From Arthrobacter endolithicus (GTDB taxonomy: Bacteria > Actinomycetota > Actinomycetes > Actinomycetales > Micrococcaceae), in NCBI RefSeq assembly GCF_026627425.1, contig NZ_JAPNLH010000011.1, positions 62,001 to 126,000 on the forward strand: 64,000 nt of DNA, in the 5' to 3' direction. The stretch's first letter is position 1, and each line of letters starts with the position of its first letter. Below the pieces are notes generated by a model. That model was not told the origin of the DNA, made no database searches, and saw only the letters and a list, made by a program, of their open reading frames with translations. The position numbers and the translations under genes were made by a program. Below are positions 1 to 64,000 of this stretch, in pieces.

Positions 1-1
1 G

Positions 2-871
2 GGTAGTGGGTTTGAGTGGCGCGCTTACTACCCGAGCCGCCTGCTTCGCCTTTATTTGCCGGTTTACGCGGCTCTTGGGCTGGCGGTTCTTGCGGCGGTC
101 TTGTTGCCGCGGGAGATGACGCCTGCGGATAGCGCTTGGATGCGTATCCATGATGAGCCGCTGGGCGCGGGCCGTGTGCTGCTTGATTCGCTGCTTGTTG
201 GCGGGACGTCTAATCTACTCACTCCGCTGTGGTCGCTCCAGTGGGAGGTTATTTTCTCACTGTTGTTGCCGGTCTACTTATGGGTCGCTGTCCGGTTTTC
301 ACGGTACTGGATGCTTCTTGGTGCCGGATCTTTGGCGCTCTCGTTTACTGGAGTCGCCTTGCATGTTGATGCTTTCCGCTTCTTGCCGATGTTTATGCTA
401 GGTGCGTTGATAGCGGTGAAACTTCCCGACTTGCGCAACGGGTCGGCCAGAATTTCTACTCAGTTGTGGTGGGCGTTCCTTACCGGCGCTATTGTCTTAC
501 TCACGGCCCGTTGGACTTTGGGTGAAGTGCCCGCCGGTCTAATGTTTCTGCCGGCAATCCTAGGGGCCATTGGGATTGTGGTGACCGCCGCGAGCTGGCC
601 GGATGCCGCAAGAATCCTTGAACGTCCTGCCGTCCTAATTCTTGGCCGCATATCATTCAGTCTCTACCTGATACACGAACCGGTTGTTCTGGCCGTCGCG
701 CAACTATTGCCGCATGAGATGCTGGCCTGGACGCCGGTTCTGGCCGTGCCTGTATCCGTTGCGGTCGCGCATCTATTCTTCCGACTCATCGAAGCGCCAT
801 CTCACAAGCTTTCCCAGATGGTCAGGAACCGTCTGCGCCAGCAGCGGAGGAATTCGCAGCTGGCGCTATAG
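2..871 (+). CDS. Acyltransferase 3 family membrane protein, C-terminal part (5' end outside window)
   Basis: The frame is open from base 2, so the gene starts upstream of the window and 289 C-terminal residues are visible. The first residues (FEWRAYYPSRLLRLYLPVYA) look like the Arg-rich loop entering a membrane helix that is typical of acyltransferase-3 proteins such as OafA. About seven hydrophobic segments follow, and the protein ends in a short Arg-rich cytoplasmic tail. Members of the family O-acylate extracellular or membrane-lipid-linked sugars. The neighbouring sortase and polysaccharide genes suggest a surface glycan as substrate; that part is inference. The catalytic N-terminal histidine region is not in view. 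The TTG at 56 is not the real start. Confidence 0.8.
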   Translation, partial: GSGFEWRAYYPSRLLRLYLPVYAALGLAVLAAVLLPREMTPADSAWMRIHDEPLGAGRVLLDSLLVGGTSNLLTPLWSLQWEVIFSLLLPVYLWVAVRFSRYWMLLGAGSLALSFTGVALHVDAFRFLPMFMLGALIAVKLPDLRNGSARISTQLWWAFLTGAIVLLTARWTLGEVPAGLMFLPAILGAIGIVVTAASWPDAARILERPAVLILGRISFSLYLIHEPVVLAVAQLLPHEMLAWTPVLAVPVSVAVAHLFFRLIEAPSHKLSQMVRNRLRQQRRNSQLAL

Positions 872-881
872 GCTGACCCAT

Positions 882-1128
882 TTACGTTGCTGCTACAGAA
901 GCGGCAGTGTTCGGGTCAATCGGGGAGCGGTTTTCCTCAGTGAGGCCGTAGTACCCGGACCCATAGGTTCCCCGCTATCGGATCACGGCTGCGGAGTTGT
1001 TCTTGATCCAGTTGTGCGAGGTATTGTAGCCGCCGATGTCGTCCAGAATGGACTGCACAAACCCGGTGATGCGGTTGTTCTGGACACGGTGAAAGTACGA
1101 CGGCGGTAGGTGCCAAAGCGACCGGCGT
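882..1128 (-). pseudogene. Decayed fragment of a right-handed beta-helix (PbH1-type) protein
   Basis: On the minus strand one frame reads FHRVQNNRITGFVQSILDD followed by IGGYNTSHNWIKNNSAAVIR, the N-x-I/x-N spacing of parallel beta-helix coils. It then meets a TAG and continues in the same frame as RGTYGSGYYGLTEENRSP to a TAA at 882-884. Upstream, at about 1128, the frame is closed by a stop, and fragments in other frames may be older frameshifted coding sequence. Beta-helix proteins often act on polysaccharides, which would suit the surface-glycan surroundings. No start codon or complete domain remains. The assignment rests on repeat style only. Confidence 0.45.
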
Positions 1129-1348
1129 TAGCAGGCGGAGGAGCCGGGGGGACTGACGATTCTGCCGAAGGGCTCCAGAATACATGGTCCAAGGCTACCG
1201 TTCGGTAGGACCTCGACCCCAATTGCGGAACGCCAGAGTCTTGAAACCCCGCCCGGTAGCCGCTACCCCAAAGGAGCCGTCGGCGCTCCAATGCGCGCTA
1301 TCTTCCCGCGGAGTATTTCCGCGCATCATTGCATGACAGAATGGTTCG

Positions 1349-1900
1349 GTGACCCAGGGAAGCAGGAGTGTGAGCCGCGCCAACTCGGACAGCCGACTTC
1401 GGACGCGGGCAGTCGGCGCGGTCGTTGTGCTAGTTACGGCACTATTCGCCTCTGGGTGCGGCGTCGGAGGCGACGTGGTCCAGACGCAAGTCCCGCCTTC
1501 TGCAGCTTCGCCGTCACTCGCTCCTGCGGCGACCGTCCCAGCCATTGCGGTACCCCTCCCTGGTGCTGCAGGCACCAACGCACCTTCCACAAGTCCAGAT
1601 ACCGACGCTGCTTCTGCGATGCAACTGTCAGTAGAGAAGGCTTTAACAAAGCTGTCCGAGGTCTCTCCGCAGCCGGAAAGCGGGCAAGTGCAGGCCGCTC
1701 TTACTGGGGTAGGAATCTTGCCGGCGATGACAGAGGTCTCGGCGAGTCGAACGCCGACTGGTCTCAAAGCGGACGGGGTTGAAGCTGGCGTGCTCAGCGG
1801 TACGCAATGTGTCATGGCGAAAATTCGTGACGGCCAAGTCTCCGTCGCCGTCCTGCCGGTACTTCCCAGCGGCAAGTGCTTCGTCGGCAGCGCCCGCTAG
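1349..1900 (+). CDS. Putative lipoprotein of unknown function
   Basis: A 183-residue protein with a basic N-terminus, a hydrophobic core and a lipobox LFASGC (Cys about residue 37), so it should be exported and lipid-anchored. After the Cys comes a Pro/Ala/Ser/Thr-rich linker to about residue 95, then a mixed C-terminal region with two cysteines (TQCVMAKIR and GKCFVGSAR) that could form a disulfide. GTG at 1370 is another possible start, but AGGAG at 1364-1368 is too close to it, so the longer form is listed. It lies 49 bases before the sortase gene and may be co-transcribed. I do not recognise the family. Confidence 0.65.
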   Translation: MTQGSRSVSRANSDSRLRTRAVGAVVVLVTALFASGCGVGGDVVQTQVPPSAASPSLAPAATVPAIAVPLPGAAGTNAPSTSPDTDAASAMQLSVEKALTKLSEVSPQPESGQVQAALTGVGILPAMTEVSASRTPTGLKADGVEAGVLSGTQCVMAKIRDGQVSVAVLPVLPSGKCFVGSAR

Positions 1901-1949
1901 TCCTTAACGAGCTGTCCCTTCAGCCGTCGCTATTTAGTCAGGAGAGCCC

Positions 1950-2750
1950 ATGCCTCAGATGCTTCTATCCCGGAGCGCTGTTACTGGCAGCAGGCGCAAG
2001 GCCTCGCCACCGCGAACCCGTACTTCGGCTGTGCAGGTTATCGGCGAACTGATCCTGACCTTCGGTCTAATTGCCCTGCTTTTTGTTGGTTGGGAGTTGT
2101 GGTGGACCAATTTGACGGCGGGAGCGTCGCAGAGCGCGGCGGTTGAACAATTTGCCCGCCAGGCCCCGGTACCAACGCCGGTCAATCCCTCGGTCCCGCC
2201 GCTGAAGGTGGGCGCCCCGGATTACGGCACTCCTCCGGCCTTGCAGGAGCCAGCACACGGTAAGACTTTTGGCATCATTTACATTCCGCGATTCGGCGAC
2301 AACTACAGCCGGCCCTTGGCAGAGGGCACCAGCACTGACGTCTTGGACACCCTTGGATTAGGACATTATGGGAATACTGCCATGCCGGGGGAAGCTGGTA
2401 ATTTTGCCGTCGCCGGGCATCGACAGACGCACGGCGCGGTCCTGGACAACATCCATACACTGGCACCTGGAGACAAGATCTACATTCAAACCAAGGATGC
2501 GTTTTACACGTACGCTTTCCGCAATGAAGAAATAGTTCTGCCGTCCCGGACGGACGTGTTGCTGCCGGTACCAACCCAGCCGGGGGTCCAGCCGAAAGAG
2601 AGCTTGTTGACCATGACTAGTTGCAATCCGAGATTCGGCGCGCAGGAGCGGATAATTGCCTACTCCGTGCTGGAATCATGGCAGCCAATATCTGCGGGAG
2701 CACCGGCAGCGATTGCCGGGCAAGTGGCTGCTCTGGCGGGGAGGGGCTGA
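1950..2750 (+). CDS. srtE: Class E sortase
   Basis: A 266-residue membrane-anchored transpeptidase. It has a basic cytoplasmic tail, one membrane helix at about residues 29-50, a Pro-rich linker and a sortase barrel opening with FGIIYIPRFG. The catalytic triad is visible: His in AVAGHRQTHG (about 156), Cys in LLTMTSCNPRFG (about 225) and Arg in FGAQERI (about 234). Class E sortases are known to prefer LAxTG over LPxTG. A protein ending in LAYTG plus membrane anchor is encoded convergently at 3033-3644, so it is the obvious local substrate (inference). A 58-residue membrane protein follows 2 bases after the stop. Confidence 0.92.
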   Translation: MPQMLLSRSAVTGSRRKASPPRTRTSAVQVIGELILTFGLIALLFVGWELWWTNLTAGASQSAAVEQFARQAPVPTPVNPSVPPLKVGAPDYGTPPALQEPAHGKTFGIIYIPRFGDNYSRPLAEGTSTDVLDTLGLGHYGNTAMPGEAGNFAVAGHRQTHGAVLDNIHTLAPGDKIYIQTKDAFYTYAFRNEEIVLPSRTDVLLPVPTQPGVQPKESLLTMTSCNPRFGAQERIIAYSVLESWQPISAGAPAAIAGQVAALAGRG

Positions 2751-2752
2751 GG

Positions 2753-2929
2753 GTGTACGCGTGGTTGTTCCGTCAGCTGCCCGGACCGCTCTGGTTGCGG
2801 GTCTTTAGCTCATTCCTGCTGCTGGCCGGGGTCTTGGCACTACTACTCCAGGTCGTCTTCCCGTGGTTGTCCGGGGTCACTCATTTGACGGACTCGACAA
2901 TCGGCAGCGAGACAGGAACTGGACAGTAA
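2753..2929 (+). CDS. Small one-helix membrane protein coupled to the sortase
   Basis: The GTG at 2753 lies 2 bases after the sortase stop, with a GGAGGGG ribosome site inside the sortase end. The 58-residue product starts MYAWLFRQLPGPLWLRV, has one hydrophobic helix (about residues 17-42) and ends in a short polar tail. Similar short proteins with the LPGPLWLRV-type opening occur next to class E sortases in other actinobacteria (recalled from gene neighbourhoods, not searched here). Its job is unknown. The tight spacing suggests translational coupling and a role with the sortase at the membrane. Confidence 0.75.
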   Translation: MYAWLFRQLPGPLWLRVFSSFLLLAGVLALLLQVVFPWLSGVTHLTDSTIGSETGTGQ

Positions 2930-2979
2930 GCGGCTTGCCGTGGGTTTTGCGATCACCGCGCCATCAGTGAGGCTGGTTA

Positions 2980-3021
2980 AACAGAGGTGCCCGGGGCCAT
3001 TTGGCCCCGGGCACCTCTGTT
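2980..3021. terminator. Perfect 20-bp hairpin between convergent genes
   Basis: Arms 2980-2999 and 3002-3021 are exact reverse complements separated by only two T residues. The hairpin sits between the end of the sortase operon (2929) and the end of the LAYTG protein gene (3033), so it probably stops transcription from both sides. There is no long U-run, as is usual in high-GC actinobacteria. Confidence 0.85.
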
Positions 3022-3032
3022 CGACTAGAGGG

Positions 3033-3644
3033 CTATGCAGCCACTTCGGTGCGGCTGCGGCGGCGGGAAACTACCACGGTGGCAGCACCCGCGGCGAGTG
3101 CACCGACACCAACGACCGACCAGATCAGCACGCCGCTGTCCATACCGGTGTAGGCCAAATCGGTGCCGTTGGCCGCGCCATTCACAGCGGAGGCCTTAGC
3201 CGCATCGGCTGAGGTGCCGACTGCAGTGACAACCTTTACGACCTGGCTGACAGTGACGCCCGACGTCCGACCCTTGGCAGTCAACGTGTAAGTGCCGGTC
3301 TGGTCCAGCGTGACATTGACGGCAAAGCTGCCATCCGCTGCTGCCGTGGCGGTCAGCGAAACGGGGGCGGCCTTGATGATCATCGGAACGGCCATCGACA
3401 TGCCCCCGACGGATCCAATGGCGCCACCGGCTACCGGGCTGGACATAGTGACCGTTACGTCAACGATTTCACCGGGCGTGAAGCCGGTGCCGCTGAAAAC
3501 GAAGGCCTGTCCAGGTGTAACGGTGCTCGCGGAGACCGTGGCACTGGGTGCTGAAGGATAGGTCGGAGCAGCCTGAGCGGCCATTGGTCCGGCAGAGAGA
3601 GTCAGGATGCCAGCAAGAGCTACTGCGGCAAGAGTTTTTTTCAA
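3033..3644 (-). CDS. LAYTG-anchored cell-wall surface protein
   Basis: A 203-residue exported protein. It has a signal peptide (MKKTLAAVALAGILTLSAG..AAQA, cleavage after about residue 26) and a Thr/Val-rich Ig-like beta domain with SASTVTPGQAFVFSGTGFTP and later GTYTLTAKG. A C-terminal sorting signal follows: LAYTG, a hydrophobic helix and the basic tail SRRRSRTEVAA. The LAxTG form matches class E sortase specificity, and srtE lies just across the convergent hairpin. The Ig-like segment resembles the beta-sandwich domains of many actinobacterial surface proteins. The function of the displayed domain is unknown. Confidence 0.88.
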   Translation of the reverse strand: MKKTLAAVALAGILTLSAGPMAAQAAPTYPSAPSATVSASTVTPGQAFVFSGTGFTPGEIVDVTVTMSSPVAGGAIGSVGGMSMAVPMIIKAAPVSLTATAAADGSFAVNVTLDQTGTYTLTAKGRTSGVTVSQVVKVVTAVGTSADAAKASAVNGAANGTDLAYTGMDSGVLIWSVVGVGALAAGAATVVVSRRRSRTEVAA

Positions 3645-3813
3645 AGCTATTTCCCCGGTTCTATAAGTGATGTCGTCGCTAGTCCCCCCAGTGAGACCGC
3701 GATCTATAAGGACAGTATCAGGTGATTATGGTACTTTCCAACAGCTGTCCCCTTCTGTTACCAGAGTTTCATCCGTGAGACATGTTGGGCAGTGTTGTTC
3801 GCGGAAATTTGCG

Positions 3814-5715
3814 TCACTGGCAATTGGCGGCCTTCTCATCGGGCAGCACCACGTCGCTAAGTTTTTCGATGGTCGGCGTGACCTCCAGCTGAGCGTGATC
3901 CGTCTGCACCACCTTGGAGAAGTCGACCTCAATGGTCTTGGACTCACCCGGGGCCAGCTGCACCCGGACCACCGCGACTGGCCGCTCGGCGTGGCTGAAC
4001 GACCCCAGACCCGCCGCTTGGCCGTCGATTCTGGCGGCCTGGGTCCGGGCCAGAGCCGGCCCGTAGGTGACCACATCGGTAGCAACACTGCCCAGTTCAA
4101 CTCCGTAGAAGCCGTCGCCCGTCACATACTTCGGCAGGGACGTGGCCGCATCCAGCGGCGCTGTATTGGTCATCTTGATCCGCGCTGTGTACTGCGCATA
4201 CCCGTTCGCGGAGCAGCGCTGTACCAGCTGCACTGTGCGCTTGACGTAGTAATCCATCTTGGCGCCCGTGCCGTCGTTGAAGTAGACACCGAAGCCAGCC
4301 GCCGGAACGCTGGGGCCGGAAACTGCTCCGCTGATGGTCTGTCCGTCGATCAACTGCTGCTCATCGCTCGAAGCAGACCACAGCAGCACGCGTCCCTCGG
4401 TCACCGAGGTGGCGAGAACTTTCGCAAGGTCCTCGGCGGAACCGTTGCCTGCCGAGAAGGCGTCAAAGACCTGCTTGGCCACGATGGAAAAGTAAACGTC
4501 CTGCTGGGCAGGATCGGCTATTTTCGCGTACACATCGGACAACATTGTTTTGACGAGGTTCTCGCTGGTGATGCGGGAGGGCAGGCCGGAGACGCCAACC
4601 TTGGCAGGCAACTCCGCGGCCACGTCCACTGGACCCGTCACCGAGAGGACCTGTGACAGGGCGACTGGATCAACCGAGATCACACCGTCAATTTCCTGCC
4701 CCGGAAAACGCTGCTCCCACATGGCCTTCGCCGCCTTGGCGGACGTCGGGAAATCCGGCGTTAGATTAACATCCTGGATGAACGAGCCGAGCCGGTTCGT
4801 GTAGATGCTCTCCTGGGCCGGATCCACGGCGATGGGAGGCTCGAATGCACCCAGTGTGGAGGCCGAACCCTGCCCTGCCAGTTCGATCTTGCCGTGATCA
4901 GCCCGAATAATGGCCAGCGCGCCGGGGATCCCGCCGGTGGCCCTGATCTCCGCGCTGTTCTGAATGAGTAATAGGTAATTCCGCGGGCCGTCTGCCCCCA
5001 TCATGGGCGGAATCAACGTGGCGGCGCTCGAAGCAACATTTAGAGCCTTGCGGACCTCGTCAAGCTGCGTCTTGGCACCGGCCAAGGGCCCGGATAGCTG
5101 GGGGAGCAGGGCCGTGCCATCGATGCTGGCCAAACGGTCGTAGGAGAGCTGGACAGTGTTGGCGGCAGAAACGACGCTGGGAGCGGCTTTCTTCAGCGGC
5201 TCCAGGCTGACGGCGCCGTTCACAGGTGTCAGGGACTTCCGGTCCAGGGAGGCGAAGGCGTCCACCATGGGAGCGCCGGCCAGCCGAATGACGTCATCCG
5301 CCGTAACAGCCACCTCGGAAGCGGCGGAAAAGTTTGCCCCTAGCCAGGGGAGCCCGCTAGCGGCCTTCCAGAGCGGGTCGGTACCGGCCGCCCGGGCCGC
5401 GGCAGTATGGGTTTCGAGCTCCCCGATGGTTGCTGCTGCGGCCGTTTGATCCTGGTTCATGAGTTCCGTCTTCAACTGCGGCAGCAGCTGGGCCGTGGCT
5501 TGAAGATTGTCCTTGAGCTGACCCGCCCGGAAACCCAGCCACGCGCCAGCGCCACCGACCACCACGACAAGGACGACGACGACGATGCCTACTCGCAGCT
5601 GCTTCTTGCGGCGGCGCCGCCGCTGGCCAGCAGCCGGCCGCGTCCCATGTCTGCTGGGACCAGTTTCCTCCGGGGACGATTCTGATTGGCCGTCCAGCAC
5701 CGGTGAATCCGCCAC
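3814..5715 (-). CDS. DUF4012 domain-containing membrane protein
   Basis: A 633-residue protein with a charged cytoplasmic tail containing RRRRRKK, one membrane helix (about residues 43-65) and a large extracytoplasmic region typical of DUF4012, with RNYLLLIQNSAEIRATGG and IDGVISVDPVALSQVL. Actinobacterial DUF4012 genes usually sit in polysaccharide loci, as here beside a sugar transferase; their biochemical role is not established. I chose the GTG at 5715 because GGAAGG lies 7 bases upstream. A GTG 21 bases earlier (5736) is also possible. The last residues are ..KAANCQ. Confidence 0.85.
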   Translation of the reverse strand: MADSPVLDGQSESSPEETGPSRHGTRPAAGQRRRRRKKQLRVGIVVVVLVVVVGGAGAWLGFRAGQLKDNLQATAQLLPQLKTELMNQDQTAAAATIGELETHTAAARAAGTDPLWKAASGLPWLGANFSAASEVAVTADDVIRLAGAPMVDAFASLDRKSLTPVNGAVSLEPLKKAAPSVVSAANTVQLSYDRLASIDGTALLPQLSGPLAGAKTQLDEVRKALNVASSAATLIPPMMGADGPRNYLLLIQNSAEIRATGGIPGALAIIRADHGKIELAGQGSASTLGAFEPPIAVDPAQESIYTNRLGSFIQDVNLTPDFPTSAKAAKAMWEQRFPGQEIDGVISVDPVALSQVLSVTGPVDVAAELPAKVGVSGLPSRITSENLVKTMLSDVYAKIADPAQQDVYFSIVAKQVFDAFSAGNGSAEDLAKVLATSVTEGRVLLWSASSDEQQLIDGQTISGAVSGPSVPAAGFGVYFNDGTGAKMDYYVKRTVQLVQRCSANGYAQYTARIKMTNTAPLDAATSLPKYVTGDGFYGVELGSVATDVVTYGPALARTQAARIDGQAAGLGSFSHAERPVAVVRVQLAPGESKTIEVDFSKVVQTDHAQLEVTPTIEKLSDVVLPDEKAANCQ

Positions 5716-5879
5716 GTTACAGCCTTCCCACGCCACAGTAAGTCCAGCCGGCGGCGTGCACGGCGCCGAGGTGTTCGCATTCGATAACTGAGACGGGCAT
5801 GCGTGAGACCTTTCAGGGCTTACTTCGAGAGTTTATGGGCCTTGGGCCGCGAAAATCGGCTGGGCTGTAGCTCGAGGGT

Positions 5880-7319
5880 TCACACAGCGCCGGTGCCGGC
5901 GAATACGGCCTTGAAGGTCTTGAAGAGAATGACCAGATCAGACATCAGAGACCAATTCTCCACATAGTACAGGTCAAGCCGGATGCTTTCTTCCCAAGTG
6001 AGGTTGGACCGTCCGCTGACTTGCCAGAGGCCACTCATACCTGGTTGAACATAGAGCCGGCGGCGGGCGTCATCATCGTAGAGGGCCACCTCGCCATCGC
6101 GTTGGGGCCGCGGACCCACAAGACTCATACTTCCTGTGAGCACATTTATCAACTGTGGAAGCTCATCCAGCGAGTATTTGCGCAGAACGCGGCCAAGGGG
6201 CGTTATCCGTGGATCGTTTTCGACCTTGAACAAGGGCTTGGCTGCTGAACCTTGTGCCAGAAGGAGACCGCTGAGCTGAAGGTCAGCGTCCATAACCATA
6301 GACCGGAATTTGACCATATGGAAAGTGGTGGCTCGAAGGCCTACGCGCTCCTGTGTATAAAAAATTGGTCCGGGACTCGACATTTTGGTCAGCACAGCCA
6401 CTACGGCAAATGCTGGTGACGCGAGGAGTAAGAGGAATCCGGCTCCCGTTATGTCGAAGGCGCGCTTGGCAACCTTTTTTCCGCCGGTAAGTTTCGGCGT
6501 GGACACATGTATTAGTGGGAGCCCGGCTACCGGCTGCGTATGGATCCGGGGTCCGGCAATGTCGGTGAGTGCCGGAGCCAGAATCATGGATACGTTCAGC
6601 GCCGCGAGTTCCCAGCCCAACCGTCTCAAATCCAAGGGGCTTAGGTTTACGCCAGCAGAGATAGCGACTGCGTCGACGCCAGTTCTTCTGATGGCCGCGA
6701 CTATGGACGTAACTGTAGCTTCGTGGCCAGCTAGAGGAATGTCGAGGCCACCAGGCAGTTGCACAGTTTCCGAGGGTCCGGGCAGATACGCGGCAACGGG
6801 AGAATACCCGGCAGAAGGCCTGCTATTCAGCGAACGGGCCAAATGTTCGGCCGCGTATGGACCCCCTATCACCAGGACCTTCGAGCTGCTGGCACCCCTG
6901 CCTCGCTCCAGGCTGAGATGCTGACGAATGAACCAGCGGCAGAGCAGGAGACCTCCAAGTCCAGCAGGCAGGGCAAGACCCACGAATCCCCGTGCAGTAT
7001 CAACCTTGAAAGTGTAGGAAAAAACAGCAATAAGACCGAAGAGCCACAACGAAGCCGATGCAATTCGTTTGTATTCATCCGATCCCGAGCCAAGAATCGT
7101 TGGGTTTCGGCTACCCCAAGCACCCAGCATTACCCACCACACCACGGCCAGCGCTATGGCGAAGACCGCATAGTTCCAGGTGGTGTCCTTCGTGGCGAAC
7201 CCGTCACCGATACCGAAGCGGATCAGGAATGCACCCATTACAGCCCAAACGGCTACACATGCATCAACGATTGTGAGGCGCCGAGTATATTTTCGTCGCC
7301 AGTCCAGCTTTTCCCCCAC
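5880..7319 (-). CDS. Exopolysaccharide polyprenyl-phosphate glycosyl-1-phosphate transferase (WcaJ/CpsE type)
   Basis: A 479-residue initiating sugar transferase. It has four or five N-terminal membrane helices, a central nucleotide-binding-like region ([20 protein letters not shown]), a re-entrant helix after [10 protein letters not shown] (about residue 285) and the catalytic domain. The catalytic domain shows [35 protein letters not shown] and [16 protein letters not shown], all diagnostic of the bacterial sugar transferase family. These enzymes load a sugar-1-phosphate from a UDP-sugar onto undecaprenyl phosphate to start a repeat unit. The phosphatase and tyrosine kinase lie immediately upstream on the same strand, so this is one polysaccharide cluster. 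Confidence 0.92.
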
Positions 7320-7369
7320 TACTTACCCTTCTATTCGTAGGCGGGCCCAGTTGCCCCACTTGTACAGAT

Positions 7370-8098
7370 TTATAATTCAAATCTCCCGCCACCGCTGTAC
7401 GCAATGATGCTGTCAATGGCCGGTAGCAACTGGTCGGCCATCCGCTGCCAAGCCGCTTCGTTCTTTCGGTACGGATCCACGACGTCGCTGTCACCGGTAT
7501 TCTTCGAAACGAGCTTTGCCCTTACTGCGGTGGCATGTTCCGCGGCCCGGCGAAGCCGGTCCAAAGCGTTGCCCTCTGGCAGGCCGGCGGACGGCGGCGG
7601 CACGTGGCTTCCGCTGCCAGATTCAAAGTTCCGCAGAACGTCGGGCGCACTTTGACCGGAGAGGACTGCCCGTGCTGCCCGCCGTAGTTCTGGGGTCATG
7701 CCTTGGAAAGGCGTCGGCTGTCTCTGTGGAGAATGAAGCTCGGCAGTAATCCTGGAGAACTCACGAATCGTAAAGGTTCTACGCAACATGGCCGGGTCGA
7801 TGTCCAGGACCAGCCCGCGATGGTGAACTGCCATGGTCAGTACCAGATCCACCCCCGCCAAAGTGGCCGGTGTCAGCTGGCGGGCAGCAAACTCATCCGC
7901 ACGCCCACCCATTCGGCTTATTAGGGCAGCGGATTCAGGCTGCATTGGCTCTCCGACCAGAGCCCCCGTTCCGGCGCTGCGAACGGAGAAGGCTCCGGGT
8001 TGCAGCGCATCAAGTCCGGACTGTAACAGGCGTTCTGCTACCGGAGACCTGCAGATATTGCCGGTGCAAACGGTGAGGATGCGCAAGGGCTTGGACAC
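7370..8098 (-). CDS. Low-molecular-weight protein-tyrosine phosphatase, enlarged
   Basis: A 242-residue phosphatase. The P-loop CTGNICRS near the N-terminus and the acid loop DVVDPYRKN near the C-terminus are those of the Wzb/PtpA family. Family members are usually about 150 residues; here roughly 80 extra residues (RQPTPFQGMTPELRRAARAV through the Pro/Gly-rich GSGSHVPPPSAG stretch) lie between the core and the acid loop. It should dephosphorylate the partner autokinase, whose gene ends 7 bases upstream of this start. Kinase/phosphatase cycling controls polysaccharide chain assembly in characterised systems. Confidence 0.88.
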   Translation of the reverse strand: MSKPLRILTVCTGNICRSPVAERLLQSGLDALQPGAFSVRSAGTGALVGEPMQPESAALISRMGGRADEFAARQLTPATLAGVDLVLTMAVHHRGLVLDIDPAMLRRTFTIREFSRITAELHSPQRQPTPFQGMTPELRRAARAVLSGQSAPDVLRNFESGSGSHVPPPSAGLPEGNALDRLRRAAEHATAVRAKLVSKNTGDSDVVDPYRKNEAAWQRMADQLLPAIDSIIAYSGGGRFEL

Positions 8099-8105
8099 AG
8101 CAGCA

Positions 8106-9521
8106 TCAGTTCCCGCGGCGCAGGCTGGAAGCCAGATCTCGGTCGCTTGACTTTCGAGTCACCTGTTTTTTACTGCTTACGACGTGGTCCGGCCGGTAAT
8201 CATAGTAGGAGTAGGTGCCGTGCTTTATTTCCTCGCGGTTTAGCGCCAGGCCCAAAAGTTTAGCGTCCACGGCATTAATGTTGCTGATGGCCTGACTCAA
8301 CTGTTCCTTGTGGACATGCCCATCGGTACTGATGACCAGCAGAATGCCGCTGACAGCCGCGCCCAACACGGCAGGATCTGTCACGGGCAGCAGCGGTGGC
8401 GAATCAATGATGATGACGTCATACTGCTGTTCCATTTGCCGGATCAGGGCGTGCATGTTGGGTGATCCCAGCAGCTCGCTGGGGTTGGGTGGAGTGCGAC
8501 CGGATGTGAGTACGTGCAGAGATTCTTCCGCACCCCAGGTCTGCAGCGCGTCTTCGGCTGTGACCCGACCGCTCAGTACAGTCGTGAGACCTACCGAACT
8601 TTCCAAGCCGAGCATATTTGCTATCCGCGGGCGCCGGAGGTCGGCATCCACCAATAGCACTTTGCTGCCGCTTTCGGCGAGCATGATGGCGAGGTTGACG
8701 GCGGTGGTGGATTTCCCCTCACCCGGAATCGTTGAAGTTACGACGATCGACTGTGACCCGCCTGAGATGTTGGTGAATTGCAGGTGCGTGCGCAGCTGGC
8801 GGAAGCTCTCGGCGCGGGGGCTATAGGGGTCCTGCTGAGTGACGAGCGGAGCCGCAGCAATGCCATCCTCGGCGGCAAAGCGCCCCAGCACCGCGGCGGT
8901 AGTTATCCGCTCGATGTCTTCGACCGTCCGAACCCGGGTGTCCAAGACCTGGCGGAGAACTGCGACACTCAAACCAAGAAGGAGGCCGACGACGAGACCG
9001 AGCGCCAGATTGAGCGGCACCTTGGGAGACGAGGGGGATATCGGCTCGGTTGCCGGCTCTATTGTGCTGAGCTTGACGACGGAGCCTTCCTCAACCTGCT
9101 GGACGGCCTGCGTGAGGCTGTCCGCCGTCGAGTTCGCTATGGCTGCAGCCAACTTGGGGGTCGTATTGGTGACTTTGATGTCTATCAGTACGGTTTGTGG
9201 GGGAGCGCTGGCCGTGACCTGGCTTTTTAGACCTTCTGCAGTTAGGTCCAAGTGCAATTTATCGATGACCGGCTGCAGTACGCGCGGACTGGTGGCCAAG
9301 TTGACGTAGGAGGTAACTCGCTTTTCCGAGAAACTGCTGCCCTGGATCAGATCCGTCGGCGAGTCCGTGGACTTCACCGAGACGAACAACTGCGTCTTGG
9401 CGTCGTACTTAGGCGTTTGAAAAGCTGTATAAGCGCCTGCGACGGCCAGTCCGAGTAGTGCCACGGCGAGGATCGAAATCCACCGTTTCCGGATCAACCG
9501 TATGTAATCGCTAAGCTCCAC
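8106..9521 (-). CDS. Polysaccharide co-polymerase / tyrosine autokinase (Wzc/CapAB type)
   Basis: A 471-residue fusion of a chain-length regulator and a BY-kinase. The Wzz domain opens MELSDYIRLIRKRW with a membrane helix, and a second helix lies at about residues 170-190. The cytoplasmic kinase has Walker A STIPGEGKSTTAVNLA, Walker A' VLLVDADLRRPR and Walker B VIIIDSPPLLPVTD. The tail has a tyrosine cluster (GTYSYYDYRPDH), the usual autophosphorylation site. It controls polymer length and export with the sugar transferase and is reversed by the phosphatase encoded downstream. Translation starts at an ATG inside a 530-base intergenic region that probably holds the operon promoter. Confidence 0.93.
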   Translation of the reverse strand: MELSDYIRLIRKRWISILAVALLGLAVAGAYTAFQTPKYDAKTQLFVSVKSTDSPTDLIQGSSFSEKRVTSYVNLATSPRVLQPVIDKLHLDLTAEGLKSQVTASAPPQTVLIDIKVTNTTPKLAAAIANSTADSLTQAVQQVEEGSVVKLSTIEPATEPISPSSPKVPLNLALGLVVGLLLGLSVAVLRQVLDTRVRTVEDIERITTAAVLGRFAAEDGIAAAPLVTQQDPYSPRAESFRQLRTHLQFTNISGGSQSIVVTSTIPGEGKSTTAVNLAIMLAESGSKVLLVDADLRRPRIANMLGLESSVGLTTVLSGRVTAEDALQTWGAEESLHVLTSGRTPPNPSELLGSPNMHALIRQMEQQYDVIIIDSPPLLPVTDPAVLGAAVSGILLVISTDGHVHKEQLSQAISNINAVDAKLLGLALNREEIKHGTYSYYDYRPDHVVSSKKQVTRKSSDRDLASSLRRGN

Positions 9522-10051
9522 GTCAAAAAACTCTCAGTTAGTGTCTTCAGGCATGGCAAATTGAGACAGGATGTATCCATCAAATGCAGTGAGCCCCCGG
9601 TATGCAAAAGATATCACCCTGAGCCCATGGTCCTTGACCACGCAGCATCCAGGTCGCGTAGGCCGCGCAGCCATGATATTTACAGTTGAACCAGTTTGAG
9701 TGCCTATAGGCCGACGGGTCACAGTTCGGTATCCATCTCAGCTTCGTCCGCTGGGCTTTCAAAATTCCTCAACATTCTCCACTCTTTGCAGCAGGTAGCC
9801 AGGGGGCCCTGGGCCCCCTGGCTACCTGGGGGCCCTGGGCCCCTGGCCAGGGCCCACCGCAAAATCGGAATTCGCGGGGTCAAATCGAGGATCCGTCGTC
9901 ATATCTGTTTCAAATGACAGGCCCATGAGCCCGTCTGGCGTGGAAGTCCCCAGCGCCTGGTCCGTCACCGTCACAGAAATGGACGTGATCGGGTTCGTCG
10001 CCGCCGCAGCGGCCCGATGTGATTCGATCCGACGCCAAAAGGCCTCCGGAC
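9522..10051. other. Intergenic region upstream of the polysaccharide operon
   Basis: About 530 bases with no convincing gene. It should contain the autokinase promoter (near 9530-9650, AT-richer) and the end of the DUF3515 transcript. A block of nested GC-rich palindromes lies at 9792-9857. A 26-codon minus-strand frame (MTTDPRFDPANSDF..) begins near 9902 and runs into the palindromes, where it stops. It may be a fragment but has no support beyond its start. Confidence 0.5.
9792..9828. repeat. 37-nt near-perfect palindrome followed by a shorter related copy
   Basis: Arms 9792-9809 and 9811-9828 are exact 18-base reverse complements around a single T. The same GGGGGCCC-T-GGGCCC core recurs directly afterwards (about 9829-9857). 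It could act as a terminator for the DUF3515 gene or as a dispersed palindromic element. Confidence 0.8.
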
Positions 10052-10582
10052 TTAATTCGTCGGCACCGCGGTCTCATCGGCGGCACCGAGGCACTTGCGC
10101 TGCGCTGGAATCTTCGCCGCGGCGCTGGAGAGCTGGGCTAAGACCGTGCTGGACGGGATCTTGTCCGGATCCAGGACCACCTCGGTGGCGGGCGTGCGTC
10201 CGTACGTGGTCAGCGTCCATGCCGACGCATCCTGCTTAATGATCCAGTCCACGCCATTGACGCCCACGCAACGGTCCGTCGTCGGCCCCGGGACAGCAAC
10301 GCCGCAGCGCAGGACCACCAGTGACGGGTCTCCCCAGGCCGCGGTGGCCTGCGTCGTCGTCGGGCGAAGGGCGGCGTCGCCCAACACATCCGGCAGCGCA
10401 ACCATCATCGGTGCGCAGGCCGGGTTCGCCGAGTCTTGTGCCGCCGACACTTCCACTGCCGGAGTACAGCTGGAGAGGGCGACGACGGCGCCCGCGGCCA
10501 TCGCCGTCAGCGTCAGCAGCCGGGGGAGCCGGAAGGACGGAAAGTAGGCGTGCCGGTGACCGGTGCGGACGAGCTGGAGCAT
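10052..10582 (-). CDS. DUF3515 family lipoprotein
   Basis: A 176-residue protein with a signal sequence ending in the lipobox VALSSC (Cys about 39). The mature part carries the DUF3515 features: VVLRCGVAVPGPTTDRCVGVNGVDWI and TTYGRTPATEVVLDPDK. Two cysteines in the first motif and one near the end (RKCLGAAD) are conserved-looking. In actinobacteria this family is commonly encoded beside thiL or D-Ala-D-Ala ligase; here VanZ and thiL follow. The function is unknown, and an envelope location is expected from the lipobox. Confidence 0.85.
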   Translation of the reverse strand: MLQLVRTGHRHAYFPSFRLPRLLTLTAMAAGAVVALSSCTPAVEVSAAQDSANPACAPMMVALPDVLGDAALRPTTTQATAAWGDPSLVVLRCGVAVPGPTTDRCVGVNGVDWIIKQDASAWTLTTYGRTPATEVVLDPDKIPSSTVLAQLSSAAAKIPAQRKCLGAADETAVPTN

Positions 10583-10651
10583 TCTTCAAGGCTACCGCCC
10601 GCCGGACGGGTCAAAATGCGGTCGGGGCTAGAGGGCCGGCACCAGCTACTG

Positions 10652-11122
10652 CTACCGGCCGTACGTCTCGGCGGAGCTGGGCTGGCTGGGTGTTCGCCGC
10701 TTCGTCCGCCTCACCAGCCAGGCGATGACTGCCCCGATCGCTGCCCCCAAGGTATTAACGGCGACGTCCGCCACGCTGGCGGTGCGGCCGCTGAGGAAAA
10801 GCAACTGGGCCAGTTCAATGCAACATGACGCGGCACATCCGATGATGACGGCGGCCCACCAACGGCGCGGCGGGAGCATGGATGCGATGAGGAAGCCAAA
10901 CGGAATGAACAGTACGACGTTGGACGCCGATTCCACGAAGACGTAGTCGACCCAGCCGGGGATGCCGTGCTCATGCAGGAACTGCAGCGTGTCGTCGAGC
11001 CAGCCGTCGAGGGGTTTGTCCACGTGGCTGGGCCAAAAGACAATCAGAGCCAGGACGAGGAGATACACCCCGAGGACTAGGTGGGGGGTCCGGGTGCGCG
11101 CGGGAAGGGTTGATTTGGCCAC
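10652..11122 (-). CDS. VanZ-like family membrane protein
   Basis: A 156-residue integral membrane protein with four helices: LVLGVYLLVLALIVFW, ASNVVLFIPFGFLIASML, WWAAVIIGCAASCCIELAQ and an Ala/Val-rich last helix. The motif NVVLFIPFGF..ELAQLLFLSGRTASVADVAVNTLGAAIG is characteristic of VanZ-like proteins, some of which affect teicoplanin resistance or surface architecture. The GTG at 11122 (MAKSTLPARTRTPH..) is chosen. An ATG at 11179 also reads open but overlaps the thiL start on the other strand. The tail is basic (RRTKRRTPSQP). Confidence 0.85.
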   Translation of the reverse strand: MAKSTLPARTRTPHLVLGVYLLVLALIVFWPSHVDKPLDGWLDDTLQFLHEHGIPGWVDYVFVESASNVVLFIPFGFLIASMLPPRRWWAAVIIGCAASCCIELAQLLFLSGRTASVADVAVNTLGAAIGAVIAWLVRRTKRRTPSQPSSAETYGR

Positions 11123-11177
11123 AGGATTAAATGTAGTGCTCAGGAGGAAAGTCAGTGGGCCGTTATACGGTTGCCTC

Positions 11178-12299
11178 ATGACGTTACGAGTAGGGGAGCT
11201 CTCCGAATCCGGGCTGTTGGCGCGCATTTTTCCGCTGCTGGAGGGCAGCGCGTCGGTGCTGTTGGGGCCCGGCGATGATGCGGCGGTGGTGGCGGCCCCG
11301 GATGGCCGAGTGGTGGTCTCCATCGACACGCAAGTCCAGGACCGGGATTTCCGGCTGCAGTGGCCTAACGGTTACGCCTCCACCGGGTACGACGTGGGCT
11401 GGAAGGCCGCGGCACAGAACCTCAGCGACATCAACGCGATGGGCGCCGTTCCCAGTTCACTGGTGGTCAGCCTGACGCTGCCGGAGACCACGCCGGTGTC
11501 CTGGGCGGAAGGGCTCGCGGAGGGGCTGAGTGCGGCCATCCGGGACCTGGGGGCCGCCGATTGTTCGGTGGCCGGCGGGGACCTTTCCGGGGGCAGCGAA
11601 ATTGTGGTGACGGTGGCGGTGCTGGGCTCGCTGCAGGGCAGGAAGCCGGTGCTGCGCTCCGGGGCGCAGCCCGGCGATACGGTGGCGCTGGCCGGGACCG
11701 TGGGGCATGCGGCGGCGGGTTGGGCCGTGCTGGAAAGCGAGGCCGACGGCGGCAACCCTCCCGGGGCGCTCGCCGAACAGTTCGGCGGCCGGCAGTTCGA
11801 CGCGGACGGCGGCCGGTTCGACGCCCCCAGGTTCGACGGCCCCAAGTTCGACGGCCCCAAGTTCGACGACGACGGCGCCCATCCCGATGTCGTCGCCCTC
11901 TTTTGCCGTCCCCGGCCGCCACTGGCTGCCGGCCCGGCAGCGGCCCTCGCCGGAGCTACCGCCATGCTGGACATTTCCGACGGGCTGATCCGCGACGCCG
12001 GGCGGCTGGCCGGAGCGAGCGGCGTGTCGCTGGACCTGGACCGGACCGCCCTGGCCGAGCTGGCGCGCCCGTTGGCCGGGACCGCGGAGTTGCTCGGCGC
12101 TGATCCGATGGACTGGGTGCTCGGCGGCGGAGAAGACCATGGACTTTTGGCCACATTTCCGCCCGGCGTAACGCTCCCGGAGGGCTTCACTGCGATAGGC
12201 TCGGTAATGCCCGGCGGGCAGACAATCGAGTCCGCACCGTCGGTGACAATCGCAGGGATAGCTGCGGATACCGTGGGATGGGATCATTTTGCAGTCTAA
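11178..12299 (+). CDS. thiL: Thiamine-monophosphate kinase with a repeat insertion
   Basis: A 373-residue enzyme that phosphorylates thiamine monophosphate to the active cofactor. Motifs: LGPGDDAAVV, SIDTQVQDRDFRL, DVGWKAAAQNLSDINAMGA, VAGGDLSGG, MLDISDGLIRDAGRLA and WVLGGGEDHGLL. Family members are about 310-340 residues. The excess is a segment at about residues 195-236 between the VGHAAAGWAVL and CRPRPPLAAG motifs, rich in FDGPK/RFDAP repeats coded by 15-base units (11832-11868). The ATG directly follows a TTATACGG element, so the mRNA may be nearly leaderless. The stop overlaps the DAK2 start, implying coupling. Confidence 0.93.
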   Translation: MTLRVGELSESGLLARIFPLLEGSASVLLGPGDDAAVVAAPDGRVVVSIDTQVQDRDFRLQWPNGYASTGYDVGWKAAAQNLSDINAMGAVPSSLVVSLTLPETTPVSWAEGLAEGLSAAIRDLGAADCSVAGGDLSGGSEIVVTVAVLGSLQGRKPVLRSGAQPGDTVALAGTVGHAAAGWAVLESEADGGNPPGALAEQFGGRQFDADGGRFDAPRFDGPKFDGPKFDDDGAHPDVVALFCRPRPPLAAGPAAALAGATAMLDISDGLIRDAGRLAGASGVSLDLDRTALAELARPLAGTAELLGADPMDWVLGGGEDHGLLATFPPGVTLPEGFTAIGSVMPGGQTIESAPSVTIAGIAADTVGWDHFAV

Positions 12300-13371
12300 A
12301 ATTGCCGCCAACGCAGCTGCCGTCCGGCGCTGGCTGGCCAAGGCCGAAGAGACGCTGGGCAACCACAGCGACCGGCTGAACGCAATTAACATTTTCCCGG
12401 TGGCGGACGGGGACACCGGGACCAACCTCTACCTGACCGTGCGCGCTGCGTCGGCCGCCATCCATGACTTGGAGCTGGCAGATGTGGGCGCGGTGCTTGC
12501 CGTGGCCGGGCGTGCAGCAATGGAGAGCGCCCGCGGCAATTCCGGGACGTTGTTCTCGGTGTTTCTCGCAGCCCTGGCGGAGCCGCTGATCGGGTCTACC
12601 CGGCTCAGCGCGCCGCTGCTGGCGGCCGGTCTGCAGCGTGCGCAGATCCGGGCGTGGTCCGCCCTCAGCGAGCCATTGCCGGGCACCATGCTCTCGGTGC
12701 TGGAGGCCAGCGCCGATGCGGCATCAGCGGCGGAAGCGGCGCAGCACGGCGATGACAGCAACCATGCCCTGGCCTTGGCCCTTGATGCTGCGGTGCAGGC
12801 CGCGTTGAATGCGGTGGTGCAGACGGAGAGCCAGCTGGTTCCACTGCGGGAAGCAAAAGTGGTCGACGCCGGCGGAGTAGGCCTGCTACTGGTGTTGGAT
12901 TGCCTGCGCTCGGCGGTGCTGGGGCAGGAACTGGACGCCGAGCTGGTGGACGGGCTGTCCGGTTATGACGTGCAGGATCCGCACATCCACGCGAACATGC
13001 CCGAAATCCGGGGCGTTGAGATTATGTGCACCATTAGTCTTTCGCCGTTAGCGGCCGCCGGGTTGCGGATGCAGCTCGACGAGCTGGGGGATTCGGTGAT
13101 CATGAGCGCACTGTCTGCGGTGGGCGAGCTCGACGGCGGTTACCGCTGGCGGCTGCACGTGCACGTACCCGAATCCGGTCCCGCGCTGGAGCTGATCCAC
13201 GCGGCCGGGGATCCGATCAACGTCTCCGTGATACAGCTGAGCGCCATCGACCGGGACGCCGAGGAGGCAGCCCGGAGTGCCACGGAAGGTACGGAATTTC
13301 CGGCAAGGCCTGCCAGCTCTGTCCTGTTGCCCGAATCCGTTTTAAGTCCCGATACCCATGAGCTCGGCTGA
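12289..13371 (+). CDS. DAK2 domain protein (FakA/DhaL-like)
   Basis: A 360-residue protein. The N-terminal DhaL-type kinase domain shows INIFPVADGDTGTNLYLTV, in which the Asp residues bind Mg-ATP, and AMESARGNSGTLFS. The second half has a FakA-middle-like region (EIMCTISLSPLAAAG). The usual 530-residue FakA C-terminal DegV-like part is absent, so this is a short form often encoded between thiL and recG in actinobacteria. It may be the ATP-binding subunit of a fatty-acid kinase; the substrate is not evident. TTG start overlapping thiL by 11 bases; its end overlaps recG by 14. Confidence 0.85.
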   Translation: MQSKIAANAAAVRRWLAKAEETLGNHSDRLNAINIFPVADGDTGTNLYLTVRAASAAIHDLELADVGAVLAVAGRAAMESARGNSGTLFSVFLAALAEPLIGSTRLSAPLLAAGLQRAQIRAWSALSEPLPGTMLSVLEASADAASAAEAAQHGDDSNHALALALDAAVQAALNAVVQTESQLVPLREAKVVDAGGVGLLLVLDCLRSAVLGQELDAELVDGLSGYDVQDPHIHANMPEIRGVEIMCTISLSPLAAAGLRMQLDELGDSVIMSALSAVGELDGGYRWRLHVHVPESGPALELIHAAGDPINVSVIQLSAIDRDAEEAARSATEGTEFPARPASSVLLPESVLSPDTHELG

Positions 13372-15793
13372 CCCGCTGCCGCCGTCGTCGTCCCCGACCG
13401 GAGCGCAGCCGACCGGTCCGGCAGAGTTTGCCCTGCCGCTGGACCGGCTGATCGGCAAGGCCTCCGCCACCAGCCTGGAGAAGCACCTGGGGCTGACCAC
13501 CGTAGGTGAGCTGTTGAACTACTTCCCACGGCGCTACCTCAACCGTGGCGAGCTGACGCCGATTGACAAGATTCCGGTCAATGAGGACGTCACCATCATG
13601 GCCCGGGTGCTCTCCGTGACCAAGCGCAGAATGCGCGAGCGCAAGGGCTTCATTACTGACGTGGTGGTGACCGACGACACGGGCGCGCTGGCCGGCCTGA
13701 AAATCAGCTTCTTTAATGGATTCAAGGCCGAAAAGGAGCTGCGGCCCCGTGCGCTGGCGCTGTTTTCCGGCAAGGTCACCGTTTACAACCACGCGCGCAC
13801 TCTGACCAACCCGCTCTTCGAGCTGCTCCCCGATGATGAGCTGGCCGGGCACGAGGCGGAATTCCATGCCCAGCGGCCCCTGCCGGTCTATTCCGCCACG
13901 GCAAAGCTGCCGAGCTGGAAAATTCAGCGTGTGGTGGAGACGGTGCTGGCCACGGTGGACTTCAGCCGGCTGCGCGACCCGTTGCCGCTGGAGATTGTGC
14001 GCCGGGAGAAGTTCATGGATCTGGAGGATGCGTTCCGCCAGATCCATTCGCCGTCCGAGCCCGGGGACTGGCAGCGGGCCCGGGACAGGTTCCGCTACCA
14101 GGAGGCCCTGGTGCTGCAGACCGCCCTGGTGCGGCGTAGGGCGCAGACGGCCGCGGAGGAGGCCACCGCGAGGCGGGGAGCGGCGGACGGGCTGCTCGCG
14201 GCCTTTGATGCCGCACTGCCCTTCACCCTGACCCCGGGGCAGCAGTCCGTGGGCGATGTGCTGGCTGCGGAACTGTCGGTGGACCATCCGATGAACCGGC
14301 TGCTGCAGGGCGAGGTGGGTTCCGGCAAGACGGTGGTGGCCCTGCGTGCCATGCTTCAGGTCATCGATTCCGGCGGCCAAGCTGCCCTGCTGGCTCCCAC
14401 CGAGGTCCTTGCCGCGCAGCATTACCAATCGATCCGGGCCATTTTAGGTCCACTGGCCGCCGACGGCATCCTCGGCGGCCTGCTGGGCGGGGCTACCGGC
14501 GATGCCATTGGGGATGCGAACGGTGATGTGCCAGCCGGAACGCAGGTCACGTTACTGACCGGCTCAATGCCGGCCGCAGCACGCAAACGGGCCCTGCTGC
14601 ATGCCGCGTCCGGCACCGCGGGAATCATCATCGGCACCCACGCACTGCTGTCGGATAACGTGCGGTTCTTTGACCTTGGCCTGATCGTGGTGGACGAGCA
14701 ACACCGCTTCGGTGTGGAGCAGCGCGACGTCCTGCGCAACAAGGCACACAAGCCCCCACACCTTTTGGTTATGACCGCCACACCGATTCCGCGGACCGTT
14801 GCGATGACGGTCTTCGGCGATCTGGAAATGTCCGTGCTGCGCGAACTCCCGGCCGGCCGCGCACCAATTTCCACCCATCAGGTGGGGCTGGTGGAAAATC
14901 CCGGCTGGGTGCGCCGGATCTGGAGCCGCGCGCGGGAGGAGATCGACGCCGGCCACCAGGTGTACGTGGTCTGTCCCAAAATCGGTGACGACAGCGACGG
15001 CGGTGACGACGGCGGCGGCGATGCCGACTACGAGCGCGGTGACGACGCCGGCTACAAGGGCGGCTATGACCGCGACGGCGATGCGGAACCGCTGTTGTCC
15101 GGGGTCCCGACCGGGCGGCAGGCGGCCTCCATCGACGGACGAAATTCAGCGGGACGCCCGGTTAACGCGTCGCGACCGGACCTCGCCGAGGTGACCGCCG
15201 TCGTCGAACAACTCCGCACCGAGGCCGCCCTGGCTGGCACCCGGATCGAAGCCCTGCACGGCCGGCTGGACACCGAGGAAAAGGCCGACACCATGGCCGC
15301 GTTCGTCGCCGGCGACGTCGATGTCCTGGTCTCGACCACCGTGATCGAGGTGGGCGTGGACGTGCACAACGCGACGATGATGGTCATCCTGGACGCAGAC
15401 CGGTTCGGCATTTCCCAACTGCATCAGCTCCGGGGCCGCGTAGGCCGCGGGGGACTGCCGGGAACCTGCCTGCTGGTGACCGCGCTGGAACCGCCGCACC
15501 CCAGCCGCCGCCGACTGGACGCCGTCGCCGCCACCACCGATGGCTTCGTTCTCTCGCAGGAAGACCTCAAGCTCCGCCGCGAAGGAGACATCCTGGGCGC
15601 CTCGCAGTCAGGCGGCCGCTCCACCCTGCGGCTGCTGCGCGTGCTGGCGCACGAGGACATCATCGCCCAGGCCCGCGAGGACGCGGCGGAGATTGTGCGC
15701 AAGGACCCGCAGCTGCGTGAGTATTCGGCATTGGAAGCTGCCATTGAGGCCTATCTAAACCCCGAGAAAGAGGCCTTCCTTGAACGCGGTTAA
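13358..15793 (+). CDS. recG: ATP-dependent DNA helicase RecG, with insertions
   Basis: An 811-residue branch-migration helicase acting on stalled forks and recombination intermediates. It has an N-terminal wedge/OB domain (LGLTTVGELLNYFPRRY), Walker A GEVGSGKTVVALRAM (about residue 320), LLAPTEVLAAQHY, DEQH box VVDEQHRFGVEQR, TATPIPRT, VVSTTVIEVGVDV and QLRGRVGRGGLPGTCLL. Typical proteins are about 690-740 residues. The extra length comes from an acidic Gly/Asp repeat segment (about 543-610, beginning IGDDSDGGDDGGGD) and a smaller one (about 377-397, GATGDAIGDANGDV), both at surface positions between helicase motifs. Confidence 0.95.
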   Translation: MSSADPLPPSSSPTGAQPTGPAEFALPLDRLIGKASATSLEKHLGLTTVGELLNYFPRRYLNRGELTPIDKIPVNEDVTIMARVLSVTKRRMRERKGFITDVVVTDDTGALAGLKISFFNGFKAEKELRPRALALFSGKVTVYNHARTLTNPLFELLPDDELAGHEAEFHAQRPLPVYSATAKLPSWKIQRVVETVLATVDFSRLRDPLPLEIVRREKFMDLEDAFRQIHSPSEPGDWQRARDRFRYQEALVLQTALVRRRAQTAAEEATARRGAADGLLAAFDAALPFTLTPGQQSVGDVLAAELSVDHPMNRLLQGEVGSGKTVVALRAMLQVIDSGGQAALLAPTEVLAAQHYQSIRAILGPLAADGILGGLLGGATGDAIGDANGDVPAGTQVTLLTGSMPAAARKRALLHAASGTAGIIIGTHALLSDNVRFFDLGLIVVDEQHRFGVEQRDVLRNKAHKPPHLLVMTATPIPRTVAMTVFGDLEMSVLRELPAGRAPISTHQVGLVENPGWVRRIWSRAREEIDAGHQVYVVCPKIGDDSDGGDDGGGDADYERGDDAGYKGGYDRDGDAEPLLSGVPTGRQAASIDGRNSAGRPVNASRPDLAEVTAVVEQLRTEAALAGTRIEALHGRLDTEEKADTMAAFVAGDVDVLVSTTVIEVGVDVHNATMMVILDADRFGISQLHQLRGRVGRGGLPGTCLLVTALEPPHPSRRRLDAVAATTDGFVLSQEDLKLRREGDILGASQSGGRSTLRLLRVLAHEDIIAQAREDAAEIVRKDPQLREYSALEAAIEAYLNPEKEAFLERG

Positions 15794-15904
15794 GCCAGCC
15801 GTCCGGGTCGGACCGGTGACCATGGCGAGCCGCGGTATCGAGCACGCTCCTGTAACAAGGAAAACCGGCGGCCCCCTGATGACCAGCGCGAAAGGAAACC
15901 TGCA

Positions 15905-16480
15905 GTGACGCGGATAATTGCCGGCGTGGCCGGGGGCACGCCGCTCGCCTCCGTGCCTGGCACGCTGACCCGTCCCACCACGGACCGGGTCAAGGAGGCG
16001 ATGTTCTCCCGGCTGGAATCCATGGACGCCCTGGCCGGGGCGCACGTGCTGGATCTGTTCGCCGGATCCGGTTCCTTGGGCGTGGAAAGCGCCAGCCGCG
16101 GAGCCGCCAGCGTGGAACTCGTCGAGTACGACGGCGGTGCTGCGGCCATCTGCCAGCGCAACGCCGCCACCATCAACGACGTTCTGGGACGCAAGGTGGT
16201 ATCCGTGCAGCGGTCCAAAGTCGAGTCGTTTCTGGGGCGCATAAGGGACGCCGGCGTGGACCAGTGGGACCTGGTCTTCATGGACCCGCCCTACCCCCTT
16301 GGCGAAGTTGAGCTCACCACCGCTCTGGCCGCGCTGGCACCCAACCTCTCGCCCGCCGCCGTCGTGGTGCTGGAACGCTCCACCCGGTCGCCGGAACCAA
16401 CCTGGCCCGCCGCCGTCGAACGTTTCGCAGAGAAGAAGTACGGCGAAACCCGGCTCTGGTTCGCCGAGCCAGCCGACTAA
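15905..16480 (+). CDS. rsmD: 16S rRNA (guanine-966-N2)-methyltransferase
   Basis: A 191-residue class I methyltransferase that modifies G966 of 16S rRNA during 30S assembly. Motif I is VLDLFAGSGSLGVES, the acidic ribose-binding residue is in VELVEYDGG and the catalytic motif IV is LVFMDPPYPL. The N-terminal MTRIIAGVAGGTPLAS..TRPTTDRVKEAMFS is the RNA-binding signature. GTG start. In most relatives coaD follows directly; here wecB, an HNH gene and two minus-strand genes separate them. Confidence 0.93.
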   Translation: MTRIIAGVAGGTPLASVPGTLTRPTTDRVKEAMFSRLESMDALAGAHVLDLFAGSGSLGVESASRGAASVELVEYDGGAAAICQRNAATINDVLGRKVVSVQRSKVESFLGRIRDAGVDQWDLVFMDPPYPLGEVELTTALAALAPNLSPAAVVVLERSTRSPEPTWPAAVERFAEKKYGETRLWFAEPAD

Positions 16481-16834
16481 ATCGACGCTGCAGAAGGCTT
16501 CCTCCGCAAAGGACTGACCTGAGGTGGGTGTTACCCGCCCGGCCGACGGTCCAAAACCACCCGGAGCTTCGCCGCCGCTGCTTCGTGAACCTCCCGCTCG
16601 GCTCAGAATTTGCACGCCTCGGAGGGACTGCGGGTCTGGTTAGGGACGTCTGCCAGGTCATTGAGAGAACTTGCCTGCAGTGCATGCATTGATTGCACTG
16701 CCGGCACTGCAGGCAACATTTCGAACGAGGCAACGTGCCGGTCGGTCGCAGGGACTAAAATCCTTCGCGCAGTTGACGCTGGGTGAGTCACCACTCGCCT
16801 GCTGGCGCGAAACTTGCCGCGCGCACGTCGTCGT
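16481..16834. other. Convergent intergenic gap with palindromic repeat
   Basis: About 350 bases between the ends of rsmD and wecB. No gene is apparent. It contains the dispersed palindrome at 16671-16716. The rest shows no repeat or motif I can name. Confidence 0.6.
16671..16716. repeat. Dispersed palindromic repeat, copy 1
   Basis: Arms TTGCCTGCAGTGC (16671-16683) and its exact complement (16704-16716) enclose 20 bases that themselves contain GCATGCA and GCACTGC. The reverse complement closely matches the element at 34046-34103, including the flanking CAAGTT..CT. Both copies lie between convergent genes, which suggests a REP-like element or shared bidirectional terminator. Confidence 0.8.
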
Positions 16835-17980
16835 TCAGTTGTCGTTGAAGTCCGGGAGTCGGCTGCCTACGTTGAGGAGTTGGGCTATGGCGGCGAGGCA
16901 ACGGGCAGCGGCGTGTCCGTCCCCGTAGGGGTTCACGGCGTTGGCCATCGCCGAATAGGCTGCCGCGTCATCGAGCAGCGTCGCGACCTCTGTGACGATG
17001 ACGGATTCGTCCGTGCCGATCAGCTTTACGGTGCCGGCGGAGACAGCTTCGGGGCGTTCTGTGTTGTTCCGCATTACCAGCACGGGCTTGCCAAGGCTAG
17101 GGGCTTGTTCCTGGACACCGCGGGAATCGGTGAGGACGATGTGGGCCAGCGACAGCAGCCGGGTGAACGCACCGTAGCCAAGGGGTTCGGTGATGATCAC
17201 GTTTGGTTTGCCGGTGATGGCCGGGAGGACGGCTTCGCGGACGGCTGGGTTTTTATGCACCGGCAGGACGATGGTTAGGTCCGGGTAGGCGTCGGCGATG
17301 CGGGCCAGGGCGCGTCCGATGCCGTCCATGGTGTTGCCCTGGTTTTCCCTCCGATGCGTGGTCACCAACAGGATTTCCTTTCCGGTCTCGGCTAGATCCT
17401 GCAGGGCCCGATCCTGGAAGGGGACGTTCTTGTCGACTGTTTCCAGAAGCGCGTCGATGACGGTGTTGCCCGTAAGGACGATGTCCTCGGGGTTGATGTT
17501 TTCCCGGAGCAGGTTGGCTTTGCTGACCGAGGTCGAGGCCAGATGGAGGCTGGAAATGTGGCTGGAGATTTTCCGGTTGCCCTCTTCGGGGAACGGGGAG
17601 AAAAGGTCCCCGCTGCGCAGTCCTGCTTCCACGTGGACGACTGGGATACCCCGGTAGAATGCGGCGATGGCTGCCGCCGTCGATGTGGTGGTGTCACCTT
17701 GGACAATGACGGCGTCGGGTGCACCGGCTTCAAACAGGGCGTCCAGTCCGGTGACGGTTTTAGCCATGATCGAGTTCAGTGTCTGCCGGGGCGCGATGAT
17801 GTTCAAGTCGTGGTCCGGGGCGATGCCGAAGAGTTCGTTGACCTGGTCCAGCATTTCCCGGTGCTGACCGGTTACCGTGACCACGCAGTCGAAATCCGGT
17901 GACGCCTGAATGGCTTTGATGATCGGAGCCATTTTGATCGCTTCCGGACGCGTGCCATAGATCGGCATCAGCTTAAGCAT
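16835..17980 (-). CDS. wecB: UDP-N-acetylglucosamine 2-epimerase (non-hydrolysing)
   Basis: A 381-residue cytoplasmic enzyme interconverting UDP-GlcNAc and UDP-ManNAc, a precursor for teichuronic-type and capsular glycans. Signatures: YGTRPEAIKMAPI at the N-terminus, TGQHREMLDQ, VQGDTTTSTAAAIAAF, VHVEAGLRSGD and VLTDSRGVQEQAPSLGKPVLVMRNNTERPE. The length is normal. ATG start at 17980. It stands alone between two converging or diverging genes, away from the polysaccharide cluster at 4-9.5 kb, but could supply it. Confidence 0.94.
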   Translation of the reverse strand: MLKLMPIYGTRPEAIKMAPIIKAIQASPDFDCVVTVTGQHREMLDQVNELFGIAPDHDLNIIAPRQTLNSIMAKTVTGLDALFEAGAPDAVIVQGDTTTSTAAAIAAFYRGIPVVHVEAGLRSGDLFSPFPEEGNRKISSHISSLHLASTSVSKANLLRENINPEDIVLTGNTVIDALLETVDKNVPFQDRALQDLAETGKEILLVTTHRRENQGNTMDGIGRALARIADAYPDLTIVLPVHKNPAVREAVLPAITGKPNVIITEPLGYGAFTRLLSLAHIVLTDSRGVQEQAPSLGKPVLVMRNNTERPEAVSAGTVKLIGTDESVIVTEVATLLDDAAAYSAMANAVNPYGDGHAAARCLAAIAQLLNVGSRLPDFNDN

Positions 17981-18138
17981 GTAGTTCCCCCGGAAGTTGG
18001 TGTCGATAAAGCCTTCAGGAGTCTACCTATCTTTTCGCGTCCTCCATTGGCGGGTGGGATCTTCGACCCTCTGTTCCTGCACAGGCTCCATCCGGCGTTC
18101 ACGCATTCACATTCGCCCGGTGAGCGCTGATAGTAGCC

Positions 18139-19731
18139 ATGCATTTGCCTAGTGTTGTTGTTATGGGAACAGAAGGAGAAATGGCGGCCCGTGCCGGTGT
18201 CGCCGGTGTGGTGGGTATCGCGGACGCACAGGTCGCTCTGACCGTGCTCGCGGCATTTACCACCTCCTTCGCAGCAGCCGCACCACTGATGAACAAAGCG
18301 CCCTTGCTGGCCGCGGCAGAACTAATCGAGCAATTCTCTCGCCTGGTCGAGCTCAATCAGGTCACGGCGGCACACGCCATTGATACGCAAAATCTGGCCG
18401 CGACAGGCGGTATCGACACAAAATTCGTCTGGGATGCCCCGGTGGGACGGAAATCGCCGTATCGGAGGGTCCAGGACCTGCTGATCGACCGGTTGCGGAT
18501 TTCCCGGGCAGCCGCAAATCGACGAGTTCTTCTGGGCCGGGATCTCCTGCCGGGCTGGTCACCTGACGGTATAACGGAAGCTCCGGTATACCGTGCTCTT
18601 GCCGATGCTGCGGCTGACGGTGCAGTATCCCAAGAGACAATGAATATGGCTGTGCGGGCGCTCAACACCGTTCGGGTCAAGGCAACCCCGGAGCAGATGG
18701 CCGGGATGGAGACGGCTCTGGCTGCTCGGGCCCGGATCACCGACCCGGACACCTTGGCTCGGGACGCCAGAGAACGGGAACTGCAGATTGACCAGCAGGC
18801 CGGCGAACCAACCGCCGAAGAAATAGCAATCAGGCAAGGCGTCCACGACCACGGAATGTACCGGGGCCTGCACCACCTGGAGATCTTCGCGACCCAGCCA
18901 CAGTATGAGGTCTTGCTGACAACAATGAACACCGGTACGAACCCACGCACGCAGTCCCTTGAACAAAGGGCCATGGACCAACGGACCCGTCCGCAAAAAC
19001 TCCTTGATGCGCTGACCGGCGCGTGCGGGATCGCGCTGCGGGGCGGGGAACTGCCGGAGACGGGTGGTAACCGGCCCCAGGTCCTGGTCACAGTCGATTA
19101 CCAGGAGCTCTTCGACAAACTGGTCTTTGGACGACGTGCCGGACAGTTCATGTTCTCCGGTGCAGTGTCGGCCGAAAATGTGCGGGAGCTGGCCTGCAAC
19201 GCGGATCTGATCCCAGTCGTTCTCGGCGGGGCAGGGGAAGTCCTCGAGCAGGGACGGGCACGACGGCTTCATACCAGAGCGCAGCGGCTGGCTTTGATTG
19301 CGCGGGACAAAGGGTGCAGTAGACCGGGCTGTACGATGCCGGCGGCCTGGTGCGAATGTCATCATGTGAAATTCTGGGAAAACAATGGCGTCACCAATGT
19401 CCGGAATGGAGCGTTGGTGTGTACTTACGATCACCACCTCCTTCACGAAGATTTTTGGAAAATCCTAATGAAACAAGGCATCCCGTATTGGCTCGCGCCG
19501 CCGGAAATAGATCCTTCCCGAACGCCCCGGCGCAACACCTACTTCAACCCGCCCGGGCCTGGAGCGCCGGAGACCCTGCCGCCCATCGCAGCCGGTCCGG
19601 GCTCCGAAGCCAGCGCCAATGCCGGAGCCGATATCCGGACAGGTTCCGCTGCCAGCTCCCAGGCGCAGCCGGACAGCAGCACCGAAGCAGCCGAGGTGCT
19701 GTGCAAGGCGCAGCGGGCGGCCGCAATCTAG
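18139..19731 (+). CDS. DUF222 / HNH endonuclease domain protein
   Basis: A 530-residue protein with an Ala-rich N-terminus, a DUF222 region (VSQETMNMAVRALNTV, about 155-330) and a C-terminal HNH nuclease motif GCSRPGCTMPAAWCECHHV..ENNGVTNVRNGALVCTYDHHLLH (about 393-438). Such genes are repeated many times in actinobacterial genomes, resembling the REP13E12 family of mycobacteria, and are thought to be mobile or selfish; no function is proven. ATG 18163 is a possible alternative start. The tail after residue 455 is a low-complexity Pro/Ala/Ser region. Confidence 0.88.
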   Translation: MHLPSVVVMGTEGEMAARAGVAGVVGIADAQVALTVLAAFTTSFAAAAPLMNKAPLLAAAELIEQFSRLVELNQVTAAHAIDTQNLAATGGIDTKFVWDAPVGRKSPYRRVQDLLIDRLRISRAAANRRVLLGRDLLPGWSPDGITEAPVYRALADAAADGAVSQETMNMAVRALNTVRVKATPEQMAGMETALAARARITDPDTLARDARERELQIDQQAGEPTAEEIAIRQGVHDHGMYRGLHHLEIFATQPQYEVLLTTMNTGTNPRTQSLEQRAMDQRTRPQKLLDALTGACGIALRGGELPETGGNRPQVLVTVDYQELFDKLVFGRRAGQFMFSGAVSAENVRELACNADLIPVVLGGAGEVLEQGRARRLHTRAQRLALIARDKGCSRPGCTMPAAWCECHHVKFWENNGVTNVRNGALVCTYDHHLLHEDFWKILMKQGIPYWLAPPEIDPSRTPRRNTYFNPPGPGAPETLPPIAAGPGSEASANAGADIRTGSAASSQAQPDSSTEAAEVLCKAQRAAAI

Positions 19732-19750
19732 TCGTGATCTAGCCGTTGAT

Positions 19751-20578
19751 CTAGCCGTTGAGTGGAGCTCCACCTGCGATGGGGTCGAGCTCGACTCCGG
19801 TGAGAACAGTTGCGGGGTGAGGCCCTCGAGCTGTTAGTTCAGCAGTCCAGGTGGAAGGCCATCGGCCGGTAGTTCCGATGAGAATGATGTTTCCGGGGTA
19901 GCGCCCGGCAAACATTCCCGTCTCGGCAAAGGCCGCTACATTGCCAACGGGGGAGTCCTGCGGGCTCATCCGTGTGTCCGCCAATGCGCGGCGCAAGGCA
20001 CTGACCTGACTGCGCACCAAGGTCAGCGCAGGTTCGTCACCGACGTTGACAACCAGCACCCCACTGGGCCTGAGTCGGGCGATCGCTTCCTGATAGAACT
20101 CGGTGCAGGCGATGTGCTCCGGGGCTTCCGGGCCGGAAAAAATATCCAGGATGATGACGTCGAAGGAAAGGTCCGGTGCCAGCTGTTTCATTACTTCCCG
20201 CGCGTCGCCGATGTGCGTGGTCAGTGTGCTGCCAGCGGGGAGCGGGAGCTGCTGCAGAACGTAGTCAAGGAGCTCGCGCTCCAGTTCGACGGCGTGCTGC
20301 ACTGACCCGGGCCTGGTGGCCTGGATGTAGCGGGCCAGCGTGAGGGCGCCGGCGCCCAGATGCAAAGCAGCGATGGGCTGGCCTGTTGGGGCAACCAAGT
20401 CGACCAAGTGCCCGATCCGGCGCAGGTACTCGTAAAAGATTTCTTCCGGCCTGGCCAGGTCAACGTGCGACTGCTCCGCCCCTCCGATGCTCAAAATAAA
20501 CGCTCCCTGAGTCCATCCGTCGGGTGTGATCGTGGCGTGCTGTCCCGAAGTGCGCAGATACCGTGAATTGCCCGCCAC
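19751..20578 (-). CDS. Spermidine synthase-like SAM-dependent transferase
   Basis: A 275-residue protein with the spermidine/spermine synthase fold. It has an N-terminal beta region ending GGAEQSHVDLARPEEIFYEY, glycine-rich motif ALHLGAGALTLARYI, acidic ribose-binding HAVELERELL and VIILDIFSGPEAPEHI. In true spermidine synthases the last motif is DxxD/E-type for the diamine; here it reads D-I-F-S-G, so polyamine activity is uncertain. Many actinobacteria carry this kind of protein without a confirmed substrate. It begins 3 bases after the aminotransferase stop and is probably co-transcribed with it. Confidence 0.78.
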   Translation of the reverse strand: MAGNSRYLRTSGQHATITPDGWTQGAFILSIGGAEQSHVDLARPEEIFYEYLRRIGHLVDLVAPTGQPIAALHLGAGALTLARYIQATRPGSVQHAVELERELLDYVLQQLPLPAGSTLTTHIGDAREVMKQLAPDLSFDVIILDIFSGPEAPEHIACTEFYQEAIARLRPSGVLVVNVGDEPALTLVRSQVSALRRALADTRMSPQDSPVGNVAAFAETGMFAGRYPGNIILIGTTGRWPSTWTAELTARGPHPATVLTGVELDPIAGGAPLNG

Positions 20579-20581
20579 GCC

Positions 20582-21778
20582 TTAGAGCCGCTCCTGCAAC
20601 GTGGACAGCCTGGCCGCCGCTTCTTCCAGCACCGGAAGTCTCTTGCAGTAGGCAAAACGGAGGAGCGACTTGGTGCGTTCTGCGCCCTCGGCATGGCAGA
20701 AAACCGGAACCGGGATGGCCGCGACGCCGACCAACGATGGAAGCCGCCTCGCCAGGGCAATGGCATCGGTGATGCCAAGGGCAGCGGTATCCGCGACGAC
20801 GAAGTAGGTGCCCTGCGACGGCAGGACTTTGAGCCCTGCCGTCTGCAGACCGTTGCTAAGGACGTCGCGTTTATGGGCCAAATCGGTAGCAATACCCCGG
20901 TAGAAATCGTCCCCGAGGCCCAATCCGCCGGCTATCGCGTTTTGGAAGGGTGTTCCGGAGCTGTAGCTGAGGAACTGTTTGACGGTGCGTACCGCGGAGA
21001 CCAGCTGGGCCGGTCCGCTGAGCCAGCCGACTTTCCAGCCGGTAAAGGAAAAGGTTTTGCCGGCGGACGAGATAGTCAGCGTGCGTTCCGCTGCTCCGGG
21101 CAGTGTGGCGACGGGGATGTGCCTGGCGCCGAAGGTGAGGTGCTCGTAGACCTCATCGGTGACGATGACGGCGTCGAACTTCGCCGCCAGCGCCACGATC
21201 TTGCTCAGCACCTCACGCGGGAAGACGGCTCCTGTGGGGTTGTGCGGGTTGTTGACCAGAACTACTCTGGTCCGCTCGGAGAAGGCCGCTTCCAAGGTGG
21301 CAAGATCCGGCTGAAAATCCGGCGCCAGCAGGGGAACCGTGGTGTGTACTGCGCCGGAAAGTCCGATGACCGCACCGTACGAGTCGTAGAAGGGCTCGAA
21401 CGTCAGCACCTCATCTCCCGGTCCTGTCAGCGCCAGCAAGGTGGCCGCGATGGCTTCCGTAGCCCCGGTGGTGACAATAATATCCGTCTCCGGATCCGGC
21501 AGGAGGCCATAAAAGCGCTCCTGATGAGCGGCTATTGCGGTCCGCAGCTCTAACGTTCCTTTGCCCGGGGCGTACTGATTTTCTCCGGCAGCGATGGCAG
21601 CACGGGCGGCCTCTTTAATGGATGCCGGGCCGTCTTCGTCCGGAAAGCCCTGACCGAGGTTAATGGCGCCGGTTTGTTGTGCCAGAGCCGTGATTTCCTC
21701 GAAGATGGTCACGCCCAGGGACCCGTCGGCTCCCAGCAGGTTGGCGCCCTGTGCCGTCCGTTGCCACGGTGCGTTCAT
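20582..21778 (-). CDS. Class I/II pyridoxal-phosphate aminotransferase
   Basis: A 398-residue fold-type I aminotransferase. The PLP lysine lies in ISSAGKTFSFTGWKVGW (about 243), with NNPHNPTGAVFPREVL, VIVTDEVYEHL and a C-terminal LLRFAYCKR that carries the substrate-binding Arg. The opening (GAINLGQGFPDEDGPASIKEA) resembles the kynurenine/methionine aminotransferase and DapC-like group. Several substrates are possible, including N-succinyl-diaminopimelate; sequence alone does not decide. ATG start at 21778. Confidence 0.88.
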   Translation of the reverse strand: MNAPWQRTAQGANLLGADGSLGVTIFEEITALAQQTGAINLGQGFPDEDGPASIKEAARAAIAAGENQYAPGKGTLELRTAIAAHQERFYGLLPDPETDIIVTTGATEAIAATLLALTGPGDEVLTFEPFYDSYGAVIGLSGAVHTTVPLLAPDFQPDLATLEAAFSERTRVVLVNNPHNPTGAVFPREVLSKIVALAAKFDAVIVTDEVYEHLTFGARHIPVATLPGAAERTLTISSAGKTFSFTGWKVGWLSGPAQLVSAVRTVKQFLSYSSGTPFQNAIAGGLGLGDDFYRGIATDLAHKRDVLSNGLQTAGLKVLPSQGTYFVVADTAALGITDAIALARRLPSLVGVAAIPVPVFCHAEGAERTKSLLRFAYCKRLPVLEEAAARLSTLQERL

Positions 21779-21907
21779 GCTTGGTCCTCGAATTCATTGT
21801 GCCGGGCTTACGTTGTGGGCCGTAACGTACGGTCCCTGCCGTGTCATTCAATCGTATCGCTGCGCGCTAGCATGTTCCCGAAGCGGTGATGGGCTAGATT
21901 CGAGGGT

Positions 21908-22408
21908 ATGCGACGCGCAGTATGTCCAGGTTCCTTTGACCCCATCCATAACGGTCATCTTGAGGTTATTGCCCGTGCCTCGGGTCTTTTTGACGAGATT
22001 ATTGTCGCGGTTTCCACCAACTACGCCAAGAAATATCTCTTTACGCTGGACGAGCGGCTGAAGATGGCCAGCGAGACGTTCGCCGCGATTCGCGGCATCA
22101 TTATCGAACCGATGGGTGAGGGGCTGCTGGCGCAATACTGCCGCGATCGCGGAGCCTCTGCCATCGTCAAGGGTCTGCGCTCGTCGTCAGACTTCGACTA
22201 TGAACTGCCGATGGCGACCATGAACCGGCAGCTCAACGGCGTGGAAACGGTGTTCCTGCCGGGAGACAGCCGATACCTGCATTTGTCTTCCACTCTGATC
22301 AAGGAAGTGGCAAAGCTCGGTGGAGACGTCTCCGACTATGTGCCCAAGTCCGTATATCGGCGGCTGCTCACGGGCGCGCCTGACAACGGTACGGCCCCCG
22401 GGCAGTAA
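21908..22408 (+). CDS. coaD: Phosphopantetheine adenylyltransferase
   Basis: A 166-residue enzyme for the penultimate step of coenzyme A synthesis (4'-phosphopantetheine + ATP to dephospho-CoA). Nucleotidyltransferase signature CPGSFDPIHNGHLEVIARA, VSTNYAKKYLFTLDERL, KGLRSSSDFDYELPMATMNR and YLHLSSTLIKEVAKLGGDV are all present. The length is normal. ATG start. It lies upstream of the DUF177-rpmF-rnc-mutM group on the same strand. Confidence 0.95.
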   Translation: MRRAVCPGSFDPIHNGHLEVIARASGLFDEIIVAVSTNYAKKYLFTLDERLKMASETFAAIRGIIIEPMGEGLLAQYCRDRGASAIVKGLRSSSDFDYELPMATMNRQLNGVETVFLPGDSRYLHLSSTLIKEVAKLGGDVSDYVPKSVYRRLLTGAPDNGTAPGQ

Positions 22409-22519
22409 GCTGGTGAGGGCCGCTTGGCCGGATTCCTACGTTTCCTGGACCATCTTTTGGGTCCGGCGCCGGTTTCAGGCTAAGATGATACGTCGGTCAT
22501 ATGTTCTACAGGAGTTCTC

Positions 22520-23089
22520 ATTAGCGCAACCAAGTTGGGCAATCGCCTGGACCCGGGCTCGTCTTTAGTCGTTATGGTTAAGGACATCGGGCGTGCAGGC
22601 AGCATGCGGACCCTGCAGGAAAGCGTGGCCACACCGAAGGATTTCGGGGTGCCGATCATTGGCGTTCAGGAAGGGTCCTCAATGGATCTGGATCTGAGGC
22701 TGGAGGGCGTACACGAAGGAATTCTGGTATCCGGTACCGCATCCGTCGAAGTGACGGGTGAATGTGCCCGCTGCCTGGATCCCCTTGCGTATGGCCTTGA
22801 GGTCAATGTGCAGGAACTTTTCTCCTATGGGGAGCCGTCCAACAACGGTGCCCCCGCAGGGGAGGACGAAGAAGAGCAACGTTGGATCGAGCACGATGCG
22901 ATCGATCTCGAACCGGTGTTGCGGGACGCAGTGGTAACAGCGCTGCCGTTCCAGCCGGTGTGCCGGGAAGACTGCCAGGGATTGTGTTCCGAATGCGGAA
23001 TCCATCTGGTGGATGAGCCGGGGCACCACCACGAGGTCCTGGACCCTCGCTGGGCCGCCCTACAAGGCTTAACCGGCAAAGACAGTTAG
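22520..23089 (+). CDS. DUF177 (YceD) family protein, probable ATT start
   Basis: A metal-site-like protein of the DUF177/YceD family, normally paired with rpmF as here. Cys pairs are in ECARCLDP and CREDCQGLCSECG. Its function is linked to large rRNA/ribosome accumulation in plants and bacteria, but the mechanism is unclear. The only good ribosome site (AGGAG, 22510-22514) stands 5 bases before an in-frame ATT at 22520 reading ISATKLGNRLDPG. No ATG or GTG is near. TTG 22535 and ATG 22574 lack a ribosome site. I therefore favour a rare ATT start (189 residues); the alternative is TTG 22535 (184 residues). Confidence 0.85.
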   Translation: MSATKLGNRLDPGSSLVVMVKDIGRAGSMRTLQESVATPKDFGVPIIGVQEGSSMDLDLRLEGVHEGILVSGTASVEVTGECARCLDPLAYGLEVNVQELFSYGEPSNNGAPAGEDEEEQRWIEHDAIDLEPVLRDAVVTALPFQPVCREDCQGLCSECGIHLVDEPGHHHEVLDPRWAALQGLTGKDS

Positions 23090-23151
23090 ATCACGAACTG
23101 AATTAGAACCTGGGGAAAACCCCGGTTCGTCGAGAGAGAAAAGAGTTAGCC

Positions 23152-23355
23152 GTGGCTGTTCCCAAGCGGAAAATGTCCCGCTCGAATACACATGCCCGCC
23201 GGTCTCAGTGGAAAGCCACTGCTCCCGCCCTGGTCAAGACCGTTGAAAACGGTCGCGTGACCTACAGCATGCCGCACCAGGCCAAGGTCGTCACCGACTC
23301 AGCCGGAACCGCGCTGTACCTTGAGTACAAGGGTCGCAAGGTCGCTGACGTCTAA
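23152..23355 (+). CDS. rpmF: 50S ribosomal protein L32 (cysteine-free form)
   Basis: A 67-residue protein opening [20 protein letters not shown], the universal L32 start. It has no cysteines, so it is the zinc-independent (C-) form common in actinobacteria. GTG start with an AGAAAAGAG-type purine-rich leader. It follows the DUF177 gene by 62 bases and precedes rnc by 10, the standard order. Confidence 0.97.
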
Positions 23356-23365
23356 GACTCAGGCG

Positions 23366-24133
23366 ATGAAGTATCCTGCCGGTGATGCGGCGGGCAAGCA
23401 AATTCAGGCCCTGCCTGAGCTGCAGGCCGCGCACCAACTGCTGCTGAAGCGTCTCGGCGTCGATATCGACGCCGAGACGCTTTGTCTTGCCCTGACGCAC
23501 CGCTCCTATTCATATGAAAACGGCGGGATTCCCACGAACGAGCGTCTGGAGTTTCTCGGCGATTCCATTCTGGGTTTCTCGGTGACGGACGCTTTGTACA
23601 GGGATAATCCGGGTCTGCCCGAGGGGGATTTGGCCAAGCGGCGTTCGGCTGTGGTCAGTACCAGGGCACTGGCTGGGCTGGGCCGTAAACTCGGTATTGG
23701 CGAATTCATCTACCTCGGTGCGGGCGAGCGCCTGACCAATGGCAAGGACAAGTCGTCAATTCTGGCGGACACCATGGAAGCCCTGATCGGTGCAACTTAC
23801 CTGTCCAACGATCTCGAGACCGCTCGGCAGTTGGTGATGAGACTGGTGGGTCCACTCCTGTTGGATGCCGGCGCTCTCGGCGCCGGTACGGATTGGAAGA
23901 CCAACATCCAGGAGATCGCCGCGAGTAGGCATCTGGGTCCGGTGCAGTACGTGGTCACCGGCTCGGGCCCGGATCATGCGCGGTCTTTTGTCGCCGTCCT
24001 CCAGATCGGCGGCCTCGACTACGGCACCGGCACGGGGAATTCGAAGAAGGAAGCGGAGCAGGAAGCCGCGGCCGACGCCTGGAAAGTCCTTGCAGCGCGC
24101 TTCCCCACCAGCCACCCTGCGGGCTCCGTCTAG
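23366..24133 (+). CDS. rnc: Ribonuclease III
   Basis: A 255-residue double-strand-specific RNase that processes rRNA precursors and mRNAs. The catalytic signature [20 protein letters not shown] and the second acidic patch [15 protein letters not shown] (D/E metal ligands) are present. The dsRNA-binding domain fills about residues 170-245 ([36 protein letters not shown]). ATG at 23366, 10 bases after rpmF. The frame is open further upstream, but that overlaps rpmF and is not used. mutM follows 2 bases after the stop. Confidence 0.95.
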
Positions 24134-24135
24134 GC

Positions 24136-25113
24136 GTGCCGGAGCTTCCCGAAGTTGAGGTGGTCCGGCGGGGACTTGAACGCTGGGTCACCGGCCGGAC
24201 CATCACGGCCGTTCAGGTCCCGGATCCACGGTCGATTCGCCGCCATGCCCTCGGCGTGGAGGATTTCCGCGGCAACCTGATCGGTGCGAGGGTGCTGGAT
24301 GTGGTGCGCCGCGGCAAGTTCCTGTGGCTTCCGCTCAGTGACAGGGCGAAGGGCGACGGCGCGGACGACGACAGGGTGGACGACGACAGGGTGCCCCACA
24401 CTGCGCTGATGGCGCACTTGGGCATGAGCGGACAGCTGCTTATGCAGGACCCTTCGCAGCCGGACGAGAAGCACCTAAAAGTCCGTCTGACTCTTTCCAG
24501 CGTCGAGGATGCGCCGGAGGAACTCCGATTTGTGGATCAGCGGATTTTCGGCGGGTTGTTCGTCACTGCACTGATTCCGACGGCGGACGGGCTCCCGGGC
24601 GGGCAATCGGCGCTCTCCCTGCCGCTGATCGCTGCGGAGGCTGCCCACATTGGCCGTGATCCGTTGGACCCGGCCTTCTCCCAGGAGGCTTTCTACCAGA
24701 GGATTCGATCGCGCAAGACGGGATTGAAGCGTGCTCTTTTGGACCAGAGCCTGATCTCCGGGATTGGCAATATATATGCCGATGAAGCCCTGTGGCTGGC
24801 CAAGGTGCATTTTGCCCGTCCCACGGAGACCCTGCGCCGGTCCGATGCCCAGCGGGTAGTGGATGCAGCCCGGGATGTGATGAGGCTGGCGCTGGACGCC
24901 GGAGGCACGAGCTTCGACTCCTTATATGTCAATGTCAATGGTGCGTCCGGATATTTTGCCCGGTCGCTGAACGCCTACGGACAGGAGGGCGAGCCGTGCG
25001 CACGCTGCGCAGCGCTGGGCCTGCAGACCCGGATCCGCCGGGACTCCTTCATGAACAGGTCATCCTTTAGCTGTCCAGTGTGCCAGCCCCGTCCACGGAA
25101 CGGGCGCTGGTAG
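24136..25113 (+). CDS. mutM: Formamidopyrimidine-DNA glycosylase with repeat insertion
   Basis: A 325-residue base-excision enzyme that removes 8-oxoguanine and formamidopyrimidines. The N-terminal [13 protein letters not shown] supplies the catalytic Pro2 and Glu3. [10 protein letters not shown], the [12 protein letters not shown] helix-two-turn-helix and the zinc finger ([10 protein letters not shown] .. [11 protein letters not shown]) are intact. Between [12 protein letters not shown] and MAHLGMSG there is an extra acidic stretch with DDDRV repeated, coded by an exact 15-base tandem duplication (24363-24392). GTG start. Confidence 0.94.
24363..24392 (+). repeat. 15-bp x2 in-frame tandem repeat in mutM
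   Basis: Two exact copies of ggacgacgacagggt code for a doubled DDDRV element in the loop before the HLGMSG motif. The unit is a multiple of three, so the frame is kept. Confidence 0.9.
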
Positions 25114-25191
25114 CCACGGGTCGCGACACGAATACCGTCGGCCCCACAAATCTATCGGTGCCTGTGGCAGTCATCCTGGCTGCTTACCCCG

Positions 25192-26211
25192 TCAGAGCCT
25201 CGGGGAAGCGTTCCGTTCTCCACCCCGACCGTAGTAGGCCTTTAGGCGCTCCATCCCCTCGGCCACGCTGACCTGCGGCACCCAGTCCAGCACCTCGCGT
25301 GTGTGCCGCTGGTCGAACCAGTGCGCGGTGGAGAGCTGCTCGGCCATAAAGCGCGTCATCGGCGGTTCATCGTGGACCCAGCCGCGCTGCCCGGCGGCGG
25401 TCCAGGCTTTTTCGATTCCGGACCCGGCGCCTCTTGCCAGCCAGCCCGGTACGGACCAGCCCGGTACGGCTACCCCGGCCGCGGTACAGATGCCGGCAAT
25501 AAGTTCGGCAATGGGGCGCGGCTGGCCGTTCGTAATGACCAGCGCCTGGCCGTGTGCGTGGTCCATCCGTTCAAGTCCGCGGACGATCGCAGCCGCTGCA
25601 TTGTCGATGTAAGTGGTGTCAATCAGCGCCGTTCCGTGGTCCAGCAATGGCAGCCGCCGGGCCCTGGCGCGTTCAATCACTCGTTCCACCAGTTGGGTAT
25701 CTCCCGGGCCCCAGACAATGTGCGGCCGGATGGCAGCCACGCGGAACGCTGCAGAATCCTCGGCCAGGGCCAGCAGCTCGGCGGCAGCCTTGGACCGTGC
25801 ATAGTGTCCCCGTGCGTGCTCGGGATCTGCGATGCCGGCCGGGGAGCCGACGATCGAGCTGCCCAAGTGTGCCACGGAGGGCGAGGAGACGAAAACGAAG
25901 TCGCGGGCACCGGCGCGCCTGGCCGCCACGAGGAGATTGCCCGTACCGTCGATGTTGATGGCGGCGAACTCGCTCCAGCTACCGGTGAAAGAGACCTTGG
26001 CCGCGAGGTGAATCACCGCGTCAACGCCTTCCACGGCACGGTCGACAGCTTCCGGGTCCGTGACGGAGCCTTGCACAAACTCCAGCTGGTCGGCAGCCGG
26101 ACGGCGTTGGAAGGTTCGTACCGCGTAGCCGGTGTCCAGCAGCAACTGTGCCACGGCCCCGCCAAGCAATCCGCTGGCGCCGGTGACGAGCACTGTGGGT
26201 TTGGTGCTCAC
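25192..26211 (-). CDS. oleD: NAD(P)-dependent 2-alkyl-3-oxoalkanoate reductase (OleD)
   Basis: A 339-residue short-chain/3-beta-HSD-type reductase. The Rossmann motif is VTGASGLLGGAVAQLL, followed by VDAVIHLAAKVSFTG, the VSSPSVAH segment and catalytic HYARSKAAAE (YxxxK). Family and context point to OleD, which reduces the OleA product to a beta-hydroxy acid in olefin biosynthesis. Its GTG start overlaps the OleBC stop by 4 bases, so translation is coupled. It converges with mutM. Confidence 0.88.
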   Translation of the reverse strand: MSTKPTVLVTGASGLLGGAVAQLLLDTGYAVRTFQRRPAADQLEFVQGSVTDPEAVDRAVEGVDAVIHLAAKVSFTGSWSEFAAINIDGTGNLLVAARRAGARDFVFVSSPSVAHLGSSIVGSPAGIADPEHARGHYARSKAAAELLALAEDSAAFRVAAIRPHIVWGPGDTQLVERVIERARARRLPLLDHGTALIDTTYIDNAAAAIVRGLERMDHAHGQALVITNGQPRPIAELIAGICTAAGVAVPGWSVPGWLARGAGSGIEKAWTAAGQRGWVHDEPPMTRFMAEQLSTAHWFDQRHTREVLDWVPQVSVAEGMERLKAYYGRGGERNASPRL

Positions 26212-28997
26212 GGCGTGCGCATTCTCCCACCGGCCAGCGCAGTGCCGGCCCAGGCCGCCAGAGCTGTGCGGTCGACTTTGGAGTTATGCCGGATGTCCGT
26301 AGGCACGGCAGGGACTACCAGCACTGCGGCCAGGTCCAGCCCCGACCCGGCTCCATCCGAAGACACGGCTGCGCCCGAAGACACGGCTGCGTCCGAAGAT
26401 ACAGCGTCGCGGACGTGCCGGGCGAGTTCGGCGGAGGCCAGGGCGCTGGTCTTGGCACGCGGAACTGTTTCGATGACGGCCACGGCCACCTGTGCTCCCG
26501 CAGGACCGATGCCGACGACGGCGGCCCTTTTGACGCTGTCGACCGTTTCGGCCCGCTGTTCTGCGGCTACCGGAGTGCGAATTCCAGCGGCGGTGGTCAG
26601 AATATGGCCAAGCCGGCCTTCGACCCAGAGCCGGCCAACGCTGTCCAGATGGCCGACGTCTCCGGTGCGGTGCCAGCCGGGAACGGACGCGCTGTGCTCC
26701 TGAGTGATCCAGAGCCTGTCGTACCTGTCCTTGACGTGTGCGCCGCGGACGATGATTTCGCCGGTAATGTCGGGGGCCGCGGTTACTTCGTCGGAGACGG
26801 TCCCGCTTGCCTGCAGGACAGTGATGGCCACCTCTGAGCCGAAGACCGCGGTGCCAACGCATACGCCGTTGCCGGGACCGGCGGCACGGATTTCGGCCAG
26901 GCTGATGTCCGTGACCGGTAAGGCTTCGGTCATGCCATACGGCGTGTGCAGCGTGGCGTCGGGAACGAGTTTCTGGACCTGCGCCAGCAGCGGTTCGGGG
27001 ATCGGGGCCCCGGCGGAAAGCAACAGCGTCACATGGGCCAACGACCGGCGTTGCCCCGCGGTAAGCTCCGGTGCCGTTGCCAGGACGTTGACCAAGGCGG
27101 CGGGGGAGGCAAACACCGCGGTGGCCTGCACCGCGGCAGCAGCATCGGCGAGAGCAGCGGCCGTGAGTGTGGCGGGAGCCGTAACGTCCATGTCCGGGGT
27201 GACGGAGGTAGCGCCCAGGGCCGGTCCGAGCAGTGCAAACGGGGCAAAGCCGGCCACTAGGGCGGTTCCAGCGTGCAGGTTATAGGTGTTTTTCAACGTG
27301 TCCCGCATGGCCGAGAGCTGGCGTTGTGTATAGACGACTCCCTTGGCCGGCCCGGTGGAACCGGAGGTGAAGAGCACAGCCGCGGCGGCATCTGGATCGG
27401 TCTCGGCTGGTTCACTCCTGGCTGACTCGACCCCCGCTGACTCGACCCCCGCTGACGCGACCCTCGCTGACGCGACCTCCGCTGACTCGACCCAGGCCGC
27501 GGCGGCGCTACCCCCGGCGAGGAGTTCCGGCACGGTGTGTGCGACGCCGAGCAGCCGCCGCTTGGCCGCGCTCAGCTCGGTGGCGCTGATCCGGATCCCC
27601 GGCCAGCCGTACAGACGGGCACCAAGCAAGGCGCGCTCGATGCCGATCAGGAAGGCCGGCCCGGCACCCTTGATGGCCCGGCTCATGCCCGCTGTGCCGA
27701 GTCCTGCATCGGCGACGACGACCACGGCACCCAGCCGAAGGCAGGCATAGATCAGCGAGGTCAGTTCAATGCCCGGCGGTACCAGCAGGCTCACGCGGTC
27801 CGAAGGGCGTACTCCAATGGAACGCAGCCCGGCGGCCAGGTGATCGACACGTTCGGCCAGTTCCGCCCAGGAAAGGGTGCGCGGACCGGCTCCCGGCCGG
27901 CCCCCAAGCGGCGCCATGTCCACGACGGCGGCGGAGGAGTCCGCCCGGCGGCCGTCAAGCTCGGCGAGCATCGGGCGGAACGGGGCGGCCGGTGGGCTGG
28001 ACTCGGGGTGGCCCGGAGATCTCACGTTGCCGGCGTGCAGGTTGCCGTGCTGATTGCCCTGTTGGTCCCCGTGCAGGTTCTGATCGAGCCAGCCGAGAAT
28101 CGGCGTTGCCACGTCCCGGTCTTCGGGCAGCAGATGCCCGGCTCCCTCAAAGCGGTGTACGTCCGCCTGCGGCAACCGGTCCAGCAGATCACGCAGGTAT
28201 TGGTCGGAAAACACCGGATCCTTGGGACCCCAGAGAAGCAGCGCCGGGACGTCGAGGGCACGGATGCCCTCGGAGACCTCGGCGAGTGTGGCCCAGCTTG
28301 GGTGGGACGGCGCAGCGGGGATATCCGCGACAAAGTTTCCGACGCCCTGCCGGCGTGCGGCGGTCCGGTAAGGCGCCATGAACGCTGCCTTGACGTCCTT
28401 GGCCAGGGCCGGATGCGCCAGGGCATGCGTCATGCGCAGGAACGCCGCCGTCGTCGTGGTGCCCCAGCGGTGCACCAACGGGTGCAGCGCCAACTGCAGC
28501 GGCGCGGGGACGGTGAAGCCGGCCGGGTGCACGGCAGTGTTATTGAGTACGACGGCGGCCAGCTGGCTGCGGTGCCGGGTGGCCCAGCCGAGGGAAATAA
28601 TGCCGCCCCAGTCATGGCCGACAGTGATCACGGGCCCGGTGATCCCAAGCTCCGCGGTCACGTCGCCGAGGTCCGTGATCCGGTCCTCGAGGCGACGGAA
28701 GACTCCCGTCCGGGCGGAAAATCCCATCTCCAGTTGGTCGACGGCGACGACGCGCCACGGCCGGTCCGCGACGGACGCCGCTGCCAGCATTCTCCGCCAC
28801 AGGTAGGCCCACGTCGGGTTCCCATGCACGCACAGCAAAGTCCCGGCGGGTTCCGCACCGCGTGCCGCTAATTGCGGGCCGTTGTCCAGCAGGTGCCAGC
28901 GATGGCTGCTGCCGGCCGGATCCACCGCTGCGGTGGAGGGCACGTCAATGAATCGGGACCAGGCAGGATCTACCCCGGGCCAGGGTTCTGCTACCAC
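26208..28997 (-). CDS. oleBC: OleBC fusion: beta-lactone decarboxylase + beta-lactone synthetase
   Basis: A 929-residue two-domain enzyme. Residues about 1-300 are an alpha/beta hydrolase of the OleB (haloalkane-dehalogenase-like) type: TLLCVHGNPTWAYLWRR, nucleophile Asp in VGHDWGGIISLG, WGPKDPVFSDQ and FEGAGHLLPEDRD. Residues about 325-929 are an AMP-forming ligase: VLFTSGSTGPAKGVVYTQR, TPYGMTEALPVTD, RTGDVGHLDSVGRLWVEGRL. OleC makes a beta-lactone from the beta-hydroxy acid; OleB releases CO2 to give the olefin. The fusion is known in actinobacteria. GTG at 28997 overlaps the OleA stop; a longer open frame to 29345 is ignored. Two tandem-repeat insertions (27421-27495 and 26359-26412) lie in the ligase part. 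Confidence 0.92.
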   Translation of the reverse strand: MVAEPWPGVDPAWSRFIDVPSTAAVDPAGSSHRWHLLDNGPQLAARGAEPAGTLLCVHGNPTWAYLWRRMLAAASVADRPWRVVAVDQLEMGFSARTGVFRRLEDRITDLGDVTAELGITGPVITVGHDWGGIISLGWATRHRSQLAAVVLNNTAVHPAGFTVPAPLQLALHPLVHRWGTTTTAAFLRMTHALAHPALAKDVKAAFMAPYRTAARRQGVGNFVADIPAAPSHPSWATLAEVSEGIRALDVPALLLWGPKDPVFSDQYLRDLLDRLPQADVHRFEGAGHLLPEDRDVATPILGWLDQNLHGDQQGNQHGNLHAGNVRSPGHPESSPPAAPFRPMLAELDGRRADSSAAVVDMAPLGGRPGAGPRTLSWAELAERVDHLAAGLRSIGVRPSDRVSLLVPPGIELTSLIYACLRLGAVVVVADAGLGTAGMSRAIKGAGPAFLIGIERALLGARLYGWPGIRISATELSAAKRRLLGVAHTVPELLAGGSAAAAWVESAEVASARVASAGVESAGVESARSEPAETDPDAAAAVLFTSGSTGPAKGVVYTQRQLSAMRDTLKNTYNLHAGTALVAGFAPFALLGPALGATSVTPDMDVTAPATLTAAALADAAAAVQATAVFASPAALVNVLATAPELTAGQRRSLAHVTLLLSAGAPIPEPLLAQVQKLVPDATLHTPYGMTEALPVTDISLAEIRAAGPGNGVCVGTAVFGSEVAITVLQASGTVSDEVTAAPDITGEIIVRGAHVKDRYDRLWITQEHSASVPGWHRTGDVGHLDSVGRLWVEGRLGHILTTAAGIRTPVAAEQRAETVDSVKRAAVVGIGPAGAQVAVAVIETVPRAKTSALASAELARHVRDAVSSDAAVSSGAAVSSDGAGSGLDLAAVLVVPAVPTDIRHNSKVDRTALAAWAGTALAGGRMRTP
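26359..26412 (-). repeat. 18-bp imperfect repeats in oleBC
   Basis: Three units of 18 bases; the first two differ at one position (plus-strand form gaagacacggctgcgccc) and the third is diverged. They code for the SSDAAVSSGAAVSSD stretch near the ligase C-terminus. Confidence 0.8.
27421..27495 (-). repeat. 15-bp x5 tandem repeat in oleBC
   Basis: Five 15-base units (plus-strand form gctgactcgaccccc, the first two identical, the others with one to three changes) code for a repeating VESAG/VASA(R) segment. It lies just before the ligase P-loop (LFTSGSTGPAKG). Confidence 0.9.
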
Positions 28998-30016
28998 GCA
29001 ATTTCCATCATGGTCGTATTCAGTCCGGAGCCGACTCCCATACACAGCACGCGGTCTCCCTGCGTGAGCGTCTGGGCTTCCTGGGCCAGGGTCATCGGCA
29101 GCGAGGCCGGGCCCACGTTGCCCCAGTGCGGAAACGTGATCGGTACCCTGTCCCGGACCAGATTCACGGCCTTGATGATGGCATTGGTGTAGGAGGTGGA
29201 GACCTGGTGGGTTACATACCGATCCATCGCGGTCCAATTCCATCCGTTGGAATGCGCCTCGTCCCAGGCATTGACCACCAATTCCAGGCCGCCGTCCAGC
29301 AGCCCCTTGGTGTCCGTGTACATTCCATCCACGCCGCCTACACACAGTCCGTGGTGCTCAGTGCCGGCGCGCGAAACCCCGCCAAGGATCCGATGCGAGC
29401 CCGGGTGGTCATCCGCGGGGCCGATGACCGCAGCTGCGGCGCCGGACCCCAGCGTGAGCGTGGCGAATTCACGCAGGTAATCCTCGCGGGTGGAATCCGG
29501 GCGGTTGAGCCGGGCGAAGGTCGCCTCCTGCGTCCCCTGGGCATCTTCACCGGCCACGATCAGGGCGTACTTGATTTGGCCGGAATCGATCATATTGGCG
29601 GCAAGCGTGATCCCATTGACGAATCCGAGGCAGGCGTTGGCCAGGTCAAAGTTCATGGCCGAGGAGGGCAGCCCCAATCCGTGGTGAATCTTGACGGCCA
29701 CGGACGGTTCCAGGTTCTTGCGTGTCACAGACGTATTGATCAGCAGGCCGATTTGCCCTGGTTCGATGCCGGATTCGGCCAGCGCCTTTGCGCCCGCCTC
29801 GATCGCGGCGTCGTCGAACGCGGTTCCCGGAGACCACCAACGGCGCTCGGTGACGCCGGCGACCCGTTCCAGCAGACGCTTGGACAGGCGCAGCCGTTTG
29901 AGGCTGGGCGCCAGACGTTCGTCGAAATCCGCAGAACTGACGACTACCGGGGCCTCCACACTTGTGACGGCCAGCAGCGCCGTGTTGTCATGTCGAAACG
30001 TCGCGTTGCCGATCAA
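28991..30016 (-). CDS. oleA: Thiolase-family acyl-CoA condensing enzyme OleA
   Basis: A 341-residue KAS-III-like enzyme that condenses two long-chain acyl-CoAs head-to-head to a 2-alkyl-3-oxoacyl product. The nucleophile Cys is in FDLANACLGFVNGI, the His in RYVTHQVSTSY and the Asn in HWGNVGPASLPM. The N-terminal GNATFRHDNTALLAV and ERVAGVTERRWW are typical of actinobacterial OleA. The TTG at 30016 is chosen because AAAGG sits 7 bases upstream. It is the first gene of the oleA-oleBC-oleD operon and is divergent from smc. The intervening 291 bases should hold both promoters. Confidence 0.9.
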   Translation of the reverse strand: MIGNATFRHDNTALLAVTSVEAPVVVSSADFDERLAPSLKRLRLSKRLLERVAGVTERRWWSPGTAFDDAAIEAGAKALAESGIEPGQIGLLINTSVTRKNLEPSVAVKIHHGLGLPSSAMNFDLANACLGFVNGITLAANMIDSGQIKYALIVAGEDAQGTQEATFARLNRPDSTREDYLREFATLTLGSGAAAAVIGPADDHPGSHRILGGVSRAGTEHHGLCVGGVDGMYTDTKGLLDGGLELVVNAWDEAHSNGWNWTAMDRYVTHQVSTSYTNAIIKAVNLVRDRVPITFPHWGNVGPASLPMTLAQEAQTLTQGDRVLCMGVGSGLNTTMMEIAW

Positions 30017-30307
30017 TATCCAGCCTTTATCCGTATGTGGTCGGTAGGGGTTCACTTGCGGGTTCGATCCGCGGGCCCATGTCGTGGACCCGTAGGTGTG
30101 TACAACGGGGATCCGCGGTTTGCCCGGAATGTTAACTATGCACCCAATACTATGGTTCCCGCACATGCAGCCGATGGCATACTTCCCGCAGCTGACCATC
30201 ATATATCCGCAGAGCATCCCGCTGCAGACGGTAGATTTAGGGGCCGGACATACTTATTGCCACCGTTAGACCGAGCAGCCAGACCAACCTGTGAGAGCCG
30301 AAATACC

Positions 30308-33300
30308 TTGCACCTGAAAAGCCTGACCGTCAGAGGATTCAAATCGTTTGCCTCGGCGACCACCTTCGACTTCGAACCCGGCGTCACTGCTGTGGTGGGT
30401 CCGAACGGGTCAGGAAAGTCCAATGTCGTGGACGCGCTGGCGTGGGTGATGGGGGAGCAGGGCGTCAAGACTCTGCGCGGCGGAAAGATGGAAGACGTCA
30501 TCTTCGCCGGTACGTCCGGCCGGCCACCGCTGGGTCGCGCCCAGGTGTCCCTCACGATAGATAATGCCGACGGCGCCCTGCCGATTGACTACAGCGAAGT
30601 CACCATCTCCCGGACGCTGTTCCGCACCGGCGGATCCGAGTACGCCATTAACGGCACCAGCTGCCGATTGCTGGACATCCAGGAACTGCTCTCGGACACG
30701 GGACTGGGCCGTGAAATGCACGTGATCGTGGGACAGGGGCAGCTGGACAGAGTTCTCCATGCCACCGCCGAGGAACGCCGCGGTTTTATCGAAGAAGCTG
30801 CCGGCGTGCTTAAACACCGCCGGCGCAAGGAAAGGACGCTGCGCAAACTCGAGGCGATGGCAGCGAACCTGGCCCGGCTGACGGATCTGGGCACGGAACT
30901 GCGCCGTCAGCTCACCCCACTGGGGCGCCAGGCCGAAGTGGCCCGCCGCGCGCAGACTGTGCAGTTCGAGGTCCGCGACGCCAGGGCCCGGTTGCTCGCC
31001 GATGATCTGGTCCGGCTGCAAACAACTCTGGCGCGGGAAGTTGCGGACGAAACCGCGCTGAAGGCCCGTCGGATCGAGGTTGAGCAGAGCCTGGACGCCG
31101 GTCGCCAGCGACAGGCGGAGCGCGAACAGCTCGCAGCCGCCGCGACTCCGGCACTTAACGCTGCACGGGATTCGTGGTACCAGCTCTCTGCCGCACGCGA
31201 GAGGCTGCGCTCCCTGGGCGCCCTGGCCGATGACCGGCGCAGGCTGTTGAGCGCGGCGGACGCTGTCCCGGATTCATCCCGCGATCCGGAGAAATTGGAG
31301 CGACAGGCCAGCAGGGTCCGTGCGGAGCAGGCCGGTCTGGAGGGCTCCGTTCAGCAGCGGCGCAGTGGCCTCGAAGCGGCGGTTGCTGCCAAGACGGCGG
31401 CCGAGAGTGCGGCCGCGGCGGAAGACAAACGCCTGGCGACGATACTGCGCGCTGCGGCGGATCGCCGCGAAGGGCTGGCAAAACTGGCCGGTCAGGTTGG
31501 TGCGGCGCGGTCCCGGGTGGAGTCGGCGGAGGCAGAGCTCGGGCGCCTGCGCGCCTCCATGACGGCGGGGGAAGAGCGCCGGCGAAAGGCCCAGGAGGAG
31601 TTCACGGCACTCGAATCCCAGGTGGCCGGGGTGGAGGAGGGCGAGGAAACCCTCGACGCGGATTATGAGCTGGCTGTCGAGGAACTGGACTCTGTTCAGG
31701 CACAGATCGAGGACCTCACCGGTCGCCAGCGCACCGCGGAGCGGGACAGGGACTCGCTCACCGCGCGCCGCGATGCTCTGGCGGTGGGCCTGCGCCGCAA
31801 GGACGGCTCGCAGCTGTTGCTCGCCTCGGACCAGAACGGGGTCCTCAGCGCCATCACGGATCTGCTCACCATCCGACCGGGCTATCAGACGGCCGTGGCT
31901 GCCGCCCTCGGATCGGCCGCCGACGGCGTGGCAGTGAGCGACTTGGCCGCCGCGGTGACTGCAGTGCAGCTGCTAAAGAACGACGACGGCGGTCGGGTCG
32001 AGCTGATCATCGCCGCCCCCCCGGCGGAGGGCTCCGCTGCGCCGGATGGCGGCTCCGCCATGCCGGAGGCAGGTTCTGCCCCGTGGGAGGGAGACCAAGC
32101 TGGCTTAGCGGCCGCGGGAACGTGCACGAAACCGGCGCACCTATGCGCTATGGATCTCATTACGGTGGACCAGTCGAGCAAGGCGCCTGGCTTGTCCGCG
32201 GCCCTGGGTGCCCTGCTGGCGGGCTTCGTGGTGGTCGATGACCTTGAGACTGCTGCTGCTCTGATGGGGGCCCATCCCACCTTGCGGGCCGTCACTCGGG
32301 ACGGGGATGTTTTCACAGCATTCAGTGTTCGCGGCGGGTCCTCAGCTGCCCCGTCCACGCTAGAACTGCAGGCAGACGTCGACGAGACGGTTGCTCGTCT
32401 GGAAACCGCGACAGCGCACGCCGAACAGCTGCGCTTTGCCCTCGCTTCGGCAACGGCGCGGCGCGATGACACGCGCGGTCGGATGAACGCCGCCTTGGAA
32501 CGGCTGCACGAATCCGACGCCCGGTTCGCGGCGGTGGCCGAACGGCTGGGCCAGCTGGGGTCATCTCTGCGGTCGGCTGTGGGGGAGAGCGAACGGTTGG
32601 CGGTCCTGCTGTCAGCGGCAGAGGCCAACATCAATGGCGAGCAGCAGGCCTTGGAGGCAATCTCGAACCGGTTGGCTGCTGCCCAACTGGCACCGGCGCA
32701 GGACGAGCCCTCGACGCAAACGCGGGACGAACTAGTCGCCGCCGCCGTGGCTGCCCGTGCCGCGGAGATGGAGGTCAGACTGGGGCTGCGCAGCGCGGAG
32801 GAGCAGCTAAAGGCCATCGCCAACCGGGCCGCATCGCTGGAGCGGGCGGCCGTCATCGAGCGGCAGGCGAGGGCGCTGGCAGCCGAGCGTGCCCGCCGTC
32901 GTGCTGCCCAATCGCGCCGGGCCGCAGCTGTGTCCGCGGCGGTTGCGCAGGCCCTGGCTTTTGCCGAGGTTTCCCTCGACGCCGCCGGTCGGGAGCGGGA
33001 CCGGGCCGAGGCCTCCCGCGCCGCTCTGGACCGTGAACTGGCGGACATCCGGACCGGCAACGATACCGCGGCAATGGAACTTGCGAGGCTGACAGACTCC
33101 GTGCACCGGGACGAATTGGCACGGACGCAACAGTCGCTGCGGATCGAGGCGCTTGAAAACCGGGCCATTGACGAACTCGGGCTCACCACAGACCACCTGG
33201 TCGGCGAATACGGGCCTGCGACGCTGGTGCCGACTGCTCCGGGCAAGGTCACGGACAAATGGGCGGCACTGCGCGCACCGGTGGACGCAGACGGCAACGA

Positions 33301-33979
33301 GGTCCGGGCCGGTGTTCCTTTTGTCCGGGTAGAGCAGGAAAAGCGGCTGCGGCGCGCGGAGCGGGACTTGGCCTCGCTGGGACGGGTGAACCCCCTGGCC
33401 TTGGAGGAATTCGCTGCCTTGGAGGAACGTCACCAGTTCCTGAGCAGCCAGCTGGAGGACCTGAAGGCCAGCCGCAAGGACCTCTTGGACATTATTCGCG
33501 AAGTGGATGAGCGGGTCGTCCAGGTTTTCACCGCTGCCTATCTGGATACCGCGCGGCATTTCGAATCGGTCTTTGCCACGCTGTTCCCGGGCGGGGAGGG
33601 AAAACTCGTGCTCACCGACCCGTCCGACATGCTCAACACCGGCATTGAGGTCCAGGCGCGCCCGGCGGGAAAGAAAATCAAGCGGCTGTCGCTGCTGTCC
33701 GGCGGCGAGCGCTCGCTGACAGCCGTGGCACTGCTCGTAGCCATCTTTAAGGCTCGTCCATCACCGTTTTACGTCATGGATGAGGTCGAGGCCGCCCTGG
33801 ACGACACCAATCTGGGACGGCTGATCACTATCTTCGAGGAGCTGCGGCAATCCAGCCAGCTGATCATCATCACCCACCAGAAGCGGACGATGGAAGTCGC
33901 CGACGCCCTCTATGGCGTCACGATGCGCGGCGACGGCGTGTCTACTGTGATCAGCCAGCGCCTCCGCGCCGAGGCTTGA
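30308..33979 (+). CDS. smc: Chromosome segregation ATPase SMC
   Basis: A 1223-residue condensin ATPase. The N-terminal head opens LHLKSLTVRGFKSFASATTF with Walker A VVGPNGSGKSNVVDAL (about residues 30-40). Long Ala/Arg/Glu-rich coiled coils flank a hinge at about 490-680, and the C-terminal head carries the signature LLSGGERSLTAVALL and Walker B FYVMDEVEAALDD. The hinge contains an unusual Gly/Ser/Ala/Pro-rich segment (about 568-615, including APDGGSAMPEAGSAP). TTG at 30308 matches the family N-terminus; the open frame to 29126 overlaps oleA antisense and is not used. ScpA/ScpB are not in the window. Confidence 0.95.
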   Translation: MHLKSLTVRGFKSFASATTFDFEPGVTAVVGPNGSGKSNVVDALAWVMGEQGVKTLRGGKMEDVIFAGTSGRPPLGRAQVSLTIDNADGALPIDYSEVTISRTLFRTGGSEYAINGTSCRLLDIQELLSDTGLGREMHVIVGQGQLDRVLHATAEERRGFIEEAAGVLKHRRRKERTLRKLEAMAANLARLTDLGTELRRQLTPLGRQAEVARRAQTVQFEVRDARARLLADDLVRLQTTLAREVADETALKARRIEVEQSLDAGRQRQAEREQLAAAATPALNAARDSWYQLSAARERLRSLGALADDRRRLLSAADAVPDSSRDPEKLERQASRVRAEQAGLEGSVQQRRSGLEAAVAAKTAAESAAAAEDKRLATILRAAADRREGLAKLAGQVGAARSRVESAEAELGRLRASMTAGEERRRKAQEEFTALESQVAGVEEGEETLDADYELAVEELDSVQAQIEDLTGRQRTAERDRDSLTARRDALAVGLRRKDGSQLLLASDQNGVLSAITDLLTIRPGYQTAVAAALGSAADGVAVSDLAAAVTAVQLLKNDDGGRVELIIAAPPAEGSAAPDGGSAMPEAGSAPWEGDQAGLAAAGTCTKPAHLCAMDLITVDQSSKAPGLSAALGALLAGFVVVDDLETAAALMGAHPTLRAVTRDGDVFTAFSVRGGSSAAPSTLELQADVDETVARLETATAHAEQLRFALASATARRDDTRGRMNAALERLHESDARFAAVAERLGQLGSSLRSAVGESERLAVLLSAAEANINGEQQALEAISNRLAAAQLAPAQDEPSTQTRDELVAAAVAARAAEMEVRLGLRSAEEQLKAIANRAASLERAAVIERQARALAAERARRRAAQSRRAAAVSAAVAQALAFAEVSLDAAGRERDRAEASRAALDRELADIRTGNDTAAMELARLTDSVHRDELARTQQSLRIEALENRAIDELGLTTDHLVGEYGPATLVPTAPGKVTDKWAALRAPVDADGNEVRAGVPFVRVEQEKRLRRAERDLASLGRVNPLALEEFAALEERHQFLSSQLEDLKASRKDLLDIIREVDERVVQVFTAAYLDTARHFESVFATLFPGGEGKLVLTDPSDMLNTGIEVQARPAGKKIKRLSLLSGGERSLTAVALLVAIFKARPSPFYVMDEVEAALDDTNLGRLITIFEELRQSSQLIIITHQKRTMEVADALYGVTMRGDGVSTVISQRLRAEA

Positions 33980-34045
33980 CCGCGTCTGCGCCCGGCGCCC
34001 TGCCGCGTGCCTGTGGTGCTTCCACAATCTGCCTATAGCGCTTCC

Positions 34046-34103
34046 AGAAACCTGCCTGCAGTGCTGGCAGTGCATGCAGTGCCTGCATTGCAGGCAAGTT
34101 TCT
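34046..34103. repeat. Dispersed palindromic repeat, copy 2
   Basis: The outer arm 34046-34060 (agaaacctgcctgca) pairs with 34089-34103 with one mismatch. The interior contains GGCAGTGCATGCAGTGCC. It matches the reverse complement of 16671-16716 and also lies between convergent genes (smc and the MFS gene). Confidence 0.8.
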
Positions 34104-34137
34104 TAACCGATAGGGCGCTGGAGCCGGCAGAGCTTTC

Positions 34138-35463
34138 TTAGCCGGTAGAGCGCTGGAGGGTTTCGCTGGCCTTCAACCAGGCAAGGATCGCGATGGCGCC
34201 GACAGCGGCCGCCATACCGAAAGCCGCGCCGTAAGAGAACGCATCGACAATCACACCGGCGGCAATCGGGCCCAGAATGGTGCCCAAGTCCTGGCTCATT
34301 TGGAAGGTGGCGAGCACCTTACCGCCGGAGCGGTCGGATCCGATGATGTCCGCGACGGATGACTGCTGTGCCGGCCCGAAGAGGCCGCTGCCCACCCCTG
34401 CTATCGCTGAGACGACGAAGAAGATCGGCACGTTGGTCGTGAAGCCGAGGACGGCCATCGCGGCGGTGTTGACGGCAAGGCCTGTGACGACCATGGGTTT
34501 GCGGCCCCGGGTATCGGCAAGTCTGCCGGAAAACGTTAGAGCGGCGCCGGTTCCGATGGCGAAGACGGCCAGTGAAATACCCGCCACGGCCGTCCCGCCG
34601 TGCAGCACAACGGTGGCAAACAGCGGGACCAGCGCCATGCGAATACCGAAGGCAGACCACCCATTGGCAAAGGCAGAGACCAAGGCTGCGCGGTAGCTGG
34701 GGTTGTCCAGGGCCTCACGCAATTGCATCGGCGGTTTCTTCGCAGGGGGAGGCAGGGGAGGCAAAGGTGACGCGGCCGCCGTCGTCGAGCCTGCCGTTGT
34801 GGAAGCAGCCATCGAGCCTGCCGCCGTCGAACCTGCAGCTGCCAATGCCGCGGCGGCCGCAAGACGTGCCAGCCGTGCAGGTCGGAGCGAGGTTGCCACC
34901 ACCGTGGCCGCCACGAGCAGTGTGCCAGCGTAGATCAGGAACGGGAGCTTCAGTCCCAAACCCGCCATCAGAGCCCCTGCGGCAGGGCCGGCGATGTTGC
35001 CGAGCAAAAAGGATCCGGCATAGGCGCTGTTGACCCGGCCGCGGGCGCCCGCGGGAGTGAGCCTGACCAGCAGTCCCATTGCGGCAACGGTGAACATCGT
35101 GGAGCCGACTCCGCCAAGGCCGCGGAAAATCAGCAATTGCCAGTAGTCCCCTGCGAACGCGCACGCCGCGGAGGACAGCGCCACGATCAGGATGCCGGTG
35201 ATGTAGATCCAGCGCTCGCCGAAGCGTTCCACGAGCTGCCCGCTGAAAGGAGCAAACACCAGCCGGGCAAAGGCAAAGGCGCTGACCACCACGGCCGCAG
35301 CGCTGACGGAGACATCGAAACTGCGGGCAAATTGCGGAAGGACGGGCGCCACGAGGCCGAAGCCGAGTGCAATGACAAAGGCTGCGGCAATCAGGACGCT
35401 GATTTCGTGCGGCAAGGCTGGTCTGGCGCTCTGCGCGACGAGGGATCGGGACTTGCTGGTCAT
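34138..35463 (-). CDS. MFS transporter
   Basis: A 441-residue major facilitator with twelve predicted helices. The first half has VIALGFGLVAPVLPQFARSF and the motif-A region VERFGERWIY; the second half has SGRLADTRGRKPMVV and GLFGPAQQSSVADIIG. The central cytoplasmic loop is enlarged by a Ser/Thr/Ala/Pro-rich run (about 205-245, with AAGSTAAGSMAASTT) before KKPPMQLREAL. Drug or metabolite efflux is likely, but the substrate cannot be told. ATG at 35463, divergent from ftsY. Confidence 0.88.
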   Translation of the reverse strand: MTSKSRSLVAQSARPALPHEISVLIAAAFVIALGFGLVAPVLPQFARSFDVSVSAAAVVVSAFAFARLVFAPFSGQLVERFGERWIYITGILIVALSSAACAFAGDYWQLLIFRGLGGVGSTMFTVAAMGLLVRLTPAGARGRVNSAYAGSFLLGNIAGPAAGALMAGLGLKLPFLIYAGTLLVAATVVATSLRPARLARLAAAAALAAAGSTAAGSMAASTTAGSTTAAASPLPPLPPPAKKPPMQLREALDNPSYRAALVSAFANGWSAFGIRMALVPLFATVVLHGGTAVAGISLAVFAIGTGAALTFSGRLADTRGRKPMVVTGLAVNTAAMAVLGFTTNVPIFFVVSAIAGVGSGLFGPAQQSSVADIIGSDRSGGKVLATFQMSQDLGTILGPIAAGVIVDAFSYGAAFGMAAAVGAIAILAWLKASETLQRSTG

Positions 35464-35572
35464 AGTGATTCGAGTCTTTCACAGTGCCCGGCCTGGCGGC
35501 ACGTAAGCGCGGCATCGCGCCTGCCGTAGAAGCCGGGTCAGCGGGAAATGCCTGCTGTGAGAAGCTAGAGGC

Positions 35573-36787
35573 GTGAACGAGACTCTGCTGATCATCCTGT
35601 ACATCGTGATTGCCCTGGCCGTTATTGGCTTGCTGATCCCGGTCTTCCTCAAGGGACGCCGCAACAAGGACATCTACACCTCCACGCGGGATGCCAACGA
35701 TCCTCCGGCGACCGGTGCTGGTGGGTCCACAGCGTTGCAGGACCGCCCGGACGCACCAGCGTCGGCTGGGACTGCCGCCTCGTCGGAGGCGCCCGTGGCC
35801 TCCGACACCGAGCTTTTGGATGATCTGGCGGGCCTGGAAACGCTGCCCGCTGTTGAAACTCCGGCCGCTGTGGAGGGTCGCCTGGTTCGGCTCCGCGCAC
35901 GATTGGCCAGATCAAACAATGCCTTGGGCAAGGGTTTATTGGCGCTGCTGTCACGGGACACGATTGACGAAAATGTTTGGGATGAGATCGAGGAAACCCT
36001 GCTGCTGGCGGACGTCGGCACGGCTCCTACGCTGGAATTGGTGGATTCACTGCGCGCCCGGGTCAAGATCCTGGGCAGCCGCACGCCCGAGCAGGTCCAG
36101 CAGATGCTCCGCGAGGAACTGATTAAATTGGTTGATCCCACCATGGATCGGTCGCTGAACGTGGCACGCCATGACAACCGGCCGGCGGTAATGATGGTGG
36201 TGGGGGTGAACGGCGTGGGTAAGACGACCACAGTCGGGAAGCTCGCGCGGGTCTTGGTCGCTGAGGACAAGGATGTGCTCCTCGGGGCGGCGGATACCTT
36301 CCGGGCTGCCGCCGCGGAGCAGCTGGCCACTTGGGGACAGCGCGTGGGCGTTCCCACGGTGAAGTCCGACGTCGACGGAGCAGATCCGGCATCCGTCGCC
36401 TATGAGGCCGTCAAAGTCGGGATCGAACAGGAAGTCGATGTTGTGATGATTGACACCGCCGGCCGCCTGCAGAACAAGATCGGCCTGATGGACGAGCTGG
36501 GCAAAGTCAAGCGAGTGATCGAAAAGCAGGCCAGCGTCGACGAGGTGCTGTTGGTTCTGGACGCGACCACGGGACAGAACGGGCTCACGCAGGCCAAGGT
36601 ATTTGCCGACGTCGTCAATATCACCGGCATTGTGCTGACCAAACTGGACGGAACTGCCAAGGGTGGGATCGTCGTCGCTATTCAAAAGACGCTGGGCGTT
36701 CCGGTGAAGCTGGTGGGCCTGGGCGAGGGGGCCGATGATCTGGCACCCTTTGATGCCGAAGATTTTGTAGACGCCCTGCTCAACTAA
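35573..36787 (+). CDS. ftsY: Signal recognition particle receptor FtsY
   Basis: A 404-residue SRP receptor GTPase. An N-terminal membrane helix (LLIILYIVIALAVIGLLIPVFL) anchors it, as is usual in actinobacteria, followed by an acidic/Ala-rich A region to about 110. The NG domain shows GVNGVGKTTTVGKLA (about 212), LGAADTFRAAAAEQL, VMIDTAGRLQNK, VLDATTGQNGL and TKLDGTAKGG. GTG start. It pairs with Ffh (40535-42109) to target membrane proteins cotranslationally. Confidence 0.96.
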   Translation: MNETLLIILYIVIALAVIGLLIPVFLKGRRNKDIYTSTRDANDPPATGAGGSTALQDRPDAPASAGTAASSEAPVASDTELLDDLAGLETLPAVETPAAVEGRLVRLRARLARSNNALGKGLLALLSRDTIDENVWDEIEETLLLADVGTAPTLELVDSLRARVKILGSRTPEQVQQMLREELIKLVDPTMDRSLNVARHDNRPAVMMVVGVNGVGKTTTVGKLARVLVAEDKDVLLGAADTFRAAAAEQLATWGQRVGVPTVKSDVDGADPASVAYEAVKVGIEQEVDVVMIDTAGRLQNKIGLMDELGKVKRVIEKQASVDEVLLVLDATTGQNGLTQAKVFADVVNITGIVLTKLDGTAKGGIVVAIQKTLGVPVKLVGLGEGADDLAPFDAEDFVDALLN

Positions 36788-36847
36788 CGCTTCAGCGACG
36801 CTGCGCGGGCTAATTCACCGCCGGCCTGCTGTTACCTGCCGGAAACA

Positions 36848-36878
36848 CGGCGGCCGCGCATTGTTTACGCGGCCGCCG
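36848..36878 (+). terminator. Terminator hairpin after ftsY
   Basis: Exact 11-bp arms (CGGCGGCCGCG at 36848-36858, complement at 36868-36878) with a 9-base loop, followed by TTGTTGT. It lies 61 bases after the ftsY stop. Confidence 0.85.
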
Positions 36879-36883
36879 TTGTT

Positions 36884-36899
36884 GTAACACGGTGGCAAT
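36884..36899 (+). promoter_or_regulatory. Candidate GlnR-type box upstream of amtB
   Basis: GTAAC-n6-GCAAT resembles the actinobacterial GlnR consensus GTnAC-n6-GnAAC in 9 of 10 fixed-type positions. It lies about 115 bases upstream of amtB, a classic GlnR target in other actinobacteria. A further inverted repeat (GGCCCGTCCGG..CCGGACGGCC, 36903-36933) follows. Whether this organism uses GlnR is not visible here. Confidence 0.4.
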
Positions 36900-37015
36900 C
36901 TGTGGCCCGTCCGGCTGTAACACCGGACGGCCAATCTTGTAGAGACACGATGCACCGCCAGTCGCCTCCCAGCGCCAGCGGCCGCGATACCGCTCTACAG
37001 GAAAGGCCAGAGGCC

Positions 37016-38782
<1,767 letters not shown>

Positions 38783-38847
38783 TGGACACTTCGAATCTCT
38801 GGACCGCTCTCCGGCTAGCCGGCTGCGGGGCGCCCGCGGCCGGCGCG

Positions 38848-40362
38848 TCAGCGTGAAGTATCCCAGTCCTCGGGCCCGTTGGACCCGGCGGGATACTCCT
38901 GCAGCGGCACCTTATTGGCCCGCCACGCCTGCAGCGTCGGGTCGACAATCCGCCAGCACTGTTCGGCGGTGTCCCCGCGAACGGAGAGCAGCGGGTCGCC
39001 GTTGAGAACGCCGTCCAGCACCTCGCCGTAGGGAAGGAGGTCATCGCCGGCAAGCTCGGCATCCAGACTGACACGGTCCAGCGTGAAGAGGTCCCCCGGG
39101 CCATTGACGTCGATGTCAAGCTTGAGGTTGTCCGGCCCGAAGCCAATGTGCAGCCGAGTGGGCATATCCACGCCCTTAAATCCGACGGGCAGGTGCGGCA
39201 CCGGCTTGAAGGTGATGACGGCCTCCTTGCGGGGCTTACCCATCGCCTTGCCGGAGCGCAGGATGAACGGCACCGAGGCCCAGCGCCAGCTGTCCACCCC
39301 TATCTGAAGTTCCGCGAGCGTCTCGGTCTCCTTGGCCGGATCTATCCCTTCTTCCTGCGCATAGCCCGGGACCTTCCGGGAGCCGATTTTCCCGGCGGTG
39401 TAACGGGCCCGCCGGGTGCTGGCCGCAAAATCTGAACTCACCGAACTGGCGCGCAGCACAGCAGCGATGCCGTCACGTACATCGCGTTCACCCAATGTGG
39501 CTGGCGGTTCCATTGCGATGACGGCCATGACCTGCAGCAGATGGCTTTGAATCATGTCCCGCAGTGCGCCGGCGCGGTCGTAGTAGCGGGCACGGTTTTC
39601 CAAGGCCAGATCCTCATCAAAAATGATTTCGACCTTCTCGACGTTGTTGCTGTTCCACAGCGGCTCCAGCAACCGGTTAGCGAAGCGCAGGCCTAAAATG
39701 TTCAAAACCGTGGATTTACCGAGAAAGTGATCCACCCGGTGAATATGCTCCTCGGGCACCAACCGGGCCAGCGTCCCGTTGAGGGCGCGCGCGGACGCCG
39801 CATCCGACCCGAAGGGCTTCTCCATCACCAACCGGGTTCCGGCGGGGAGGTCGTCAGCATCGAGCACACTGCACGCCTTTTGGCTGACGGCGGGCGGCAG
39901 CGCGAAGTAGACGGCAATGGGAGCGGTCAGGGTGCCAAGAAGTTTGGCTAGCTCCCCCTTGGCCGTCACATCCACCAGGTGGTAGGAGCTGGATTTTCGT
40001 GCGGCAGTTAAAGCCTGTTTGCCCCCGGGAACGGCTGCCGTCGCCGCATCATCGAATGCCTCCGACACCCGGCTCTGCCATTGTTCCTGGGACCAGTCGT
40101 CGCTGCCCGCTCCGATTACGGTGATCCCGTCCGCCCGTCCGGCGGCAATGAGCCGGGCTACGCCGGGCAGCAGCAGCCGGCCGGTGAGGTCCCCGGAAGC
40201 GCCGAGGATCAGCAGGGTCCTGATAGCGCCGTCGTCCTGGGATACTTTGCCTGCCCGGCCGGCGGATGCTTTGCCTGCCCGGCTGGCGGTTGCTTTGCCG
40301 GCGCGGCTGGCGGTTGTTCCGGCCGGGGCAGCGGATGAGGTCGCAGTCTTGGCAGCAGTCAT
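38848..40362 (-). CDS. zwf: Glucose-6-phosphate dehydrogenase
   Basis: A 504-residue enzyme oxidising glucose-6-phosphate to 6-phosphogluconolactone with NADP, entering the pentose phosphate pathway. LLILGASGDLTGRLLLPG is the coenzyme site, EEHIHRVDHFLGKSTVLNIL the catalytic region, and RSGKAMGKPRKEAVITFKP a late motif. The first 45 residues are a low-complexity tail with SRAGKATASRAGKASAGRAGK coded by three 24-bp units (40246-40317). The ATG at 40362 is preferred to 40407. No other pentose-pathway genes are adjacent. Confidence 0.92.
   Translation of the reverse strand: MTAAKTATSSAAPAGTTASRAGKATASRAGKASAGRAGKVSQDDGAIRTLLILGASGDLTGRLLLPGVARLIAAGRADGITVIGAGSDDWSQEQWQSRVSEAFDDAATAAVPGGKQALTAARKSSSYHLVDVTAKGELAKLLGTLTAPIAVYFALPPAVSQKACSVLDADDLPAGTRLVMEKPFGSDAASARALNGTLARLVPEEHIHRVDHFLGKSTVLNILGLRFANRLLEPLWNSNNVEKVEIIFDEDLALENRARYYDRAGALRDMIQSHLLQVMAVIAMEPPATLGERDVRDGIAAVLRASSVSSDFAASTRRARYTAGKIGSRKVPGYAQEEGIDPAKETETLAELQIGVDSWRWASVPFILRSGKAMGKPRKEAVITFKPVPHLPVGFKGVDMPTRLHIGFGPDNLKLDIDVNGPGDLFTLDRVSLDAELAGDDLLPYGEVLDGVLNGDPLLSVRGDTAEQCWRIVDPTLQAWRANKVPLQEYPAGSNGPEDWDTSR
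40246..40317 (-). repeat. 24-bp x3 tandem repeat at the zwf 5' end
   Basis: Three 24-base units, the first two differing at two positions, code for the repeated (T/A)ASRAGKA element ahead of the dehydrogenase domain. Confidence 0.85.
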
Positions 40363-40534
40363 TTTTTCAGCATGCCATTGAATGCCGTAAATTTCAGCCC
40401 GGACCACCGAAACGCGTGTGCTAACCGGAGCGCGGGGTGCGCCTTGGTATCCTAGATAGTTGAGTCCGCGAGATGCGGACCCACAGACTTTGTGAACCCG
40501 AAGTTACCGCAACTGAGAAAGAAGTACCCGCCGC

Positions 40535-42109
40535 GTGTTCAACTCCTTATCTGACCGGCTGACAGCGACTTTCAAGAACCTGCGCGGCAAGGGACGCCTG
40601 ACCGAGGCCGATGTTGACGCCACCGTGCGGGAAATCCGCCGCGCCCTCCTCGATGCGGACGTCGCAGTTCCGGTGGTGCGCGAATTCACCGCCAAGGTCC
40701 GCGAGCGGGCGCTTGGGGCGGAGGTCAATGCGGCGCTGAATCCGGGTCAGCAGATCGTGAAGATCGTCAACGAGGAACTCGTGGTGATCCTGGGCGGGCA
40801 GACGCGCCGGATCCGGCTGGCCAAGAACCCGCCGACGGTGATCATGCTGGCCGGTCTGCAGGGTGCGGGAAAGACGACGCTGGCCGGGAAGCTGTCCAAG
40901 TGGCTCAAGGGGCAGGGCCACAGCCCGCTCTTGGTCGCTGCGGATCTGCAGCGGCCCAATGCCGTCAAGCAGCTGCAGGTCAATGGCGAGCGGGCCGGCG
41001 TTCCGGTGTTCGCCCCGCATCCGGGCGTCAGCTCCGAATTTGAGTCCGCCACCGGTGACCCGGTCGCCGTCGCCCGCGCCGGTGTTGCCGAGGCGCGCGC
41101 CAAGCTGCACGACGTCGTCATTGTGGACACTGCTGGCCGGTTGGGCGTCGATGCCGAGCTGATGCAGCAGGCGTCCGATATCCGTGCGGCCATTTCGCCG
41201 GACGAAGTCCTGTTCGTGATCGACGCCATGATCGGACAGGATGCAGTGGCCACCGCACGGGCGTTCGATGAGGGCGTGAACTTTACCGGCGTTGTCCTTA
41301 CCAAGCTCGACGGCGACGCCCGGGGAGGTGCCGCACTGTCCGTTGCGTCGGTCACCGGGAAACCCGTGATGTTCGCCTCCACCGGCGAGGGCCTGGAGGA
41401 CTTCGAACTCTTCCACCCGGACCGGATGGCCGGGCGCATCCTGGATATGGGTGACGTTCTCACCCTGATCGAGCAGGCCGAGAAGAACTGGGACAAGGAC
41501 GAAGCGGCCCGGATGGCGCAGAAGTTCGCCGACCAGGAAGACTTCACCCTGGACGATTTCCTGGCCCAGATGCAGCAGATCCGCAACATGGGTTCGATGA
41601 AGAAAATGCTGATGATGATGCCAGGCGCGGCCAGCATGCGCCAGCAGCTGGAGAACTTCGACGAACGCGAAATTGACCGGGTGGAGGCCATTGTCCGCTC
41701 GATGACACCGCATGAGCGGCTGGCGCCGAAGATCATTAACGGCTCCCGCAGGGCCCGGATCGCCCGCGGTTCCGGCGTCCAGGTCTCCGAAGTCAACGGA
41801 TTGCTGGAGCGGTTTGGCCAGGCGCAGAAGATGATGAAGAAAATGGCGCAGGGCGGCGGCATCCCGGGGATGCCCGGGATGGCAGGCGCCGGTGGTGGTG
41901 CGCGCAAGAGCGGGAAGAACGCACCGAAGAAGAAAGCGCGCTCGGGCAACCCGGCAAAAGCGGCCCAGCAGCTGCGCGAGGCGGAAGAGAAACGCGCCAG
42001 CACGGCGAAGTCCCTCCCCGCCGGTGCGGCGTTTGGCCAGCAGGGTGCGGAGGGCTTTGACCCGTCGTCGCTGAATCTGCCCAAGGGCTTCGATAAGTTC
42101 CTGAAATAA
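40535..42109 (+). CDS. ffh: Signal recognition particle protein Ffh
   Basis: A 524-residue SRP54 GTPase. The N domain MFNSLSDRLTATFKNLRGKGRL, G domain GLQGAGKTTLAGKLSKWL (about 107), VIVDTAGRLGVDAELM and TKLDGDARGGAAL are followed by the methionine-rich M domain (NMGSMKKMLMMMPGAASM, QKMMKKMAQGGGIPGMPGM). The basic tail is longer than in E. coli, as is common in actinobacteria. GTG start after AGAAAGAAG. It binds signal sequences and 4.5S RNA and docks on FtsY. No ffs RNA gene was recognised in the window. Confidence 0.96.
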   Translation: MFNSLSDRLTATFKNLRGKGRLTEADVDATVREIRRALLDADVAVPVVREFTAKVRERALGAEVNAALNPGQQIVKIVNEELVVILGGQTRRIRLAKNPPTVIMLAGLQGAGKTTLAGKLSKWLKGQGHSPLLVAADLQRPNAVKQLQVNGERAGVPVFAPHPGVSSEFESATGDPVAVARAGVAEARAKLHDVVIVDTAGRLGVDAELMQQASDIRAAISPDEVLFVIDAMIGQDAVATARAFDEGVNFTGVVLTKLDGDARGGAALSVASVTGKPVMFASTGEGLEDFELFHPDRMAGRILDMGDVLTLIEQAEKNWDKDEAARMAQKFADQEDFTLDDFLAQMQQIRNMGSMKKMLMMMPGAASMRQQLENFDEREIDRVEAIVRSMTPHERLAPKIINGSRRARIARGSGVQVSEVNGLLERFGQAQKMMKKMAQGGGIPGMPGMAGAGGGARKSGKNAPKKKARSGNPAKAAQQLREAEEKRASTAKSLPAGAAFGQQGAEGFDPSSLNLPKGFDKFLK

Positions 42110-42118
42110 CTAGGACTG

Positions 42119-42814
42119 ATGCGCAAAGAACGGATCGTTTTTGTCCATGGCTCCGACACGTTTGGTGCGGCCGCGTGGCCACGCCAGCACGGCCTGGCCC
42201 TTGATTACGACGCACTCTTCGTCAAGCGGCTCGGCTTTGACGCCACGGCCCAGCCGGTTCCGTCGGATTTCCTCACGGACCGGGACATTGTGCTGGATGC
42301 CTTGGGCGACGGCGGACATGTCGTGGCCCATGCCCAGGGTGCCATAGCGGCCATGCTGGCAGCCGTGCAAAATCCCGCGTTGGTCCGGTCGCTGGTGCTG
42401 GTGGAACCGGACTCGTCGTCCCTGACAGCGGATCTGCCCGCCACGGCGGCCCACCGTAGCCTGCTGGAACCGCTGTACTCGCGTCGCCTGGAGATGACGG
42501 ACGAGGAGTTCGGCCGCGAATTCGCCCGGCTGGCGCACGCGTCGCAAGGGCGCCCGGACAAGGACGAATCCCGACTGCAGGCCAGTAGGCGGCGGCTTCA
42601 GGCGCCATCCTGGGAGGCTCCACTGCAGATAGTCCCCGGTGTCCCTACCCTGGTGCTGACCGGCGGATGGGAACCGCTGTACGAGGAAATCGCCGAATAC
42701 CTTGCCGCTACCGGCGCCGTGCACCGGCAGGCTCCCGGCGGCCACCGTCCGCAGGATTCCGACGACGGCGACAAGCTGATCCGGGACTTCCTTGCGGATC
42801 ACCGCGTCGTCTGA
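42119..42814 (+). CDS. Alpha/beta-hydrolase fold protein, probably without nucleophile
   Basis: A 231-residue protein with the alpha/beta hydrolase layout: ERIVFVHGSDTFG oxyanion region, nucleophile-elbow position GGHVVAHAQGAIAAML, LVLVEPD, VPTLVLTGGWEPLYE and His in QAPGGHRPQ. The elbow GxSxG reads A-H-A-Q-G, so the catalytic Ser is replaced by Ala and hydrolase activity is doubtful. It starts 9 bases after ffh and may be co-transcribed. Function unknown. Confidence 0.8.
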   Translation: MRKERIVFVHGSDTFGAAAWPRQHGLALDYDALFVKRLGFDATAQPVPSDFLTDRDIVLDALGDGGHVVAHAQGAIAAMLAAVQNPALVRSLVLVEPDSSSLTADLPATAAHRSLLEPLYSRRLEMTDEEFGREFARLAHASQGRPDKDESRLQASRRRLQAPSWEAPLQIVPGVPTLVLTGGWEPLYEEIAEYLAATGAVHRQAPGGHRPQDSDDGDKLIRDFLADHRVV

Positions 42815-42836
42815 CTCTCCGCGGCGTTGCGGATCT

Positions 42837-42884
42837 CCGTGGCGTCTGACCACCGTGGCGTCTGACCACCGTGGCGTCTGACCA
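42837..42884. repeat. 16-bp x3 exact tandem repeat
   Basis: Three identical copies of ccgtggcgtctgacca follow the hydrolase stop, with a fourth degenerate copy before them. The region is noncoding. Confidence 0.9.
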
Positions 42885-42924
42885 ACGGCTTTCCCGGGCC
42901 TGATTCGTCGCTCGTGGCGGGCCG

Positions 42925-42956
42925 CTCCGGGACGCCGAAATGGCGGCGTCCCGGAG
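42925..42956. terminator. Hairpin between convergent hydrolase and thiC
   Basis: 13-bp exact arms CTCCGGGACGCCG / complement with a 6-base loop (aaatgg). It is placed between two gene ends, so probably bidirectional. Confidence 0.85.
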
Positions 42957-43035
42957 TTCAGGGTGGCTGGATTTCACATCATGGTGCGGGTCCCGCTGCC
43001 TTACCTGTGCCCAGCAGGCTGGGAACGGCACCGAC

Positions 43036-44952
<1,917 letters not shown>

Positions 44953-44956
44953 TCAC

Positions 44957-45043
44957 TTCCTTCGCCGGCATTACCCGGACAGGTTCAACGGTCGCAGACT
45001 GCATCAGTCCGATCTCAGCCCCTGCACTAGGGCTCCCGTGTGG
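44957..45043 (-). promoter_or_regulatory. TPP riboswitch (THI box) controlling thiC
   Basis: The minus-strand leader contains the THI-box elements in order: CACACGGGAGC, GGGGCTGAGATCGGACTGA, GACCGTTGAACCTGTCCGGG and TAATGCCGGCGAAGGAA. The 3' arm of the closing helix (CGAAGGAAGTGAG) includes the only purine-rich ribosome site upstream of the thiC ATG. TPP binding should therefore hide the ribosome site and block translation. The placement of the sequestering pairing is inference. Confidence 0.95.
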
Positions 45044-45097
45044 TCGTAACCGAACATACACGCGAACACTGTCGGTGGCCAGTCGTAGGCTCAAAGC

Positions 45098-45613
45098 ATG
45101 CTTGAATTACGTCCCGCCGCCTTGGCTGAGTTTTCCCTGTTGCCGGCCATCGAAGCTGCGTCGGATACCCTCCTGATCGACATTCTTGGCCGGCGCCTGA
45201 CGCACTCTATGCCCAGTGGGGCCGGCGCAGCGGAGTTTGCCGCGGCCTTGCACATCATGGTCGCCGGCAGACCTGCGGTGGCCTTTGTCCGGCTGGAGGA
45301 AGTCGATGGCCAGGCCCATCTGGAACAGCTCTCCGTGCAGCCGGATTTTGCCCGACACGGGATAGGCCGCGCGCTGATCCACGCCGCGGTCGCTTGGGCC
45401 AGGGAGTGTGGATACCACTCGATGACGCTCACTACCTTCGCCGAGGTGCCGTTTAACGCGCCGTTCTATACCAGCTGCGGCTTCACCGTGGACAATTCAC
45501 CGGGCCCGGAACTGCTCCGCCGCCGCGATCACGAACGCGAGCTCGGGCTGGATGCGCTCGGCGATCGTGTGGTGATGCGGATCGGCCTCGGCGGCAGATA
45601 CACCCCGGCGTAA
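45098..45613 (+). CDS. GNAT family N-acetyltransferase
   Basis: A 171-residue acetyltransferase. The acetyl-CoA loop is in LEQLSVQPDFARHGIGRALIHAA (R/Q-x-x-G-x-G/A as RHGIGRA), preceded by the beta strand FVRLEEVDGQAHL and followed by MTLTTFAEVPFNAPFYTSCGF, the usual second half. The substrate is unknown. ATG start, divergent from thiC across the riboswitch; no operon partner. Confidence 0.85.
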   Translation: MLELRPAALAEFSLLPAIEAASDTLLIDILGRRLTHSMPSGAGAAEFAAALHIMVAGRPAVAFVRLEEVDGQAHLEQLSVQPDFARHGIGRALIHAAVAWARECGYHSMTLTTFAEVPFNAPFYTSCGFTVDNSPGPELLRRRDHERELGLDALGDRVVMRIGLGGRYTPA

Positions 45614-45778
45614 AGCACCCGCAACCCTAGGTTTCGCCGACATGGAATAAATTGAAGCTTCAAGTAATTGAGATGGATAAGAGCCATGAACAGCACGTCG
45701 GCCAGCAGCCGGATCCGCCGCACACACCATAGCGGCCAAGGCTCCCGCATCACTCACCGACACCGTCAGGAGCATGAC

Positions 45779-46669
45779 ATGACCCGTTCGCCTTCTTCCC
45801 AGGACCTGTTGCCGGCGGACCTCGCCATGGGCACCGTGCTGCTCAAGGTGGGGGACATGAAAACCATGTCCGCCTACTACCAGCAGGCGCTGGGCTTGGA
45901 TATCGTTGCCGAAGCCGACGGCGGTCTCTACCTGGGCAGGGGAAGGACGCCGTTGGTGCAACTGGTTCCGGCGCCGGGCCTGCGGACCGCCGGCGGCGGC
46001 GAGGCCGGCCTGTTCCACACGGCGCTGCTTTTTCAGGACCAGGCCTCTCTGGCGGCAACCGTGGCCAGCGCCGCACAGTTTGAACCGCAGGCGTTTGTCG
46101 GCAGCGCCGATCATCTGGTCAGCGAGGCGTTTTACTTCACCGACCCCGAAGGCAACGGCATCGAGTTGTACCACGATCGCCCCCGGACCCACTGGCAGTG
46201 GGAGGACGGCCACGTCGCCATGGACTCGCTGGCCCTTTCCCCGCAGCAGTATCTCAACGAGCACCTCACCGAAGCGGTACTGGCCGGCCAGCGGCAGCAG
46301 CACGCCGCCGTCGGCCATGTCCACCTGCAGGTCGGCGAGGTACGGCTGGCCCGGGAATTCTACGTGGAAACGCTGGGATTTGAGCAGACCGCACTGCTGG
46401 GAGACCAGGCGCTGTTTGTCTCCGCCGGCGGCTATCACCATCACCTGGCGATGAACGTGTGGAACAGTCGGGGCGCAGGTCCGCGCAAGGACACCCTTGG
46501 CCTCGGTGAAGTCCTAATCCGCCTCCCCGGGGCGGACGACGTCGGCGCGCTGGCACAGCGGCTGGCTCACCGCGGTGTTGCGGTGGCAAATACGGGTGCT
46601 GAACTGGTCTTCCCGGATCCGTGGAACAACCGGATCCGCGTTATTGTGGACACTGAGCCGGCCGCCTGA
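45779..46669 (+). CDS. VOC-family (glyoxalase/dioxygenase-fold) protein
   Basis: A 296-residue protein with two VOC modules. The first is about 15-125 (AMGTVLLKVGDMKTMSAYYQ, GLDIV, VSEAFYFTDPEGNGIELYHD). The second is about 175-285 (HVHLQVGEVRLAREFYVETLGF, GYHHHLAMNVW, NTGAELVFPDPWNNRIRV). The His/Glu metal ligands of catechol-dioxygenase-like proteins are plausible at H-V-H-L and the H-H-H region. Similar to CatE/YfiE-type proteins; the substrate is unknown. The ATG at 45779 has AGGAG 6 bases upstream. Confidence 0.85.
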   Translation: MTRSPSSQDLLPADLAMGTVLLKVGDMKTMSAYYQQALGLDIVAEADGGLYLGRGRTPLVQLVPAPGLRTAGGGEAGLFHTALLFQDQASLAATVASAAQFEPQAFVGSADHLVSEAFYFTDPEGNGIELYHDRPRTHWQWEDGHVAMDSLALSPQQYLNEHLTEAVLAGQRQQHAAVGHVHLQVGEVRLAREFYVETLGFEQTALLGDQALFVSAGGYHHHLAMNVWNSRGAGPRKDTLGLGEVLIRLPGADDVGALAQRLAHRGVAVANTGAELVFPDPWNNRIRVIVDTEPAA

Positions 46670-46712
46670 GAAATGCATCAGGGCCGCAACATCGATGATG
46701 GAGGCCGTAGTC

Positions 46713-47150
46713 TTGTCCACCCTTTCGGAATTCTTTATAGCTGATCACCGCAGCGCCGTGGCCCATGCAAAGGCACTCGACGCGCGGACGGCGCCGCCGA
46801 CGCAGCTGGCCCGGCTGGAGGTGCCGGATCTGACTGACCTTGACGTGGAGATCCTGGCCGAACTGGCCGTGAAAACCGTCCACGCCACCGGGACCGAGTG
46901 CGAGCTTGGCCTGGTGGACATTGAGCTGGACACGTTGTTGGTGGTTCCGGAGGCCTTAACGGCCGTTTTCGCGGAGCTGAAGGATCTCGAAGACCAGGAG
47001 GAGGTAGCCGCGCTGGCTGCCGACTGGGCGCGGACCGAGGAAATGGCGACGACGGCCGAGGTCACCGAGCCGTTAGTGCGCGCCCTCTCCGAGCTGGCCT
47101 CCAAGGCGGATGAGGATGCCATGATCAACCTGTACTTCTGGGCCGAGTAG
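46713..47150 (+). CDS. Acidic hypothetical protein
   Basis: A 145-residue acidic, helix-rich protein with no recognised motif: STLSEFFIADHRSAVAHAKA at the start, VPDLTDLDVEILAELAVKTV in the middle and DEDAMINLYFWAE at the end. The TTG at 46713 is chosen because GGAGG lies 8 bases upstream; an ATG pair 18-21 bases earlier is an alternative. It follows the VOC gene by 43 bases and precedes the rpsP promoter region. No membrane segment or signal peptide. Confidence 0.65.
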   Translation: MSTLSEFFIADHRSAVAHAKALDARTAPPTQLARLEVPDLTDLDVEILAELAVKTVHATGTECELGLVDIELDTLLVVPEALTAVFAELKDLEDQEEVAALAADWARTEEMATTAEVTEPLVRALSELASKADEDAMINLYFWAE

Positions 47151-47370
47151 CCCGGCGTCCTGTTCCGCCCGGACATGGCGGCGGCACAGATGCAAGGGGA
47201 CGTGCGTTGGCTTTAGGGGAGGGAATGATCTGGCATAATGGGAAGGTACTCGATCCGCGCGGCCCCTCTCTCCGCGTGCCGATCCTGTCCTTTGAACCCT
47301 AATGATCGGCCCGCCCCACGGGAGCGTGACACAGGGTTTGCCCTCTTTAGAACCAGGAGTGACCACAAAA

Positions 47371-47778
47371 GTGGCCGTAAAGATTCGCCTTAAGCGCTTT
47401 GGTAAAATGCGCGCACCGTACTACCGCATCGTCGTCATGGACGCACGCGCCAAGCGTGACGGCCGTGCGATCGAAGAGATCGGCAAGTACCACCCGACCG
47501 AAGACCCCTCGTACATCGAGGTTGTTTCAGAGCGCGCCCAGTACTGGCTCGGAGTAGGCGCACAGCCGTCCGAGCAGGTTGCCGCGATCCTGAAGATCAC
47601 CGGTGACTGGCAGAAATTCAAGAACCTGCCCGGCCAGGAAGGCACCCTGCGTGTCAAGGCCGAAAAGGTTCCCTTCGTAGCTCCCGAGAAGTCTTCGGTC
47701 ATCGTCAAGGAGGCCATCACCGCGAAGGCCAAGAAGGACGATGCTCCGGAAGCAACCGCGGAAACGACTGAGGCGTAG
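47371..47778 (+). CDS. rpsP: 30S ribosomal protein S16
   Basis: A 135-residue ribosomal protein opening [20 protein letters not shown], the S16 signature, with [13 protein letters not shown]. The C-terminal Lys/Ala/Glu tail is the actinobacterial extension. GTG start. It heads the rpsP-khpA-rimM-trmD group. An AT-rich CATAAT element at about 47233 is a likely -10 box. Confidence 0.96.
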
Positions 47779-47783
47779 TCACG

Positions 47784-48026
47784 ATGCTTTCCGAGGCGCT
47801 CGAGCACTTGGTCCGGGGGATCGTTGACAGTCCCGATGATGTCAAGGTCAGTGTCAAGAACAACCGCCGCGGGGAGTCCCTCGAGGTGCGCGTTCACCAG
47901 GACGATCTGGGCCGGGTGATCGGACGTCAGGGACGCACGGCACGCGCACTTCGCACCGTCATCGCAGCTCTGGCCAACGGCGAGCCGGTAAGGGTCGACG
48001 TCGTCGATACCGACCGCCGCCGCTAA
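47784..48026 (+). CDS. khpA: KH-domain RNA-binding protein KhpA
   Basis: An 80-residue single KH-domain protein, with the GxxG loop in LGRVIGRQGRTARALRTVI and an N-terminal MLSEALEHLVRGIVDSPDDV. In other bacteria KhpA pairs with KhpB and binds many RNAs. It lies 5 bases after rpsP, the conserved position. A terminator hairpin follows at 48051. Confidence 0.95.
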   Translation: MLSEALEHLVRGIVDSPDDVKVSVKNNRRGESLEVRVHQDDLGRVIGRQGRTARALRTVIAALANGEPVRVDVVDTDRRR

Positions 48027-48050
48027 GCGTTAGCGCAGCGTAAAGCTCAC

Positions 48051-48077
48051 GCCCCGGCACCATAATGGTGCCGGGGC
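48051..48077 (+). terminator. Terminator after khpA
   Basis: GCCCCGGCACC and its exact complement flank a 5-base loop (ataat), followed by CGTTTGCTGTT. It splits rpsP-khpA from rimM-trmD, though read-through is likely given the conserved order. Confidence 0.85.
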
Positions 48078-48168
48078 CGTTTGCTGTTAAGAGTTTGTCC
48101 GGTCAAGCGTCTGGCCCGTTAGAAAGCCTGGCCTGTTAAGAGTTTGGCAAGAGTACAGAGGAGTTTTC

Positions 48169-48714
48169 ATGCAGGTTCAGATCGCGCGGATCGGTAAACC
48201 GCACGGCATCAAAGGTGAGGTTACCGTCCAAGTGCTCACGGATGCGCCTGGCAACCGCTTTGTCCCCGGTGTCGAGTTGACCGTCGAGCCGGCCACTCTT
48301 GGCCCCCTGACGGTAGTGAGCGCACGCTGGAACAAGGACATCTTGTTGCTCGCCTTCGAAGGGGTCTCCACGCGTAACCGTGCGGAGGAACTCCGCGGCG
48401 GGAAGTTGTTTGTCGACTCGGACGAGGTGGAGGACGACGACGAGGGCTGGTACGAACATGAGCTCGTTGGCCTTCAGGCGCGGGTTGGGTCTGAGGTCGT
48501 AGGGATCGTGAGCGCGCTGAACACCATGCCGGTGCAGGATCTGCTGATCATTACAAATGGCGCGGGCGAGGAGATCCTGGTGCCTTTCGTTGACGAAATT
48601 GTTCCCGAGGTCAACGTTGCGAATGGATACGTACTGCTGACACCCCCGGAGGGACTGTTCACCGTGAATTCCGACCCGGCCGCCAACGTGCCGGAAGAGC
48701 AAGGCGCGGAATAA
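48169..48714 (+). CDS. rimM: 16S rRNA processing protein RimM
   Basis: A 181-residue 30S maturation factor. The N-terminal RimM domain shows VQIARIGKPHGIKGEVTVQVL, and the C-terminal PRC-barrel begins GWYEHELVGLQARV and includes DLLIITNGAGEEILVPFVDEIV. It binds S19 and the 16S head. ATG 48169. The trmD start abuts its stop. The extra C-terminal ..ANVPEEQGAE tail is short. Confidence 0.95.
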   Translation: MQVQIARIGKPHGIKGEVTVQVLTDAPGNRFVPGVELTVEPATLGPLTVVSARWNKDILLLAFEGVSTRNRAEELRGGKLFVDSDEVEDDDEGWYEHELVGLQARVGSEVVGIVSALNTMPVQDLLIITNGAGEEILVPFVDEIVPEVNVANGYVLLTPPEGLFTVNSDPAANVPEEQGAE

Positions 48715-49650
48715 GTGCGCATCGACGTTTTCAGTATCTTCCCGGAATACCTGGCGCCGCTGGAGCTGAGCCTGATCGGCAAGGCCAGGCAGGACGGCAT
48801 CCTGGACCTGCAGGTGCACAACCTGCGGGACTTCACCACTGACCGGCACCGTACCGTCGATGACTCGCCCTACGGCGGGGGAGCCGGCATGGTGATGAAG
48901 CCTGAGCCGTGGGCGCTTGCCCTCCAGTCCGTCGTCGACGTGATCGATGCCGGCCACGCGCCCACCAAACCGACCCTCATAGTGCCCTCACCGGCCGGGG
49001 AGGTCTTCGATCAGGCCCTGGCCTATGAATTGGCGGAAGAGAAGCATCTGGTGTTTGCCTGCGGACGCTACGAAGGCATCGACGAACGGGTGTTGGAATG
49101 GGCAGCCGGCCCCGGCTCCGGCGGCAACGGCTCCGGCGGCACCGGCACCGGCACTGGCTCAGACGGCACCGGCTTCGACGGCACCAACTCCGACAGCAAC
49201 GGCTCCGGCGGCACCGGCACCGGCACTGGCTCCGGCACTGGCTCCGATGGTCCGTTCCGGGTCCGCCCCATCAGCCTCGGGGACTATGTGCTCAACGGCG
49301 GAGAGGTCGCGGTGCTCGCCATGGTGGAGGCCATCGGCCGGCTGCTCCCGGGAGTGGTGGGCAACCCCGAATCGCTCGTTGAAGAATCCCATGCGGACGG
49401 CCTGCTGGAGTACCCTGTCTACACCAAGCCCTCGTCCTGGCGCGGACGGGACATCCCCGCTGTTCTGCTGAGCGGCAATCACGCAAAAATTGCCAGCTTC
49501 CGCCGGGAGGAGCAGCTGCGCCGCACCGCGGAGCGCCGGCCGGACCTGATCGACGCGCTTGACACCGCGATCTTGACCAAAGCGGAACGGGCTACGCTCG
49601 GCCAACTTGGGTTCGCCGTCGTGGACGGCCGGCTGCGCCGCGCCTACTAG
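48715..49650 (+). CDS. trmD: tRNA (guanine-37-N1)-methyltransferase with Gly/Thr/Ser-rich insertion
   Basis: A 311-residue SPOUT methyltransferase forming m1G37, needed for reading-frame maintenance. [48 protein letters not shown] and [21 protein letters not shown] are all present. Between the last two, normally separated by about 8 residues, there is a roughly 48-residue run (about 134-181) almost entirely of Gly, Ser, Thr, Asp and Asn. It contains a 32-base exact direct repeat (49129-49160 and 49201-49232). The position is in the trefoil-knot region beside the SAM site. GTG start. Confidence 0.95.
49129..49232 (+). repeat. 32-bp exact direct repeat within trmD insertion
   Basis: Copies 49129-49160 and 49201-49232 are identical with a period of 72 bases (24 codons), each coding for a [11 protein letters not shown] element. 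The surrounding bases are degenerate GGC-ACC/TCC codons. Confidence 0.9.
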
Positions 49651-50011
49651 CGCTCCGCCGCCGGTAGGCTGGCCGCGCCGCGTCGACCAGCGCACCGCCG
49701 CCGGTAGGCCCGGACTGGAGGAGCTCCCGGCGCCGTCCATCGACGGCACGCCAAACGACGTCACTTCGGACGCCCGTCACGGCGCAGATTACGGGAAACG
49801 CCGTGCCTATGGCAGAATTGACCCTTGTGTCTACTGGGTCCGCACCTGCCACAGGGGGAGCACGACCAATGCAGCAGCACACCGGAGTTCCCCCAGCGGA
49901 ACAGTCGGTCTAAACCTAACTTTCGGCAGCAACATCTGCAGGTCTTTGGACTTCAGCGCTGCAGCCGCGACACAAAGTGAATGACCCGTGGCGTTCACCA
50001 GGAGTGACAGA
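49651..50011. other. trmD-rplS intergenic region
   Basis: About 360 bases without a gene. Near the start, cgccgccggtaggc occurs twice (about 49661 and 49696). TTGACC at about 49818 could be a -35 box for rplS; no clear -10 is seen. The last 30 bases carry the AGGAG site of rplS. Confidence 0.5.
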
Positions 50012-50371
50012 ATGCACATCCTCGATTCAGTCGATGCAGCCAGCCTGCGTACGGACGTCCCCGACTTCCGCGCCGGTGACACCCTCAAGGTTCACGTGAA
50101 CATCATTGAAGGTAACCGTTCCCGTGTCCAGGTTTTCCAGGGCTTCGTGCTCGGACGCCACGGCGACGGTCTGCGCGAAACCTTCTCCGTCCGCAAGGTT
50201 TCCTTCGGTGTCGGCGTTGAGCGTAAGTTCCCGGTCCATTCCCCGATCATTGAAAAGATCGAGGTTGTTTCCAAGGGTGACGTGCGCCGCGCCAAGCTGT
50301 ACTACATGCGTAATCTGCGCGGCAAGGCTGCGAAGATCAAGGAAAAGCGCGATACCGTTCCCGCTAAATAA
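50012..50371 (+). CDS. rplS: 50S ribosomal protein L19
   Basis: A 119-residue protein at the 30S-50S interface. [40 protein letters not shown] and [20 protein letters not shown] are L19 hallmarks. ATG 50012 is used because AGGAG lies 8 bases upstream; the longer frame from 49988 lacks support. The first of two signal peptidase genes follows 12 bases later. Confidence 0.96.
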
Positions 50372-50383
50372 GGGATCCGCACT

Positions 50384-51079
50384 TTGAACCACACGGAACG
50401 CCGGTCCAGGAAACTGGGCTGGCGTTTCGTTGTGCTGGCCGTGGTGCTGGTCATCGCCGGCAGCGCCATCATCCGCAGCTGCTGGCTGGACGTATATTAC
50501 ATCCCGTCCGAATCGATGGAGCCATACCTGCTGACCGGGGACCGCGTGTTGGTGTCCCGGACGGACTACTCCTCCACTGCCATTGTGCGTGGCGACGTTG
50601 TAGTTTTTGACGGCAGGGGCTCATTTGCTCCCTTGAACAGCGGTCAGGGACCCATTGCTGACGCCCTCCATACCGTCGGTGTGTGGTTGGGCGTGGCGGG
50701 AAGCGACACCGTCTATGTCAAGCGTGTCATCGGCGTCGGCGGTGACCACGTCAAATGCTGTTCCGCGGGCGGCCAGCTGGAAATTAACGGTCTCGCCCGC
50801 GATGAGCCATATCTATACCCTGGGGATGCGGCCAGCACCTCGGCTTTTGATGTGGTGGTTCCAGAGGGTAAATTGTGGCTGATGGGTGATCACCGCTCCG
50901 TCTCAGCTGACTCGCGATCGCTGCTTGGTGCTCCGGGCGGCGGTATGGTTTCCGTGGATAAGGTCATCGGCCGTCCTCTGCGGATCCTCTGGCCGTTGGA
51001 GAGATTCGGACCCCTTGATCGTTTAACGGCTTCGGCAATCCTGCCGGCTCCGCCGGCTATACAGAAGGACGCACAGTAA
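50384..51079 (+). CDS. lepB: Signal peptidase I, first copy
   Basis: A 231-residue membrane protease that removes signal peptides. One N-terminal helix (WRFVVLAVVLVIAGSAII), catalytic Ser in YIPSESMEPYLLTGDRVLV, general-base Lys in VYVKRVIGVGGDHV, and the box GKLWLMGDHRSVSADSR. TTG start. It is directly followed by a second, longer signal peptidase, so the two may divide substrates. The two are about equally conserved at the active sites. Confidence 0.93.
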   Translation: MNHTERRSRKLGWRFVVLAVVLVIAGSAIIRSCWLDVYYIPSESMEPYLLTGDRVLVSRTDYSSTAIVRGDVVVFDGRGSFAPLNSGQGPIADALHTVGVWLGVAGSDTVYVKRVIGVGGDHVKCCSAGGQLEINGLARDEPYLYPGDAASTSAFDVVVPEGKLWLMGDHRSVSADSRSLLGAPGGGMVSVDKVIGRPLRILWPLERFGPLDRLTASAILPAPPAIQKDAQ

Positions 51080-51979
51080 ATGCCGCAGGATACCCCGGGC
51101 GTCCCCGATGAGGCCGAGCCGAACGGCACGCCAGAGCCTGCGGCGGATCAGCATAGGCACGCGGCCCACGCCAAATCTGCACATTCTGCCGCTTCTCACC
51201 ACACAGTCCACGGAGCCCATTCCTCCTCGGCGTCGCCCGATCACGAAGAAACTTCCGGTGAGAGGATGCGACGCGGCGCGCGCGCCTGGCTCAAAGAGAT
51301 CGGCACCATAATTGTCATCGCCTTGGTGCTGTCCTTTCTGATCAAAACATTTCTGTTCCGGGCCTACTGGATCCCGTCCGGGTCGATGGAGAACACGCTG
51401 GAGCAAAACGACCGCATCTTCGTTAATCTACTGGTTCCGCGTCCCTTCGCCCTGGAGCGCGGGGACGTTGTGGTCTTCAAGGACAGCCAGCAGTGGCTCC
51501 CGCCTGCCGGAGCCCAGCCGGCCGGGCCACTGAGCTGGGCGAAGGATGCCATGATGTTCGTTGGACTGGCACCCGACGAATCCCAGCAGCACCTGGTCAA
51601 ACGCGTCATTGGGCTGCCGGGAGACAGGGTCATCTGCTGCGACGCCGGGGGGAAACTCACAGTCAACGGTCAGCCGCTAACCGAGCCGTACTTGTATCCC
51701 GGCGCCGCGCCCTCCACCACAGCCTTCGATGTGACCGTTCCCGCGGGCGAACTGTGGGTGATGGGGGACCACCGCAATGACTCCGCTGATTCGCGTGCGC
51801 ATATGGACACCCCTGGTAAGGGATTTGTCCCCGTCGCGGATGTCGAGGGACGCGCCACGGTCATCGCCTGGCCGTTCAGCCGACTGGCAATTCTGGGCAA
51901 CTACCCCGATGTCTTCCGGGACGTTCCGGCTCCGGTGAAGGCCGCCCCCAGCTCCCTCGCGCCCACCTCCGGTCACTAA
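51080..51979 (+). CDS. lepB: Signal peptidase I, second copy
   Basis: A 299-residue signal peptidase. It has an extended hydrophilic N-terminus rich in His, Ala and Ser ([18 protein letters not shown], about residues 24-60), then one helix ([20 protein letters not shown]). Catalytic Ser is in [12 protein letters not shown], Lys in [14 protein letters not shown], with box [13 protein letters not shown]. It starts immediately after the first lepB stop, and rnhB follows by 2 bases. The cytoplasmic His-rich extension is unusual for the family and could bind metal, which is inference. Confidence 0.94.
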
Positions 51980-51981
51980 CC

Positions 51982-52866
51982 GTGAGCGCCCCTGCACCGG
52001 CGTCCGGACTTGGCCGCAAAACGCCGCCAAAGAAGCGCGCTGCTGCCAAGACCGCCGGCAAACCCGCCGCGCCGAACTTGTCCTATGAACGCTCCTTCCT
52101 GACAAAAGGGCACCGACTGATCGCCGGCTGCGACGAAGTGGGGCGCGGTGCCCTCGCCGGGCCGGTCAGCGTCGGCATGGTGGTCATCGATGTCGCATCC
52201 CAGCTGGAGCTGGCAAAGGTGCGGGACAGCAAGCTGCTGACCCCAGCGGCGCGGGTGGAGCTGGTGCCGCAGATCCGCGAATGGGCCGTTGCCTACTCCG
52301 TGGGGCACGCCTCAGCCGCCGAGGTCGATGCCGTCGGCCTGATTTCCGCCCTGCGGCTGGCCGGAACTCGGGCATGGCACCAGCTCGTGGCCTCAGGGGT
52401 GACGCCCGATGCTGTTATATTGGACGGCAATCACAACTGGCTATCCCCGCAGTCGGAACCAGCACCGGAAGACGCAGTCCCGACGGAGGCGCAATCTCAG
52501 CCGCAGTTCGAGGTTTTCGGTGAAGGGCCGGCGACTGTAGCGGCTACCCAGCCGGAACCGCCCACAGAAGCGGGCGACGTCGTCGTCCTCTCCTGCGACG
52601 CACCGGTTTACACCAAGATCAAGGCGGATATGGCGTGCCTGAGCGTCGCGGCTGCCAGCGTACTTGCGAAGGTGGAGCGGGACGGGATGCTGATCGAGCT
52701 CGACGCCATCCATCCGGACTTTGGCTGGGCGGTGAACAAAGGCTACGCAACTGCTTCGCACCGGGCGGCCATCGCTGCCCACGGGCCCTCTGCTTACCAC
52801 CGGTTGAGCTGGCGGCTGACGGCGGACGTCGAGCCCGGCGCCCAGGAAGCTGCGGGTAAGGGATGA
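51982..52866 (+). CDS. rnhB: Ribonuclease HII with inserted segment
   Basis: A 294-residue enzyme that nicks DNA at misincorporated ribonucleotides. The catalytic Asp-Glu are in [16 protein letters not shown], with further acidic residues in [10 protein letters not shown] and [20 protein letters not shown]. Between LDGNHNWL and YTKIKAD, normally joined by a short loop, lie about 40 extra residues rich in Pro, Glu, Gln and Ala (about 155-198). An Ala/Lys-rich N-terminal tail ([17 protein letters not shown]) precedes the core. GTG start. Confidence 0.93.
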
Positions 52867-52873
52867 TGGAACG

Positions 52874-53200
52874 ATGAGTGCCGAAGATCTGGAAAACTAC
52901 GAGACCGACATGGAGCTCCAGCTCTACCGCGAATACCGGGACGTCGTGGGGCTGTTCAACTATGTCGTGGAGACAGAGCGGCGGTTCTATCTGGCAAACC
53001 ACGTCGATCTTCAGGCACGCTCGGCCGACGGCGAGGTCTACTTTGACCTGACACTGCAGGACGCCTGGGTTTGGGACGTCTACCGCTCGGCCCGGTTTGT
53101 GAAAAATGTCCGCGTTATCACCTTCAAAGACGTCAATGTCGAAGAGCTGGTCAAATCGGATGACTTGACGATCCCCAAGGACGGATCGCTGGGAAACTAG
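52874..53200 (+). CDS. DUF2469 family protein
   Basis: A 108-residue actinobacterial protein with the family opening MSAEDLENYETDMELQLYRE and the segment FNYVVETERRFYLANHVDL..VYFDLTLQDAWVWDVYR. It is almost always found between rnhB and yraN, as here. Function unknown; no membrane segment. ATG start 7 bases after rnhB. Confidence 0.94.
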   Translation: MSAEDLENYETDMELQLYREYRDVVGLFNYVVETERRFYLANHVDLQARSADGEVYFDLTLQDAWVWDVYRSARFVKNVRVITFKDVNVEELVKSDDLTIPKDGSLGN

Positions 53201-53352
53201 CGGCCGCTGCGCTGGCGGCTGCTGCGGCTGCTGTGGCTAGCCCCTGCTGCCACTAGTCCTCAACACGGAGCCTGAGCGGCGGCCCTGCCCACTATCTTGT
53301 CTGGTCCCCTTCCGGCTTGCCAACTCCCGCCACGATGGGGGTGGAGGTGCTC

Positions 53353-53709
53353 ATGAAAGCAAAAGATATTCTGGGTCGGCGCGGCGAAGTCCTGGCGGCC
53401 GATTATCTGGAGGACCGCGGTATTCGAGTGGTCGACCGGAATTGGCGCTGTCCCAGAGGTGAAATCGATCTGGTCGCCTACGACGGCGAATGTCTCGTCA
53501 TTGCCGAGGTCAAGACTCGCCGGTCCCTACGTTTCGGTCATCCGTTTGAGTCGATCACTCCGGCCAAGTTAACCCGGCTGCGCACCTTGGGGGTGTTGTG
53601 GTCCCGTGACCACTGCGTCTTTCCGGCCGCGGTGCGCATTGACGCCATCGCGGTGCTGGACTGCGGCGATGGGGAACCCGTGCTGGAGTACCTCAAGGGG
53701 GTGGGTTAG
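53353..53709 (+). CDS. YraN/UPF0102 family nuclease-fold protein
   Basis: A 118-residue protein of the UPF0102 family, related to Holliday-junction resolvase-like folds: MKAKDILGRRGEVLAADYLE, NWRCPRGEIDLVAYDGECLVIAEVKTR (E-x-D .. E-V-K catalytic pattern) and VRIDAIAVL. Activity is not settled for the family. ATG 53353 has GGAGG 5 bases upstream. Its stop is followed at once by the broken comM, the normal neighbour. Confidence 0.92.
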   Translation: MKAKDILGRRGEVLAADYLEDRGIRVVDRNWRCPRGEIDLVAYDGECLVIAEVKTRRSLRFGHPFESITPAKLTRLRTLGVLWSRDHCVFPAAVRIDAIAVLDCGDGEPVLEYLKGVG

Positions 53710-53985
53710 GTGTCCATGGGGCGGGCCTTCTCGTTCGCGCTGGTCGGGTTGGAAGGTCACCTAGTTGAAGTCGAAGCGGACATCGGGCAAACGCTGCCGA
53801 ATTTTGTTCTTCTTGGCCTGCCGGACGCATCCCTGAAAAAGTCTTAGGATCGGATCCGGGCCGCCGCACATACCTCCGGGATTCCGCTGAGCCGGCACAC
53901 TACGCCCGCGGTTCCTCCTCGCCCGGGCATAGTTTCGGCCCAGACCCCTCCACAGGAAGGAAGTACTGTTTTCAATCAATGTTGG
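53710..53985 (+). pseudogene. comM: Truncated comM (YifB, Mg-chelatase-like ATPase)
   Basis: The frame opens at the GTG after yraN and reads VSMGRAFSFALVGLEGHLVEVEADIG.. to GLPDASLKKS, a clear ComM N-terminus. It then hits TAG (53845-53847) and continues DRIRAAAHTSGIPLSR in the same frame, with PQEGSTVF-like remnants to about 53985. The ATPase domain (about 400 residues) and the usual next gene, dprA, are missing. Both act in natural transformation, where ComM promotes branch migration and DprA loads RecA. The loss suggests this pathway is broken here unless other copies exist. Confidence 0.88.
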
Positions 53986-54384
53986 GATGTAGTTTCTGAT
54001 CCGGCCGGTTTCCAACGAGTTGTACGGCTCCCCAACGATGCGTTCAATCCGATGTGGGGGAGCTGCGGGGAAACGGGGGCATGCCGGTCCACGACCTTAC
54101 TGATCGTCGGCTCTTTCTCTGCCTCACTCACCGCTTCATTGTCGGCCAGGCGGTCTTCCGGCTTAGATCTGTCCCCGCCGCACCGAGGCCGCAGCCCTTC
54201 TGATCTGCAGATAGTAGTGGCTAAACGCAACTTGAGTCCGCCGACGGAAAGGGCCCCGCACCGACTTGCGGGAATCTGAACCGTGCCGATACCCACGATC
54301 GACAAAAGCCAACGTCGCGCGATCTCGGGAGCAGCCAGTTCAACGGGACTTGCCGGGTTGACGATCGTCCGATAGAACGGGTAG
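53986..54384. other. Junction region after broken comM
   Basis: About 400 bases with no recognisable gene. A minus-strand open frame (53976-54473) has no family features and overlaps the amidohydrolase start. The region probably marks the deletion junction where the rest of comM and dprA were lost. No insertion-sequence ends seen. Confidence 0.5.
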
Positions 54385-55593
54385 ATGCACGCTCTTCGGG
54401 CTCGCCATGCTTTCGACGGAGAGTCATTTATGGCTGGCGGTGCGACGGTCCTGATCGAGGACGGCTCGATCATCGGTGTTGAGTCCTATGGGTTTTCGGT
54501 CCCCGGGTTTTGCCAGGTTACGGGCCACGAAGGGACGTTGCTGCCGGGTCTGATCGACGCCCACACCCACCTCGTCACCGACAGCGGGGTCTCGGCCCTG
54601 GACCGGGTCGCCGGCTACTCTGCCGAGGAGATCGATGAGGTCGTCTCTGCTGCGTTGCACGATCAGCTCGTGGCGGGTGTGACGACCGTACGTGATCTGG
54701 GGGATCGGCGATTTTGCGTCCTCGAGCGCCGGGATCGGCAGCTGTCGCCCCACGTGATCGAGCCTTTGATCGTCGCCTCCGGGCCACCGTTGACCAGTAG
54801 GAACGGCCACTGTCACTACCTAGGCGGGGTGGTTTCCGGAACCGACGAGATCATCAGGGCGGTAGCCGAACGGGTGGAACGGGGTGTGGACATCATCAAG
54901 GTGATGGCCTCAGGCGGTGTCAACACTCCGGGCACCGATGCGATGCTTACTCAGTTCAGCGCAGCTGAGCTGCAGCTGATCGTGGACCGTGCCCACGCAG
55001 CTGGTGTGCCGGTGACGGCGCATGCGCATGGAACACCTGCGGTGGAGCAGGCCCTTTCGGCCGGGGTCGATGGGATAGAGCATTGCTCCTGTGTCACCGC
55101 CCACGGCTTCGGACAGGTCAGCGAAGAAACGGTCTCGGCCCTCGCGCGGAGTCGCATCGCGGTCTGTCCCACCATCGGCGTCGACACGCATCTGATGGTA
55201 TCCCCGCCGCCAGCGGTTCAAGCGATGATGGCGAGGATCAGGGTAACGACCGAAGAGATGCTGCAGGGCCGGTCTGACTTTGTCGGTCGGCTGCACCGTA
55301 GCGGAGTGCGCCTGGTGTCCGGGGCCGACTCCGGCATCGGGCCGGCCAAACGGCACGGAGTGCTCCCGTACGCCGTGTGCGAGCTGGTCACTGCAGGACT
55401 CAACGTCACCGAGGCCCTGGCTACGGCGACTTCGGGCGCAGCGCAGGCATGCGGGGTAGTCGACCGCAAAGGCCGGATCGCCCACGGCTACGACGCCGAT
55501 CTTCTCGTCGTCGACGGTGATCTTGAGGCTGATGTGACCGCGTTGCACCGGCCCCGATCGGTGCTGCTGCGCGGCCTGCCCGTCAGCCTCTGA
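54385..55593 (+). CDS. Amidohydrolase family protein (imidazolonepropionase/prolidase-like)
   Basis: A 402-residue TIM-barrel metal hydrolase. The first metal-binding HxH is in LLPGLIDAHTHLVTD (about 57), the bridging Lys in DIIKVMASGGVNTPG, HAHGTPAVEQALSAGVDGIEHCS supplies the next histidines, and the catalytic Asp is in LVSGADSGIG. The C-terminal small beta domain ends KGRIAHGYDADLLVVDGD. Substrates in this group include cyclic amides and Xaa-Pro or Xaa-Arg dipeptides. ATG start; it stands alone after the comM scar. Confidence 0.9.
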   Translation: MHALRARHAFDGESFMAGGATVLIEDGSIIGVESYGFSVPGFCQVTGHEGTLLPGLIDAHTHLVTDSGVSALDRVAGYSAEEIDEVVSAALHDQLVAGVTTVRDLGDRRFCVLERRDRQLSPHVIEPLIVASGPPLTSRNGHCHYLGGVVSGTDEIIRAVAERVERGVDIIKVMASGGVNTPGTDAMLTQFSAAELQLIVDRAHAAGVPVTAHAHGTPAVEQALSAGVDGIEHCSCVTAHGFGQVSEETVSALARSRIAVCPTIGVDTHLMVSPPPAVQAMMARIRVTTEEMLQGRSDFVGRLHRSGVRLVSGADSGIGPAKRHGVLPYAVCELVTAGLNVTEALATATSGAAQACGVVDRKGRIAHGYDADLLVVDGDLEADVTALHRPRSVLLRGLPVSL

Positions 55594-55849
55594 CCGAGCA
55601 GAATGCCACCTGGCACGCCCGTTTCCGGCTCGTAGCCGGGTCTGTGATCTTCCATCGGCTATCCGTTCCGTCGGACAGCGTACCGGTGCTGGCCCCCAAC
55701 CTATCGGAACCATGCCGCGGCCGGAACAGGTCCGAGCGCTTCCGGTCAACATTTTAAAATTAGTCTGCTGTGCGGCGTGACGTTTGCCTGCTGATTTCGT
55801 CTTTCTCTTTGTAAGCACGATTACTATTCCCGAGAAGGAGATGTTTTCC

Positions 55850-56353
55850 ATGTCAGAGGCAACGAAGACCCCCGGACGTTCCAGCGGCGTTATGGCCACG
55901 CCTGAGGAGCAGAAGCACAGCGCTCCGCAGGAACAGCCGAAAAAGAACGACGCACTGCATACGGACCGCGGGGACACCACGATCGAGGAAACCGTAGTCC
56001 AGAAGCTCGCCGGCATGGCAACGCGTGAGGTTCCCGGCGTCTACTCGATGGGGAGTGCCGGGCGGCGTGCCTTCAGCGCCTTGGCCGAGCGCATTCCCGG
56101 CTCGCAGACCAATGTCAGTGGCGGCGTTAGCGTGGAAAAGGGTGAACGCCAGACGGCAATTGACGTCTCCATCGTTGTGGAGTACGGAATCCCGATAGTG
56201 GACGTCAGCCAAGGGATCCGCCAAAACGTCATCCAGTCGGTGGAACACGCCACCGGTTTGGAAGTGCTGGAAGTAAACGTCAACGTCACCGATGTGCACC
56301 TGCCCGATGATGACCAGCAGGACCAGCAGGATCAAAAGACCGATCTTCAGTAA
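55850..56353 (+). CDS. Asp23/Gls24 family envelope stress protein
   Basis: A 167-residue protein. After a hydrophilic N-terminus comes the Asp23 domain: TIEETVVQKLAGMATREVPGVYSM, SGGVSVEKGERQTAIDVSIVVEYG and NVIQSVEHATGLEVLEVNVNVTDV. In Gram-positives this family is induced by stress and coats the membrane inner face. The ATG at 55850 has GAAGGAG upstream; ATG 55841 is too close to it. The tail is Asp/Gln-rich. Confidence 0.92.
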   Translation: MSEATKTPGRSSGVMATPEEQKHSAPQEQPKKNDALHTDRGDTTIEETVVQKLAGMATREVPGVYSMGSAGRRAFSALAERIPGSQTNVSGGVSVEKGERQTAIDVSIVVEYGIPIVDVSQGIRQNVIQSVEHATGLEVLEVNVNVTDVHLPDDDQQDQQDQKTDLQ

Positions 56354-56568
56354 TGACACCGGGCGGGAGTCCTGCCCGGTGAGGAAAGGGCCGGTGATGG
56401 CTATGTCTCCTGAGGGTTCCTGGGAATCGGCGCCCATGCGGACATGTCTGCCCGGCCCAAAGCGTCGGTGGGACTTGCCGGTAACATCGCCACTCTGATT
56501 ATGGAAGCGGGCGCAGTCCACCGGTGCCGTTGTCCGCTGGGGAAAGGATCCCTAGTGAGGAGGATTTC

Positions 56569-57284
56569 ATGATCACTACGCAGGACATTGAGACCATCAT
56601 CGTCGGTGGCGGCATTATGTATTCAACAAACGGAGATGCAATGGGCTCCGTACGACAGGTCTATCTGGACGCTAAGACCGCTGGACCGTCCCTGGAGCGA
56701 GTGAGCACCGGCATTACCATCACATCCGAATCCTTCGTCCCGGTCAGGGAAGCGACTTGGAAGGCAGTGACCTGCATGTGCCCTACACCAAAGATCGGGT
56801 CAAAGACGCGGCCCACCTGGATTCAGAAGGCAGCACAAGCGCGGAGGAACAGACCCGGCTCTATAGCTACTACAACCCCAGCTCAACTGGTGGCGGTGCC
56901 GGACAGGTTCTGGCCTCACCGGACCGTCACGTGACGGTGACCCGTTCCGAAGAGCAGTTGCGCGTCCACACGCAAATCCACGAAACCGACAAGGTGTGGC
57001 TGCGTAAATACATCGTGACTGAAGAAGTTACGCCGACCGTGTCGGTGAGCCACGAAGAATTCCGTGTTGAACGCGAACCCATCAATGACGCAACCCGTGA
57101 TGGTGATGGCGAGGCCCTGAGCTAGGAGGACTACATAATAGTTTTTTGCGCCGAGCGCCCGGTGATCCATCTGGAAACCGTTCCCGTCGAGCGGCTAAGA
57201 GTCCGCAAGCAGATCATCACCGAGAAACGAACCCTTATCGAAAAAGTCCAGCAAGAGAGTATCGATACCGACCGACCCTGGTAG
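56569..57284 (+). pseudogene. PRC-barrel / DUF2382 stress protein, copy 1, frameshift plus amber
   Basis: It reads like the intact copy at 58196 but is broken twice. The first frame gives MITTQDIETIIVGGGIMY.. to SESFVPVREAT. At about 56756 one base is missing (a TTT apparently reduced to TT) and the match resumes in another frame as LEGSDLHVPYTKDRVKD. That frame meets TAG (57123-57125) exactly where the intact copy has Ser, then continues EDYIIVFCAERPVIHLETVP to a final TAG at 57282-57284. Short homopolymer changes could also be sequencing errors, so resequencing matters. Confidence 0.85.
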
Positions 57285-57347
57285 CAGGTAGTACGCACCG
57301 TCTTTCAGTGCGCCGGATCGTCGGCCAACAACATCCCGGAGGTTTCC

Positions 57348-58112
57348 ATGAATAACGCGCTTTCAACGGCATTAGCCGACGTCATCACCTTTGTTCCGAA
57401 GCTCATTTTCTTCTTCATCATCCTGATTATCGGCTGGATCATCGCCAAGCTCATTGAAAAAGCCCTCTCCAAGGTCCTGCAAAAAGTCGGCTTCGACAAA
57501 GCGGTCGAACGCGGTGGCATCAAGAAGGCACTGGAGAAGAGCAAGTTCGATGCTTCATCCATTGTGGGCAAAATCGTCTACTACTTCATTTTGTTGTTCG
57601 TCCTTGAACTGGCGTTCGGGGTGTTCGGCCCTAACCCGATCAGCACCCTGCTGACCGGCATCATCGCCTACCTGCCGCTGGTCTTCGTGGCGATCATCAT
57701 CATCGTCATCACCTTCGCCATTGCAGCGGCGGTGCGCGAATTGATCGTCAATATGCTCGGCGGCCTCTCTTACGGCAAGATGCTGGCCAACGTCGCCAGC
57801 GCCTTCATCATCTTCCTGGGCGTCATCGCGGCCCTAAATCAGATGCAGATCGCGGTCACCGTGACCACGCCGATCCTGATCGCCGTTCTGGCCATCGTCG
57901 CCGGAGTGGTTATCGTCGGAGCCGGCGGTGGGCTGATCAAGCCCATGCAGGCCCGCTGGGAAAGTTACCTGTCCAAGGCCGAAGAAGAGGCACCCCAAAT
58001 CAAGGAGCAGGCCAAAAATGCTCCCAGCGTGAAGGACCAGGCACAGCAGGCCAAGAACAAAGCCCAACACAGCCAACATTCCGGCAACAACAAGGGTGCC
58101 CACCGCATCTGA
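57348..58112 (+). CDS. CmpX-like conserved TM-helix membrane protein
   Basis: A 254-residue protein with about four or five helices and the conserved TM helix repeat (LIFFFIILIIGWIIAKLIEKAL; LVFVAIIIIVITFAIAAAVRELI) found in CmpX and MscS-related proteins. The region after the first helix (LSKVLQKVGFDKAVERGGIKKALEKS) is typical. No MscS pore domain follows; the C-terminus is a Gln/Lys/Asn-rich tail (QAQQAKNKAQHSQHSGNN). Likely membrane-stress related by neighbourhood. Confidence 0.85.
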   Translation: MNNALSTALADVITFVPKLIFFFIILIIGWIIAKLIEKALSKVLQKVGFDKAVERGGIKKALEKSKFDASSIVGKIVYYFILLFVLELAFGVFGPNPISTLLTGIIAYLPLVFVAIIIIVITFAIAAAVRELIVNMLGGLSYGKMLANVASAFIIFLGVIAALNQMQIAVTVTTPILIAVLAIVAGVVIVGAGGGLIKPMQARWESYLSKAEEEAPQIKEQAKNAPSVKDQAQQAKNKAQHSQHSGNNKGAHRI

Positions 58113-58195
58113 TGGGCAAACCTATTGGGGAATTTGGCCCCATCACCACAACCCCAGGGATCATCCAGGTCCCATCTATAAATAGGAGTATTGCA

Positions 58196-59035
58196 ATGAT
58201 TAGTACAGATCAGATCCAGGAACTGCTTAACAGCGGCGGAACCGTCGTCGGCGGGGACGGCGAGAAAATCGGCAAGATCGGCCAGGTCTACCTGGACGAC
58301 GAAACCGGCAAACCCGAATGGGTCACGACGAAGACCGGGCTGTTCGGCGGTTCGGAGACCTTCATTCCGCTGGCCGAAGGCACCATCGACGGTGACACCA
58401 TCAGGGTCCCGTACGATAAAGACACGGTCAAAAACGCTCCCCGGATGGACGACGCCGAAGGGCACCTCAGCAAGGATCAGGAGGCAGCCCTCTATGAGTA
58501 CTACGGCATGGCCTATACGGAACGGACCTCGGATTCCGGGCTTCCCGCCGGTGGGGCCCCGCAGCAGACGACCGGAGAGCGGAAAGACCTCTCCGGTGAG
58601 TCCGGCGTGCAGGGTCGTGACACGTCCGGACCGACCACCGATGACGCGATGACGCGTTCGGAGGAGCGCTTGAATATTGGCACGGAAAAGGTCGAGACCG
58701 GCAGGGCCCGGTTGCGTAAATACGTGGTGACGGAAAACGTTTCCGTGACCGTCCCGGTAAGCCATGAGGAGGTTCGGATCGAGCGCGAGCCCATCACAGA
58801 AGCCAACCGTGGTGCCGCGATGGCCGGAGGTGACCTCACCTCCGAAGAGCACGAAGTCACGCTCCACGCAGAACGGCCGGTGGTGGAGAAGGAAACCGTC
58901 CCGGTGGAACGTGTCCGGCTCGGCACCGAAACCGTGACAGAGAACCATGAAGTAAACGAAGAAGTCCGTAAGGAACAAATCGACACCGACGCTGGCACGG
59001 ATACCACCAAAGGTGGGGAGGACAGGAAACACTAG
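58196..59035 (+). CDS. PRC-barrel / DUF2382 stress protein, intact copy
   Basis: A 279-residue protein. The N-terminal PRC-barrel covers about 1-85 (MISTDQIQELLNSGGTVVG, IGKIGQVYLDDETGKPEWV, GGSETFIPLAEG, DTIRVPYDKDTVK). A linker follows, then a C-terminal DUF2382 repeat pair about 160-265 (RSEERLNIGTEKVETGRARL, VSVTVPVSHEEVRIEREPI; ERPVVEKETVPVERVRLGT). Homologous YsnF-type proteins are stress-induced. The ATG at 58196 has AGGAG 9 bases upstream. It is the reference for the two broken copies. Confidence 0.93.
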   Translation: MISTDQIQELLNSGGTVVGGDGEKIGKIGQVYLDDETGKPEWVTTKTGLFGGSETFIPLAEGTIDGDTIRVPYDKDTVKNAPRMDDAEGHLSKDQEAALYEYYGMAYTERTSDSGLPAGGAPQQTTGERKDLSGESGVQGRDTSGPTTDDAMTRSEERLNIGTEKVETGRARLRKYVVTENVSVTVPVSHEEVRIEREPITEANRGAAMAGGDLTSEEHEVTLHAERPVVEKETVPVERVRLGTETVTENHEVNEEVRKEQIDTDAGTDTTKGGEDRKH

Positions 59036-59720
59036 CGGTCATTTCCTGTCCTGGAACGGGTCAGACCGACCAGGCCCAGCCCGACCTGCCCGACAAGGTC
59101 GATGCAGATAGGGACTCGGGCTGCTCAGCAAGCTCGGCGTCAATCCGAACGACCTGATGGGCAAACTCCCCCGTCTCGGCGGCTAACGTGAAATTGCCCA
59201 CGAAAAGTCAGTCCGGTGATGCACGCAATCCGTCGGAGCACCCGTCCCGCTTCCTTGTGGGAGCGGGACGGGTGCGCCTGCGTCAGCGCCGCTACCGCAG
59301 TCCAACGATTGCTGGCGTTTTACCCCGCACAAGGGCAGGCTCGTGTTGCCGCGGAACGGTCGGGTAGGTCTTTTTTCGCAACAGATCCTCACGTCACGGA
59401 ATATTATCGCTGGAAGGTTTATTGCCGCCGTGTTGAGCGGCCTCGACCACCAGGTGAAGCACCGTTTGTTCCCGGACAATCATGCAGCCGTCCCACCTAC
59501 GCCGGGCCCGCAATTTATTGGTGACCACTGCATCAGACGCGACGTCCTTAACAGTGAAACGTGCCTGCTTGCTCCTACGGCATTGTGGTGTGCTATCCCA
59601 ACGCTGTGAGGCTTTCGGTAGCTGACCCGTACATGTGTCCACTGTTAAAAAACCGCCAAAGTCGATAGCAGCACGGACGGCGACCATACTCAACCTCGAA
59701 GTGAAAGACGGAACGATCGT
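59036..59720. other. Long intergenic region with a decayed gene end
   Basis: About 685 bases. Near the start a frame reads TGQTDQAQPDLPDKVDADR and, after a one-base shift, LLSKLGVNPNDLMGKLPRLG to a TAA at about 59184, apparently the C-terminus of a lost gene. A strong hairpin follows at 59238-59275. The remainder shows only short open frames without family features. Confidence 0.45.
59238..59275. terminator. 14-bp hairpin
   Basis: GCACCCGTCCCGCT (59238-59251) and its exact complement (59262-59275) flank a 10-base loop. It lies about 50 bases after the decayed reading frame and may terminate the DUF2382 transcript. Confidence 0.8.
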
Positions 59721-59948
59721 ATGGATAAGAACGACCCACTTTGTGTGAGTGTTGCAGCCTCCGAACTGGAGCTCGCCGAGTTCCGGCGCGATACGGCGGC
59801 TCTTGCTCTGGAAGCCGCCGTCATGGCGGCCTTAACCGCAGGCGTGTCTTTGACTGCGGTCGCACGGGCAGCTTTGATGACGGAACCCATGATCAGGGCA
59901 ATCGAAAAGCAGGCGTGGGAAAGCGCGGCGATACCAGCTGTCGACTAA
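59721..59948 (+). CDS. Small hypothetical protein, possible helix-turn-helix
   Basis: A 75-residue protein, mostly helical and Ala-rich. The stretch TAGVSLTAVARAALMTEPMI has the spacing of a helix-turn-helix (AxxAGVSLTAVARA..), so DNA binding is possible but unproved. ATG start with only a weak purine-rich leader. No partner genes; a minus-strand operon ends about 200 bases downstream. Confidence 0.5.
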   Translation: MDKNDPLCVSVAASELELAEFRRDTAALALEAAVMAALTAGVSLTAVARAALMTEPMIRAIEKQAWESAAIPAVD

Positions 59949-60107
59949 CCCAAGAGGGCGCCCGGCCTCATCTTTCCTGCGCGGGAACGTGACTCGGCAT
60001 TGGGAACCCGGCCCATAGAGGTGCTTCAGGATCACCGCAAGTCAGCGCCCCGATCCGGTGATAATCAGCTCCAGATGCGACAAAGCCGATGACATATATG
60101 CGGCAAA

Positions 60108-60143
60108 GCCGGCCATCCCACAGACAATCGGGGGATGGCCGGC
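60108..60143 (-). terminator. Terminator of the DUF3618 operon
   Basis: GCCGGCCATCCC (60108-60119) and its complement (60132-60143) flank a 12-base loop. On the minus strand a short TTT follows. It lies 11 bases past the DUF3618 stop. Confidence 0.8.
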
Positions 60144-60154
60144 CAATTGCGGTG

Positions 60155-60751
60155 TCAGGCCTGCTGGATGTTGTCCTTGGCGTCGGAGGCCCGGTCCTTG
60201 ACGTCAGCGACCGCGGTCTGGCTTTCGGTTTTGACGTTGTCGGTGGCGTCAGCGGCGGTGGCCTTGACGTTTTCCATGGCTTCCTGGACTGGTTCCTTGA
60301 GTCCTTCGGCCACGTGTTTGGCAGCCTCGGTCAGTTCCGTGGTGAGTGGTTCCGCGGCCGCCTTGAGCGCGTCGGCGGCTTCGCGTTCCTTCTGGCTGGC
60401 CGGGATCAGGGAGGACACGAGCAGGCCGGCGCCAAAGGCGATCAGCCCGGCGGCGAGCGGGTTTCCCGGTGTTTTGCTCGTCATCTGGGCCGGTGTATCC
60501 CTGATCGCAGAGCTAGCATCGTCGAGGTTCCCGCTGGTGATTCCAGCGGCTGAGTGTAGGTTTCCCGAGGAATGCTCCGCCGCTCCCATGACTTTGTCTC
60601 TCACCCCGAAAACTGCGTCTTTGACTTTGTCGGTCTGTCTTTGCACGATGTGCGACGGGGTGACTTTGTCTGCCACCGCGTCGACGTGGGTGCCGAGGCG
60701 CGCGCGGGTAGCTTCGATATCTGCCCGGAGGGCATCTGGATTTTCACTCAT
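60155..60751 (-). CDS. DUF3618 domain membrane protein
   Basis: A 198-residue protein with the DUF3618 opening (NPDALRADIEATRARLGTHVDAVADKV), a single hydrophobic helix (AAGLIAFGAGLLVSSLIPA, about 118-136) and a long Ala/Glu/Lys amphipathic C-terminus resembling LEA or apolipoprotein-type helices. Last gene of a three-gene minus-strand operon with a holin-X protein. Members are often found in stress- or envelope-associated clusters. Function unknown. Confidence 0.88.
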   Translation of the reverse strand: MSENPDALRADIEATRARLGTHVDAVADKVTPSHIVQRQTDKVKDAVFGVRDKVMGAAEHSSGNLHSAAGITSGNLDDASSAIRDTPAQMTSKTPGNPLAAGLIAFGAGLLVSSLIPASQKEREAADALKAAAEPLTTELTEAAKHVAEGLKEPVQEAMENVKATAADATDNVKTESQTAVADVKDRASDAKDNIQQA

Positions 60752-60769
60752 CGTGGTTTCCTTGCTGAT

Positions 60770-61183
60770 CTAAGAGTTGGGTTTGAGGGTGGGCGGGATT
60801 TCCTGCAGGGTCTCGGTAGTCTGGGGCAGGCCCTTGACGGCTTTGAGTTCTTTTCGGCCCATAGAGGCCAGAACGACGGCAACGATTCCCCAAATGACCG
60901 CAACAACTACGCCGGACCAGCCCAGCCCCCACAGGGTCCCGAGCGCCCACCAGAGCGCCAGGGACAAAAAGACAAGCACGAAGTGACCGGCGACTCCGGC
61001 TCCGGCCAACATTCCGATGCCCTTCCCGGCACGGGTAGCGGACTCCTTGAGTTCGACCTTAGCCAACTCAACTTCCTGGCGCATCAGGGTGGACATATCC
61101 CGTGTGACGTCCCCCAGTAGCTCACCCAGGGACGAGGATTCCGCCTTAGCGTGGTCGCCGGCAACAGGCATTTCGCTGCTCAT
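60770..61183 (-). CDS. Phage-holin superfamily (holin-X, DUF1469-like) membrane protein
   Basis: A 137-residue protein. The N-terminal helix LGELLGDVTRDMSTLMRQEVELAKVELKE is followed by two membrane helices (GMLAGAGVAGHFVLVFLSLALWW; GWSGVVVAVIWGIVAVVLA) and a short tail with PQTTETLQEIPPTLKPNS, as in the actinobacterial holin-X family. The family name does not imply a prophage: no phage genes are near. Its start overlaps the upstream gene stop by 4 bases. Confidence 0.88.
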   Translation of the reverse strand: MSSEMPVAGDHAKAESSSLGELLGDVTRDMSTLMRQEVELAKVELKESATRAGKGIGMLAGAGVAGHFVLVFLSLALWWALGTLWGLGWSGVVVAVIWGIVAVVLASMGRKELKAVKGLPQTTETLQEIPPTLKPNS

Positions 61184-62016
61184 CGACGACCACCACCAAA
61201 AGGATCATCGTGCAGCGGATCTACGGGCTGCAGCGGGTCAGTCACCACCGGCTCGGAATACCAGCGGTCCTGCCCGCCGAACGCTGGCTGTGCGGACGTT
61301 CCTGCCGGGTCCGGAAGGGTCGTGTCGGCGGCGCCCGCCTTCGCCACTTGAACCGTCGGACTCTCGACCGGGACCGGCGGTACCGCCCTGCCGGTATCCG
61401 GAACCCGGGCGGGGGGTGTAGTTGGGCCGGTATCTTCTGCCCGGGCGCCGGCTGGTTCGGGTGCACCTGCACTGAGGCTGCGAGTGAGCCTGCCCGCCAA
61501 GACACCGGCTCCCGCGGCAAGCAGCAGGAAGGTCCCGGGCTTCTGCCGGGCAAAGGACTTCACCTCGCTCAACAACGAACCGGGATCCCGGCCCTCCAGC
61601 CACGATGCAGCGATCGCGGTACGCTCAGCGGCCTGGCGCACCAGGTCGGTGGCTACCCCAGGCTGATCGGCAGAAGAGACCATGGAGTGCAGTTCCGTCG
61701 AAACGGATCGCAGGCCCTCGGCGACCTTCTGCTGCTGGGTCCCTGCCTGGTCAGTGAGATCAGACTTCGCCTGCGCCAAAAGGTCCCGTGCGTTGGTCTT
61801 GACCTCCGCGGCGACGTTGGCTGCCTCGGATTTGGCCGTGTCCGTGACATTCTGCACGGCGTCAGTGGCGTGGCGGGCAACCTTTCCGGCTTCGTCTTTG
61901 GCCGTCTCCGGCGTGGAGGGGGAGTCCTCCGCGGCAGCGGATCCTGCGGCCTCGGTAGGCGGATGCCCGCCCGTGGAAACCGGGGAGGGGGTCTGGGGCC
62001 AGGAGTTCTCTGTCAT
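61180..62016 (-). CDS. Ala-rich helical protein with one membrane segment
   Basis: A 278-residue protein. Residues about 30-125 form repeated amphipathic helices (NVTDTAKSEAANVAAEVKTN, DLLAQAKSDLTDQAGTQQQK) similar to LEA/apolipoprotein-type proteins. A hydrophobic segment GTFLLLAAGAGVLAGRLTRSL lies near 165-185, then a Pro-rich disordered tail ends DDPFGGGRR. First gene of the holin-X/DUF3618 operon. No enzymatic motif. Confidence 0.7.
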   Translation of the reverse strand: MTENSWPQTPSPVSTGGHPPTEAAGSAAAEDSPSTPETAKDEAGKVARHATDAVQNVTDTAKSEAANVAAEVKTNARDLLAQAKSDLTDQAGTQQQKVAEGLRSVSTELHSMVSSADQPGVATDLVRQAAERTAIAASWLEGRDPGSLLSEVKSFARQKPGTFLLLAAGAGVLAGRLTRSLSAGAPEPAGARAEDTGPTTPPARVPDTGRAVPPVPVESPTVQVAKAGAADTTLPDPAGTSAQPAFGGQDRWYSEPVVTDPLQPVDPLHDDPFGGGRR

Positions 62017-62582
62017 CGTTGCTCTCTTTCAGGAAGGGTCCGCCTGCGACTATTACAGGCGGTGCAGGATGAATTAGTAAGCAAGGTTACTACGTAGATA
62101 TTAGCCACACTCAGGGGTTGTTCCGCAAGACCTGCCGCGCCCGGCTCCCCGTTGGGACCCACAGCGGACAACATGCTCCAACAGGACCCCATCGAAGGTC
62201 CACTCAGGAGTAGTGGAAGTATCCCTCTCCTCCGAAGGGGAAAATGCCGGGCCCGGTCCCTTGCGATGCCGGCGCGCCAAGCTTTCGACGTACCAAGTCC
62301 CAAGGACCGGCACCGGTTCCGCCGAGAACACCTCCTTCCCCTGACTCACCTTCAAAGGACTCAGGTCGGACGTATGCTCCGCGCGAACAGGCTGGGGCCG
62401 AGGGAGCCCTCCACAGCCCAACTCCGGCATTCCTGCCGGAGTCCGTGGGGCGGGATGGCTGCCTCGTTCCTCTGGGTATTCCGCCACCGTCGAAGTAGTA
62501 AGTGTGCTTGCCCAAATCTGGCGAAGCATGCTTTTCTGTTCTGTGAGTCCTGCATGTCACGATGAGTCGAAGGCGAGCACCC
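62017..62582. other. Divergent intergenic region
   Basis: About 565 bases between the start of the minus-strand operon and the third DUF2382 copy. It probably holds promoters for both, the AT-rich stretch 62060-62105 being likely for the operon. A 9-bp hairpin with a TTCC loop lies at 62421-62442. No gene is supported. Confidence 0.5.
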
Positions 62583-63373
62583 ATGATCACCTCGGAAAAC
62601 ATCGACACAGTCCTCAGCGGGGGCGGAAACGTCGTCCCACAGGACGGAGGCGAGATCGGCAGTATCGGCCAGGTCTACCTGGACGACGAGAGGGCGAGCC
62701 CAGCTGGGTGACGGCGAGGACGGGATTCTCTGGCGGATCTGAGACCCTCGCACCCTCCGACACTCGGGCGTACGCGGGAACGACATCGTCGTCCCTATAC
62801 CAAAGACATGGTCAAGGACGCTCTATCGTCGAGGAGGACGGCCATATCGAGCCTTCCGACGAAATCCGTCTCTTCGAGTCCTACCAGCTCACCGGGAGTC
62901 GGGACCCCGTTAACCTCACCGAAGGCACCGAAAGCAAGCCTCTCACGGGAACCCGGACGTCCGGACAGGACCTTACCGGGACCGGGACCGGGACCGGAGC
63001 AGAGTCGGCGGTTCGCTAGGAAGAGCGGCTGCGGGTCGGAACCGAGCAGAACGAGGCCGGGCGCGTCCGGTTGCGCAAGTACGTCGTAACCGAAAACGTC
63101 ACCAAGACCGTACCGGTCCAGCGCGAAGAAATTCGCCTCAAACGGGTACCGATCACCGGAGAAGACGCCGAACCTGCGGCAGGTTCGGCCGAGATCGGCG
63201 AGGGCGTCCAGGAGGTAGTCCTCCACGAAGAACGGCTCGTCGTCGAAAAGGAACCCGTCCCGGTCGAAAACGTTTGTCTGGGCCAGGAAACCGTCACGAA
63301 AGAGCACACCCTGAATGAGAAAGTCCGCAAGGAGCAAGTCGACGTCGACGGCGCCGACGGGTCCCCGGCCTAA
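62583..63373 (+). pseudogene. PRC-barrel / DUF2382 stress protein, copy 3, several frameshifts plus amber
   Basis: The start reads MITSENIDTVLSGGGNVV.. IGSIGQVYLDDE, then shifts frame at about 62693 to GEPSWVTARTGFSGGSETL. It shifts again through a segment spelling VRGNDIVV and YTKDMVKDA, returns as IVEEDGHIEPSDEIRLFESY and meets TAG at 63017-63019, where the intact copy has Ser before EERL. It then reads EERLRVGTEQNEAGRVRLRK to a TAA at 63371-63373. At least three single-base shifts are needed. The C-terminal DUF2382 part is otherwise uninterrupted for 117 codons. Confidence 0.85.
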
Positions 63374-63509
63374 CATGCGGAGCATCCCGGTGAGGCGGCC
63401 CGGTATTGTCCGGGCCCGGTTCACCGCTTTTAGACGACCGTCAGCGGCCCTGGCCGCCGAGCTGATAAGGAGTCGTGATGCTGACGACGCTCGCCACCGG
63501 GGTCGGGAC

Positions 63510-63905
63510 ATGATCCCCGGGTTTGGTAACGGCCCATGGGAGACCTACCAGTCACTGTCCCTTGGCGCCCGGTTTTTTGATCGACCCCCGATGGCGCTGC
63601 TCACCGTCGGGGCCGAAACCCTGCTGCTGGGCAAAGACAGCCATGCAGAACAGGGCATTTTGCTCCCGCCGTTGAACAGTAACCATGTCCTGGACCGGGA
63701 GCCGGCAAAGGTGATCGATTTCCTCAGCCCGTCGTCAGATCACCCACCCCCTCCACAGGGCCACACCATGAACCAGACCCAGAACCGTGCGGTCCCTCGC
63801 CCCCCGGCACCGGAAACGACAAAAAGGTCAACATCGACGTCAACTGGTGCCCGGAGGCGGCCGCCGCCAGAAAACCTTCTTCCCACAGAGCGACCCGGCG
63901 GATGA
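63510..63905 (+). CDS. Hypothetical open frame, doubtful
   Basis: 131 codons from an ATG: MIPGFGNGPWETYQSLSLGA.. then a low-complexity Pro/Thr/Ser/Arg tail. The first 80 residues look protein-like (RFFDRPPMALLTVGAETLLLGKD), the rest does not. An AAGGAG ribosome site at about 63468 serves an 11-codon frame that stops where this one starts, so the real gene may be frameshifted. No family recognised. Confidence 0.3.
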   Translation: MIPGFGNGPWETYQSLSLGARFFDRPPMALLTVGAETLLLGKDSHAEQGILLPPLNSNHVLDREPAKVIDFLSPSSDHPPPPQGHTMNQTQNRAVPRPPAPETTKRSTSTSTGARRRPPPENLLPTERPGG

Positions 63906-64000
63906 AATTCCCACACCTCCGCGGACCAAGAGGGCATCCGGCCGGAACAGTCAGCTGCCGCGGACGCCTTGCCATCGATTTCTTCCGAAAGCGTGACGAG

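Follow-up and report, generated by a model that had tools for sequence, protein, structure and literature searches.

Which codon opens the DUF177/YceD gene of Arthrobacter endolithicus, and what would an unusual codon imply for the control of this gene? The question is raised by the window, i.e., the stretch of 64,000 nucleotides from contig NZ_JAPNLH010000011.1 analyzed here, for which an earlier note had proposed an ATT start codon and, as a consequence, autoregulation as with infC. The ATT/ATC codon class is known from infC, which encodes initiation factor IF3 and is autoregulated because AUU is rejected by IF3 itself. To our knowledge, few bacterial genes with AUU or AUC starts have been characterized. 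Screening of titles and abstracts of the open-access literature yielded no report of a non-canonical DUF177 start. Gene callers limited to ATG, GTG and TTG would misplace the DUF177 start in many genera.

The start site and its gene

In the window, the AGGAG motif is followed by the spacer TTCTC (22515–22519) and by ATT, which opens a frame of 189 codons closed by the stop codon TAG at 23087–23089 (Table 1). These coordinates bear out the distance of exactly five bases given in the earlier note. Read in frame from the TAA at 22481, the codons are TAA GAT GAT ACG TCG GTC ATA TGT TCT ACA GGA GTT CTC ATT, and an in-frame codon scan between this TAA and the ATT revealed zero ATG, GTG, TTG or CTG codons. 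The remark that no ATG or GTG is nearby accordingly holds in frame; the neighbouring ATG at 22501 lies in the wrong frame and was for this reason rejected as DUF177 start. The first canonical in-frame codons downstream of the ATT are the TTG of codon 6 and ATG 22574 (codon 19), the latter falling inside the conserved N-terminal stretch of DUF177. Residues 2–5 following the ATT are Ser-Ala-Thr-Lys. The bare pattern AGGAG-N5-ATT was found once in the window, compared to a mean of 0.78 in shuffled sequences, of which 55 out of 100 contained it at least once. Because 0.78 occurrences per window are expected by chance, the weight of the argument rests on position and conservation and not on the motif.

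Table 1. Coordinates of features at the DUF177/YceD locus of the window.
Feature	Position	Strand	Basis or remark
TAAGAT, probable -10 box	22481..22486	+	TAA doubles as in-frame stop ahead of ATT
Out-of-frame mini-ORF, ATG-7 codons-TAG, overlapping ATT	22501..22524	+	same layout in 39/62 family genomes
Shine-Dalgarno (SD) AGGAG	22510..22514	+	sequence; its GGA codon has the lowest variability of the region, 0.41 bits
ATT start codon of DUF177/YceD (very probable)	22520..22522	+	ATT or ATC kept, always in frame; ATG/GTG at matching codon in two lineages
DUF177/YceD gene, 189 codons plus stop	22520..23089	+	PF02620 YceD, 110.9 bits, cut-off 33.2
TTG, codon 6, rival or secondary start	22535..22537	+	20 nt from AGGAG; canonical codon 10 codons before motif in 20/100 distinct loci
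rpmF, ribosomal protein L32, next gene	23152..23355	+	PF01783, 41.3 bits, cut-off 21.3
rnc, RNase III, third gene of presumed operon	23366..24133	+	PF14622, PF00636, PF00035
mutM-like gene, fourth of presumed operon	24136..25113	+	PF01149, PF06831

The gene product scores above the curated PF02620 cut-off and its gene adjoins rpmF, as is characteristic of DUF177/YceD. A coaD-like gene (Pfam) is located upstream. As judged from their spacing, DUF177, rpmF, rnc and the mutM-like gene presumably form an operon. The E. coli yceD gene begins with ATG and differs in this respect from the gene in the window. In E. coli, yceD is co-transcribed with rpmF, and 23S rRNA was reduced in a yceD knockout, as was plastid 23S rRNA in maize duf177a mutants (PMC5049393). 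YceD/DUF177 of E. coli and plants represents the same protein family, adjoining rpmF and with the RNase III gene linked in Actinobacteria; start codons are not treated in the accessible part of that publication (PMC5049393).

Conservation of the start codon

In order to compare the start site among relatives, 395 genomes of the family Micrococcaceae and 297 genomes of the order were searched, and the DUF177 gene was found in 387 and 294 of them, respectively. It was located in 259 loci (duplicates included), among them 80 named ones mostly representing Arthrobacter, Paenarthrobacter and Pseudarthrobacter. Sampling was uneven and comprised the best 30 loci of the 387 matching family genomes, the best 80 of 315 named loci, and additional loci from missing genera. 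The named loci overlap in part with unnamed ones; after removal of duplicates by sequence, 118 distinct family loci were screened for GGAG-N4-7-ATH regardless of frame. An ATT, ATC or ATA codon lay four to seven bases past GGAG in 100 of these loci, and in each of the 100 it was in the DUF177 frame (90 ATT, nine ATC and one ATA, the latter being a false positive in locus L170, which really starts with ATG). This codon lies 8, 12, 15 or 19 codons ahead of the first conserved motif (21 in the false positive). Since these distances vary by whole codons, the frame is kept by insertions and deletions, and the stretch following the ATT behaves as coding sequence. Moreover, entropy was 0.52 bits at the start codon and 0.41 bits at the GGA codon of the SD sequence, versus 2.3–3.3 bits at the five codons following the start. 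In 79 of the 100 loci, the first canonical codon past ATH was not reached before the conserved motif; in 20, it stood ten codons ahead of this motif.

In total, 175 genomes were classified by rule, 80 of which belong to the family. Class A, featuring ATH with an SD sequence and zero canonical codons in the stretch scanned, comprises 41 of the 80 family genomes. Class B, in which a canonical codon without SD is present in addition, comprises 21, including one wrongly placed genome (L148) that really starts with ATG. The rest use a canonical codon with SD (16 genomes) or without SD (one genome), or show both types (L170, really ATG). An ATT or ATC start was thus assigned to 61 genomes in 22 of 32 family genera (54 ATT, seven ATC; the ATA of L170 excluded). 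The L32 gene follows DUF177 in each of the 144 family loci assigned to class A or B.

ATG or GTG is used in ten of the 32 family genera, indicating that the rare start codon is not indispensable. Genus g28 (L149, L151) carries ATG at the matching codon, within GGT-GGT-CTC-ATG-AGT, 19 codons from the motif, i.e., at the distance at which g18, g21, g23, g24 and g30 carry ATT or ATC. Likewise, within genus g6, the matching codon is GTG in L157 but ATC in L158. Genera g2, g4, g11–g15, g17 and g22 contain ATG or GTG at other distances. The earlier note had named an ATG or GTG at the matching position in relatives as support for its proposal, and L149, L151 and L157 provide it. A sequencing error at 22520, which it had considered as a refutation, is very unlikely because the same ATT is present in genome G098 (L003, protein 94% identical) and in many other relatives. 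Based on this comparison, which supports ATT as the start of the gene, translation of DUF177/YceD very probably begins at ATT 22520. As a side observation, two contigs titled Acidobacteria MAG (L041) and Sporosarcina beigongshangi (L059) encode DUF177 proteins 68% and 65% identical to that of the window and possess a leader like those of Micrococcaceae relatives; these records are probably mislabelled or mis-binned.

Within the order, the ATT/ATC codon at SD distance, in frame and lacking a better canonical start, is conserved across species beyond the family, namely in f5, f8 and f15. All three f5 genomes fall into class A. In f15, class A or B applies to 11 of 12 genomes, and the remaining one (L224) features ATT together with a far upstream GTG; in L207 of this family, an in-frame TGA is located two codons ahead of the ATC. 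In f8, six of nine genomes have an ATT or ATC start; L208, L213 and L214 of this family are ambiguous because a GTG four codons upstream of the ATT/ATC overlaps their ribosome site. Fourteen further f8 loci comprise five with ATC (one with overlapping GTG), seven with GTG and two unassigned; among the 18 extra loci, L330 and L333 were left without start class. The f8 loci L208, L213, L214 and L337 share the GTG overlapping GGAG four codons ahead, an arrangement resembling the replacement of ATT/ATC by a canonical start, and L211 and L325 kept the GTG alone. Among 71 genomes of 25 other families, none was assigned to class A or B.

When the two start types were mapped on a tree of 89 DUF177 rows, seven changes sufficed, whereas shuffled labels required 30.0 on average and none of 500 shuffles was as low; a block of 33 family rows exclusively carries ATT or ATC. 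This tree leaves out short loci and therefore holds no f5 and only one f8 row; the labels of L148, L170 and L224 were set by hand. In genus g116 of f21, seven of 19 loci (L171, L173, L178, L183, L191, L195, L338) lack the usual ATG two codons earlier, leaving CTG as the start-like codon closest to the SD sequence. DUF177 may start with CTG in these seven loci; other canonical codons occur farther upstream in L178, L191 and L195.

Competing start sites and the leader

Initiation could alternatively occur at TTG 22535 or ATG 22574, with AGGAG-N5-ATT being part of an untranslated leader. The canonical codon located ten codons before the motif in 20 of the 100 distinct loci (ATG in L004 and L009) would fit such a downstream start, as would the TTG or ATG found at codon 6 in the window's genus and its relatives (ATG in L004). 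However, as the earlier note had pointed out, the TTG lacks a ribosome site of its own, the only SD sequence being the one 20 nt away, and it was rejected as main start. Furthermore, 79 of the 100 loci contain no canonical codon ahead of the conserved motif, and both the whole-codon indels between ATT and motif and the low variability of the ATT compared to the codons following it argue against an untranslated leader. A start at one of the two downstream codons is hence considered highly improbable. Equally small chances are given to the reading that the mini-ORF, whose stop codon overlaps the ATT, delivers ribosomes reinitiating on ATT by translational coupling. Mini-ORFs with the same end point occur in 39 of 62 family genomes (12 of 23 genera), but in the other 23 genomes, which keep ATT/ATC, the mini-ORF is shifted or missing. 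It therefore appears dispensable for the ATT/ATC start and was rejected as a requirement. In addition, ATG 22501 is not preceded by an SD sequence, and the overlap with ATT follows from the A-A or A-G after the ATT.

Regarding the leader itself, a TANNNT hexamer is located 28–50 nt ahead of the start in 99 of the 100 distinct family loci, mostly as TAAGAT at 38–40 nt. We read the conserved TAAGAT as a probable -10 box, although a strict sigma-70 scan did not find a promoter at the leader. In the predicted centroid fold, the SD sequence and the AUU are unpaired. The minimum free energy fold accounts for 5% of the ensemble and engages part of the SD sequence in base pairs, which counts against the ATT start. 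A stable leader structure was rejected, as 178 of 200 shuffled sequences fold at least as well (z +1.14).

Control by IF3 and comparison with infC

Autoregulation as known for infC, which the earlier note had attached to the ATT codon, finds no support at this locus. The product matches YceD only, and infC is a separate gene in the same genome (G000:C66); the DUF177 product is thus not one that rejects its own start codon. Since it represents YceD (PF02620) and not IF3, autoregulation does not follow from the ATT, and control by IF3 in trans would be expected instead. By analogy to infC and sigR, we infer that IF3 control of the DUF177 start is likelier than autoregulation. AGGAG five bases upstream would set the initiator tRNA on AUU, and IF3 on the 30S subunit would reject this codon as it does others than AUG, GUG and UUG; DUF177 should for this reason be translated weakly and inversely to IF3, like infC. 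Because many genera have retained the codon class, weak, IF3-sensitive initiation of a 50S-assembly factor was probably selected, its benefit being presumed. Taken together, an ATT start at 22520 combined with IF3 sensitivity of DUF177 is regarded as probable. If so, the IF3-sensitive start would couple a 50S-assembly factor to the balance between IF3 and 30S subunits.

Precedents exist in other bacteria. In Streptomyces, sigR is translated from a GTC start repressed by IF3, and SigR made from this start was lowered by extra IF3 and raised in IF3 fidelity mutants (PMC5472188). This gene resembles DUF177 in having a non-canonical start outside infC in an actinobacterium. It differs in its codon, in encoding a sigma factor, in its reported conservation in Streptomyces and in that IF3 control was demonstrated, whereas for DUF177 it is proposed (PMC5472188). 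In Staphylococcus aureus, cvfC1 and ccpN start with AUU and AUA, respectively, and the reference list of the same publication includes, by its title, an AUU start for E. coli pcnB (PMC13009471). These three genes likewise combine a conserved non-canonical start with a good SD sequence; in contrast to DUF177, whose start rests on comparison, they are other genes from other phyla with initiation mapped by experiment (PMC13009471). DUF177 would accordingly join the known class of non-canonical, presumably IF3-discriminated start codons.

The ATT could also be the start codon and merely set a low, constant expression, the IF3 level being irrelevant in the cell. S. aureus reporters with non-canonical starts reached approximately 10% of AUG expression in poor medium, and the AUU gene cvfC1 showed no medium effect (PMC13009471). 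Moreover, several family genera do without ATT/ATC. The response of SigR to IF3 dosage and fidelity in Streptomyces speaks against constant expression (PMC5472188), which we consider unlikely.

Extending IF3 sensitivity of the ATT start to the neighbouring genes, IF3 might control a small ribosome regulon in this order, consisting of infC and DUF177-rpmF-rnc. A 30S excess over IF3 would then lead to more AUU/AUC initiation and thus to more IF3 and more 50S-assembly factor, free IF3 serving as one sensor that balances initiation capacity with large-subunit production. This model is speculative and more doubtful than likely. With a widely conserved 50S-assembly gene that uses the same class of start codon as the IF3 gene in four families, a direct test of IF3-centred control over ribosome production would be feasible.

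The infC gene of the own genome provides a yardstick for the start site, with AGGAG-TTACAC-ATT-AGC compared to AGGAG-TTCTC-ATT-AGC at DUF177. Both genes agree in codon class, in AGGAG layout and in a role in the translation machinery. They differ in that the DUF177 product is not IF3, leaving it without autoregulation, and in that ATT or ATC occupies the infC start position in all 61 genomes examined (the own genome plus 60 selected ones), compared to only part of the lineages for DUF177.

In the own genome (3.96 Mb), AGGAG-N5-6-ATTAGC was counted three times versus once in the reversed control, and the looser AGGAG-N5-6-ATTAR three times versus seven times. The looser pattern is therefore not enriched. 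Two of its three sites, DUF177 and infC, are start-like, and the third lies antisense within a helicase gene. In 12 relatives, 45 sites of AGGAG-N5-6-ATTAR were obtained versus 33 in the reversed control; for 15 of the 45, the assessment relied on place and letters. When the 45 sites were screened for a third gene of this kind, the 26 sites remaining besides DUF177 and infC did not exceed the control; no further start-like site recurred among 29 of the 30 loci around the relatives' sites (L362 left out). Ten of the 45 sites correspond to DUF177 and nine to infC, and some of the other sites, e.g., L363, are followed by open frames after the ATT.
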